NCBI GenBank assembly: GCA_001899285.1
Contig: MKWA01000021.1
Span: forward strand, 11,101-46,306
Origin: Rhizobiales bacterium 64-17
GTDB taxonomy: Bacteria > Pseudomonadota > Alphaproteobacteria > Rhizobiales > Xanthobacteraceae
Reading direction: 5' to 3'
Length of the DNA: 35,206 nt
Within the stretch, counting starts at the first letter, position 1; every line of letters starts with the position of its first letter. The translations under genes were made by a program, and so were the position numbers. A model generated the notes under the pieces. The model had not been told where the DNA came from and made no database searches. It was given only the letters and a program-made list of their open reading frames with translations. Below are positions 1 through 35,206 of this stretch, piece by piece.

Positions 1-1
1 A

Positions 2-1027
2 GGCAAGGGTATCACACTCACCCCGGAAGACCTGCGCATCGCCGAGAACGCCACGCTGATCCTGCCGCTGCATCAGGAACTCGACGCCATGCGCGAGTCC
101 GGGTCGGCGAAGATCGGCACTACCAAGCGCGGCATCGGCCCGGCCTATGAGGACAAGGTCGGCCGCCGCGCCATCCGCTTCATGGACCTTGCCGATCTGC
201 CGTCGCTGACGCCGAAGATCGAGCGACTGTTGGCGCATCACAATGCGCTGCGTCGTGGTCACGGCATGCCGGAGGTCGACTGCAAGGCGCTTTATAACGA
301 GCTTGCCGCGCTCGCGCCGCGCGTGCTGCCGTATATGGATTCGGTCTGGTCGCTGCTTGACGCGCGCCGCCGCGAAGGCAAGCGCATCCTGTTCGAGGGC
401 GCGCAGGGCGCGCTGCTCGATATCGATCACGGCACTTATCCCTACGTCACCTCGTCGAACACGGTGGCGGCGCAGGCCGCGACCGGATCGGGTCTCGGAC
501 CGAGCGCGATCGATTATGTCCTCGGCATCTGCAAGGCCTATACGACGCGCGTGGGCGAGGGGCCGTTCCCGACCGAACAGGACAACGAGACCGGCAAGCT
601 GCTCGGCACGCGCGGCCACGAGTTCGGCACCGTCACCGGCCGTCCTCGTCGTTGCGGCTGGTTCGATGCGGTGCTGGTGCGCCAGACGGTGCGCACCTCG
701 GGCATCGATGGCCTCGCTCTGACCAAGCTCGACATCCTCGACGGTTTCGACGAGATCAAGGTGTGCACCGGCTATCGTCTCGACGGCCGCGAAATCGACT
801 ATCTCCCTGCCGGCGAACTGGCGCAGGCGCGGGTCGAGCCGATCTACGAGACCATCGAAGGCTGGCGCGAACCGACCGCCAAGGCGCGGTCCTGGGCCGA
901 TCTGCCGGCGCAGGCCATCAAATATGTCCGCCGCGTCGAGGAACTGGTCGGCTGCCCCGTCGCTTTGCTCTCCACCAGCCCGGAGCGCGAGGACACGATC
1001 CTGGTGACCAACCCGTTCGAGGCGTAA
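2..1027 (+). CDS. purA: Adenylosuccinate synthase, 5'-truncated by window edge
   Basis: The enzyme joins IMP and aspartate using GTP to make adenylosuccinate, the first committed step of AMP synthesis, in the cytoplasm. The reading frame is open from base 2, so the start lies outside the window. The visible 341 residues are the C-terminal four fifths of a family about 430 long. Recognisable family segments are [57 protein letters not shown] and TKLDILDG; the GTP-binding TKLD and the IMP-loop residues are all present. The first ATG visible in frame, at 89, is internal. The next gene on the same strand starts about 100 bases downstream. This is an ordinary housekeeping gene and the call is very secure. 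Confidence 0.97.
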
Positions 1028-1130
1028 CGGATTGCGCGTCCAGCCCCGGAATTTGCGATAAAAATCGACAAACATCGCCAGAAGCAGCAAAGAATCGACG
1101 TATTGTGCCTGTGTAGCGACCCGGAGTGAG

Positions 1131-2471
1131 ATGGCCGATTATTACCCCCTCCTGTCCCGCGCGGTCGCCGGTCTGACCAACAACACCGGCGAGGTTCGGC
1201 GTGCTCTTTACGAGCGCGCCCGGACGGCGCTGGTCAATCAACTGCGCAACAGCGATCCGCCGTTGTCGGAAGCCGACATCACGCGCGAGCGTCTGGCGCT
1301 GGAGGAGGCTGTTCGGCGCATTGAGGCTGAGACCTCCGCCGCGGCCGAAGCTCCGGCGGTGCCGGCATCGGACGTCACAGCGAAGGACGAGCAGCCGCAA
1401 CAGGCAGAGGACGCGACCGCGCCAGAGGAGAAGGACCGGGGCGGCGATCAAGCCAGCGATCGGGAATTGCCGCCGCCGCCACCTCCGCCGGCGAGTATTC
1501 GCGAGGTTCTCGGCCGGGCCGGATCGCTCGGTGAGGCGAGCGCCAAATCGGCGCGCGAGGCGCGCGAGACCTCCGGCGAACTCGGGGGCTCGGCGGACGT
1601 TTCGTCCGATACCGATGCCGCCACCGCCGAACCTGAGAAGACGGTGATCGGCGATGCGCCGCCACCACCTTATCCGGAGGAGCCGGCCTATCGCCCGGCG
1701 CGCAATTATCGCGGATTGGCAAGGCTCGCCATAATTTTGCTGATCCCGCTGGTTCTGGCTTCGCTCGGTTACTGGCAGCGAGATCGCATCAACGCACTAT
1801 TTAAATCCTCGCAGCCGGCGCAGACGACGACTACCCAGCCGCCGGCGACGGCGAACGGCAAGCCGAAGATTTCCGATCGCGTGTCGCCCGGCCCGCAGGA
1901 TCAGAAGCCGAGTGCCGCGCCGGCCACCGATGTTGCGCAGAAGGCGATCCTCTATGAAGAGGATCCCGACGATCCGCAGGGCAAGCGCTATATAGGGTCG
2001 GTGCTGTGGCGCACGGAAACGGTGTCGCCCGGACCGGGGCTGGCGCCAGAACTTGCGATCCGTGCCGACGTCGATGTGCCGGAACGGCGCATGAAGATGA
2101 CGATGTCGCTCCGCCGGAATGCTGACAAGGCTCTCCCGGCAAGCCACACGCTGGAAATCGTCTTCAACGTGCCTGCGGATTTTGCCGGTGGCGGCGTCGC
2201 CAATGTGCCTGGCGTGTTGATGAAGTCCGGCGAGCAGACGCGCGGCACGCCGCTGGCGGGCCTCACGGTCAAGGTCACCGCGGGTTACTTTCTCGTCGGT
2301 CTGTCGGCGACAGAAGCCGAGTTGCAGCGCAATCTGCAACTGCTCCGGGAGCGGCCGTGGTTCGACATTCCGGTCGTTTATAATGACGGCAAGCGCGCCA
2401 TTCTCGGTGTCGAGAAAGGCCCGGCTGGTGAGCGTGTGTTTGAGGACGCGCTGCGTGCCTGGGGGCAATGA
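1131..2471 (+). CDS. Proline/alanine-rich single-pass membrane protein of unknown function
   Basis: The 446-residue protein has no catalytic motif I recognise. Residues 1-70 look helical and charged. Residues 70-190 are low-complexity, rich in Ala, Glu and Pro, with a run of eight prolines after ELP. One hydrophobic segment near residues 196-215 (LARLAIILLIPLVLASLGYW) should cross the membrane. The remaining 230 residues begin with a Thr/Pro/Lys-rich linker and then look like a folded domain. That arrangement suggests a cytoplasmic N-terminus and a periplasmic C-terminal domain; this is inference. It follows purA on the same strand and ends just before a bidirectional terminator. Genes of this kind are common beside purA in Bradyrhizobium relatives, which is recollection and was not checked. 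Function unknown. Confidence 0.85.
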   Translation: MADYYPLLSRAVAGLTNNTGEVRRALYERARTALVNQLRNSDPPLSEADITRERLALEEAVRRIEAETSAAAEAPAVPASDVTAKDEQPQQAEDATAPEEKDRGGDQASDRELPPPPPPPASIREVLGRAGSLGEASAKSAREARETSGELGGSADVSSDTDAATAEPEKTVIGDAPPPPYPEEPAYRPARNYRGLARLAIILLIPLVLASLGYWQRDRINALFKSSQPAQTTTTQPPATANGKPKISDRVSPGPQDQKPSAAPATDVAQKAILYEEDPDDPQGKRYIGSVLWRTETVSPGPGLAPELAIRADVDVPERRMKMTMSLRRNADKALPASHTLEIVFNVPADFAGGGVANVPGVLMKSGEQTRGTPLAGLTVKVTAGYFLVGLSATEAELQRNLQLLRERPWFDIPVVYNDGKRAILGVEKGPAGERVFEDALRAWGQ

Positions 2472-2495
2472 CGCGATTGCTACGATAGAAAACAA

Positions 2496-2530
2496 AAACG
2501 GCGCGGGTCCAACCCGCGCCGTTTGCTTTT
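2496..2530. terminator. Bidirectional intrinsic terminator between the membrane protein gene and rpoH
   Basis: A perfect 13-bp inverted repeat (2496-2508 and 2512-2524, AAACGGCGCGGGT arm) has a 3-base loop. It is flanked by an A-rich stretch on the left and by GCTTTT on the right. It lies between two converging genes, so it can end transcription from both sides. Confidence 0.9.
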
Positions 2531-2546
2531 CGACTAAGCCGATAAC

Positions 2547-3458
2547 TCAGTGCGCGGCGAGGGCTGCCGGCTCGGCTGGCGGCTTCTCCATCGCCGCGAC
2601 CCCGGTCTTCACCGCGGCCTGCACCTTCTCGAACGCCCGCACCTCGATCTGACGTACGCGCTCGCGCGACACGCCGAACTCGGCCGCCAGTTCCTCGAGC
2701 GTGATCGGATCGTCGGCGAGGCGGCGCGCCTCGAAGATGCGCCGTTCACGATCGTTGAGCACGCCGAGCGCCTTGGTCAGTGCCTTGTGGCGGTTGTCGA
2801 GTTCTTCGCTCTCGGCGAGAATGCGTTCCTGACTGGGCGCATCGTCGACCAGCCAATCCTGCCACTCGCCGCTGTCGCCTTCCTCGCGGATCGGGGCGTT
2901 GAGCGACGCGTCACCGCCGAGCCGGCGGTTCATGTCGACGACGTCCTTCTCCGTCACGCCGAGACGCTTGGCGATCAGCGACACCTGATCGGGGCGCAGA
3001 TCACCTTCGTCGAGCGCGGAGATTTTGCTCTTCGCCTTGCGCAGGTTGAAGAACAGCTTCTTCTGGTTCGCGGTCGTGCCCATCTTCACGAGCGACCACG
3101 AGCGCAGGATGTATTCTTGTATCGCCGCCTTGATCCACCACATGGCATAGGTGGCAAGGCGGAAGCCCTTCTCGGGCTCGAACCGCTTCACCGCCTGCAT
3201 CAGACCGACATTGCCTTCCGACACGACCTCGGAGATCGGCAGGCCATAGCCGCGATAGCCCATGGCGATCTTCGCCACGAGCCGCAGATGGCTGGTCACC
3301 AGCCTGTGCGCGGCATCCCGATCGCCATGCTCACGCCAGCTCTTGGCGAGCATGTACTCCTCCTGCGGCTCCAGCATCGGAAACCGGCGGATTTCGTCGA
3401 GATAGTGCGACAGACCGGATTCGGCTTTGAGAGCCGGAATAACGGCATTACGGGCCAT
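2547..3458 (-). CDS. rpoH: RNA polymerase heat-shock sigma factor sigma-32
   Basis: This is the alternative sigma factor that directs RNA polymerase to heat-shock promoters. At 303 residues it has the usual family length. The RpoH-box segment QKKLFFNLR is at residues 132-140. Region 2 is seen in the stretch EVVSEGNVGLMQAVKRFEPEKGFRLATYAMWWIK, given here only as a landmark around residues 77-110. Region 4.2 ends in a helix-turn-helix with GVSRERVRQIE. The start at 3458 is preceded by a strong AGGAGG about 10 bases upstream. It lies downstream of rluD on the same strand across a 217-base gap that presumably carries its promoter; I could not assign a convincing -35/-10 pair there. Alphaproteobacteria often have several rpoH copies, so this may be one of two or three. 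Confidence 0.96.
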   Translation of the reverse strand: MARNAVIPALKAESGLSHYLDEIRRFPMLEPQEEYMLAKSWREHGDRDAAHRLVTSHLRLVAKIAMGYRGYGLPISEVVSEGNVGLMQAVKRFEPEKGFRLATYAMWWIKAAIQEYILRSWSLVKMGTTANQKKLFFNLRKAKSKISALDEGDLRPDQVSLIAKRLGVTEKDVVDMNRRLGGDASLNAPIREEGDSGEWQDWLVDDAPSQERILAESEELDNRHKALTKALGVLNDRERRIFEARRLADDPITLEELAAEFGVSRERVRQIEVRAFEKVQAAVKTGVAAMEKPPAEPAALAAH

Positions 3459-3675
3459 GGATGACGCCCTCCTGTATTTGCCCCCGGATCATTCCGGCAG
3501 GCGGCAGATGCCGGCGCTCCTGGAGCCGTCGGCGTCCGATATTGCGGCTGCGAAATCGCAATCGCACTTGCAGCATATCGAACATCCGCGCCCAAAAGAA
3601 GGTTCCGCGGCGTCAAGTCGCTGTGATCCTGTCTGGGCGATGCGCCGGACGAGGTTTTTGGCTGTTTCGGCGGAT

Positions 3676-4701
3676 TCAGGCAGGTTTTACGACCGGAGCA
3701 CCAAGTCCCATGCGTAAACGAGCGATATCCGCCGGTAGTTCCGAATGGAACTCCAGGGATTCGCCCGTGGTCGGATGATCGAAGCCCAGCACATATGCAT
3801 GGAGCGCCTGTCTTCCAAGGGCCTCGAGCCCGATTCTCGCCGGCTCCGGCAGGCGCGCGACCTTGGTCTTGAACCCGGTCGCGTAGGTTTCGTCGCCCAT
3901 GATCGGGTGGCCGATATGGGCGAGGTGGACGCGGATCTGGTGCGTGCGGCCGGTTTCCAGCCGGCATTCGAGCAACGAGGCCACCGGTCGATTGCCGGCA
4001 TCGACATAGCGCTCCAGCACCCGCCAATGGGTCACGGCCTCGCGGCCGTCCTTGCGGATCGCCTGGCGCTCGCGGGCATGGGCATGCCGACCGATCGGCG
4101 CGTCGACCGTACCGCTCGGCAGCTTGGGTGCGCCCCAGACCAGGGCCAGATAGGCGCGGTAGGCACGGCCATCGCTCTTGTCGGCGAATTGCGCCGCGAG
4201 TTTACGGTGCGCGCGGTCGGTCTTCGCCGCTACCATCAGACCGCTGGTGTCCTTGTCGAGACGATGGACGATGCCCGGCCGCTTGACGCCGCCGATGCCT
4301 GACAGTGATGCGCCGCAATGGGCGATCAGCGCATTGACCAGCGTGCCGGTCTGATGACCGGCGGCGGGATGCACGACGAGGCCCGGCGGCTTGTCGATGA
4401 CGATCACCTGATCGTCCTCGAACACGACGTTGAGCGGAATCGCTTCGCCCTGCGGCACGGCGTCTTCGGCGGGCGGAATGGCGACCGTGACTTTTTGCCC
4501 GGAATTGACGCGATGGCTCGGATCGCGGATCGTGCGGCCATCGATCGAGACGTCGCCGGTTTCGATCAGTGTCTTCAGGCGGGAGCGCGACAAACCTTCC
4601 GGCCCGGCGCCGAGCAGACCGGCCAGCACGCGGTCGAGCCGGCCGCCGGAATCGCTGGCGCCGATCTCCACTTCTACGGTATCAGCCGTTTCTTCGGCCA
4701 T
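3676..4701 (-). CDS. rluD: RluA/RluD-family 23S rRNA pseudouridine synthase
   Basis: The enzyme isomerises specific uridines to pseudouridine in rRNA; the RluD subgroup acts on helix 69 of 23S rRNA. An S4-like RNA-binding domain covers roughly residues 18-75 (RLDRVLA, SRSRLKTLIETGDVSIDG). The synthase domain carries the signature HRLDKDTSG at residues 146-154, with catalytic Asp149, and the downstream RTHQIRVHLAHIGHPI motif. Length (341) fits the family. The gene is divergent from the small membrane protein at 4736 with only 34 bases between starts. Assignment to RluD over RluC/RluA rests on the S4 domain and the signature, so the exact target uridines are inferred. Confidence 0.9.
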   Translation of the reverse strand: MAEETADTVEVEIGASDSGGRLDRVLAGLLGAGPEGLSRSRLKTLIETGDVSIDGRTIRDPSHRVNSGQKVTVAIPPAEDAVPQGEAIPLNVVFEDDQVIVIDKPPGLVVHPAAGHQTGTLVNALIAHCGASLSGIGGVKRPGIVHRLDKDTSGLMVAAKTDRAHRKLAAQFADKSDGRAYRAYLALVWGAPKLPSGTVDAPIGRHAHARERQAIRKDGREAVTHWRVLERYVDAGNRPVASLLECRLETGRTHQIRVHLAHIGHPIMGDETYATGFKTKVARLPEPARIGLEALGRQALHAYVLGFDHPTTGESLEFHSELPADIARLRMGLGAPVVKPA

Positions 4702-4735
4702 TAGAATTCGACCATCGGAACAAGATCAGACGACT

Positions 4736-5104
4736 ATGAGCAAAACCGAGCCGCGCAACGACGACGACGAGAAACCCCTTGATCCCGCGGCGGCGCGGAT
4801 CGTCGCCAAGGTGCGGATGCTGATGCTGATCGCCGGCGCGACCATGATGATCGGCATCGGCGCCATCTTCGCCGTCATCGGCTATCGCGTTTTTCGCAGC
4901 GAGGGAAGTGCGCCGGCTCCGGCGGCGGTCTCCGTCAATGACGTCAACGCGGCGCTGCCGCGCGGCGCCAGGGTGATCGCCGTGGCGATGAACGCCGACC
5001 GGCTCGCCGTCTCCATCGAGGTGGCGGGCGCGACCGAGGTGCGGCTGTTTGAACTCGGCACGCTGCGGCCGGCGGGCCGGTTGCGCCTCACCAGCGAGCC
5101 TTGA
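4736..5104 (+). CDS. Small single-pass membrane protein of unknown function
   Basis: The 122-residue protein has an acidic N-terminus (KTEPRNDDDEKPLDP), one strong transmembrane segment near residues 27-51 (LMLIAGATMMIGIGAIFAVIGY) and a C-terminal domain of about 65 residues outside the membrane. The open frame extends upstream to 4430, but that part is antisense to rluD. The ATG at 4736 is 34 bases from the rluD start and gives a normal short membrane protein. Similar small proteins sit beside rluD in other Alphaproteobacteria, possibly annotated as DUF6476; that is recollection only. No function can be given. Confidence 0.75.
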   Translation: MSKTEPRNDDDEKPLDPAAARIVAKVRMLMLIAGATMMIGIGAIFAVIGYRVFRSEGSAPAPAAVSVNDVNAALPRGARVIAVAMNADRLAVSIEVAGATEVRLFELGTLRPAGRLRLTSEP

Positions 5105-5223
5105 ATCACCCGTGATCCACGCCGTCTGAGCACAAGGTTCAGGCATATTGCCGCGCTTTTCCCACTCCGGCGCGGGTGTTACTTTCCGCCTCAAATCATG
5201 ATGGCCGGTTCAGGAGATTCTTG

Positions 5224-6873
5224 ATGGCGAAGACGCCAGGCAAAACCACCCGCAAAAAAACCGATGCCGCGGCGCCAGTGGCGGCGCCGGCAGCCCCTGC
5301 GGCCGCGCTCAACGACGATCCCGCGACCTCCGGTGAGATCGTCGTCGGCAAAAGCGGAAAATACGAAAAGCTCGAACTGCGCTTTGGCAACCGCCACGGC
5401 CTCGTGACCGGCGCGACCGGCACCGGCAAGACCGTCACCTTGCAGGTCATGGCCGAGGGTTTCGCCAAGGCCGGCGTTCCGGTGTTTGCGGCCGACATCA
5501 AGGGCGATCTGTCCGGCATCTCCGCCGCGGGCGAGGCCAAGGACGCCTTCGTCAAACGTGCGCAAGACATGGGGCTGACCTATCAGCCCGACCAGTTCAC
5601 CACCGTATTCTGGGATCTGTTCGGCGAGGAAGGTCATCCAATCCGCGCGACCATCTCCGAGGTCGGACCGTTGCTGCTGGCGCGGTTGCTGCAACTCAAC
5701 GACACGCAGGAAGGCGTGCTCAACATCGCGTTCCGTGTCGCCGACGAGCAGGGACTGGCTCTGCTCGATCTCAAAGACTTGCGCGCGATGCTCGGCTTCA
5801 TTGCCGACAACGCGGCCGACTTGCAGAAGACATACGGCAATGTTTCGCCGGCAACGGTTGGCACCATCCAGCGGCAACTGCTGGTGCTAGAGAACCAGGG
5901 CGCCAAAAATTTCTTCAGCGAGCCGGCGTTCGACATCAACGACTTCATGCGCAAGGATCGCGACGGTCGCGGTATCGTCAACATCCTCGCGGCCGACAAG
6001 CTGATCAACAATCCGCGGCTCTATGCGACGTTTCTGTTGTGGATGCTCTCCGAATTGTTCGAGAAGCTGCCGGAGGCGGGCGACCTCGACAAGCCGAAGC
6101 TGGTGTTCTTCTTCGACGAGGCGCATCTGTTGTTCAACGATGCGCCGAAGCCGTTGCTGGAGAAGATCGAGCAGGTGGTGCGGCTCATTCGCTCCAAGGC
6201 GGTCGGCGTCTATTTCGTCACGCAAAATCCGCTCGACGTGCCGGACACCGTGCTGGCACAGCTCGGCAACCGCGTGCAGCACGCGCTGCGCGCGTTCACG
6301 CCGCGCGACCAGAAGGCGGTGAAGGCGGCGGCCGACACGTTCCGTCCGAACAAGGATCTCGACACCGCGCAGGTGATCACCGAACTCGGCAAGGGCGAGG
6401 CGCTGGTGTCGTTCCTCGAGGGCAATGGCGTGCCGTCGATGGTCGAGCGCACCATGATCCGTCCGCCGTCGGCGCGGCTCGGCGTTATCACACCGGCCGA
6501 GCGGCAGGCGGCGATCGCGGCGAGCCCGTTCAAGGGTAAATACGACACCGCAGTTGATTCCGAATCTGCTTATGAGATGTTGCAGAAGCGCACCCAGCAG
6601 ACCGCGGCGCCGCCCGGCGAAGCGGCAGGCGAGGGTGGCTTCCTGAGCAAAGTGGGTGGCGCGCTCGGTTCCATCTTCGGCACCAGCCGCCCGCGCGGCG
6701 AAAGGTTGAGCACCGGACAACTCGTTACCCGCGAGATCACCCGCTCGATCACCACGCGCGTCGGCGGCAAGATCGCTGCCGACGTCGCGTCTTCGGTGCT
6801 GGGCAAATCGCTCGGCGGCACGGTGGGCCGCGCGATCGTGCGCGGCGCGCTCGGCGGCATTCTGCGGCGCTGA
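5224..6873 (+). CDS. HerA-like P-loop ATPase (DUF853 family)
   Basis: This is a cytoplasmic ATPase of the HerA/FtsK superfamily. The 549-residue protein has a Lys/Ala-rich N-terminal tail (residues 1-32), then a Walker A GATGTGKT at 63-70. The Walker B strand, with [12 protein letters not shown], is near residues 290-302. A later [25 protein letters not shown] stretch is typical of the DUF853 C-terminal domain. The C-terminal 100 residues are Gly/Ala/Arg-rich. The ATG at 5224 has GGAG a few bases upstream; an in-frame ATG at 5176 is less likely. HerA proper works with the NurA nuclease in archaeal end resection, but no nurA is adjacent and the role of DUF853 proteins in bacteria is not established. 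It stands alone as the last core protein gene before the tRNA. Confidence 0.9.
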
Positions 6874-6952
6874 TCCCGCGCGGTGGCGGGAAGATGCGGG
6901 GGTGGGAACGCGCTTGCGCCCCCGCCGGAACACGGCTATTTCAGGCCCCGAC

Positions 6953-7027
6953 GCTCCCTTCGTCTAGCGGTTAGGACGCGGCCCTCTCAAGGCTGAAACA
7001 GGGGTTCGATTCCCCTAGGGAGCGCCA
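6953..7027 (+). tRNA. tRNA-Glu (anticodon CTC)
   Basis: A full cloverleaf can be folded by eye. The acceptor stem is GCTCCCT/AGGGAGC and the D arm is GTCT-AGCGGTTA-GGAC. The anticodon stem CGGCC/GGCTG holds loop CTCTCAA, with anticodon CTC at positions 34-36. The T arm is AGGGG-TTCGATT-CCCCT and a CCA end is encoded. CTC reads the GAG codon. The gene marks the boundary between core genes on the left and accessory genes on the right. Confidence 0.96.
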
Positions 7028-7231
7028 GTAAAATCAATGACTTAAGCGCCGTCGGCGAACCTCATCAGATAACCATCCATCAGCGCCCTTGAACGTTGGC
7101 GGCTCTTTTTGGCTGACGACCTCACGCTCTGGCTTCACTCGGCGTGAGCGACGCCGCGCAAACGATCTACAGATCTACAAACTGCGTGGCTACGATACGT
7201 TCAGGCGCGCGAAGTTTCTTGGCGTGCAAGA

Positions 7232-7600
7232 TCAGGTCGTTGCGTAAAGCAATGTGGTGCAGCCTGTGGCCGCAACGGCAAAGGCGATCAGCGCGCCGCG
7301 TCCGTTGACGAAGGCGTCGGGAAAATTCGTCAGGATCAGCGGGGCGGCGAGGGTTCCGGCGCCCGCGGCGATCACCAGAACCGCGAACGGCAGGCTCGAC
7401 CAGGCGATGATGATGCCGCCGCCGACGGCGGCGGCCACCACCAGAGCTGTAAACACCATCAACATATTGCCCATCACGCCGCTGAGGGCGGCGCCGCGAT
7501 GCTCAGCCGGAAAGTGTCCGCTCAACGACAGGACATAAAGTGCCGCCGTCAGCAAAAGCGCGGCAAAGGGGAGTGCCATCAGCGCATGGAGTGCCGTCAT
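7232..7600 (-). CDS. Small integral membrane protein of unknown function
   Basis: The 122-residue protein is almost entirely hydrophobic, with four likely transmembrane helices: near residues 5-25, 40-62, 64-85 and about 100-120. The ATG at 7600 is chosen because AAGAGGAG lies just upstream; a longer frame to 7702 would add a basic 34-residue tail with no sign of being coding. It points leftward, away from the PanB-like gene, so the 150 bases to its right may hold two divergent promoters. No family recognised. Confidence 0.7.
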   Translation of the reverse strand: MTALHALMALPFAALLLTAALYVLSLSGHFPAEHRGAALSGVMGNMLMVFTALVVAAAVGGGIIIAWSSLPFAVLVIAAGAGTLAAPLILTNFPDAFVNGRGALIAFAVAATGCTTLLYATT

Positions 7601-7698
7601 GCCGCTCCTCTTGCCATGTTTGCCGCCATGCTTGCGCGCGTCATTCTGTTGCGACGTCCGGCGACTTGACCGGCCGCAACCGCTCCGTAACATACGAC

Positions 7699-7708
7699 AC
7701 ATATATCA
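7699..7708. promoter_or_regulatory. Near copy of the TGATATATCA operator upstream of the PanB-like gene
   Basis: ACATATATCA matches 8 of the 10 bases of the perfect palindrome found at 11279 and 16128. It ends 46 bases before the start codon at 7755. The binding protein is unknown; a GntR/FCD regulator from this window is the natural candidate. Weaker than the two perfect sites. Confidence 0.35.
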
Positions 7709-7754
7709 GCCGCCGGCAACCGGGGGCATAGCGATTTGCCGCGGAGATCAACCA

Positions 7755-8708
7755 ATGGCCAAGACCAACAAGCCGGCCGCCGCCCAGGCGGCGGCCCCGA
7801 AGGGCAAGGTTGCTGCCAAGGCGGCAGCGGAAACGCCTGCGGCGCCGGCGAAGCGCGAGAAGCGCACCATCACGGAAATCCGCGAGTCGAAGCAGACCGG
7901 CGAGAAGATGTGCTACATGTCGGTGCCGGACTATACCTCCGCGCAATGGGCGGAGATGGCCGGGGTCGATGTCGCCGTGCTCGGCGACAGCCTGGCGATG
8001 ATCGCCCACGGCCACCGCAATACCGTCCCCGCCACCATGGATATGATGGTGATGCACGGCCAGGCGGTGCGGCGCGGCGCGCCCAATACCTTCGTGCTCG
8101 GTTGCATGCCGTATCAGAGCTACAACACGGTCGATCGCGCGCTGGTGAACGCGACGCGCTTCATGCAGGAATCGCTGTGCGATGCGGTGAAGCCGCAGGG
8201 CGGCAAATCGCAGGCGCATATCCTCAAGGCGCTGGTCGATTCCGGTATTCCGACCGCATCGCATATCGGCCTCACCCCGCACACCATCGCCATGTTCGGC
8301 GGCTTCAAGATTCAGGGTAGGACCGCCGACGCAGCCATGAAGATTCTCGAGGATGCCCTCGCGATCGAGGATGCCGGCTGTTTCATGCTGGAATTCGAGG
8401 CGGTGCCGGCCAAGATCGCCAAGCTCATTTCCGAGCAGTTGACCATCCCCACCATCGGCATCGGCGCCGGCGCGGGCACGGACGGGCAGATCCTGCTCTG
8501 CTACGACTTGCTCGGCGTGTTCACCGATTTCAAGCCGAAATTCACCAAGCGGTTCGCCAAGCTCACCGAGGTCGCGGTCGACGGCATCAAGCAGTACGTC
8601 AGGGAAGTGAAGGAGGGGGTTTTCCCCGACGACGATCATTCCTATGGCGTCAATGAAGCCGAATATGAGAAATTTGAAGCCATGGTACGCAAACGCAGGC
8701 AGATCTGA
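7755..8708 (+). CDS. Divergent PanB-like (ketopantoate hydroxymethyltransferase family) protein
   Basis: True PanB transfers a methylene-THF-derived hydroxymethyl group onto alpha-ketoisovalerate in pantothenate synthesis. This 317-residue protein has a Lys/Ala-rich extension of about 40 residues and then the PanB fold. Landmarks are LGDSLAM (Asp78 equals metal-binding Asp45 of the E. coli enzyme), SHIGLTPHTI, FGGFKIQGRT, a Glu215 equal to catalytic Glu181, and IGIGAGAGTDGQIL. Two of the three usual metal ligands are changed: E. coli Asp84 (ADLPF) is Cys117 (GCMPY), and Glu114 (VKIEGG) is Gln148 (VKPQGG). The following GntR gene starts one base after the stop codon. The altered site and the regulator link suggest a paralogue with another substrate, not the housekeeping PanB. 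Fold assignment secure; activity unknown. Confidence 0.85.
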   Translation: MAKTNKPAAAQAAAPKGKVAAKAAAETPAAPAKREKRTITEIRESKQTGEKMCYMSVPDYTSAQWAEMAGVDVAVLGDSLAMIAHGHRNTVPATMDMMVMHGQAVRRGAPNTFVLGCMPYQSYNTVDRALVNATRFMQESLCDAVKPQGGKSQAHILKALVDSGIPTASHIGLTPHTIAMFGGFKIQGRTADAAMKILEDALAIEDAGCFMLEFEAVPAKIAKLISEQLTIPTIGIGAGAGTDGQILLCYDLLGVFTDFKPKFTKRFAKLTEVAVDGIKQYVREVKEGVFPDDDHSYGVNEAEYEKFEAMVRKRRQI

Positions 8709-8709
8709 C

Positions 8710-9465
8710 ATGCGCCGTGGTGAACGACAGCTTTCAGCGGCAACGGCGGCGCGGCGCCGGCAGACCACGCGACCGGTGGCCAAAGCCGCGAAACGGCCCG
8801 CCAAGCGGTCCATCGACGAGGGTGTCGCCGCGGAACCGCTGACCGAGCAGGCGTTCCGCGCGATCGAGGAAGCCATCGTCACGCTGAAGCTCAAGCCCGG
8901 CGCGGTGCTGTCCGAACAGGCGCTGTCGGCCTCGACCGGCTTCGGCCGCACGCCGATCCGCGAAGCCCTGCAACGCCTCGCGCGTCAGGGCTTGGTGACG
9001 ATCCTGCCGCGCAAGGGCATCCTGGTGGCCGATCTCAATCCGCGCAATCAGTTGCTGCTGATGGAGGTGCGCCGCGAGATCGAGCGGTTGTTGAGCCGGG
9101 CTGGCGCCGAACGCGCGACGCCGGAGCAGCGGACGCAACTCGAAAGCATCGCCCGCGGGATGGATGCCGCGGCGGCGAGCAATGACGATATCTCCTTCAT
9201 GCGACTCGATCGCGAAATGAACGCGCTGATGCTCGATGCCGCGCATAACGAATACGCGGCGCGCTCGGCCAAACTGTTCCAGGGGTTGGCGCGCCGTTAC
9301 TGGTACATGCACTACCGCGTCGCCGCCGATCTGCCGCTGTGCGCGCGATTGCATGCGGCGCAGGCGCGCGCGATTGCCAAGGGCAATCCCGCGGCGGCCG
9401 CGGCGGCCAGCGACAAGCTGATGGACTACGTCGAGACTTTCACCCGCACGACCGTATCCGTGTGA
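8710..9465 (+). CDS. GntR-family transcriptional regulator, FCD type
   Basis: This is a DNA-binding regulator expected to respond to a small organic acid. The 251-residue protein has a basic Arg/Lys/Ala-rich tail (1-40). An N-terminal winged helix (about 42-108) contains the family recognition motif GRTPIREALQRLARQGLV, and an all-helical FCD ligand domain follows. The ATG at 8710 is separated from the stop codon of the PanB-like gene by one base, so the two are translationally coupled and the regulator probably controls that gene. A longer in-frame start at 8644 would lie inside the PanB-like gene. Ligand unknown. Confidence 0.88.
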   Translation: MRRGERQLSAATAARRRQTTRPVAKAAKRPAKRSIDEGVAAEPLTEQAFRAIEEAIVTLKLKPGAVLSEQALSASTGFGRTPIREALQRLARQGLVTILPRKGILVADLNPRNQLLLMEVRREIERLLSRAGAERATPEQRTQLESIARGMDAAAASNDDISFMRLDREMNALMLDAAHNEYAARSAKLFQGLARRYWYMHYRVAADLPLCARLHAAQARAIAKGNPAAAAAASDKLMDYVETFTRTTVSV

Positions 9466-9483
9466 CAACAGCAGCGTGACATC

Positions 9484-9783
9484 ATGGCGACATTTGAAGG
9501 TTTGCGAACGATCGATGGGCTGAAAGTGACGGTGGATGGCCGGTCTTTGCCGGAACACTACGAGGTCAAGCAGTTCACCAAATATGGCTTCGAGTGGACT
9601 TACGAGGGCGACAGCCCGCAGCAGCTTGCGCTCGCCATTCTGGTCGAACATACCGGCGATCCGTCAAAGGCGATCCGCCTGTCGGAGCCGTTCATGAAGT
9701 CGGTGGTGGCCAATCTCGACAACGACTGGACGCTGACTGGCGCCGAGATCGATACGGCGCTGCAATCCATCGAGGCGCATTAA
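9484..9783 (+). CDS. DUF6166-like small protein
   Basis: The 99-residue cytoplasmic protein contains the pattern FEWTYEGDSPQQLALAILVEHTGD. This resembles the DUF6166 consensus, in which an aromatic-rich strand followed by GxSPAQLALALL is typical. It begins 18 bases after the GntR gene on the same strand and may be co-transcribed. It is convergent with the next GntR gene, 10 bases apart end to end. Function unknown; the family assignment is from memory of the motif and is moderate. Confidence 0.7.
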   Translation: MATFEGLRTIDGLKVTVDGRSLPEHYEVKQFTKYGFEWTYEGDSPQQLALAILVEHTGDPSKAIRLSEPFMKSVVANLDNDWTLTGAEIDTALQSIEAH

Positions 9784-9793
9784 GCGCGGCCGC

Positions 9794-10498
9794 TCACCCG
9801 CTCTGGCTTTCCAGCCAGGTCAGGAAGATGTCTGTCGTCCGGAGAATGTGATTGCGCATCGCCGCTTTTGCGGCCGCGCTGTCGCGTTTGGTGAGCGCGG
9901 CGAGGATGTCCTCGTGCTGCGCGATGTTTTCCTCCATCAGGTGATAGGGGATCTGCGCGGCATAGCTGAGGATGATGCCGATCACGTCCTTGTTCATTTC
10001 GTCGATCAGCCCGACCAGCCGATCGTTCTGGCTCGCCTTGCTGATCACGGCGTGAAATTGCTCGTTATAGGTCAGCCACGCGCTCGGTTTGCCGTTGCCG
10101 GCGGTCGAGCGCAGCGCGTCGGCATATTTCGCCTGTAGCCCCTGCAGCGTTTTCAGTTCGTCCGCCGTGAGCCAGTTGGTCGCGAGCTCGGCCGCCAGGC
10201 CCTCCAGCTCGGCGCGAATCTGGAAGGCCTCGCGCACGGTCTTGGGCGTGGGCACTTTGATCTTGGCCCGTCCGGATGGCGTCAGGCTGATGACCGAGCG
10301 TGCCTCGAGAAACCGTAAGGCTTCGCGGATCGGGGTGCGGCTGGTCGAGAACATCTCCGCCAGTTGGTACTGGCTGAGATGGTCGCCGGGCGCGAGTCGG
10401 CCGGTCCGGATGTCGTGAAGGATGTCTTCGGCGATATCGACGGAGGTGCGCGTGCGCTGCCGGGGGGCGGTTTTTTTTCGTTTGGCTTTGATGGTCAT
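9794..10498 (-). CDS. GntR-family transcriptional regulator, FCD type
   Basis: The 234-residue protein has a basic N-terminal tail (KAKRKKTAPRQRTR), a winged helix with STSRTPIREALRFLEARSVI near residues 50-72, and a helical FCD domain. In the FCD domain the metal/ligand residues typical of the family can be seen (NEQFHAVI, QHEDILAAL, RNHI). It is divergent from the cupin gene at 10650, and the 151 bases between them contain two GGGATAC copies 21 bases apart. By position it is the best candidate to control the cupin gene and perhaps the transporter operon beyond it. Ligand unknown. Confidence 0.9.
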   Translation of the reverse strand: MTIKAKRKKTAPRQRTRTSVDIAEDILHDIRTGRLAPGDHLSQYQLAEMFSTSRTPIREALRFLEARSVISLTPSGRAKIKVPTPKTVREAFQIRAELEGLAAELATNWLTADELKTLQGLQAKYADALRSTAGNGKPSAWLTYNEQFHAVISKASQNDRLVGLIDEMNKDVIGIILSYAAQIPYHLMEENIAQHEDILAALTKRDSAAAKAAMRNHILRTTDIFLTWLESQSG

Positions 10499-10599
10499 TC
10501 GGAAAGGGCAGCAGCCGCGAACGGGAAATTCGCGGCAATCTACTCACAAATCGGCGTCCGTGCCACGGCTCTGCGGCTAGGTTGGTGACACTTGACAAC

Positions 10600-10627
10600 G
10601 GGATACGTTTATCATCGAATGGGATAC
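10600..10627. promoter_or_regulatory. Direct repeat GGGATAC, 21-base period, between divergent GntR and cupin genes
   Basis: GGGATAC occurs at 10600-10606 and again at 10621-10627, one face of the helix apart by two turns. A further GGATAT is at 10633-10638. TTGACA at 10592-10597 could be a -35 box for the cupin gene, with a poor -10. The position fits an operator for the divergent GntR regulator. Confidence 0.4.
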
Positions 10628-10649
10628 CATTTGGATATGGGAGATGGTG

Positions 10650-11135
10650 ATGACCGCACTGGCGACGCAACAGAAGACCGACCAGAAGCTGCCGGGCGAT
10701 GAAGGCGGCCCGCTAACCCCCGCGCATCAGCCGATGCAGGCGCGGCATATCGACGAACAGGGGTGGGCGCTGCTGCGCTATGAAGGCCAGACGACGAAAA
10801 TGCTGTTCCACCCGACGGCAGAAGATCCGACGATTCCCAACGCCGGCCTGGTTCGCTACGAGCCCGGCTCCGGCCATCCGCTGCACAACCATTGGTTCGC
10901 ACAGATCTGGTACGTGCTGGAGGGTGAGTTTCTGATCAACGGGAAGACCTACGGCGTCGGCAGCATGATCTTCCATCCCGATCCGCATTACGAATATGCG
11001 CTGACGACGAAGACCGGCGGCACCATTCTCTATGTGCAGTATATGGGTCCGACGACGCGCAAGGCGCCGATCTATGACGGCCGTTTCAACCTGACCCAGC
11101 GCAAGAAGCTGGAAGAAGAAACGACCGAATACTGA
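10650..11135 (+). CDS. Cupin-domain protein
   Basis: The 161-residue single-cupin protein probably binds one metal ion. Cupin motif 1 is PGSGHPLHNHWFAQIWYVLEGE (about residues 72-93) with His79 and His81; the usual Glu ligand position is Gln85. Motif 2 is GSMIFHPDPHYEY with His113. The ATG at 10650 is preceded at 6 bases by GGGAG; the ATG at 10644 directly abuts that site and is less likely. It is divergent from a GntR regulator and lies 240 bases ahead of the ABC transporter operon. Cupins of this kind can be isomerases, dioxygenases or sensors; the Gln substitution does not settle which. Confidence 0.85.
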   Translation: MTALATQQKTDQKLPGDEGGPLTPAHQPMQARHIDEQGWALLRYEGQTTKMLFHPTAEDPTIPNAGLVRYEPGSGHPLHNHWFAQIWYVLEGEFLINGKTYGVGSMIFHPDPHYEYALTTKTGGTILYVQYMGPTTRKAPIYDGRFNLTQRKKLEEETTEY

Positions 11136-11278
11136 AATCCGCGCGGCCATGTTGCGGTGCGGGTTTTGCTCCGCGACATGCGGCGTGACGTGTGCAGTGC
11201 GGTCCGCTCCCCACAGGGCGGGATCGCGGCCCGGCTGCGGCATCTGCGCTGCCGGTCGGTCTTGCGCTGACATTCCAC

Positions 11279-11288
11279 TGATATATCA
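11279..11288. promoter_or_regulatory. Palindromic operator TGATATATCA upstream of the ABC transporter operon
   Basis: This perfect 10-base palindrome ends 86 bases before the start of the substrate-binding protein gene. The same sequence occurs at 16128-16137. Its size and symmetry resemble FadR/FCD-type GntR half-site pairs. It is the only striking element I see in the 239-base gap after the cupin gene. Confidence 0.55.
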
Positions 11289-11374
11289 TAATCTGGGAAA
11301 CGTCTAAACCGGAGAAGCCGCAACAAGCGGTCCCGGTTCAATGGTGCCGCACGGGCGGCCTGAGGGAGGGAACG

Positions 11375-12670
11375 ATGTCTGTTACACGTCGCAAACTGCT
11401 GAAGTCTGCCGCCGCTGTCGGGGCGCTCGCCGCGTCGGGCCAGGTCTTTACCGGCGAGGTGTTCGCGCCGGCGATCGCGCAGAACAAACCCTTGCGCATC
11501 GGCATCCTCGCGCCGCGCTCCGGCGTTGCCGCCGGTCCGGGCGAAAACGGCATTCGTGCCTCGCAATGGACGATGGAAAAGTTCAACGCGGCGGGCGGCA
11601 TCGGCGGTCGCAAGGTCGAACTGGTGATCGAGGAAGAAAGTTCGCCGAAGGATACGATCGAGCGTTTCTCCAAGCTGGTGCAGCAGGAAAAGGTCGACTG
11701 CACCATGGGCATCATCTCGACCGGCGTAGGCCTTGCGCTCGGTCCGGTGGTCGAGGAAGCCCGTGCGCTGACGATCTATTGGGATGGCACCACGCAGGAT
11801 GGCGTCGTCGAAAAGCTGCCCAACCCGAAATACCTGTTCCGGTCGTGCGACAACGAATGCGAGGCGATCATGGCCTCGCTGCTCGCGATCAAATACTGGA
11901 AGGGACAGTTCGTCACGGTCGCCGGCATCAATCCGGATTACTCCTATGGCCGCAACAATCAGGCGGCGTTCCTCGCGCTGCTCAAGCGCTTCGGGATCGA
12001 ACACAAGGTCGTCACCGAGCAGTGGGTCAAGGTCGGTTCGCTCGAACTGACGAGCCAGGTTGCCGCGCTCAAAGCCGCGAAGCCCGATCTGATCTTCTCC
12101 TCGCTGCTGTTCGCCGATCTTCCGGTGTTCATGAAGCAGGCGCATGCTGCGGATCTGACCAAGGGCACCAAGATGGTGTTCCCCGGCGCCGGCTGGCAGC
12201 ACTCACTGATGAAAAAGGAGTTCACGCCGGAAGGCATGATCTTCGGTCACAACACGCTGTACTTCGACAATCCGAAGGCGAGCCCGCTCGCGAAGGAATT
12301 CGTCGCCTGGTACCACAAGACCCACAACGACTATCCGAACTGGGAAGCCGACCGCGCCTATTTCTCCATGCAGTCCTACAAGCAGGCGGTCGAGGCGGCG
12401 ATGAAGGCCAAGGGCGGATCGTGGCCGACCCAGGACGAGATCGCGCAGGCGATGATCGGCCAGAACGTCGACAGCCTCGGCGGCAAGGGCTCGTGGCGCA
12501 AGGACAAGATCGCCGATCAGACCTATGTGCAGGGCCTCAGCACGCACAAGAACAAGTACGACTTCGTCACGCTTCAGGACAATTTCGATACGATGTATTC
12601 GCCCGATCTGCAGAAGCCGGCAGGGGCGGATTTCTGGAAGTGGATCGAGACCGCAAAATTCAACATCTGA
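11375..12670 (+). CDS. ABC transporter substrate-binding protein, branched-chain amino acid/amide type
   Basis: This is a periplasmic binding protein of the type I (LivJ/AmiC/UrtA) fold. It delivers a small organic solute to the permeases encoded next. The 431-residue precursor begins with a twin-arginine-like signal (VTRRKLLKSAAAVGALAAS) and probable cleavage near AIAQ at residues 33-36. The mature part starts with the family strand LRIGILAPRSGVAAGPGENG, followed by NAAGGIGGRKVELVIEEESS. A good Shine-Dalgarno (GGGAGG) precedes the ATG. It is the first gene of a five-gene operon. Ligands of this family range from amino acids and urea to aromatic acids; the neighbours do not identify this one. 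Confidence 0.93.
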   Translation: MSVTRRKLLKSAAAVGALAASGQVFTGEVFAPAIAQNKPLRIGILAPRSGVAAGPGENGIRASQWTMEKFNAAGGIGGRKVELVIEEESSPKDTIERFSKLVQQEKVDCTMGIISTGVGLALGPVVEEARALTIYWDGTTQDGVVEKLPNPKYLFRSCDNECEAIMASLLAIKYWKGQFVTVAGINPDYSYGRNNQAAFLALLKRFGIEHKVVTEQWVKVGSLELTSQVAALKAAKPDLIFSSLLFADLPVFMKQAHAADLTKGTKMVFPGAGWQHSLMKKEFTPEGMIFGHNTLYFDNPKASPLAKEFVAWYHKTHNDYPNWEADRAYFSMQSYKQAVEAAMKAKGGSWPTQDEIAQAMIGQNVDSLGGKGSWRKDKIADQTYVQGLSTHKNKYDFVTLQDNFDTMYSPDLQKPAGADFWKWIETAKFNI

Positions 12671-12725
12671 TCAATATCTGATCTCATCCGATCCGTTCAC
12701 AACTGAACTGACGCAAGCGGTCTGA

Positions 12726-13607
12726 ATGTCGGCATTCGCCACTATCCTGATCGGCGGCGTGTTTCACGCCGCCGTTCTCTTCCTCGTCGCCGCCGGGCTC
12801 CAGCTCGTGTTCGGCGTGCAGAAGATCGTCAATCTGGCATGCGGCTCGTTCTACGCGCTGGGCGCCTATTTCGGCATCACCTTCCTGACGCTCGCCGAAA
12901 TGTATGGTGTGCCGCACTGGCTGATGCTGCCGGTGCTGATCCTTGCCGGCATTCTGCTCGGCGTGATCGGGCCGCCGATCGAGCGGTTGCTGCGCTCGGT
13001 CTATGGTCGCGATGAAAGCTTCGCGCTGCTGCTGACCTTCGCCATGGTACTGATGTTTCAGGACGTGTTCCGGTTCTTCTGGGGCGCCAATCCGCGCTCG
13101 CTCGACAACGGCTATCTCATTTACGGCACGCTCCGTCTGGGTGACTTCAGCGTCCCGGTCTACAATCTGCTGGTGATCCTCGCTGCGATCCTCGCTGCCG
13201 TCGGCGTCGGCGCCTTCCTGCAGAAGACCAATTACGGCCGGCTGCTGCGCGCCACCGCGGAAAATCGCGGGATGGCGGAGGCGCTGGGCGTCAACGTGCG
13301 CAGCGTCTATTCGGTGGTGTTCACCGCCGGCGCTGTGCTCGGCACTGTCGCCGGCGCGCTGGTGGTGCCGACCGCGGCAGCGTCGCTCGACATGGCGATC
13401 GAATTCGTGATCGAGGCGTTTGCCGTCGTCGTCATCGGCGGGCTGGGTTCGATGCGCGGCGCGCTCGCCGGTGCTCTGATCGTCGGCCTCATTCGCGCGC
13501 TGGCCGTCGTCATTTATCCGGAGTTCGAGGTGCTGGCGATTTACGTCATCGTCATCGCGGTTCTGCTGTTCCGTCCGACCGGATTGTTCGGGACGCAAAC
13601 CACATGA
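12726..13607 (+). CDS. ABC transporter permease, LivH type
   Basis: This is one of two inner-membrane permeases of the branched-chain-amino-acid-type importer. The 293-residue protein has about eight hydrophobic segments. The LivH hallmark GLQLVFGVQKIVNLACGSFYALGAY is at the N-terminus, and the conserved loop RATAENRGMAEALGVNVRSVYSVVF and IEFVIEAFAVVVIGGLGSMRGAL lie in the second half. It follows the binding protein by 55 bases and overlaps the next permease by four bases (ATGA), so they are translationally coupled. Confidence 0.93.
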   Translation: MSAFATILIGGVFHAAVLFLVAAGLQLVFGVQKIVNLACGSFYALGAYFGITFLTLAEMYGVPHWLMLPVLILAGILLGVIGPPIERLLRSVYGRDESFALLLTFAMVLMFQDVFRFFWGANPRSLDNGYLIYGTLRLGDFSVPVYNLLVILAAILAAVGVGAFLQKTNYGRLLRATAENRGMAEALGVNVRSVYSVVFTAGAVLGTVAGALVVPTAAASLDMAIEFVIEAFAVVVIGGLGSMRGALAGALIVGLIRALAVVIYPEFEVLAIYVIVIAVLLFRPTGLFGTQTT

Positions 13608-14566
13608 AACCCTTTCCGCTCGCTCTCGCCATTTTGGCGATCCTTGTCTTTGCGGCGCTGCCGTTGGTCGCGCCGCCTTATTACGTCAATCTGCTGATCC
13701 CGTTCTTCGCCTATGCCGTCGCGCTGCTCGGCTTCAACCTGCTGTTCGGTTATGCCGGGCTGCTGTCGTTCGGCCACGCCATGTTCCTCGGTATCGGCGC
13801 TTACGGCGCAGCGATCCTTGCCGGCACCTATGGCATCCGTTCGTTCGAACTGGTGCTGCTTGGTGTGATGATCGGCGGAATGCTGATCGCCGTGCCGATC
13901 GGCCTTCTCTGCGTCCGCTACACCGGCATCTTCTTCGGTATGCTGACGCTCGCCTTCGGCATGCTGTTTCATTCCTTCCTGTTCAAGTTCTACGATCTGA
14001 CCGGCGGCGACAGCGGCATGCGCGTGCCGCGCATGAATATCCTCGGTCTTGAATTCGACAGCTACAACAAGATCGAACTGCTGTCGGGGCCGTTCTACTA
14101 TTACTGTCTCGCGCTCACCGTGCTGGCGACGTTGCTGATGTGGCGCATCGTGCATTCGCCGTTCGGCTTGCAGTTGCAGGCGCTGCGCGACAATGCCCGC
14201 AAGGCGGAATATCTCGGCGTGCATGTGCATCGCATGCGGCTTGTCGCCTTTATCATCTCCGCCGGCTTCGGCGCCGCCGGCGGGGCGATCCTTGCCTTCC
14301 GCGTCGGCCTTGCCGATCCGGAGCTGGTGCACTGGACCCATTCCGGGCATCTCGTCTTCATGACCGTGCTCGGCGGCTTCGCCAATTTCTTCGGGCCGAT
14401 CGTCGGCGCGCTGGCGCTGACCATTTTGCAGGATCAGCTACAATCGCTGACACAATATTGGCGCTTCGTGCTGGGCGCGATCCTGGCACTGGTGGTGATC
14501 GGGTTGCCGGGCGGCATCATGGGCCTGTTCGACCTGTGGCGCGCGCACGGACGGAGGCAGGCATGA
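13604..14566 (+). CDS. ABC transporter permease, LivM type
   Basis: The second permease of the importer has 320 residues. It has multiple transmembrane helices, the motif NLLFGYAGLLSFGHAMFLGIGAY near residues 45-67, and the EAA-like coupling loop ALRDNARKAEYLGVHVHRMRLVAF around residues 196-219. It also has HLVFMTVLGGFANFFGPIVGA near 250. Start and stop overlap both neighbours by ATGA. All features match a functional LivM; there is no fused ATPase domain. Confidence 0.93.
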   Translation: MKPFPLALAILAILVFAALPLVAPPYYVNLLIPFFAYAVALLGFNLLFGYAGLLSFGHAMFLGIGAYGAAILAGTYGIRSFELVLLGVMIGGMLIAVPIGLLCVRYTGIFFGMLTLAFGMLFHSFLFKFYDLTGGDSGMRVPRMNILGLEFDSYNKIELLSGPFYYYCLALTVLATLLMWRIVHSPFGLQLQALRDNARKAEYLGVHVHRMRLVAFIISAGFGAAGGAILAFRVGLADPELVHWTHSGHLVFMTVLGGFANFFGPIVGALALTILQDQLQSLTQYWRFVLGAILALVVIGLPGGIMGLFDLWRAHGRRQA

Positions 14567-15339
14567 CCGTGCTGCTGGAAACCCGCCGGGTCGGAAAATC
14601 CTTCGGCCCGTTCCGCGCGCTCGATGGCGTCAGCATGACGGCGTCCGCCGGCGAGGTGCTAGCGATCGTCGGGCCGAACGGCGCAGGCAAGACCACACTG
14701 GTCAATCTGCTCACCGGTCTGTTGCAACCGACCGACGGCGAAGTGTTCTTTCAGGGCAAGACGATCGCCGGACAGGGGCCGGTGCTGCTGGCCGAACTCG
14801 GGCTCGCGCGCGCGTTCCAGCTCATCCAGATCTTCCCGCGTCTGACGGTGCGGGAAAGCCTTGCCATCGCGGTCATCTCGCGGCGGCAGCGGCGCTGGTC
14901 ACTGTTGTCCGCCGTGGCGAGCGACAAGCCGATTCAAGACAAGGCGCGGGAGATCGCGCGCATCTTCGGGCTGGAGGCGCGGCTCGATACACTCGCCGCC
15001 AATCTTTCTCAGGGCGAGAAGAAGCTGCTCGACGTCGCCTCGGCGTTCGCGCTCGATCCAAAGGTGATCCTGCTCGACGAGCCGACGTCCGGTGTTTCCA
15101 CCGCCGAGAAGCACGGCATCATGGAAACACTGATGAAGGCGGCGAAGGCTGCCGGCGTCGAGGGGATTATCCTGGTCGAACATGACATGGATCTCGTCTC
15201 CGCTTATTCGCATCGGGTGATGGCGCTGTCGGAGGGGAAGGTGCTGGCCGATCTGCCGCCGGACAAGTTCTTCGCCGATCCCATGATTCTGGAAACCATC
15301 GTCGGAAAACGCAGAGGCGCTCATGCTGTCGGTGCGTGA
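14563..15339 (+). CDS. ABC transporter ATP-binding protein, LivG type
   Basis: This ATPase subunit has 258 residues. Walker A is GPNGAGKT (about residues 38-45), and the LivG-typical ARAFQLIQIFPRLTVRESL is near residues 85-103. The ABC signature is LSQGEKKLLDVA, Walker B is VILLDEPTSGVS, and the switch His is in VEHDMDLV. The ATG at 14563 overlaps the LivM stop by four bases; a longer upstream frame is antisense-free but lies inside livM. It overlaps the next ATPase gene by 17 bases. The signature is LSQGE instead of LSGGQ, a common LivG variant. Confidence 0.94.
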   Translation: MTVLLETRRVGKSFGPFRALDGVSMTASAGEVLAIVGPNGAGKTTLVNLLTGLLQPTDGEVFFQGKTIAGQGPVLLAELGLARAFQLIQIFPRLTVRESLAIAVISRRQRRWSLLSAVASDKPIQDKAREIARIFGLEARLDTLAANLSQGEKKLLDVASAFALDPKVILLDEPTSGVSTAEKHGIMETLMKAAKAAGVEGIILVEHDMDLVSAYSHRVMALSEGKVLADLPPDKFFADPMILETIVGKRRGAHAVGA

Positions 15340-16078
15340 TCTCGTCGTTGATATTCAGGGCAGCCCGGTGTTGCGCGGGGTATCGCTGGAGGTGAAGGCG
15401 GGCGAGATCGTCTGTCTCGTCGGCCGCAACGGAGCCGGCAAGACCACCACGTTCCGCAGCATCATGGGTTCGCGCAAGCCGCGTGGCGGCGCGATCGAGT
15501 TTGAAGGCGTGCCGCTCATCGGCAAACGGCCTTACGAGATCGCGCGCATGGGCATCGGCTTCTCGCCGGAGGAGAGCGAGGTCTTCGGCGACCTGACAGT
15601 GGCCGAGAACATTGCCATGCCGACCTGGACCGTCGAGACCGGCCGGACTGCCGAGGAGCGTATCGCCGAAGCCTATCGGGTGTTCCCGAAGCTCGATCGT
15701 TATCGCGAACGTGGCGGCCAGGCTCTGTCCGGCGGTGAGCGCAAGATGGTGTCGATCGCCCGTGCGCTGACGCTCGACCCGAAGCTGTTGCTGCTTGACG
15801 AGCCGACCGAGGGCCTGTCGCCGGCGATCGTGCCCTCGATCGTCGAGGGCCTCGCCGCCATTCGCAATTTCGGCCACTCGATCTTCATCTCAGAATCCAA
15901 TGTTCATCACGTCCCGGAATTTACCGACCGGCTTTACGTGATGGAGCGCGGCGAAATTATCTTCGCCGGTAGCCCGCACGACGCCTATCGCGATCCGGCG
16001 GTGGTTCGGGTGATCGAGGGAACCGGCGGCATGCGTGCCGGCGGTACGGCGGCCAACGTCGCCGGAACCCGCCTTTAA
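15323..16078 (+). CDS. ABC transporter ATP-binding protein, LivF type
   Basis: The second ATPase subunit has 251 residues, with Walker A GRNGAGKTT near residues 34-42 and a Q-loop region in GIGFSPEESEVFGDLTVAENI. The signature is LSGGERKMVSIARAL and Walker B is LLLLDEPTEGLSP. The Walker A GRNGAGKTT with Arg and the DEPTEGL motif are characteristic of LivF. The usual switch-loop His position reads SESN (ISESNVHH), an unusual replacement of the canonical VEQN/VEHD Glu-Gln/His by Glu-Ser. It is the last gene of the transporter operon, and 122 bases separate it from the hydroxylase gene. Confidence 0.93.
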   Translation: MLSVRDLVVDIQGSPVLRGVSLEVKAGEIVCLVGRNGAGKTTTFRSIMGSRKPRGGAIEFEGVPLIGKRPYEIARMGIGFSPEESEVFGDLTVAENIAMPTWTVETGRTAEERIAEAYRVFPKLDRYRERGGQALSGGERKMVSIARALTLDPKLLLLDEPTEGLSPAIVPSIVEGLAAIRNFGHSIFISESNVHHVPEFTDRLYVMERGEIIFAGSPHDAYRDPAVVRVIEGTGGMRAGGTAANVAGTRL

Positions 16079-16127
16079 CACCCTGCGGAAGCCGCATTGA
16101 AGCAGTCCGCCGAATGTGATAGATTTG

Positions 16128-16137
16128 TGATATATCA
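16128..16137. promoter_or_regulatory. Palindromic operator TGATATATCA upstream of the fatty acid hydroxylase-like gene
   Basis: It is identical to the palindrome at 11279-11288 and ends 63 bases before the ATG at 16201. This suggests that the membrane hydroxylase gene has its own promoter, controlled by the same protein as the transporter operon. Confidence 0.55.
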
Positions 16138-16200
16138 GATGCGGAACGCCAGAAAGCGCTGATTTATCAAGGGCTAGGGCGTTTCCGAGAGGAGGTCAGC

Positions 16201-16971
16201 ATGATCGGCCAACGCCAGATTCAGTTCCGGCAGGAATATCGCTCGCGGATCGTCGGCTGGTACGACGGATATGCCCACATCCTGATCATCTATGCGATGG
16301 GAGCGGCCGCGTTCTACATCTACGTCCAGCACATCCAGAATGTGACGTGGCTTGAATGGTTGACGCTGCCGATCACCTTCCTGTTCACCAATCTGTTCGA
16401 GTGGGTCGTGCACAAATACGTCATGCACCGGCCGGTAAACATCAAGGGACTGCGCGCGGTCTATGAGCGACATACGCTCAATCACCACCAGTTCTTCACC
16501 GACGACGAGATGCGCTTCCGCGATCCGCTCGACTGGCGCGTGACGGTGTTCCCGCCTTACGCGCTAGTGGTGTTCATCCTGATGTCGATTCCGGCGGGGA
16601 TCATTCTCGGCCTGCTGTTCTCGCCGAATGTCGGCTGGCTGTTCATGTGCGCCACCACCGGCATGTACCTGATCTACGAGTTCATGCACTTCTGCTGCCA
16701 CGTCGACGAAAACTGGTTCGTGCGCTACTGCCCGTTCGTCAACACCCTGCGGCGCCATCACACCGCCCACCACAATGCGCGGCTGATGATGGAGACCAAC
16801 ATGAACCTGACATTCCCGATTGCGGACTGGCTGTTCGATACGTCGGACGTGAAGCGCAGCCTGATCGGCACGCTGCTCAACGGCTACGACACACGCTATC
16901 TGCGCAAGGATCTGCGCGGAACGCCCAAGCGGCCGGACGAGGCCGCGGCCGAGCCCATGGGTGCCTATTGA
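16201..16971 (+). CDS. Membrane fatty acid hydroxylase/sterol desaturase superfamily protein
   Basis: This is an integral membrane di-iron enzyme that would hydroxylate or desaturate a lipid or hydrophobic substrate. The 256-residue protein shows the histidine clusters of the superfamily: HKYVMH (71-76), HTLNHH (91-96), HFCCH (163-167) and HHTAHH (186-191). Hydrophobic segments lie at about 25-42, 53-70, 118-140 and 143-162. GGAGGTCAGC directly precedes the ATG. A small membrane protein gene follows 34 bases downstream. The shared palindrome upstream links it with the importer operon. Substrate unknown. Confidence 0.9.
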   Translation: MIGQRQIQFRQEYRSRIVGWYDGYAHILIIYAMGAAAFYIYVQHIQNVTWLEWLTLPITFLFTNLFEWVVHKYVMHRPVNIKGLRAVYERHTLNHHQFFTDDEMRFRDPLDWRVTVFPPYALVVFILMSIPAGIILGLLFSPNVGWLFMCATTGMYLIYEFMHFCCHVDENWFVRYCPFVNTLRRHHTAHHNARLMMETNMNLTFPIADWLFDTSDVKRSLIGTLLNGYDTRYLRKDLRGTPKRPDEAAAEPMGAY

Positions 16972-17005
16972 GCCACCCATATCGTTGCGAGATCGGGAGA
17001 CAATC

Positions 17006-17197
17006 ATGCCTAATGACGTGAAGACCATCCTGTCACTGGTGGTGATGCTGGTGGCATTCGCGCTCGCCTACTGGAGCGGCTCGCCGATCCGCCCGGACTT
17101 CGCCTCTATCGTGATCGGCACCGCGATCTTCATGGTGGTTGCCATGTGGATGTTCCCGGAGGCCGGCGTGAAGAAGGGCGACATCAAACGGCAATAG
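17006..17197 (+). CDS. 63-residue membrane protein of unknown function
   Basis: A short protein with two hydrophobic helices: about residues 7-25 (ILSLVVMLVAFALAYWSG) and 31-48 (IVIGTAIFMVVAMWMF). It has a basic C-terminus (KKGDIKRQ). The ATG at 17006 has GGGAGA upstream and gives a normal two-helix hairpin; an in-frame ATG at 16961 overlaps the end of the hydroxylase gene. It probably shares the hydroxylase transcript and ends at the terminator at 17232. It may be an accessory subunit of the hydroxylase; that is only an inference from position. Confidence 0.65.
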   Translation: MPNDVKTILSLVVMLVAFALAYWSGSPIRPDFASIVIGTAIFMVVAMWMFPEAGVKKGDIKRQ

Positions 17198-17231
17198 AGC
17201 GCGCCGCCCGCGTTGAAGGCTGCACGAAATC

Positions 17232-17268
17232 AAACGGCGCATCGGTCAAAACCGATGCGCCGTTTTTG
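17232..17268. terminator. Intrinsic terminator between converging transcripts
   Basis: A perfect 15-bp stem (AAACGGCGCATCGGT arm at 17232-17246, partner at 17251-17265) with a CAAA loop is followed by TTTGTT. Three A residues begin the left arm, so it can act on both strands. It ends the hydroxylase transcript and the leftward gene at 17304. Confidence 0.93.
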
Positions 17269-17303
17269 TTAGGCAAGCCAGATTTGTTCGGTAAGTCCGA
17301 CGG

Positions 17304-18278
17304 CTATTGAACCTTGATGCCGGCGTCCTTGATGATCGGCCACCATTTATCGATTTCCGCCTTCTGGAATTTGCGCAGATAGTCCGATGTCTGCTCGGCG
17401 ACCGGGACGATGGTCTGGTTGACCTTCTCGAACCGCTCGCGGGTCGCAGGATCGGCGAGCGCTGTCTTCAAGGCGCCGTTGAGTTTGGCGATGATATCCT
17501 TCGGCGTGCCCTTCGGCGCCCACAGGCCGTACCAGATCGACGCGTAAAAGCCCGGCATGCCGGCTTCGTCCACGGTCGGCACATCGGGCATGGAGGACAG
17601 ACGCTGCTTGTCCATCATGGCGAGCGCGCGGATGCTGCCGCCCTTGACGTGACCGATGGAATTTGACGGCACGTCGATCATCATGTCGACCTCGCCGGCG
17701 ACGAGTCCCTGCATCGCCGGGGCAAGGCCGCGATAAGGCACGTACTGGAATTTGGTCCCGGTCTGCTTCTGAAACGAAGCGGCCGCGACGTGACCCGAAC
17801 TGCCGACGCCGGATGTCCCCATCGACGCCTTGTCCGGATTAGCTTTCAGCCAGGCGATGAATTCCTTCAGGTCTTTGGCCGGAAAGTCCTTGCGCACCAC
17901 GATCAGTTCCGGCGTGGCCGACATCAGGCCGATCGGCTCGAAGTCATTGTAGATGTCGAAGGTCAGCGGGTACATCGCACCGTTGACCACATGGGTACCC
18001 CAATTGCCGATGCTGAGCGTGTAGCCGTCCGGAGCGGACTTGGCGACACGCCCGACGGCGATCGTGCCGGCGGCGCCGCCGATATTCTCGACGATGATCG
18101 GTTGACCAAGCTCCTTGCGCATCGCTTCGGCAAGAATGCGCGCCAACGTATCGACCGGGCCGCCGGCCGCGAACGGTACGACCATGGTGATGGGGCGTGT
18201 GGGGTAGGTCTGGGCGGCAGCCGGTGTGGCGAGTGCTCCCAGCAGCATCAGGCCGATGGCCGACATCATTCTCCGCAT
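17304..18278 (-). CDS. Tripartite tricarboxylate transporter (TctC/Bug) substrate-binding protein
   Basis: This is a periplasmic binding protein of the Bug family, which binds carboxylates and related small molecules. The 324-residue precursor has a clear signal peptide (MRRMMSAIGLMLLGALATPAAA, cleavage near residue 22). The family start is YPTRPITMVVPFAAGGPVDTLARIL, and the ligand-loop regions follow (ENIGGAAGTIAVG, GTSGVGSSGHVAA). No TctA or TctB permease is in the window, so it may work with a remote transporter or as a sensor. It lies downstream of the FAH-family and deacetylase genes on the same strand and probably belongs to their transcript. Confidence 0.93.
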   Translation of the reverse strand: MRRMMSAIGLMLLGALATPAAAQTYPTRPITMVVPFAAGGPVDTLARILAEAMRKELGQPIIVENIGGAAGTIAVGRVAKSAPDGYTLSIGNWGTHVVNGAMYPLTFDIYNDFEPIGLMSATPELIVVRKDFPAKDLKEFIAWLKANPDKASMGTSGVGSSGHVAAASFQKQTGTKFQYVPYRGLAPAMQGLVAGEVDMMIDVPSNSIGHVKGGSIRALAMMDKQRLSSMPDVPTVDEAGMPGFYASIWYGLWAPKGTPKDIIAKLNGALKTALADPATRERFEKVNQTIVPVAEQTSDYLRKFQKAEIDKWWPIIKDAGIKVQ

Positions 18279-18326
18279 TGCTTTCCTCCCTTGCGCGTTG
18301 TTGTTGGACTTCTTGTTTCCGATGGC

Positions 18327-19247
18327 TCATCCGGCCGTGTTGCGATCGGCGATGACCGGATTGCGCAGAACGCCGATGTTCTCGATCTCGCACTCGACGA
18401 CATCGCCGGGATTGAGAAATTTTCCGGTGCCGACGCCGCCGCCGGCGCATGTTCCGGTGAGCACCACGTCGCCGGGGTAAAGCGTCATGCCACGGGAAAT
18501 GTCGGCGATGAGCTGCGGCACCTTGAAGATCATATGTTCGGTGTTGGACTGCTGCCGCACGTCGCCGTTGACGCGGCAGGCAATGTTGAGTGGATAGGGC
18601 GTCGGCATCTCGTCGGTCAGGACCACAACGGGCCCCATCGGGTTGGCGAAGTCGAGCCCTTTGCCTTGCGTCCAGTTCTGTCCGTAGCGCGGCGTCAACG
18701 AGGTGAAGCCGGCATTGGTCTGCAGGTCGCGATAGCTCACGTCATTGGCGATCGTGTAGCCGGCGACATGGGCGTAAACATCGTCTTCCGCGACGTTGGC
18801 GGTTTGCCGTCCAATGATCACGGCCAGCTCCACTTCGTGATCGAGCTTGGTCGAGACCGCATGCGCGATGATCGGATCGCCGGGATTGGCGACCGAGGAA
18901 CCGGGCTTGTAGAAAAAGAACGGCTTCTCCGGCGCCTTCAGATTGGCTTCGGCGCCGTGCTCGAAATAATTCACCACATGGGCCAGGATTTTCCCGCCCG
19001 CTTCATAGGGCGCGAGCAGGCGAAGCTCCGCCGTCGGTTTAATCCAGGCCGATGCGTTGAACGCCAATTCCTGCGTCAATTCCCGCAGATTACGGCCAGC
19101 GGCAACGAATGCGCGCAGGTCTTTGTAGAATGGCACCAGCCAGTCGAGACCGCGTGCTTGCGCGGCGGCGCACAGATCGACGGTGCTGGCACCCTGTACC
19201 AATCCGATGCGCGGGCCATCCGCGCCGAGAAAGCGAACAATACGCAT
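18327..19247 (-). CDS. Fumarylacetoacetate hydrolase (FAH) family protein
   Basis: Members hydrolyse C-C bonds in beta-diketo acids or decarboxylate/hydrate related acids, using a divalent metal. The 306-residue protein has the short N-terminal domain and then the FAH fold. The metal site is suggested by KLDHEVELAVIIG (two Glu about residues 137-139), followed by GYTIANDVSYRD and QGKGLDFANPMGPV. The C-terminal strand carries TGTCAGGGVGTGKFLNPGDVVECEIENIG. In many relatives the TGTPAGVG motif has Pro; here it is TGTCAGGGVG, with Cys and an extra residue. It lies between the deacetylase and Bug genes on one strand. Substrate not determinable. Confidence 0.92.
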   Translation of the reverse strand: MRIVRFLGADGPRIGLVQGASTVDLCAAAQARGLDWLVPFYKDLRAFVAAGRNLRELTQELAFNASAWIKPTAELRLLAPYEAGGKILAHVVNYFEHGAEANLKAPEKPFFFYKPGSSVANPGDPIIAHAVSTKLDHEVELAVIIGRQTANVAEDDVYAHVAGYTIANDVSYRDLQTNAGFTSLTPRYGQNWTQGKGLDFANPMGPVVVLTDEMPTPYPLNIACRVNGDVRQQSNTEHMIFKVPQLIADISRGMTLYPGDVVLTGTCAGGGVGTGKFLNPGDVVECEIENIGVLRNPVIADRNTAG

Positions 19248-19314
19248 GATGATCTCGCGAGGCTGAAAATGAGAAGGTTACCTCAGCGGAAGGTCACGTC
19301 ACTGAAAGGTCACG

Positions 19315-20190
19315 TCATTGAAAGGTCTTGCGCACATGCGCGGCGATCTCGCCGCGTGTGCCGATCCACACATCGGAATTGCGGGCAATCTCGGCGCAGG
19401 CGTCGAACACCCAGGCGCCGGACATGCGGCCGAACACATGGGTATGGGCCGTGACGTCGATGCTGATCGAGCCGGTCTCGCGCTTGAGCGCGAATTCCAG
19501 ATTTTCCTTGAAGATGTCGAGGAACACGCTCGGTGCGTTGCCGTAACGCACATAGAGCGGCATGTCGTTGACCTCCATCGTCAGCGGAATGGCGACGATG
19601 CTGTTCTTCTCGAAATGCTGGATGTAGGGCAGGTCGCTATCATAGGCGTCGCCCTGCCACTGATAGCCGGCGTCGGCGACCATTTGCGCGGTCTTGCGGC
19701 TTGGCGTGCCGCGCGGGCTGATCCAGCCGGCGACCTTCTGTCCCGCTGCCTTGCTGACCAGCGCGGTGGTCTTTTCGATATTGGCGCGTTCCTGCTCCTC
19801 CGACAGCATGGTCGGTATCACGTCCATGGCATAGGAGTGCGACAGCGGCTCGTGGCCGGCGGCGGTCAGCGCCTTCACCGTGTCGGGGAAGCGTTCGGCG
19901 ATCACGCCATTGACCATCACGCTGGCCTTGATCTTGTGCCGGTCGAGAATACCCGTCAGCCGCTGGATGCCGCGGTTGGGGCCGTAAGCAGCCCATGACA
20001 TGGCGTTGGTATCGACGTTTCCGGCCGGCAACGGGTTGCCCATGGGGCCGATGCCCGGGGTCTTGCCGTCCGACCAGCCCTCATAGGCGATGTTGAAAAT
20101 GACGGCGACGCGCTTTCCGTTCGGCCAGAGAAAGTCCTTCGGGGCGGTCTGCACCTTGGCGCCGGTGACGATATCGCGGGTGTCGGCCAT
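19315..20190 (-). CDS. PuuE-like polysaccharide deacetylase-superfamily protein
   Basis: Proteins of this NodB-fold subgroup include allantoinase PuuE and cyclic imide/amide hydrolases, not true polysaccharide deacetylases. The 291-residue protein has no signal peptide. The canonical first Asp motif (TFDDG) is replaced by IFNIAYEGW. The metal-binding segment is GHEPLSHSYAMD, corresponding to SHGYxWxD in PuuE, with His and Asp but no second His at the classical spacing. WISPRGTPSRKTAQ and AYDSDLPY match the PuuE-type active-site loops. It is first in a leftward gene set with the FAH-like and Bug genes, divergent from a GntR regulator. An amide- or imide-hydrolysing role fits but is inferred. 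Confidence 0.88.
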   Translation of the reverse strand: MADTRDIVTGAKVQTAPKDFLWPNGKRVAVIFNIAYEGWSDGKTPGIGPMGNPLPAGNVDTNAMSWAAYGPNRGIQRLTGILDRHKIKASVMVNGVIAERFPDTVKALTAAGHEPLSHSYAMDVIPTMLSEEQERANIEKTTALVSKAAGQKVAGWISPRGTPSRKTAQMVADAGYQWQGDAYDSDLPYIQHFEKNSIVAIPLTMEVNDMPLYVRYGNAPSVFLDIFKENLEFALKRETGSISIDVTAHTHVFGRMSGAWVFDACAEIARNSDVWIGTRGEIAAHVRKTFQ

Positions 20191-20389
20191 CGTTTTCTCC
20201 CATGCCGTTTCTGCGTTTTGCGGCAGTAAAGATCGAACATCTGCTACCAGTCAACAAAATTTATAACATTTATGATTCTGGGGACTATAATGCGATATCC
20301 GGAGGAAGGGGTTGCGAACCGCCGACCGATGGGATTCTGAGAGCCACGCGGCACCAAGAGCGCCAAACGACAGCAGCGGTCAGACAGCC
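20191..20389. promoter_or_regulatory. Divergent promoter region between deacetylase and GntR genes
   Basis: This 199-base gap contains a distinct AT-rich island (about 20251-20292) with TTATAACATTTATGATT and ACTATAATGCGATATCC. It is the natural place for both divergent promoters and for the GntR operator. The start codons of both genes face away from it. I cannot assign exact boxes. Confidence 0.5.
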
Positions 20390-21064
20390 ATGACGGGAAA
20401 CGTGACCATCGCCAGTGCCGCCTATCAGCAGGTGCGGGCCGACATCATCGCCGGGCGGCTGACGCCGGGAGCCAAGCTGCGCATTCGCGATGTGTGTCAG
20501 CGCTACGAGGTCAGCATCACGCCGATGCGCGAAGCGCTGAACCGGCTCGCGTCCGAGCAACTGGTGGTGCTGAATGACCAGCGCGGATTTGCGGTGAGTG
20601 GCATCAGCCGTGCGCAACTCGAGGAACTGACTCATACCCGCGTCTGGCTCAACGATGTGGCGCTGCGTCGTTCAATCGAATTCGGCGATCTCGCCTGGGA
20701 AGAGCATGTGCTGTTGAGCTATCACCGGCTGGCCCGCGTTCCACGCTACGCCGGCGCCGATGACAGCGAACTCAATCCGGACTGGGATCCGCCGCACCGC
20801 GCGTTTCACAGCGCGCTCAATGCGGCATGCCCGTCGCGCTGGATCTGCGGCTATTGCGATCAACTGTTCGATCAGTCGTCACGCTATCGCAATCTTTCGC
20901 GCGCCATCGTCATGAAAGAGCGCGGCGATCTCGATGAGCACCGGCCGATCATGGACGCGGTCATCGCGCGTGATGCCGACAGCGCCGTGGCGTTGATGAC
21001 GCGGCACGTGACCGAGACCACGAAAATCTTGCTGGATCGCTGGAGCGATATCGCCGGCGCCTAG
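20390..21064 (+). CDS. GntR-family transcriptional regulator, FCD type
   Basis: The 224-residue protein has a winged helix with RLTPGAKLRIRDVCQRYEVSITPMREAL (about residues 22-49). MREAL replaces the more usual IREAL. The FCD domain follows, with HRAFHSAL, DEHRPIMDAVIARD and MTRHV ligand-site segments. The ATG at 20390 is used; the frame extends to 20312, but that would put more of the AT-rich promoter island into the gene. It is divergent from the deacetylase/FAH/Bug genes, which it probably regulates. A decayed cupin gene lies directly downstream. Confidence 0.88.
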   Translation: MTGNVTIASAAYQQVRADIIAGRLTPGAKLRIRDVCQRYEVSITPMREALNRLASEQLVVLNDQRGFAVSGISRAQLEELTHTRVWLNDVALRRSIEFGDLAWEEHVLLSYHRLARVPRYAGADDSELNPDWDPPHRAFHSALNAACPSRWICGYCDQLFDQSSRYRNLSRAIVMKERGDLDEHRPIMDAVIARDADSAVALMTRHVTETTKILLDRWSDIAGA

Positions 21065-21075
21065 GCCGTGCAGCG

Positions 21076-21255
21076 ATGCAATCGTCTTCGCGGGAGCGAG
21101 TCGCGGTGCGCGCATATCCGTCCCGTCATTATGCCCGGCACTGGCACGGAGCGTCGGCGGACACGCTGATGACGCATTTTGCCGTCGCTGAAGTTCTCAA
21201 TGGCAGCGTCGTTACATCGATGGAACATGTGACCGATGAGCAATACCGCAGATAA
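21076..21255 (+). pseudogene. C-terminal relic of a cupin-domain gene
   Basis: A 59-codon frame starts 11 bases after the GntR stop codon. Its last 38 residues (ARHWHGASADTLMTHFAVAE and onward, ending in MEHVTDEQYRR) closely resemble the C-terminal end of cupin proteins. These typically read KHWHGAxPxTAMTHIAxxExxxG...MExVTDEQY. The upstream part, which should carry the first cupin motif and the strand leading into KHWHG, is missing; the bases before HWHG read as unrelated Arg-rich sequence. I read this as the remains of a deleted gene that once followed the GntR gene. Family match is from memory of the motif. Confidence 0.6.
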
Positions 21256-21456
21256 CGGCATGGCATTGCTCTTATCGCGAGATCAATGCTGACTATCACC
21301 AGTCGGATCGAGGTGCGTGTGTCGGGGCAATTTCGGCTACGATGTTCGTCGCGCACCGTATAACGGGCAGACGTCCTGACATGTGCAGTCGCCTTCATAT
21401 TACGATCCACGTAAGTCGTTGATATGAATGCTTCCAGCGATATGCAGGAGGCATCC
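21256..21456. promoter_or_regulatory. Upstream region of the formate dehydrogenase operon
   Basis: No credible gene is seen in this roughly 200-base gap. It must carry the promoter of the operon that begins at 21457. A strong Shine-Dalgarno AGGAGG at 21446-21451 fixes the start of the first gene five bases later. CATATTACGATCCACGTAAG near 21397-21416 is AT-rich relative to its surroundings, but I cannot name promoter boxes. Confidence 0.45.
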
Positions 21457-23439
21457 ATGGGTAGACAAGGGAAGCAGAATTACACCCGGCTGACCGAGCC
21501 GCTCGTGCGCGACAACGGCATATTGCGGCCGGCCTCATGGGATGAGGCGCTCGATCGCGCCGCCGAGGGCTTCCGTCGCAATCGCGACCTTCACGGTCCC
21601 GATGCGTTCGGCATGTTCTCGTGCTCGCGCGCGACCAACGAGATGAACTTCATCGCCCAGAAGTTCGCCCGTGTGGTGATCGGCACCAACAACATCGATT
21701 CCTGTAATAGGACCTGACACGCTCCCAGTGTCGCCGGTCTGGTGCACGTATTTGGAGCTGGTGGTGGTACGTCTTCCTATCGTGAGGCGGAAGATGCGGA
21801 TCTGCTCGTCTTCTGGGGCTCAAACGCCCGCGAAGCGCATCCGATTTTCTTTCATCACGCGCTGAAGGCCATTCACAAAGGGGCCAAGGTCTACGCGGTT
21901 GATCCGCGCCGGGCCAAGACCGCCGAATGGGCCGACGCCTGGCTCGGTCTGGACGTCGGTACCGACGTCGCGTTGGCGTATGGCATCGGTCGCGAGATCA
22001 TTCACGCCGGGTTGGTCAACGAGGCGTTCGTTGCGAATGCTACCACCGGGTTCGAAGAATATATCGCGGCCTGCGAACCGTGGACCTTGGAGGTCACCTC
22101 CCGTGAGACGGGCGTGCCCGCGGACCTGATCCGTCAGCTTGCGCACGACTATGCCAAGGCGGAGCGCGCGCAGATCTGCTGGACGCTCGGCATCACGGAG
22201 CATCACAATGGCACCGACAATGTGCGGTCGCTTTGCAACCTCGCGCTGCTCACGGGCCATGTCGGTCGCTGGGGCTCGGGTCTCGTTCCGTTGCGCGGTC
22301 AGAACAATGTCCAGGGCGGCGGCGACATGGGGGCGATCCCCAAGAACCTGCCGGGATTCCAGGACGTCGGTAATGCCGACCATCGCGCGAAGTTCGAGCG
22401 TCTGTGGAACGTCACGATGCCGCCGAAGTACGGCATGACGCTTTCGGAAATGATGCACGCGATGGACGAGGGGCATCTCACCAACCTTTACATCATCGGT
22501 GAGAACCCGGTGCAGTCCGACGCCGACTCCAACGCGGTGGGCAAGCGTCTGGAAAACCTGGATCACGTGGTCGTGCAGGACATCTTCCTGACCAAGACCG
22601 CGTCGTACGCCGACGTGGTGCTTCCTTCCACGGCGGCGTGGTGCGAAAGCGAAGGAACCTTCACCAACAGCGAACGGCGGGTTCAACTCGTGCGCAAGGC
22701 GCTGGAGCCGCCAGGAAGCGCGAAGGACGACATCGAGATCATGCGTTTGATCGCGGAGCGTCTTGGGCGAGGTTGGCCAGAGCAAACTGCCGAGCAGATC
22801 TGGGACGAGTTGCGCGCGGTGTCGCCGCGGCATCACGGAATGTCCTATCGGCTGCTCGCGGAGCGGGGCGGGTTGCAATGGCCGTTCCCCGACGAGAACG
22901 GGCCCGAGTCGCCATTCCTGCACGGCCGGCTCTGGGAGAAGGATCCCGAGAAACGCGGACAACTGGCACCGTTCGGCACGCCGAAACACAGCTTGCCGGT
23001 GGACAAGCTCGACGACGAATTCCCGCTGCGTCTGACGACAGGGCGGCGGCTGACCGACTACAACACCGGCGTGCAATCCGGCGGCTTCAATTCGCCGATC
23101 CGATTTGGCGCCTGCGTCGATCTCTCGCCGGAGGACATGGCCCGACTTGATGTCAACGAGGGCGAGTGGGTGCGGATCAGTTCGCGCCGCGGCTCCGTGC
23201 TGGCGCCTGTGCGCCGGGAGCCGGGGCTGCGTCCCGGATTGCTCTTCATGGCCTGCAACTTCCCCGACGAGGTGGATGTCAACGCGCTCACCATCGAGGC
23301 GAACGACCCGATCTCCGGAACGGCGGAGTTCAAGGCGACGGCGGTCAAGGTGGAGAAGACCAACGAAGTCCCGACGTGGGAGAGAAATGTCTTCACCAAG
23401 CTTGGTCGCGAGAAACAAGAGCTGGCGCCTGCGGAATAA
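21457..23439 (+). CDS. fdhA: Formate dehydrogenase alpha subunit, catalytic part (selenocysteine-containing)
   Basis: This is the Mo/W-bis-pyranopterin catalytic part of an NAD-linked formate dehydrogenase, oxidising formate to CO2. It has 660 residues if the TGA at 21715-21717 is read as selenocysteine (residue 87). The frame is open on both sides, and the flanks NNIDSCNRT and HAPSVAG match the family exactly where the active-site Cys/Sec lies. A SECIS hairpin follows. Later landmarks are VFGAGGGTSSYREAEDADLL, FWGSNAREAHPIFFHH, VYAVDPRRAKTAEWAD, RGQNNVQGGGDMGAIP, IIGENPVQSD and the C-terminal MopB domain (LTTGRRLTDYNTG). The N-terminal iron-sulfur domains of FdsA are absent and are encoded separately at 25302. 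The start at 21457 follows AGGAGG. Function requires SelABCD, not in this window. Confidence 0.93.
21715..21747 (+). promoter_or_regulatory. Selenocysteine UGA codon and bacterial SECIS hairpin
   Basis: The TGA is at 21715-21717. The hairpin spans 21728-21747: arm GTG-T-CGCC (21728-21735), loop GGTCT (21736-21740), arm GGTGCAC (21741-21747). Seven pairs form, one of them G-T, with T21731 bulged. The GGTCT loop starts 19 bases after the TGA, the same distance as in E. coli fdhF. The bulged U and GGUCU loop are the features contacted by elongation factor SelB. Confidence 0.9.
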
Positions 23440-23451
23440 GGTGGACTCGTT

Positions 23452-25305
23452 GTGGATTTGAAATTCTCGAACGCTGAAGCCTCCGCAGAAGAGCGGGATG
23501 CGGTCGATCGGCTGCTTGGTGCCGGCGACGGTGGCTGGCACGGGGGCGAGCGCGACGAGCAGGACCACCGGCGCGCGCATACCGGCCACGCGGCACGGTC
23601 CCGCCGGCATTTCGTCATGGAGGCGCTGCACGCGGTAAACGACCGCGTTGGCTGGATCAGCCCCGGCGCGCTAAACTATGTCGGCAAACGGCTGAGTGTC
23701 GCGCCGGCCGATGTCTACAGCGTTGCGACGTTCTATGCGCTGTTCTCCACCCATCCGCGGCCGAAGCGCATCGTCCATGTCTGCACCGACATTGCCTGCA
23801 TGGCGCGCGGCTCCAAGGCCGTCTGCGCCGATCTCGAGAAGCGCCTCGGTCCCGCTTCGGCTGACAACGGCTGGAAGCACAGTCCTTGTCTCGGCGTGTG
23901 TGAGCGCGCTCCTGCCGCCATGGCGGTGGAGGCCGGCGACCCGCCGCATGAGCACCTGATCGGGCCCGCCACCGTCGATGCGATCGCCCTCGCGCTCGAA
24001 GACGGTCCTGCGGCACTGGCCGCCGAGGCGCCGCCGGCCATGGCCGTTCCGCAGGCCGGCCAGGACGGCCTGATGCTGCTCAAGCGCGTCGGCCGGGTCG
24101 ATCCGGACAGCATCGACGACTACCTCGCGACCGACGGCTACGCCGGACTGCGGCGTGCCTTCGAGATGCAGCCGGGGCAGGTCATCAGCGAGGTCAAGGA
24201 TTCCCGGCTGATGGGGCGCGGCGGCGCGGCGTTCCCAGCCGGCATCAAGTGGGAGAGCACCGCCAAGCAGCCTGCGACGCCACGCTATCTCGTTTGCAAC
24301 GCCGACGAGAGCGAGCCTGGCACATTCAAGGATCGCGCCATCCTCGAGGGCGATCCGTTCGCGCTGATCGAGTCGATGACCATTGCCGGCTACGCCATCG
24401 GCGCGGAGCGGGGCTTCATCTATCTGCGCGGCGAATATCCACGCGCCCACCGCATGCTGCACAACGCCATCGACACGGCGCGCGAACGCGGATTTCTCGG
24501 CAACGACATTCAGGGAAGCGGCTTTAGCTTCGAACTGGAAATCCGGCGCGGCGCCGGCGCCTATATCTGCGGCGAGGAGACCGCGATCTTCAACTCGATC
24601 GAGGGTTATCGCGGCGAACCGCGCTCCAAGCCGCCATTCCCGTTCGAGGCCGGATTGTTCGGCAAGCCGACGGTGGTCAACAACGTCGAGACGTTGTGCA
24701 ACGTGCCGCTGATCATGCGGATGGGCGGCGCGCAGTACGCCAGGATCGGGACCGAGGGCTCCACCGGGCCGAAGCTGTTTTGTGTGTCGGGCAACCTCGT
24801 GCGCCCCGGCGTTTACGAAGTGCCGTTCGGCGCCACCCTCGGCGATGTCCTGACGCTGGCCGGCGGGGTTCCGCAGGGCCGAAAACTGCAGGCGGTGTTG
24901 CTCGGCGGCGCGGCAGGCGGTTTCGTGCGCGCTGACGAACTCAATATCCCTCTTACCTTTGAGGGCGCGCGCGCCAACAACACGACGTTAGGCTCGGGTG
25001 TGGTGTTGGCATTCGACGACACCGTCGAACTGCCGGCCATTCTGCTGCGCATCGCGCGCTTCTTCCGCGACGAATCCTGCGGTCAGTGCGTTCCCTGCCG
25101 GGTGGGCACGGTGCGTCAGGAGGAGGCGCTGCTGCGCATCGCGCACAACCGTCGCGATACCGCGGCCAAGGGCCGTGACATCGGCTTGCTGCGCGATGTC
25201 GGTTTGGTGATGAAGGATTCCTCGATCTGCGGCCTCGGTCAGGCGGCCTGGAATGCCGTCGAGTCGGCCATCGATCGCCTCGGCGTCCTGGAGAAGAGCC
25301 CATGA
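23452..25305 (+). CDS. fdhB: NAD-dependent formate dehydrogenase beta subunit, NuoE-NuoF fusion
   Basis: This is the electron-transfer and NAD-reducing subunit. The first about 185 residues are a NuoE-like [2Fe-2S] domain with ligands in VCTDIACMARG (C-x4-C) and SPCLGVCERAP (C-x3-C). The rest is NuoF-like: RGGAAFPAGIKWES (FMN/NAD site), CNADESEPGTFKDR, AYICGEETAIFNSIEG and the [4Fe-4S] motif SCGQCVPCRVG, with a further Cys in SSICGLGQ. At 617 residues it resembles the fused beta subunit of Methylobacterium FDH1, in contrast to the separate FdsG and FdsB of Rhodobacter. The start is GTG, 12 bases after fdhA with GGTGG upstream. Residues 25-45 are unusually rich in Gly, Asp, Glu and His. The stop overlaps the next start (ATGA). 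Confidence 0.94.
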   Translation: MDLKFSNAEASAEERDAVDRLLGAGDGGWHGGERDEQDHRRAHTGHAARSRRHFVMEALHAVNDRVGWISPGALNYVGKRLSVAPADVYSVATFYALFSTHPRPKRIVHVCTDIACMARGSKAVCADLEKRLGPASADNGWKHSPCLGVCERAPAAMAVEAGDPPHEHLIGPATVDAIALALEDGPAALAAEAPPAMAVPQAGQDGLMLLKRVGRVDPDSIDDYLATDGYAGLRRAFEMQPGQVISEVKDSRLMGRGGAAFPAGIKWESTAKQPATPRYLVCNADESEPGTFKDRAILEGDPFALIESMTIAGYAIGAERGFIYLRGEYPRAHRMLHNAIDTARERGFLGNDIQGSGFSFELEIRRGAGAYICGEETAIFNSIEGYRGEPRSKPPFPFEAGLFGKPTVVNNVETLCNVPLIMRMGGAQYARIGTEGSTGPKLFCVSGNLVRPGVYEVPFGATLGDVLTLAGGVPQGRKLQAVLLGGAAGGFVRADELNIPLTFEGARANNTTLGSGVVLAFDDTVELPAILLRIARFFRDESCGQCVPCRVGTVRQEEALLRIAHNRRDTAAKGRDIGLLRDVGLVMKDSSICGLGQAAWNAVESAIDRLGVLEKSP

Positions 25306-26246
25306 ACGCGCCTTACCCGGTGACGCCGGTCCAGCAGGTCACGATCAAAATCGACGGCGAGGATGTGAGCGTCCCGGAGGGAAGCACGATCCTGACCGCC
25401 TGCAACGCGGCGGGGAAGGACACGCCGACGCTCTGCTACGGAGACACCCTGACGCCCAAGAATGCCTGCCGGGTCTGCATGGTCGAGCTGAAAGGCTCGC
25501 GCGTCCTCGTACCGTCCTGCTCCCGCAAGGTCTCGCCTGGCATGGAGGTGATGACCGACACCGAGCGCGTGCGCCACAGCCGCCGCCTTGTGCTGGAATT
25601 GCTCGGTTCTTCGGTCGATCTGTCCACCACGCCGCGAATCCCCGAGTGGATGCAGCGCTACGACGCCGACCCGGATCGTTACGGCGAAAGGTCCGGCGAG
25701 AGCCTCACGCGCGATATCCACGAGCCGGGCGAACACCATGCCGGGAACGGCTACGTCGCGGCGACGATGAGCCAGCCGGACAAGATCGACAACGATCTCT
25801 ATGTCCGCGACTACAGCAAGTGCATCCTCTGCTACAAGTGCGTGGATGCCTGCGGAACCCAGTGGCAGAACAGCTTCGCGATTCAGATCGCGGGGCGCGG
25901 GTTCGACTCCCAGATCTCGACCGAGTACGCCGCAGAACTGCCGGACTCCGCTTGCGTCTTCTGCGGCAATTGCGTGGAGGTTTGCCCGACCGGGGCGCTG
26001 TCGTTCAAGTCCGAATACGACATGCGCGCCGCAGGCACTTGGGATGAATCGCAGCAGACCGAGACCACCACGGTCTGCACGTATTGCGGTGTCGGCTGCA
26101 ATCTGAACCTGCACGTCCAGGACAACAAGATCGTCAAGGTGACTTCGCCTCATGATCACTCGATCGGCCACGGTAACCTCTGCATCAAGGGCAGGTTCGG
26201 TTTCGTGCACGTCCATAGCCGCTCAAAAGAGGGCAGCGACTCATGA
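25302..26246 (+). CDS. Formate dehydrogenase alpha subunit, N-terminal iron-sulfur part
   Basis: This 314-residue protein corresponds to the first third of FdsA-type alpha subunits. It has a [2Fe-2S] ferredoxin-like domain (C45, C56, C59, C73), two [4Fe-4S] clusters (C174, C177, C180, C184 and C218, C221, C224, C228), and the start of the molybdopterin domain. The last carries the proximal [4Fe-4S] ligands C259, C262, C266 (CTYCGVGC) and C294 (LCIKGRFGF). It stops at HSRSKEGSDS, just where the catalytic part at 21457 would continue (GRQGKQNYTRLTEPLVRDNG). It would pass electrons between the Sec/Mo site and the NuoEF-like subunit, but only by assembling with the separate catalytic polypeptide. 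Coupled to fdhB by ATGA overlap. Confidence 0.92.
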   Translation: MNAPYPVTPVQQVTIKIDGEDVSVPEGSTILTACNAAGKDTPTLCYGDTLTPKNACRVCMVELKGSRVLVPSCSRKVSPGMEVMTDTERVRHSRRLVLELLGSSVDLSTTPRIPEWMQRYDADPDRYGERSGESLTRDIHEPGEHHAGNGYVAATMSQPDKIDNDLYVRDYSKCILCYKCVDACGTQWQNSFAIQIAGRGFDSQISTEYAAELPDSACVFCGNCVEVCPTGALSFKSEYDMRAAGTWDESQQTETTTVCTYCGVGCNLNLHVQDNKIVKVTSPHDHSIGHGNLCIKGRFGFVHVHSRSKEGSDS

Positions 26247-26326
26247 TTGACTGGAGGGCCGCTGTAACCGCGCGCGCCATCGTCGCTGAAAGGCAGACGA
26301 TATTGGGTGCGCCGGCGGTGGCGTAG

Positions 26327-27154
26327 TTGGTGTTCGATCCGGTTCGTCGTGTCGAGCGCAAAGCCTGGCGGGCCGAGGGGCTCGCTGGTGGCGAACGCAC
26401 GATTCCGGAAGAGGTCGCTATTGCTTTCACTTATAACGGCTCATCTTACGCCGTGATGATGGCGACGCCGCAGGATTTTGAAGATTTCGCTTACGGTTTC
26501 AGCCTGAGCGAGGGGATTATCAAATCCCCAACCGAAATCGAGCAGCTTGAAATCATTGAGCAGGATGTCGGCGTTGAGTTGCAGATGCGGCTCGCCGAGC
26601 CGCATGGTACCGCGTTCCGTGATCGCCGTCGCTATCTTGCCGGCCCGACCGGCTGTGGTCTTTGTGGCATCGAGTCGCTCACCGAGGCGATGCGCACGCC
26701 ATCCACCGTGAGTGATGAGGTCACCTTTGCGCCGAAAGACATTATGACGGCGCTCGATGCGCTCAACGTCAAGCAGACGATCAATCACTCGACGCGCGCG
26801 GTTCATGCCGCGGCGTTTTTTCGCCCCGGTGAAGGTCTGGTCGCGTTGCGTGAAGACGTCGGCCGTCATAACGCGCTTGACAAGCTCGCCGGCGCGCTCG
26901 CCCGCGCTGGCGAAAAATCCAATGATGGCTTCTGTATTGTCAGCAGCCGGTTGTCCATCGAGATGGTGCAGAAGGCTGCGGCGATGCGCGTTCCTGTCAT
27001 CGTAGCTATTTCGGCGCCAACCGCGTTAGCGGTACGCGTTGCCGAAAGCGCCGGCCTGACCTTGATCGCTGTTGCTCGCAGCGATGGTTTTGAGATTTTC
27101 ACCCACCCCCAACGTATCGAGCAGGACCGCGGTTTCCATATCGCCGCTGGCTAA
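26327..27154 (+). CDS. fdhD: Formate dehydrogenase accessory sulfurtransferase
   Basis: FdhD takes sulfur from a cysteine desulfurase and delivers it to the Mo/W cofactor of formate dehydrogenase, which is inactive without it. The 275-residue protein has AFTYNGSSYAVMMATPQDFEDFAYGFSLSEGII near the start. The CxxC sulfur-transfer motif is GCGLCG (C110, C113), and GRHNALDKLAGAL is a late landmark. Its start must be the TTG at 26327 or the GTG at 26330, because an in-frame TAG lies at 26324-26326. It lies 80 bases after the iron-sulfur part of the enzyme and is probably in the same operon. A 27-codon frame precedes it (see findings). Confidence 0.93.
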   Translation: MVFDPVRRVERKAWRAEGLAGGERTIPEEVAIAFTYNGSSYAVMMATPQDFEDFAYGFSLSEGIIKSPTEIEQLEIIEQDVGVELQMRLAEPHGTAFRDRRRYLAGPTGCGLCGIESLTEAMRTPSTVSDEVTFAPKDIMTALDALNVKQTINHSTRAVHAAAFFRPGEGLVALREDVGRHNALDKLAGALARAGEKSNDGFCIVSSRLSIEMVQKAAAMRVPVIVAISAPTALAVRVAESAGLTLIAVARSDGFEIFTHPQRIEQDRGFHIAAG

Positions 27155-27243
27155 CAACAGGGCCGTATCCAGGCGAGGATGGCGGTCCGCACCCGTGAAG
27201 CGATTGGTCCGGCGCCGCATCCTAAATCTTTAAGTTCCGGCAT

Positions 27244-27301
27244 CGACAGCACCGTCAGAAGCCCCGATCGAGGCGTTGCCTCCGTTCTGTCGTTTTTTTT
27301 T
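27244..27301 (+). terminator. Possible terminator of the fdh operon
   Basis: CGACAG at 27244-27249 can pair with CTGTCG at 27287-27292, immediately followed by a run of nine T. The 37-base interior is long and only loosely structured, so the hairpin is not ideal, but the T run is the longest in the window. Confidence 0.4.
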
Positions 27302-27305
27302 GCGC

Positions 27306-27349
27306 CGCACAATGCGTGGATCGGATTTGCCGATGCGCAAATAAGCAAA
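27306..27349 (+). repeat. Copy 1 of a 32-base direct repeat
   Basis: The block at 27318-27349 (GGATCGGATTTGCCGATG, then CGCAAATAAGCAAA) matches 30 of 32 bases at 35175-35206. CGCACAATGC precedes both copies, at slightly different spacing. The block contains an inverted repeat ATCGG-ATTTG-CCGAT. This copy lies about 190 bases upstream of the hydroxylase operon. Confidence 0.85.
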
Positions 27350-27537
27350 CATTGTTGGACAGCCGTGCGGCATCTTATGAGGATTACCTGAAGTTCGCTC
27401 ATAAAATTCGCATGACGGCGGATGTAAATCGCAGCGCGAGGATTCGCGATGGCAATCGATGCCGTGAAGATCGCTGTAGGTTACAGCAGCATCGTTCCGT
27501 GCTCCCCGCGCCGGGGTGACGGCGTGGGGCATCGGGC

Positions 27538-28413
27538 ATGAAGCCTGCGCCGTTCGACTATCTGCGTGTTCATTCGATCGATGAAGCGATTGCCGCGCTT
27601 GCTGAGCATGACGATGCGGTGATTTTGGCGGGCGGACAAAGTCTCGTACCGATGCTCAATTTCCGGCTGGCATCGCCCGGTTTGCTGATCGACATCAACC
27701 GCATATCGGACCTCGCGCGCATCGGCGTGACGCCGGATGGGCTGACGCTCGGCGCTCTGGTGCGCTGGCATGAGTTGGAAAGCAGCACGGTCGTAGCGCG
27801 CCACAATCCGCTGCTACAATATGCGGTGCGCCATATCGCGCACTATCAGATCCGTAATCGCGGCACCGTCGGCGGTAGCAGCGCGCATGCTGATCCGGCG
27901 GCGGAGTTTCCCGCCGTGGCGCTCGCCTGCGATGCGATCTTCTCGCTGCGCAGCGCGCGCGGCACGCGAACAGTCACGGCGGCGGACTTTTTCCGCGGTG
28001 CACTGGAGACGGCACTCGAACCGGGAGAAATGCTGGTCGCCATCCAGTTTCCGGCCTGGCCGGTGCGGCGTGGCTGGGGCTTCGAGGAGTTTGCCCGCCG
28101 CGCCGGCGACTTCGCGCTGGCGGGCGCGATTGTCCTGCTCGACTACGATGCCGATGGCGTCTGCGCGGATGCGTCGCTGGTGTCGTTCGGTGCCGGCGAT
28201 CGCGCGCTTCGTCTGACGCGAGCCGAGGAATGCCTGCGCGGCATCAGGCTCACGGTCGGCGCGCTGACAGAGGCCGCGCGGATCGCGGCCGAGGACTGTG
28301 AGCCGAAGTCGGACATGCACGCGCCGGCCGAATACCGCAGCGCCTTGCTCGAAACATTGATGCTGCGCGCCTTGAACGCCGCTGCCGCACCTGATCGCAG
28401 GACGGTAGCCTGA
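27538..28413 (+). CDS. Molybdenum hydroxylase FAD-binding subunit (CoxM-like)
   Basis: This medium subunit of a xanthine dehydrogenase/CO dehydrogenase-family enzyme carries FAD and passes electrons on from the iron-sulfur subunit. The 291-residue protein has the FAD signatures AGGQSLVPMLNFRLA (about residues 32-46) and RNRGTVGGSSAHADPAAE (about 107-124). The C-terminal half has the expected CO-dehydrogenase flavoprotein domain. Its stop codon overlaps the next start by one base (TGATG). First gene of the operon; gene order M-S-L is the common one for CODH-like hydroxylases. Confidence 0.93.
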   Translation: MKPAPFDYLRVHSIDEAIAALAEHDDAVILAGGQSLVPMLNFRLASPGLLIDINRISDLARIGVTPDGLTLGALVRWHELESSTVVARHNPLLQYAVRHIAHYQIRNRGTVGGSSAHADPAAEFPAVALACDAIFSLRSARGTRTVTAADFFRGALETALEPGEMLVAIQFPAWPVRRGWGFEEFARRAGDFALAGAIVLLDYDADGVCADASLVSFGAGDRALRLTRAEECLRGIRLTVGALTEAARIAAEDCEPKSDMHAPAEYRSALLETLMLRALNAAAAPDRRTVA

Positions 28414-28886
28414 TGACGAGCATCACCGTACAGGTGAACGGCCGCGCGGAGAGCCACGACGTCGAGCCCCGGCTGACATTCGCTGATTTTCTGCGGCACA
28501 CGTTACGCCTCACCGGCACGCATGTGGGGTGCGAGCATGGCGTCTGCGGTGCGTGCACCGTGCTGGTCGACGGCAAGGCAGTGCGGAGTTGCCTGATGTT
28601 CGCGGTGCAGGCGGACGGCTGCGAGGTCGTCACTGTCGAAGGGCTTGCGCCGGATGGCGAGTTGTCGCCGCTGCAGCAGGCGTTCCGCAGACACCATGCC
28701 CTGCAATGCGGGTTCTGTACGCCGGGCATGCTGATCACGGCGCAGGCGCTCATCGACAGTGAACCCGATCTGACCGAGGAGCGGGTGCGCGACGTGCTCT
28801 CGGGCAACATCTGCCGCTGCACCGGCTATGTGCCGATCGTCGCGGCCGTGCTCGATGCGGCCGCAAGCGGGGATCGCAAACGATGA
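28413..28886 (+). CDS. Molybdenum hydroxylase [2Fe-2S] subunit (CoxS-like)
   Basis: This 157-residue small subunit holds two [2Fe-2S] clusters. The plant-ferredoxin-type cluster is in GCEHGVCGACTVLVDG plus the Cys in VRSCL. The second cluster is in QCGFCTPGM and ICRCTGY. Length is typical. It overlaps both neighbours (TGATG at the start, ATGA at the end), so the three subunits are tightly coupled in translation. Confidence 0.95.
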   Translation: MTSITVQVNGRAESHDVEPRLTFADFLRHTLRLTGTHVGCEHGVCGACTVLVDGKAVRSCLMFAVQADGCEVVTVEGLAPDGELSPLQQAFRRHHALQCGFCTPGMLITAQALIDSEPDLTEERVRDVLSGNICRCTGYVPIVAAVLDAAASGDRKR

Positions 28887-31219
28887 GGCTGTCCGCTCAA
28901 ACCCGTGCGGCTGCGATCGGCCTCGCCCGCGAGCGGGTGGAAGATCTGCGTTTTCTCAAGGGGCGTGGCCATTACATCGACGATGTAATCCTGGACGGAA
29001 TGCTGCACGGTGTTGTGCTGCGGAGTCCCGTGGCGCATGCGCGGATCAAGAGCATCGATACCTCCGCCGTGCTGGCGATGCCGGGTGTCAAAGCGGTGTT
29101 CACGGCGCGCGATCTCGGCGAGACGGTACTGATCCCGCTGCGCGCGGCGTCGCTGCCGGGTTATGAGCGGTCGTTCCTGCAGCCGCCGTTTGCGGTCGAT
29201 AAAGTGCGCTATGTCGGCGAGCCGGTTGCATTTGTGGTCGCGGATACGCCTTACCGGGCCGAGGATGCGCTCGAACGGATCGAGGTGGATTACGAGCCGC
29301 TGCCGGCTGTGACCGATTGGGCATCTGCCAACCGCGACAGCGTTCTGCATGACCATGCCGGCACCAATGTCGCGTCGTCCTATCGGGTGACGCGTGGCGA
29401 TCCGTCTGTGGTTGCGGGCGCGGATTACGTCCGGTCGGAACGGTTGCGCTGCCATCGGCACAGCGGTGTTCCGCTGGAAACACGCGGCCTCGTCGCGCAA
29501 TGGGATGCTGCGCAGCAGCGGCTGCGCGTCTGGGGTGCGGCGAAGGTCGCATTCGCCAATCGCCGCATCCTCGCCGGAATGATCGGTCTTCCCGAAACGG
29601 CGATCGATCTCATCGAGGTCGATATCGGCGGTGGCTTCGGCGTGCGCGGCGAGTTTTATCCGGAAGACTTCATCGTCCCGTTCGCCGCGCGCGCGCTCGA
29701 ACGTCCGGTGAAATGGATCGAGGATCGGCGCGAGCATCTGATGGCAACCAATCACGCGCGCGAGGTGGACTGCGAACTGCAGATCGCTTGCCGCGCGGAT
29801 GGCACAATCCTTGCTCTATCCGGCAGTATCTTTGTCGATCTCGGGGCTTATGTGCGCACGAACGGCAGCATGGCGCCGTCGAACACCGCGGCATTTCTGC
29901 CGGGGCCTTACCGGATTCCGCATTTTGCCTGCGACGTGAATGTCTTCACCAGCAACAAAACGCCGATCGGCAGTTTTCGCGGGCCGGGACGCTTCGAGGC
30001 CAATTTCTTTCGCGAGCGCATGATCGACATCGCTGCGCGCGATCTCGGCATCGATCCGGTCGAGATGCGCCGGCGCAATCTGCTGACCGCGCAGGAGATG
30101 CCTTACGATCCCGGCGCGCTGATCCCGAACAGTGCGACATCGCCCTACGACAGCGGCGACTATGCGCTGGCCTTGAGTGGTGTGATCGCAGCGAGTGAGT
30201 GGGATCGGCTGCACGCGCTGTCCGGTCGCATCGTCGATGGGTGGCATCATGGCGTCGGTGTCGCGTGCTTCGTCGAGAGCGGGGGCGCGGGGCCGCGCGA
30301 ATGCACGAGGCTGCGTCTCGCCGACGACGGGACGATTGATCTCTACACGGGTTGCTCGACGCTCGGTCAGGGTCACGAAACATCCTTTGCGCAAATCTGC
30401 GCCGATGCGCTCGGCATCGCTCCCGAAGCGGTCCGGGTATTTCACGGCTCGACCACCGATCTTGCCGAAGGGTTCGGCACCTATGGCGGCCGCGCGGCGG
30501 TGATGGGCGGCAGTGCCATCCTCGATGCGGCGCGCGCTTTCATCGAACAGGCCCGCCCGCTGGCTGTCGGCCTGTTCGGAAGCCCGAACGAAGAACTCGT
30601 GTGGCGAGACGGTGCGTTCTTTTCAGCCGATGGAATGCGGCAGACGAACCTTGCAGAGCTTGCGGGCGCAGCGAGGATGAATGGGCGCGTGCTCGATGTG
30701 GAAGGCGCCTTCAACAACACCAAACTGACCTACAGCTATGGCGCTAATGTCGCGCATGTCGCGGTGGACATCAAAACCGGACGCGTGAAGGTTCTCGGCT
30801 ACTGGGCTGTGGAGGATGTCGGGCGTATGATCAACCCGCTCATTGTCCACGGACAGATGATCGGTGGTATCGTGCAGGGCCTCGGCGGCACCTTCTTCGA
30901 TGAATTCATTTATGACGAAGACGGTCAGCTTCTTAACGCGTCGCTCGCCGACTATCTGCTGCCCACGGCCAGCGATTTTCCTAGCATCAACTGCATCTCG
31001 CTCGAACATGCGCGCTCGACCACCAATCCGCTCGGCGTCAAGGCCGCCGGCGAGGGGGGTATCGTCGCCGTGGCGGCAACGGTCGCCAATGCCGTCTCCG
31101 CCGCGCTCGCGCCGCTCGGAGTCGGGATCAACACGCTGCCGATCACGCCGGTGCGGATTTGGCGCGCCGCGCAAGAGAGTATGACGACGACTGCGACTTC
31201 CGGAAGCCAAGGAAACTGA
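28883..31219 (+). CDS. Molybdenum hydroxylase catalytic subunit (xanthine dehydrogenase/CoxL family, not Form I CODH)
   Basis: This 778-residue catalytic subunit binds molybdopterin cytosine dinucleotide. Landmarks are the cofactor loop GGGFGVRGEFYPED (near residue 250), GSFRGPGRFEANFFRERMID (near 360), GQGHETSFAQI, GIVQGLGGTFFDEF (near 665) and KAAGEGGIVA (near 720) with the conserved active-site Glu. The Form I CO dehydrogenase signature AYxCSFR is absent; the corresponding loop reads PIGSFRGPG. The enzyme is therefore more likely a hydroxylase of an aromatic, N-heterocyclic or aldehyde substrate, or a Form II-like protein of unknown activity. A solute-binding protein gene follows at 18 bases and may supply the substrate. 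Confidence 0.93.
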   Translation: MRLSAQTRAAAIGLARERVEDLRFLKGRGHYIDDVILDGMLHGVVLRSPVAHARIKSIDTSAVLAMPGVKAVFTARDLGETVLIPLRAASLPGYERSFLQPPFAVDKVRYVGEPVAFVVADTPYRAEDALERIEVDYEPLPAVTDWASANRDSVLHDHAGTNVASSYRVTRGDPSVVAGADYVRSERLRCHRHSGVPLETRGLVAQWDAAQQRLRVWGAAKVAFANRRILAGMIGLPETAIDLIEVDIGGGFGVRGEFYPEDFIVPFAARALERPVKWIEDRREHLMATNHAREVDCELQIACRADGTILALSGSIFVDLGAYVRTNGSMAPSNTAAFLPGPYRIPHFACDVNVFTSNKTPIGSFRGPGRFEANFFRERMIDIAARDLGIDPVEMRRRNLLTAQEMPYDPGALIPNSATSPYDSGDYALALSGVIAASEWDRLHALSGRIVDGWHHGVGVACFVESGGAGPRECTRLRLADDGTIDLYTGCSTLGQGHETSFAQICADALGIAPEAVRVFHGSTTDLAEGFGTYGGRAAVMGGSAILDAARAFIEQARPLAVGLFGSPNEELVWRDGAFFSADGMRQTNLAELAGAARMNGRVLDVEGAFNNTKLTYSYGANVAHVAVDIKTGRVKVLGYWAVEDVGRMINPLIVHGQMIGGIVQGLGGTFFDEFIYDEDGQLLNASLADYLLPTASDFPSINCISLEHARSTTNPLGVKAAGEGGIVAVAATVANAVSAALAPLGVGINTLPITPVRIWRAAQESMTTTATSGSQGN

Positions 31220-31236
31220 CAACAGGAGGAGGAACA

Positions 31237-32031
31237 ATGCAAAAGGACAACAACATGCGTTCAGGTACGATGCGACGGGTTTTTCTGACGACTGCCGGGC
31301 TCTTGATCACGGCGGCGGCGCTGTCATGGGGAGGCCCCGCGTCCGCGGAGACGACCCTGCAGAAGATCAAGCGGACGGGCACCATCACCCTCGGGACTTC
31401 GGCGGCCTATGCGCCGTTCGAGTATGTCGTGAACGGCAAGACCGTCGGTTATGACATCGATCTTGCCGACGAGATCGCCAAACGGATGAAAGTGAAAATC
31501 CAGTGGCAGGAAATCGACTTCAAGGGCATCGTCGCCGCGCTCAAATCCGGCCGTGTCGATGCGCTGTTCACGGGCTTGACCCGGACCAAGCAGCGCGAGG
31601 AACAGATCGGCTTCAGCGATAGTTATTATGACGCTGGTATCGGCGCGGCGAAGCCGAAGGGCGTCGCAATCGCCGAGCCGCAGGACTTGAACGGCAAGGT
31701 CGTCGGTGTGCAGATCGGCACCTCGGGTCAGGTGTTCGTGCGCGAGAACATCCCCGGCGTGAAAGAAGTGAAGACTTACGACACGATCCTGCTTGCTTTG
31801 AAGGATCTCGAGAACAAGCGCGTCGATGCGGTGGTCAATCCGCTGCCGTCGATCCGCTACAACATGAAGGGATTGTCGGACGGCCTGGAGCTGACGAAGG
31901 TCTGGCGCACCGCGGTTATTGCCGTGGGTATCCGAAAGGAAGACGACGATCTCCGGGTCGAGATCAACAAGCACCTCGCCGATCTGAAGAAGGAAGGCTT
32001 TCTGGACAAGCTCGACAAGAAGTGGTTCTGA
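31237..32031 (+). CDS. Amino-acid-type ABC transporter solute-binding protein (SBP_bac_3), without adjacent permease
   Basis: A periplasmic binding protein of the HisJ/GlnH family. The 264-residue precursor has a signal peptide (RRVFLTTAGLLITAAALS, cleavage near ASA-E at 37). Family segments are LGTSAAYAPFEYVVNGKTVGYDIDLADEIA, DFKGIVAALKSGRVDALFTGLTRTKQREEQIGFSDSYYDAG and VGVQIGTSGQVF. AGGAGGAGG lies five bases before the ATG at 31237. It directly follows the hydroxylase genes, but no permease or ATPase gene is present, so it either works with a remote transporter or serves sensing. A weak hairpin follows it. Confidence 0.92.
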   Translation: MQKDNNMRSGTMRRVFLTTAGLLITAAALSWGGPASAETTLQKIKRTGTITLGTSAAYAPFEYVVNGKTVGYDIDLADEIAKRMKVKIQWQEIDFKGIVAALKSGRVDALFTGLTRTKQREEQIGFSDSYYDAGIGAAKPKGVAIAEPQDLNGKVVGVQIGTSGQVFVRENIPGVKEVKTYDTILLALKDLENKRVDAVVNPLPSIRYNMKGLSDGLELTKVWRTAVIAVGIRKEDDDLRVEINKHLADLKKEGFLDKLDKKWF

Positions 32032-32062
32032 GCCTGTGGCGTGAAAGCTGATTGCGAACAAG

Positions 32063-32090
32063 AAAGCGACCGGGCATGCCCGGTCGCTTT
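32063..32090. terminator. Hairpin after the solute-binding protein gene
   Basis: A perfect 12-13-bp stem (AAAGCGACCGGGC arm, 32063-32075; partner 32078-32090) with a minimal CATG loop. Only three T follow, so as a terminator it is weak. It may attenuate transcription into the CobW gene or stabilise the upstream mRNA. Confidence 0.6.
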
Positions 32091-32113
32091 CGGAACGGAT
32101 AGCGGACGAGAGA

Positions 32114-33082
32114 GTGGTTGAAGCAGGGCCTGTTCCGGTCACGGTGCTGTCCGGATTTCTCGGAAGCGGCAAGACCACGCTTCTGAACGCGATTCTTGTT
32201 GACGAGCGTTTCAAGGACGCCGTGGTGATCGTCAACGAGTTCGGCGATGTCGCGATTGATCATGCGTTGATCGAGACCGCGATCGACGACCCGATCCTGC
32301 TGAGCAGCGGCTGTATCTGCTGTTCGATCCGGGGTGATCTGCGCGACACGCTGTTGCTGTTGCGTTCGCGCCGGGATCTGAATGAAATTCCTCATTTTTC
32401 CCGCGTGATTGTCGAAACCAGTGGCGTTTCCGATCCGGGTCCGATCCTGTCCACGCTGCTGGATGACCGGGAACTGCTGCGCACGTTCACGCTGGCGGGC
32501 CTGCTGGTGACGGTCGATGCCGTGAATGTGGCGGAGAACCTGTCCCGGTTCGAGGAGGTTCAGCGGCAGATTGCGCTTGCGGACTGTCTGCTGATTACAA
32601 AGACAGATCTTGTTGCGGACGAGCAGATCGACGCGGTGCGCGCTCTGGTATCTGGCATCAACCCGGTCGCCGCGATCCACGATGTGCGGCGCGACCGGCT
32701 CGACCCGGATACACTGCTGCGAGCCGCCCATGCGCGGACGAATGCCGCTGTTCCGATTGCGGCGCATCATCATGCGCATCGCCAAAGTCATTTTACGTCG
32801 AGCGCCGTGCGGCGAACCGATCCGGTGGAGTGGGGCGATCTGGCGGCGTGGCTGCAATCACTGCTCTCGCTTCGAGACGGCATCCTGCGCGTAAAAGGGC
32901 TCGTGAGGATCGAGGGCGCCGACGGTCCCGTGGTCCTGCATTGTGTCGGCAAGACGCTTTATCCGCCGGCCGTGCTGGATCATTGGCCGGAAGATACGCG
33001 GGAGACCCGACTGGTGTTCATCGGTAACGATCCGTGCCTGCCGGATCTGCAGAAAGCCATGGATGCCGCTCTCGGCACCTGA
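32114..33082 (+). CDS. CobW/COG0523-family GTPase
   Basis: COG0523 GTPases are metal chaperones or insertases that load zinc, cobalt, nickel or other metals into enzymes. The 322-residue protein has Walker A GFLGSGKT (14-21) and the metal-binding CxCC motif GCICCSI (C67, C69, C70). ETSGVSDPGPI is switch II-like and ITKTDLV is the guanine-specificity motif. The CobW C-terminal domain follows. A His-rich stretch AAHHHAHRQSHF lies near residues 217-228. The start is GTG at 32114. It follows the molybdenum hydroxylase operon and may serve that enzyme or the LVIVD protein, but the metal is not readable from sequence. Confidence 0.93.
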   Translation: MVEAGPVPVTVLSGFLGSGKTTLLNAILVDERFKDAVVIVNEFGDVAIDHALIETAIDDPILLSSGCICCSIRGDLRDTLLLLRSRRDLNEIPHFSRVIVETSGVSDPGPILSTLLDDRELLRTFTLAGLLVTVDAVNVAENLSRFEEVQRQIALADCLLITKTDLVADEQIDAVRALVSGINPVAAIHDVRRDRLDPDTLLRAAHARTNAAVPIAAHHHAHRQSHFTSSAVRRTDPVEWGDLAAWLQSLLSLRDGILRVKGLVRIEGADGPVVLHCVGKTLYPPAVLDHWPEDTRETRLVFIGNDPCLPDLQKAMDAALGT

Positions 33083-33095
33083 AAATAAGGGAAAG

Positions 33096-34331
33096 ATGAT
33101 GACTTCGTCGATCAAGAACATGCGCCTGATCAGCCAGGACCCGCTGCGCGGGTTCGGCGGCATCGGCGAGGGCATGATCATCCAGACGGCGCCAAACGGC
33201 CGGCGCATCATGTGGCTGGCACATGAGGGGCCGCCGAAGAATTTCACCGGCGTCGATGTGACGGATCTCAAGAATCCGCGCGTCATCGTGCAGACCGATC
33301 TGCCGCACAACAAGGTCCGCTCCAATTCGCTCGACCTCGTCGGCGATATCCTTGCGGTCGCCTATCAGACCCTGGGACCTAAAGGGCTCGGTGATCCCGG
33401 CCACGGCATTAAGCCGGCAGGGATCGAATTGTTCGATGTCAGCGTGCCGGAGAATCCGCGTTCCATCGCGTTCTTCGATTGTTCGGGGCCGCATTCGATG
33501 GGGGTACACCAACTCTGGTTTGTGGACGGACGCTATATCCACTTCGCCGGTGGCGCGCCGGATTTCGTCCCGCGCAACCGGCTCGATTGTCAGTTCTATC
33601 GCTGCATCGATGTTGCCAACCCCACCAAGCCGTTTGAGGTCGGCCGATGGTGGTTGCCCGGCACGCGCGAGGGTGACGATGCGCCGCCGCTGCCACGGCA
33701 TCCGAAATTCGACAGTGGGTTTCGCGCGCATAACACGAACGTCTATCCGGAGCGGCCGGATCGCGCCTATGTGGCTTATCTCGACGGCGGCATGGTCATT
33801 CTCGACATCTCCGACATGAGCCGGCCGAAGCCGGTCTCGCAGTGGAATCCGTCGCCGCCGTTCAACGGCTTCATGCACACGGTGTTGCCGCTGATCGAGC
33901 GCGACCTGCTGGTGATCTCCGACGAATGCGTGCGTGACGGTGGCGAGGACTGGCCGAAGCTCACCTGGCTTGTTGATCTCCGCAAGGAAGATAACCCGGT
34001 GCCGATCGGCACCTTGCCGATGCCGCCGGTGGCAGAGTTTGCCCAGCGCGGCGGCCGGTTCGGCTCGCACAATCTGCACGAGAACCGGCCGGGTCCGTCG
34101 TTCCGCTCCGAAACGATTATCTTCTCGGCGATCTTCAATGGTGGCGTGCGTGTCTACAACATTGAGGATCCGCTTCAGCCGACGGAAATCGCTCACTTCG
34201 TGCCGGAAGCGCCGAAGGGCTCGCCCGCCGGCGCGGCGCAGATCAATGACGTCTACGTTGACGAGCAACAGATCGTCTATGCGGCCGACCGGTTCACCGG
34301 TGGCCTTTATATCCTGGAGGCCGATATCTAA
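33096..34331 (+). CDS. LVIVD-repeat beta-propeller protein
   Basis: The 411-residue protein contains several LVIVD-type repeats, each with a strand ending in an Asp-containing turn and a Pro a few residues later: GVDVTDLKNPRVIV, GIELFDVSVPENPRSIA, CIDVANPTKPFEVG, MVILDISDMSRPKPV and GVRVYNIEDPLQPTEIA. Such proteins fold as beta-propellers and are often annotated only as repeat proteins. No signal peptide is visible. The ATG at 33096 and the one at 33099 are equally possible; the first is used. It starts 13 bases after the CobW gene, so the two are probably one operon. The catalytic role, if any, is unknown. Confidence 0.88.
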   Translation: MMTSSIKNMRLISQDPLRGFGGIGEGMIIQTAPNGRRIMWLAHEGPPKNFTGVDVTDLKNPRVIVQTDLPHNKVRSNSLDLVGDILAVAYQTLGPKGLGDPGHGIKPAGIELFDVSVPENPRSIAFFDCSGPHSMGVHQLWFVDGRYIHFAGGAPDFVPRNRLDCQFYRCIDVANPTKPFEVGRWWLPGTREGDDAPPLPRHPKFDSGFRAHNTNVYPERPDRAYVAYLDGGMVILDISDMSRPKPVSQWNPSPPFNGFMHTVLPLIERDLLVISDECVRDGGEDWPKLTWLVDLRKEDNPVPIGTLPMPPVAEFAQRGGRFGSHNLHENRPGPSFRSETIIFSAIFNGGVRVYNIEDPLQPTEIAHFVPEAPKGSPAGAAQINDVYVDEQQIVYAADRFTGGLYILEADI

Positions 34332-35092
34332 GGCTGCGGGGTGAGGACGAAGCGCGCGTTGCCCGGTTTCACCGGGCCGCTCGGGAAGCGCTCGCCAACC
34401 CAAAAACGGGAGAACCCTGCCGGAAATACCGAGGTGAATAGCGCGTCGGGGTCGGCACGCAACGCACCGAGATGAATGTCGACAATCCTGATGCCCGCCT
34501 GTTGCAGCCGCGCGAGATCGCGAGCGCGGGTGTTTGAGCGAGAGGTGTGGCCGCACAGTTCGACGGCGATGAATTCCATGCCGGACCAGAACAGAAAATC
34601 GGATCGCGGCAGGGTTTGCTCTCCGGATGTGTTCGCCACGGCCAGCGGCAGCGGAACCCACGCGGAGAACCGGAAATCGCGGTAGTGGTAGACCGATCCG
34701 AACGCGGCGAGCGTGTCATCCAGCTCCGCACGATGCCGTTCGCATTGTGCGTCGATGAACGTGAAATAGGCGTCGAGAAACGCATGGTGCTGCCGCGACC
34801 ACGGTCCGCATAGCGCCAGAAGATACTCTCTGATCCGTGCGGACGCGTCGGTCGCGTCCGTCTTGCCGTGCAGGTTGAGGCCGGCATTGTTGAGCCGCAG
34901 CGGCTTGCGCGAGGATGGTTCAATCCGCACCGTCGGGCCGGCGATATCGTCGCGAGAACGGGGCGCGGCCGTCAGGCCGATGACCACCGACATCGGTTCC
35001 GTTTGCTCGCGTTCGCTGTTCTGTTGCATGTATCCGGCCATCGCGAGGATCGCAGGTGCTTCATCGCGCGGCTCGCTATTGATTGCAATCAT
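34328..35092 (-). CDS. Possible PD-(D/E)XK-like protein of unknown function
   Basis: The protein is 254 residues from the ATG at 35092. The frame reaches 35197, but that extension runs through the direct repeat, which elsewhere is non-coding. Starts at 35041 or 34993 are also possible, and no clear ribosome site decides. The middle section is rich in aromatic residues (HHAFLDAYFTFIDAQCERH). Near the C-terminus RSDFLFWSGMEFIAVELCGH is followed by RARDLARLQQAGIRIVDIHLG. The spacing Asp-then-Glu-x-x-Gly-His, then an Arg/Asp helix and a VDI strand, recalls the DUF559/Vsr-like nuclease fold, but Cys replaces the usual catalytic Lys/Asp. Its last four bases overlap the end of the LVIVD gene, on the opposite strand. 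Confidence 0.6.
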   Translation of the reverse strand: MIAINSEPRDEAPAILAMAGYMQQNSEREQTEPMSVVIGLTAAPRSRDDIAGPTVRIEPSSRKPLRLNNAGLNLHGKTDATDASARIREYLLALCGPWSRQHHAFLDAYFTFIDAQCERHRAELDDTLAAFGSVYHYRDFRFSAWVPLPLAVANTSGEQTLPRSDFLFWSGMEFIAVELCGHTSRSNTRARDLARLQQAGIRIVDIHLGALRADPDALFTSVFPAGFSRFWVGERFPSGPVKPGNARFVLTPQP

Positions 35093-35153
35093 GCCGGGAC
35101 ATGTGCTGCTCTTGGCGGGAGCGTGACCTGACGCGGCGCCCTTGTTTTCGCAT

Positions 35154-35206
35154 CGCACAATGCAGGGAATCCGAGGATCGGATTTGCCGATGTGCACATA
35201 AGCAAA
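35154..35206 (+). repeat. Copy 2 of the 32-base direct repeat, at the window edge
   Basis: 35175-35206 matches 27318-27349 at 30 of 32 bases in the same orientation, and CGCACAATGC (35154-35163) is also shared. The copy differs by an 11-base spacer where copy 1 has 2 bases. The match may continue past the window end. Confidence 0.85.

Follow-up and report, generated by a model that had tools for sequence, protein, structure and literature searches.

The formate dehydrogenase-like operon of Rhizobiales bacterium 64-17 raises the question of whether a TGA inside its catalytic gene is read as selenocysteine (Sec) or has broken the gene, and of what kind of enzyme the operon would then encode. 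The locus lies within a stretch of 35,206 nucleotides (contig MKWA01000021.1), hereafter called the window, and its features are collected in Table 1. The TGA at 21715-21717 passed all tests that could be run and, judged by comparison with its relatives, is very probably a Sec codon. Annotation without Sec recoding would split the catalytic gene in two. Recoding in formate dehydrogenase itself is ordinary, the alpha subunit being named the most widespread bacterial selenoprotein family in the available sections of two publications (PMC13188914, PMC5029168).

Table 1. Features of the formate dehydrogenase locus (coordinates of the window)
Feature	Position	Strand	Basis
GntR-type regulator upstream of the operon, role here only presumed	20312..21064	+	best match CsiR model, below cut-off
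Probable ribosome binding site (AGGAGG) 5 nt upstream of ATG 21457	21446..21451	+	read in sequence
Catalytic (molybdopterin) subunit, putative Sec at residue 87, without N-terminal [4Fe-4S] domain	21457..23439	+	TIGR01591 positions 51-672, PF00384, PF01568, fold match
TGA, very probably read as Sec, metal-ligand position	21715..21717	+	phase, site, relatives' codons, hairpin
SECIS, outer stem (21721-21725 with 21754-21758) around upper hairpin	21721..21758	+	minimum-energy fold, Rfam SECIS_3, conserved pairs
Upper SECIS hairpin: 3 bp, bulged U17 (21731), 4 bp, loop GGUCU (21736-21740)	21728..21747	+	minimum-energy fold, conservation in TGA genes
Beta subunit, fused NuoE-like and NuoF-like diaphorase (FMN/NAD, Fe-S)	23452..25305	+	
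Gamma subunit, [2Fe-2S] and 4Fe-4S ferredoxin domains, C-terminal molybdopterin-enzyme Fe4S4 domain	25302..26246	+	
Detached [4Fe-4S] domain of the catalytic subunit (gamma Cys259, 262, 266, 294, Lys296)	26061..26216	+	PF04879, TIGR01591 1-51
FdhD, formate dehydrogenase accessory sulfurtransferase, TTG start as listed	26327..27154	+	TIGR00129 215.7 bits vs cut-off 140.9; PF02634

The TGA codon, its hairpin and the decoding machinery

The frame runs from ATG 21457 through the TGA to the stop codon ending at 23439, and the two listed frames are thus in phase, as the sequence-only reading had it. Counted from this ATG the codon is number 87, in the context CNRT-U-HAPS, which is the active-site Cys/Sec position that had been named for it. 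A longer frame opens upstream at ATG 21424; the homology of most proteobacterial Sec relatives is kept from about MGRQGKQNYTRL onward. Homologous loci were numerous (355 found, 80 kept), and in the 130 loci read (two sets of 80 and 50, some genomes occurring in both) the codon at this site was always TGA, TGC or TGT. The 80 kept loci comprise 13 with TGA and 67 with TGC or TGT, and 22 further TGA genes came from a sample of the actinobacterial family, 20 of which had been fetched because the listing showed TGA. The nearest relative, 96% identical, has TGA at the same site, and the residues DSCNRT-x-HAPSV-GL around it are invariant. A hairpin signature (U17, GU at 23-24 and a 4-bp upper stem) was present in 36/36 TGA genes and in 0/67 Cys genes (103 genes, window included). 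Close homologues that have a sense codon and lack the hairpin had been proposed as a sign of nonsense mutation; such genes do exist in Actinobacteria, but they coexist with 35 other genes that have both TGA and hairpin, which therefore points to an exchange of Sec and Cys and not to a nonsense mutation. Our tree of the catalytic subunit, a quick calculation that included 14 of the 67 Cys genes, drew long-branch warnings.

The minimum-energy fold contains the GGTCT loop that had been described after the TGA, with G23 and U24 at 21737 and 21738. The bulged T said to resemble that of E. coli stands for the window (21731) but not for the family, in which it is predicted in only 2/36 Sec genes; as a family-wide structure the bulged U17 was rejected, 63.3% of cells being paired versus 92.3% for a continuous helix. 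Pairs 7-44, 8-43, 10-41 and 11-40 are present in 36/36 genes and never vary, and at pair 20-28 the 28 distinct rows divide into 15 with UA and 13 with CG. The covariation score of the hairpin was reached by 0/500 shuffles, a comparison that retains the relatedness of the sequences and in which two of five measures were no better than shuffles; the pairs changed on both sides numbered 2 (matched by 297/500 shuffles) and the further pair types 6 (matched by 455/500). The codons GTC GCC GGT CTG GTG are invariant in 14/14 proteobacterial Sec genes. In a windowed test of codon entropy the 12 codons after the TGA came 14th among 526 windows for 14 Sec genes and 281st among 317 windows for 14 of the 67 Cys genes, which is supportive without being extreme. 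Of the 978 TGA triplets that the two strands of the window contain, only that at 21715 fits a hairpin descriptor, which was written after the hairpin had been seen. The hairpin after this TGA is more than chance. Positions 21712-21773 align with the full length of Rfam SECIS_3 (RF01989) at E 0.0012, but the 25.5 bits obtained fall short of the gathering score (63) and hence of formal membership; at the gathering threshold no SECIS was reported in the window or in six relatives (four with TGA), and the same scan of the six relatives returned one tRNA-Sec only. The fold energy of the 46-nt element is unremarkable (z -1.12; 24/200 shuffles fold as well).

The sequence-only reading had predicted that selA, selB, selC and selD would be found elsewhere in the genome, and all four are indeed located together on one contig within 8 kb, adjoining a Sec fdoG. 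Matches amount to 591.8 bits for SelA, 423.7 bits for SelB, 430.3 bits for SelD and 80 bits for tRNA-Sec (selC; 96 nt, anticodon UCA by ARAGORN). The 96-nt tRNA-Sec is nested inside the selB frame of 699 aa, whose stop overlaps the next start. The selA gene is present in 13/13 TGA-bearing proteobacterial relatives versus 5/9 sampled Cys genomes. The accompanying statement that selenoproteins are uncommon in this bacterial group needs correction, since Sec formate dehydrogenases and selABCD are already reported there in the accessible part of PMC8124441. The gene has the attributes of a bacterial Sec-decoded formate dehydrogenase gene, i.e., an in-frame UGA at the metal-ligand Cys/Sec position, a hairpin with U17, G23 and U24 in register, and selA, selB, selC and selD in the genome; the core reading of a selenoprotein that would be decoded by SelB via a SECIS, and of sel genes lying at another place in the genome, is supported.

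A catalytic chain divided between two genes

The read-through product had been taken for a complete catalytic subunit, but it lacks the first 50 positions of TIGR01591, which form the [4Fe-4S] domain. It aligns with positions 51-672 only, at 625.5 bits versus a cut-off of 666.25, and so falls outside this Fdh-alpha equivalog, whose members are full-length, over the cut-off and equipped with an N-terminal Fe4S4 domain. The domain is encoded in the third gene of the operon (25302-26246), which covers TIGR01591 positions 1-51 and contains PF04879 at gamma residues 254-305 (E 1.3e-18). Cys259, Cys262, Cys266, Cys294 and Lys296 of gamma are invariant in 92/92 sequences, as are 16 cysteines between residues 45 and 294. 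The protein lengths are 660 aa (catalytic), 617 aa (beta) and 314 aa (gamma); when aligned with FdsA of Rhodobacter capsulatus (6tg9_A) the catalytic gene matches residues 306-945 and gene 3 residues 25-303. The structure model of gamma is poor (mean pLDDT 54.6).

The order of genes, catalytic followed by NuoEF and by the Fe-S protein with the Fe4S4 domain, is kept in 73/80 loci, the other seven being cut by a contig end, and in 19/20 loci of a second sample, with one cut. Two Actinobacteria (loci L145 and L149, genomes G711 and G745) hold a lone Sec catalytic gene with no beta or gamma homologue within 17.5 and 19.2 kb, and therefore the three-subunit unit is either not universal or has its parts elsewhere in these genomes. 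Its gene content identifies the operon as that of a predicted three-subunit NAD-linked formate dehydrogenase with an alpha chain split over two genes. A description of the detached Fe4S4 domain was not found in the open-access literature searched, which does not prove its absence from print; the phrase "split into two" in a paper on Pelobacter (PMC3543383) was considered as a precedent and discarded, as it concerned geopilins. The operon adjoins unrelated catabolic genes and a xanthine-dehydrogenase-like operon, and a search of a plasmid collection gave no match at E 1e-150.

We consider it highly probable that the locus encodes a cytoplasmic, Mo- (or W-) and Se-dependent, NAD-linked three-subunit formate dehydrogenase in which UGA is read as Sec and the [4Fe-4S] domain resides on gamma. 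The UGA at 21715 would be decoded by the resident SelB and tRNA-Sec via the hairpin directly behind it, and the catalytic chain would hold the metal cofactor and Sec with no Fe-S domain of its own. In the assembled enzyme electrons would leave the metal via the [4Fe-4S] domain at the C-terminus of gamma, i.e., on another polypeptide, and would then pass through the ferredoxin clusters of gamma and the fused NuoE/F diaphorase to NAD. Formate as the probable substrate is suggested by family and motif. The detached domain could serve as a natural test of the domain's role and as a handle for work on CO2/formate enzymes.

Alternative readings and the closest known enzymes

A reading in which the TGA truncates a former Cys gene of a decaying operon finds support in the TGC/TGT homologues that make up 67/80 loci (0/67 with the hairpin signature). 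The frame downstream of the TGA is intact, however, the nearest relative carries the same TGA at 96% identity, the hairpin is kept by 36 TGA genes in two phyla and the genome has the full sel machinery, so that we give a nonsense mutation hardly any chance. It is also very improbable that the UGA ends a short peptide and that a separate functional protein starts at GTG 21742; although the ORF list does contain this frame (21742-23439, GTG start), its product would exclude the active-site residue and the invariant DSCNRT-x-HAPSV-GL residues, and the Cys homologues are one continuous chain.

The identity of the substrate leaves somewhat more room, as formate is a predicted substrate, the neighbouring genes are unrelated catabolic ones and a xanthine-dehydrogenase-like operon, and two relatives have no partner genes nearby. 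An NAD-linked molybdo- or tungsto-oxidoreductase for another substrate is nevertheless unlikely in view of the best-matching family (Fdh-alpha), the nearest solved structures (mostly formate dehydrogenases), the invariant Sec/Cys-His pair and RGQNNVQG block, and the adjacent fdhD.

An enzyme of the same shape, as far as lengths and names tell, is already in print: FDH3 (FdhA3B3C3) of Actinomycetospora chiangmaiensis DSM 45062 (640/614/316 aa) is described in the accessible text as Sec-containing, cytoplasmic and NAD-dependent, its proteins were detected, and formate removal by the strain depends on selenium, with FDH1 and FDH3 both held likely to be responsible (PMC7176365). The operon shares with it three genes of similar length (a catalytic one with Sec, one of about 615 aa and one of about 315 aa) and the Sec alpha subunit, a likeness drawn from the published lengths and names, but its host belongs to another phylum, and the accessible text on FDH3 is silent on a detached Fe4S4 domain. 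FdsABGD of R. capsulatus (6tg9) has a homologous Mo domain, a string of Fe-S clusters and a NuoE/NuoF-like diaphorase, the last of which is also found here. FdsA is, however, one chain with the Fe-S extension and the Mo domains, and carries Cys according to the consulted part of PMC13397495, whereas the present operon opens with the catalytic gene, divides alpha over two chains, fuses NuoE with NuoF and would use Sec as the ligand. A full-length Cys gene of the FdsA kind is likewise present in the genome (C9, 952-aa frame, TGC at the site).

The best fold match of the predicted catalytic chain is E. coli FDH-H (FdhF; 1fdi, TMq 0.85), and the best sequence match in the PDB is FdhF of HDCR (7qv7). 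E. coli FDH-H itself bears a [4Fe-4S] cluster, and Lys44 is placed between this cluster and the Mo cofactor (PMC12176258, in the part available); here it is another subunit that has the cluster ligands and a lysine from this motif. DorA, in turn, is presented in an excerpt of PMC10100899 as a molybdopterin enzyme without N-terminal [4Fe-4S] cluster, and the catalytic chain resembles DorA-like enzymes in lacking this domain, but their cluster is absent while here it would be supplied by the neighbouring gene. A fdoGHI-selABC cluster with selC nested in selB, and with fdoG as Sec target, is known from Rhizobiales by the portion of PMC8124441 at hand; the window genome has such a cluster (Sec fdoG, selA, selB with nested tRNA-Sec), and the split formate dehydrogenase would be a second Sec target beside fdoG.

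A second SelB and the pairing of U17

A second SelB of actinobacterial type (SelB2) is encoded directly behind the operon in 10/13 proteobacterial relatives. In a SelB tree the branch between resident-type SelB (SelB1) with E. coli SelB and SelB2 with actinobacterial SelB obtained 100/100 support, but it is long (2.49) and the program warned that long branches meet; 2/8 actinobacterial SelB loci (L209, L210) were left out as no ORF matched the query. Comamonas badia DSM 17552 (L042) combines the operon with both SelB1 and SelB2. U17 is predicted to be paired in the proteobacterial relatives with SelB2 and in Actinobacteria. In proteobacterial fdoG it is bulged in 8/8 hairpins, which represent only three distinct sequences, and it is unpaired at 0.69-0.97 over bases 4-48 instead of 0.98-1.00. 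An fdoG search at E 1e-60 gave none in genomes G002, G003, G005, G010 and G011 and only a fragment in G001. Reports of more than one SelB were not found in the open-access literature searched, which is no proof that none is in print.

No SelB2 was detected for the window or its nearest relative, and in both U17 is bulged, which suggests that the signal was re-tuned to the resident SelB; the SECIS beside the stop codon may have changed to fit another decoding factor. We tentatively propose, as an idea that may well be wrong, that two SelB-SECIS dialects exist side by side and that a SECIS can switch between them. The split formate dehydrogenase of Proteobacteria would travel together with its own SelB2 and in many cases a selC of its own; factors of the SelB2 type would read a base-paired U17, and the resident E. 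coli-type SelB1 would read fdoG hairpins with a bulged U17. In the window lineage SelB2 would have been lost, and the changes from Ser AGC to AGT and from Thr ACG to His CAC would have shifted the stem register such that U17 bulges and the gene became re-tuned to SelB1. If two SelB-SECIS pairs truly work in one cell, they would represent ready-made distinct Sec decoding systems from nature.

Locus L038 (genome G008, very probably the 99% complete G1095) is a counter-example to the dialect idea, as SelB1 and fdoG are present and no SelB2 match was obtained at E 1e-45, yet U17 is paired. L035 shows no SelB2 either, in a genome for which no completeness is given. The window and L031 are sisters and were counted as one event; L031 has no SelB2 in the 3 kb behind the operon, and its genome, very probably G969, has a completeness of 83% and a contamination of 6%. 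When codon pairs for Ser and position +10 were enumerated, 45/366 gave a true U17 bulge, and the register shift is therefore not rare enough to prove selection. CAC combined with AGC alone produced no U17 bulge and CAC with AGT did; should the dialect reading be true, two codons would show the window gene to carry a signal that has changed sides.

The catalytic chain and its probable iron-sulfur partner

The catalytic gene (gene 1) had been read from sequence as encoding a complete catalytic subunit, a description that did not hold. Its read-through product matches the formate dehydrogenase (FDH) family TIGR01591 from position 51 onward only (625.5 bits; cut-off 666.25). Its only Pfam matches are to molybdopterin and dinucleotide-binding domains. 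The remaining part, TIGR01591 positions 1-51 together with Pfam Molybdop_Fe4S4, forms the C-terminus of the gamma gene (gene 3), behind [2Fe-2S] and 4Fe-4S ferredoxin regions. In FdsA of R. capsulatus (6tg9_A) both are one chain, of which residues 25-303 match gene 3 and residues 306-945 gene 1. The beta gene (gene 2) between them is a NuoE-NuoF fusion, and FdhD is encoded downstream. Gene 1 is the catalytic part of a split type of FDH, predicted to be NAD-linked, of which a selenocysteine (Sec) member has already been published.

Coordinates of features in the window
Feature	Position	Strand	Remark
AGGAGG	5 nt before ATG 21457	+	read in sequence
Gene 1, catalytic	21457-23439		stop ends at 23439
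Sec codon TGA	21715-21717		in gene 1
Upper SECIS hairpin	21728-21747	+	fold: 3 bp, single bulged U, 4 bp, loop GGUCU
Gene 2, beta (NuoEF)	23452-25305
Gene 3, gamma	25302-26246
FdhD	26327-27154		downstream of operon
Three-gene molybdoenzyme operon, xanthine dehydrogenase / glyceraldehyde dehydrogenase / aerobic CODH type	27538-31219		behind FDH cluster
tRNA-Glu (CTC)	6953-7027		sole tRNA found in window

This published member is FDH3 of Actinomycetospora chiangmaiensis (FdhA3 640 aa, FdhB3 614, FdhC3 316), which has the same three-gene shape, and the type is therefore already known. In the portions of that paper available (PMC7176365), FDH3 is described as cytoplasmic and NAD-dependent, with a Sec-containing alpha subunit, and as detected in proteomes; the organism accumulates formate without selenite, an effect the authors tie to FDH1 and FDH3, and the split itself is not remarked on in these portions (PMC7176365).

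Of the 355 relatives detected by scanning genome contigs, 80 were kept. The order catalytic gene, NuoEF, Fe-S plus Fe4S4 gene occurs at 73 of these 80 loci and at 19 of 20 further Sec loci, the other seven and one being cut by a contig end, and among the short loci L141-L170 NuoEF directly follows the catalytic gene in 28 of 30. The two exceptions are L145 (genome G711) and L149 (G745), both actinobacterial: no beta or gamma homologue was found within 17.5 and 19.2 kb, respectively, around their Sec catalytic genes. These two lone genes (L263:9458-11362 and L264:9477-11381) lie between MFS and ArsP-like permease genes. At another Sec locus, L187, NuoEF and gamma matches come in several pieces, possibly through frameshifts or sequencing errors. 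The FdhD genes of the window and of its nearest relative, L031, are 90% identical, the latter lying upstream of its operon (L031:7076-7897), which indicates a rearrangement.

Gamma residues Cys259, Cys262, Cys266 and Cys294 of the Fe4S4 domain and Lys296 are invariant in all 92 aligned sequences (the window plus the 91 of 100 loci yielding a frame of at least 270 aa). Lys296 is aligned with the FdsA lysine that lies within C-x-K-G-R-F, and from this motif we read it as the probable counterpart of Lys44 of E. coli FDH-H. As far as the accessible sections of PMC12176258 report, Lys44 lies between the cluster and the Mo cofactor, and among the exchanges tested only Arg retained activity (7.1%). 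The catalytic chain alone is predicted to adopt the FDH-H fold (TMq 0.85; model mean pLDDT 74.7). A putative relay cluster on a separate chain and the second SelB described below merit follow-up.

Predicted selenocysteine codon, hairpin and sel genes

The TGA in gene 1 is in phase between ATG and stop, and read-through gives CNRT-U-HAPS with Sec as residue 87. The sequence-only reading, which had called this codon Sec and expected sel genes elsewhere in the genome, is correct in both respects, incorporation being predicted from the in-phase frames, the hairpin, kept by every one of the 36 Sec genes, and the complete sel set. The genome (G000; 4.63 Mb, 26 contigs, completeness given as 100%) has SelA (591.8 bits), SelB (423.7), tRNA-Sec (80.0) and SelD (430.3), each exceeding the cut-off for its family and lying with the others on contig C13 at 27.7-35.6 kb, with fdoG, another Sec FDH gene with one TGA, upstream of them; only one SelB exceeds the family cut-off. 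The tRNA-Sec (96 nt, anticodon UCA by ARAGORN; 7873-7968) is nested in the selB frame, at its 3' end (frame 5905-8004; L022, G000:C13), whose stop overlaps the start of the next gene, the arrangement of Rhizobiales in the part of PMC8124441 available. A full-length Cys FDH alpha gene (952-aa frame; L023, G000:C9:244178-246229) is also present, and Sec and Cys enzymes therefore coexist in one genome.

Counting from the U of UGA, the bulged U of the predicted hairpin (21731) is U17, and G23 and U24 lie in the loop. Its fold energy does not by itself stand out, 24 of 200 shuffles reaching as low a value, and Rfam SECIS_3 matches with E 0.0012 but under the curated score. A descriptor composed after this hairpin had been seen was run against the window's 978 TGA triplets, of which it matches 1, and against 30,087 from the other loci compared, of which it matches 15; it matches 11 of the 13 TGA sites of proteobacterial relatives.

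The 48 bases from the TGA on align without gaps across the 36 Sec genes (window included), with U17, loop G22-U26 and pairs 18-30 and 21-27 invariant; across the 28 distinct rows pair 20-28 occurs as UA (15 rows) or CG (13 rows), and pair 19-29 is GC or GU. The covariation score was reached by none of 500 column shuffles, which ignore relatedness, and drops once the partner column is shifted by 1-3 positions; of the five covariation measures, two were not above shuffles in this alignment. The upper-hairpin signature occurs in 36/36 Sec versus 0/67 Cys genes. All 103 genes share V (+5), G (+7) and L (+8); each of these residues has a single codon among the Sec genes, against 2, 4 and 3 codons, respectively, among the Cys genes.

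Distribution of Sec and Cys relatives

Thirteen of the 80 relatives have TGA at the Sec site (11 alphaproteobacterial or unplaced Pseudomonadota, two Comamonas); the other 67, recorded as Actinobacteria throughout, carry a Cys codon there, TGC or TGT. In the family of Kutzneria, 73 of 297 sampled genomes matched; the 50 loci read comprise 22 with TGA, 20 of them chosen because the listing already showed a TGA, and 28 with Cys. At L144, L162, L163 and L167 a listed TGA had suggested Sec; the site proved to be Cys, the TGA being located elsewhere. One actinobacterial genome (G924) holds two Sec split FDHs (L175 and L176). All 13 proteobacterial TGA genomes have selA, as do 5 of 9 sampled Cys genomes.

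Among 297 genomes of the order only the window's own matched at E 1e-150, and 8 of 298 close relatives, own included, matched at E 1e-200; in a 398-genome sample of the phylum the next-best matches reached no more than 43% identity, and their frames, among the matches listed, were open over at least 711 aa. The catalytic tree, a quick one with long-branch warnings, holds 36 Sec chains, 14 of the 67 Cys chains and 29 outgroup chains, 79 in total; its 50 split-family chains form one clade (SH-aLRT 100). Since this tree needs two changes of the Sec/Cys state among them and Cys was seen only in Actinobacteria, Sec may be the older state.

A second SelB and two hairpin types

Right behind gene 3, in convergent orientation, 10 of the 13 proteobacterial TGA relatives (L032-L034, L036, L037, L039-L043) carry a second SelB gene of actinobacterial type (SelB2; 260.7-292.9 bits to the SelB family), adjoined by tRNA-Sec in six (L032, L033, L034, L040, L042, L043). 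Eight of these ten genomes also have the resident SelB1 (403.3-450 bits). G002 and G003, which very probably equal G1112 and G1090 (600-nt cores identical; both 99% complete), have SelB2 alone and no fdoG match. In the SelB tree, a long 100/100 branch separates two groups, SelB1 with the E. coli protein on one side and SelB2 with the actinobacterial factors on the other. Over the C-terminal part (E. coli position 376 onward), which contains the SECIS-binding domain, SelB2 is 38.6% identical to actinobacterial SelB versus 21.0% to SelB1.

Fold predictions over bases 13-35, which are silent on the bound state, divide the hairpins by the pairing of U17. It is unpaired with a probability of at least 0.98 in 8/8 proteobacterial fdoG genes (three distinct sequences; 0.69-0.97 over bases 4-48) and of at most 0.01 in 10/10 actinobacterial ones; the value averages 0.01 in 22 actinobacterial split-family genes and is about 0 in 10/10 split FDHs of SelB2 genomes. 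With SelB1 only, it is 0.97 in the window and L031 and 0 in L035 and L038. Six genomes combine SelB1 and SelB2 with an fdoG that could be read (G004, G006, G007, G009, G012, G013), and in each of them U17 is bulged in fdoG and not in the split FDH. According to the consulted extract of a review (PMC8659212), bacterial SECIS elements require U17 on a bulge, and SelB is bound by U17 and G23.

Relative to L032, a SelB2-bearing relative, the window hairpin differs by a silent Ser change (AGC to AGT) and by Thr ACG to His CAC, and the predicted bulge requires both. The latter residue is Ala, Arg, Lys, Gln or His in Cys genes and Thr or Ala in Sec genes, with His in the window and L031 only, so that protein constraint at this codon looks weak. 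On the simplest reading, which we regard as possible rather than probable, a paired U17 would be tolerated by factors of the SelB2 type, and the loss of SelB2 from the window lineage would have been followed by a shift of its hairpin to the SelB1 type. Against such a re-tuning, the bulged form has a single origin, in the sister taxa represented by the window and L031; of 366 codon pairs, 45 would produce a bulge; U17 stays paired in L038 despite the lack of SelB2, and the folds say nothing on the bound state.

At L032 and L033, selA and selD also flank SelB2, making a self-contained Sec island.
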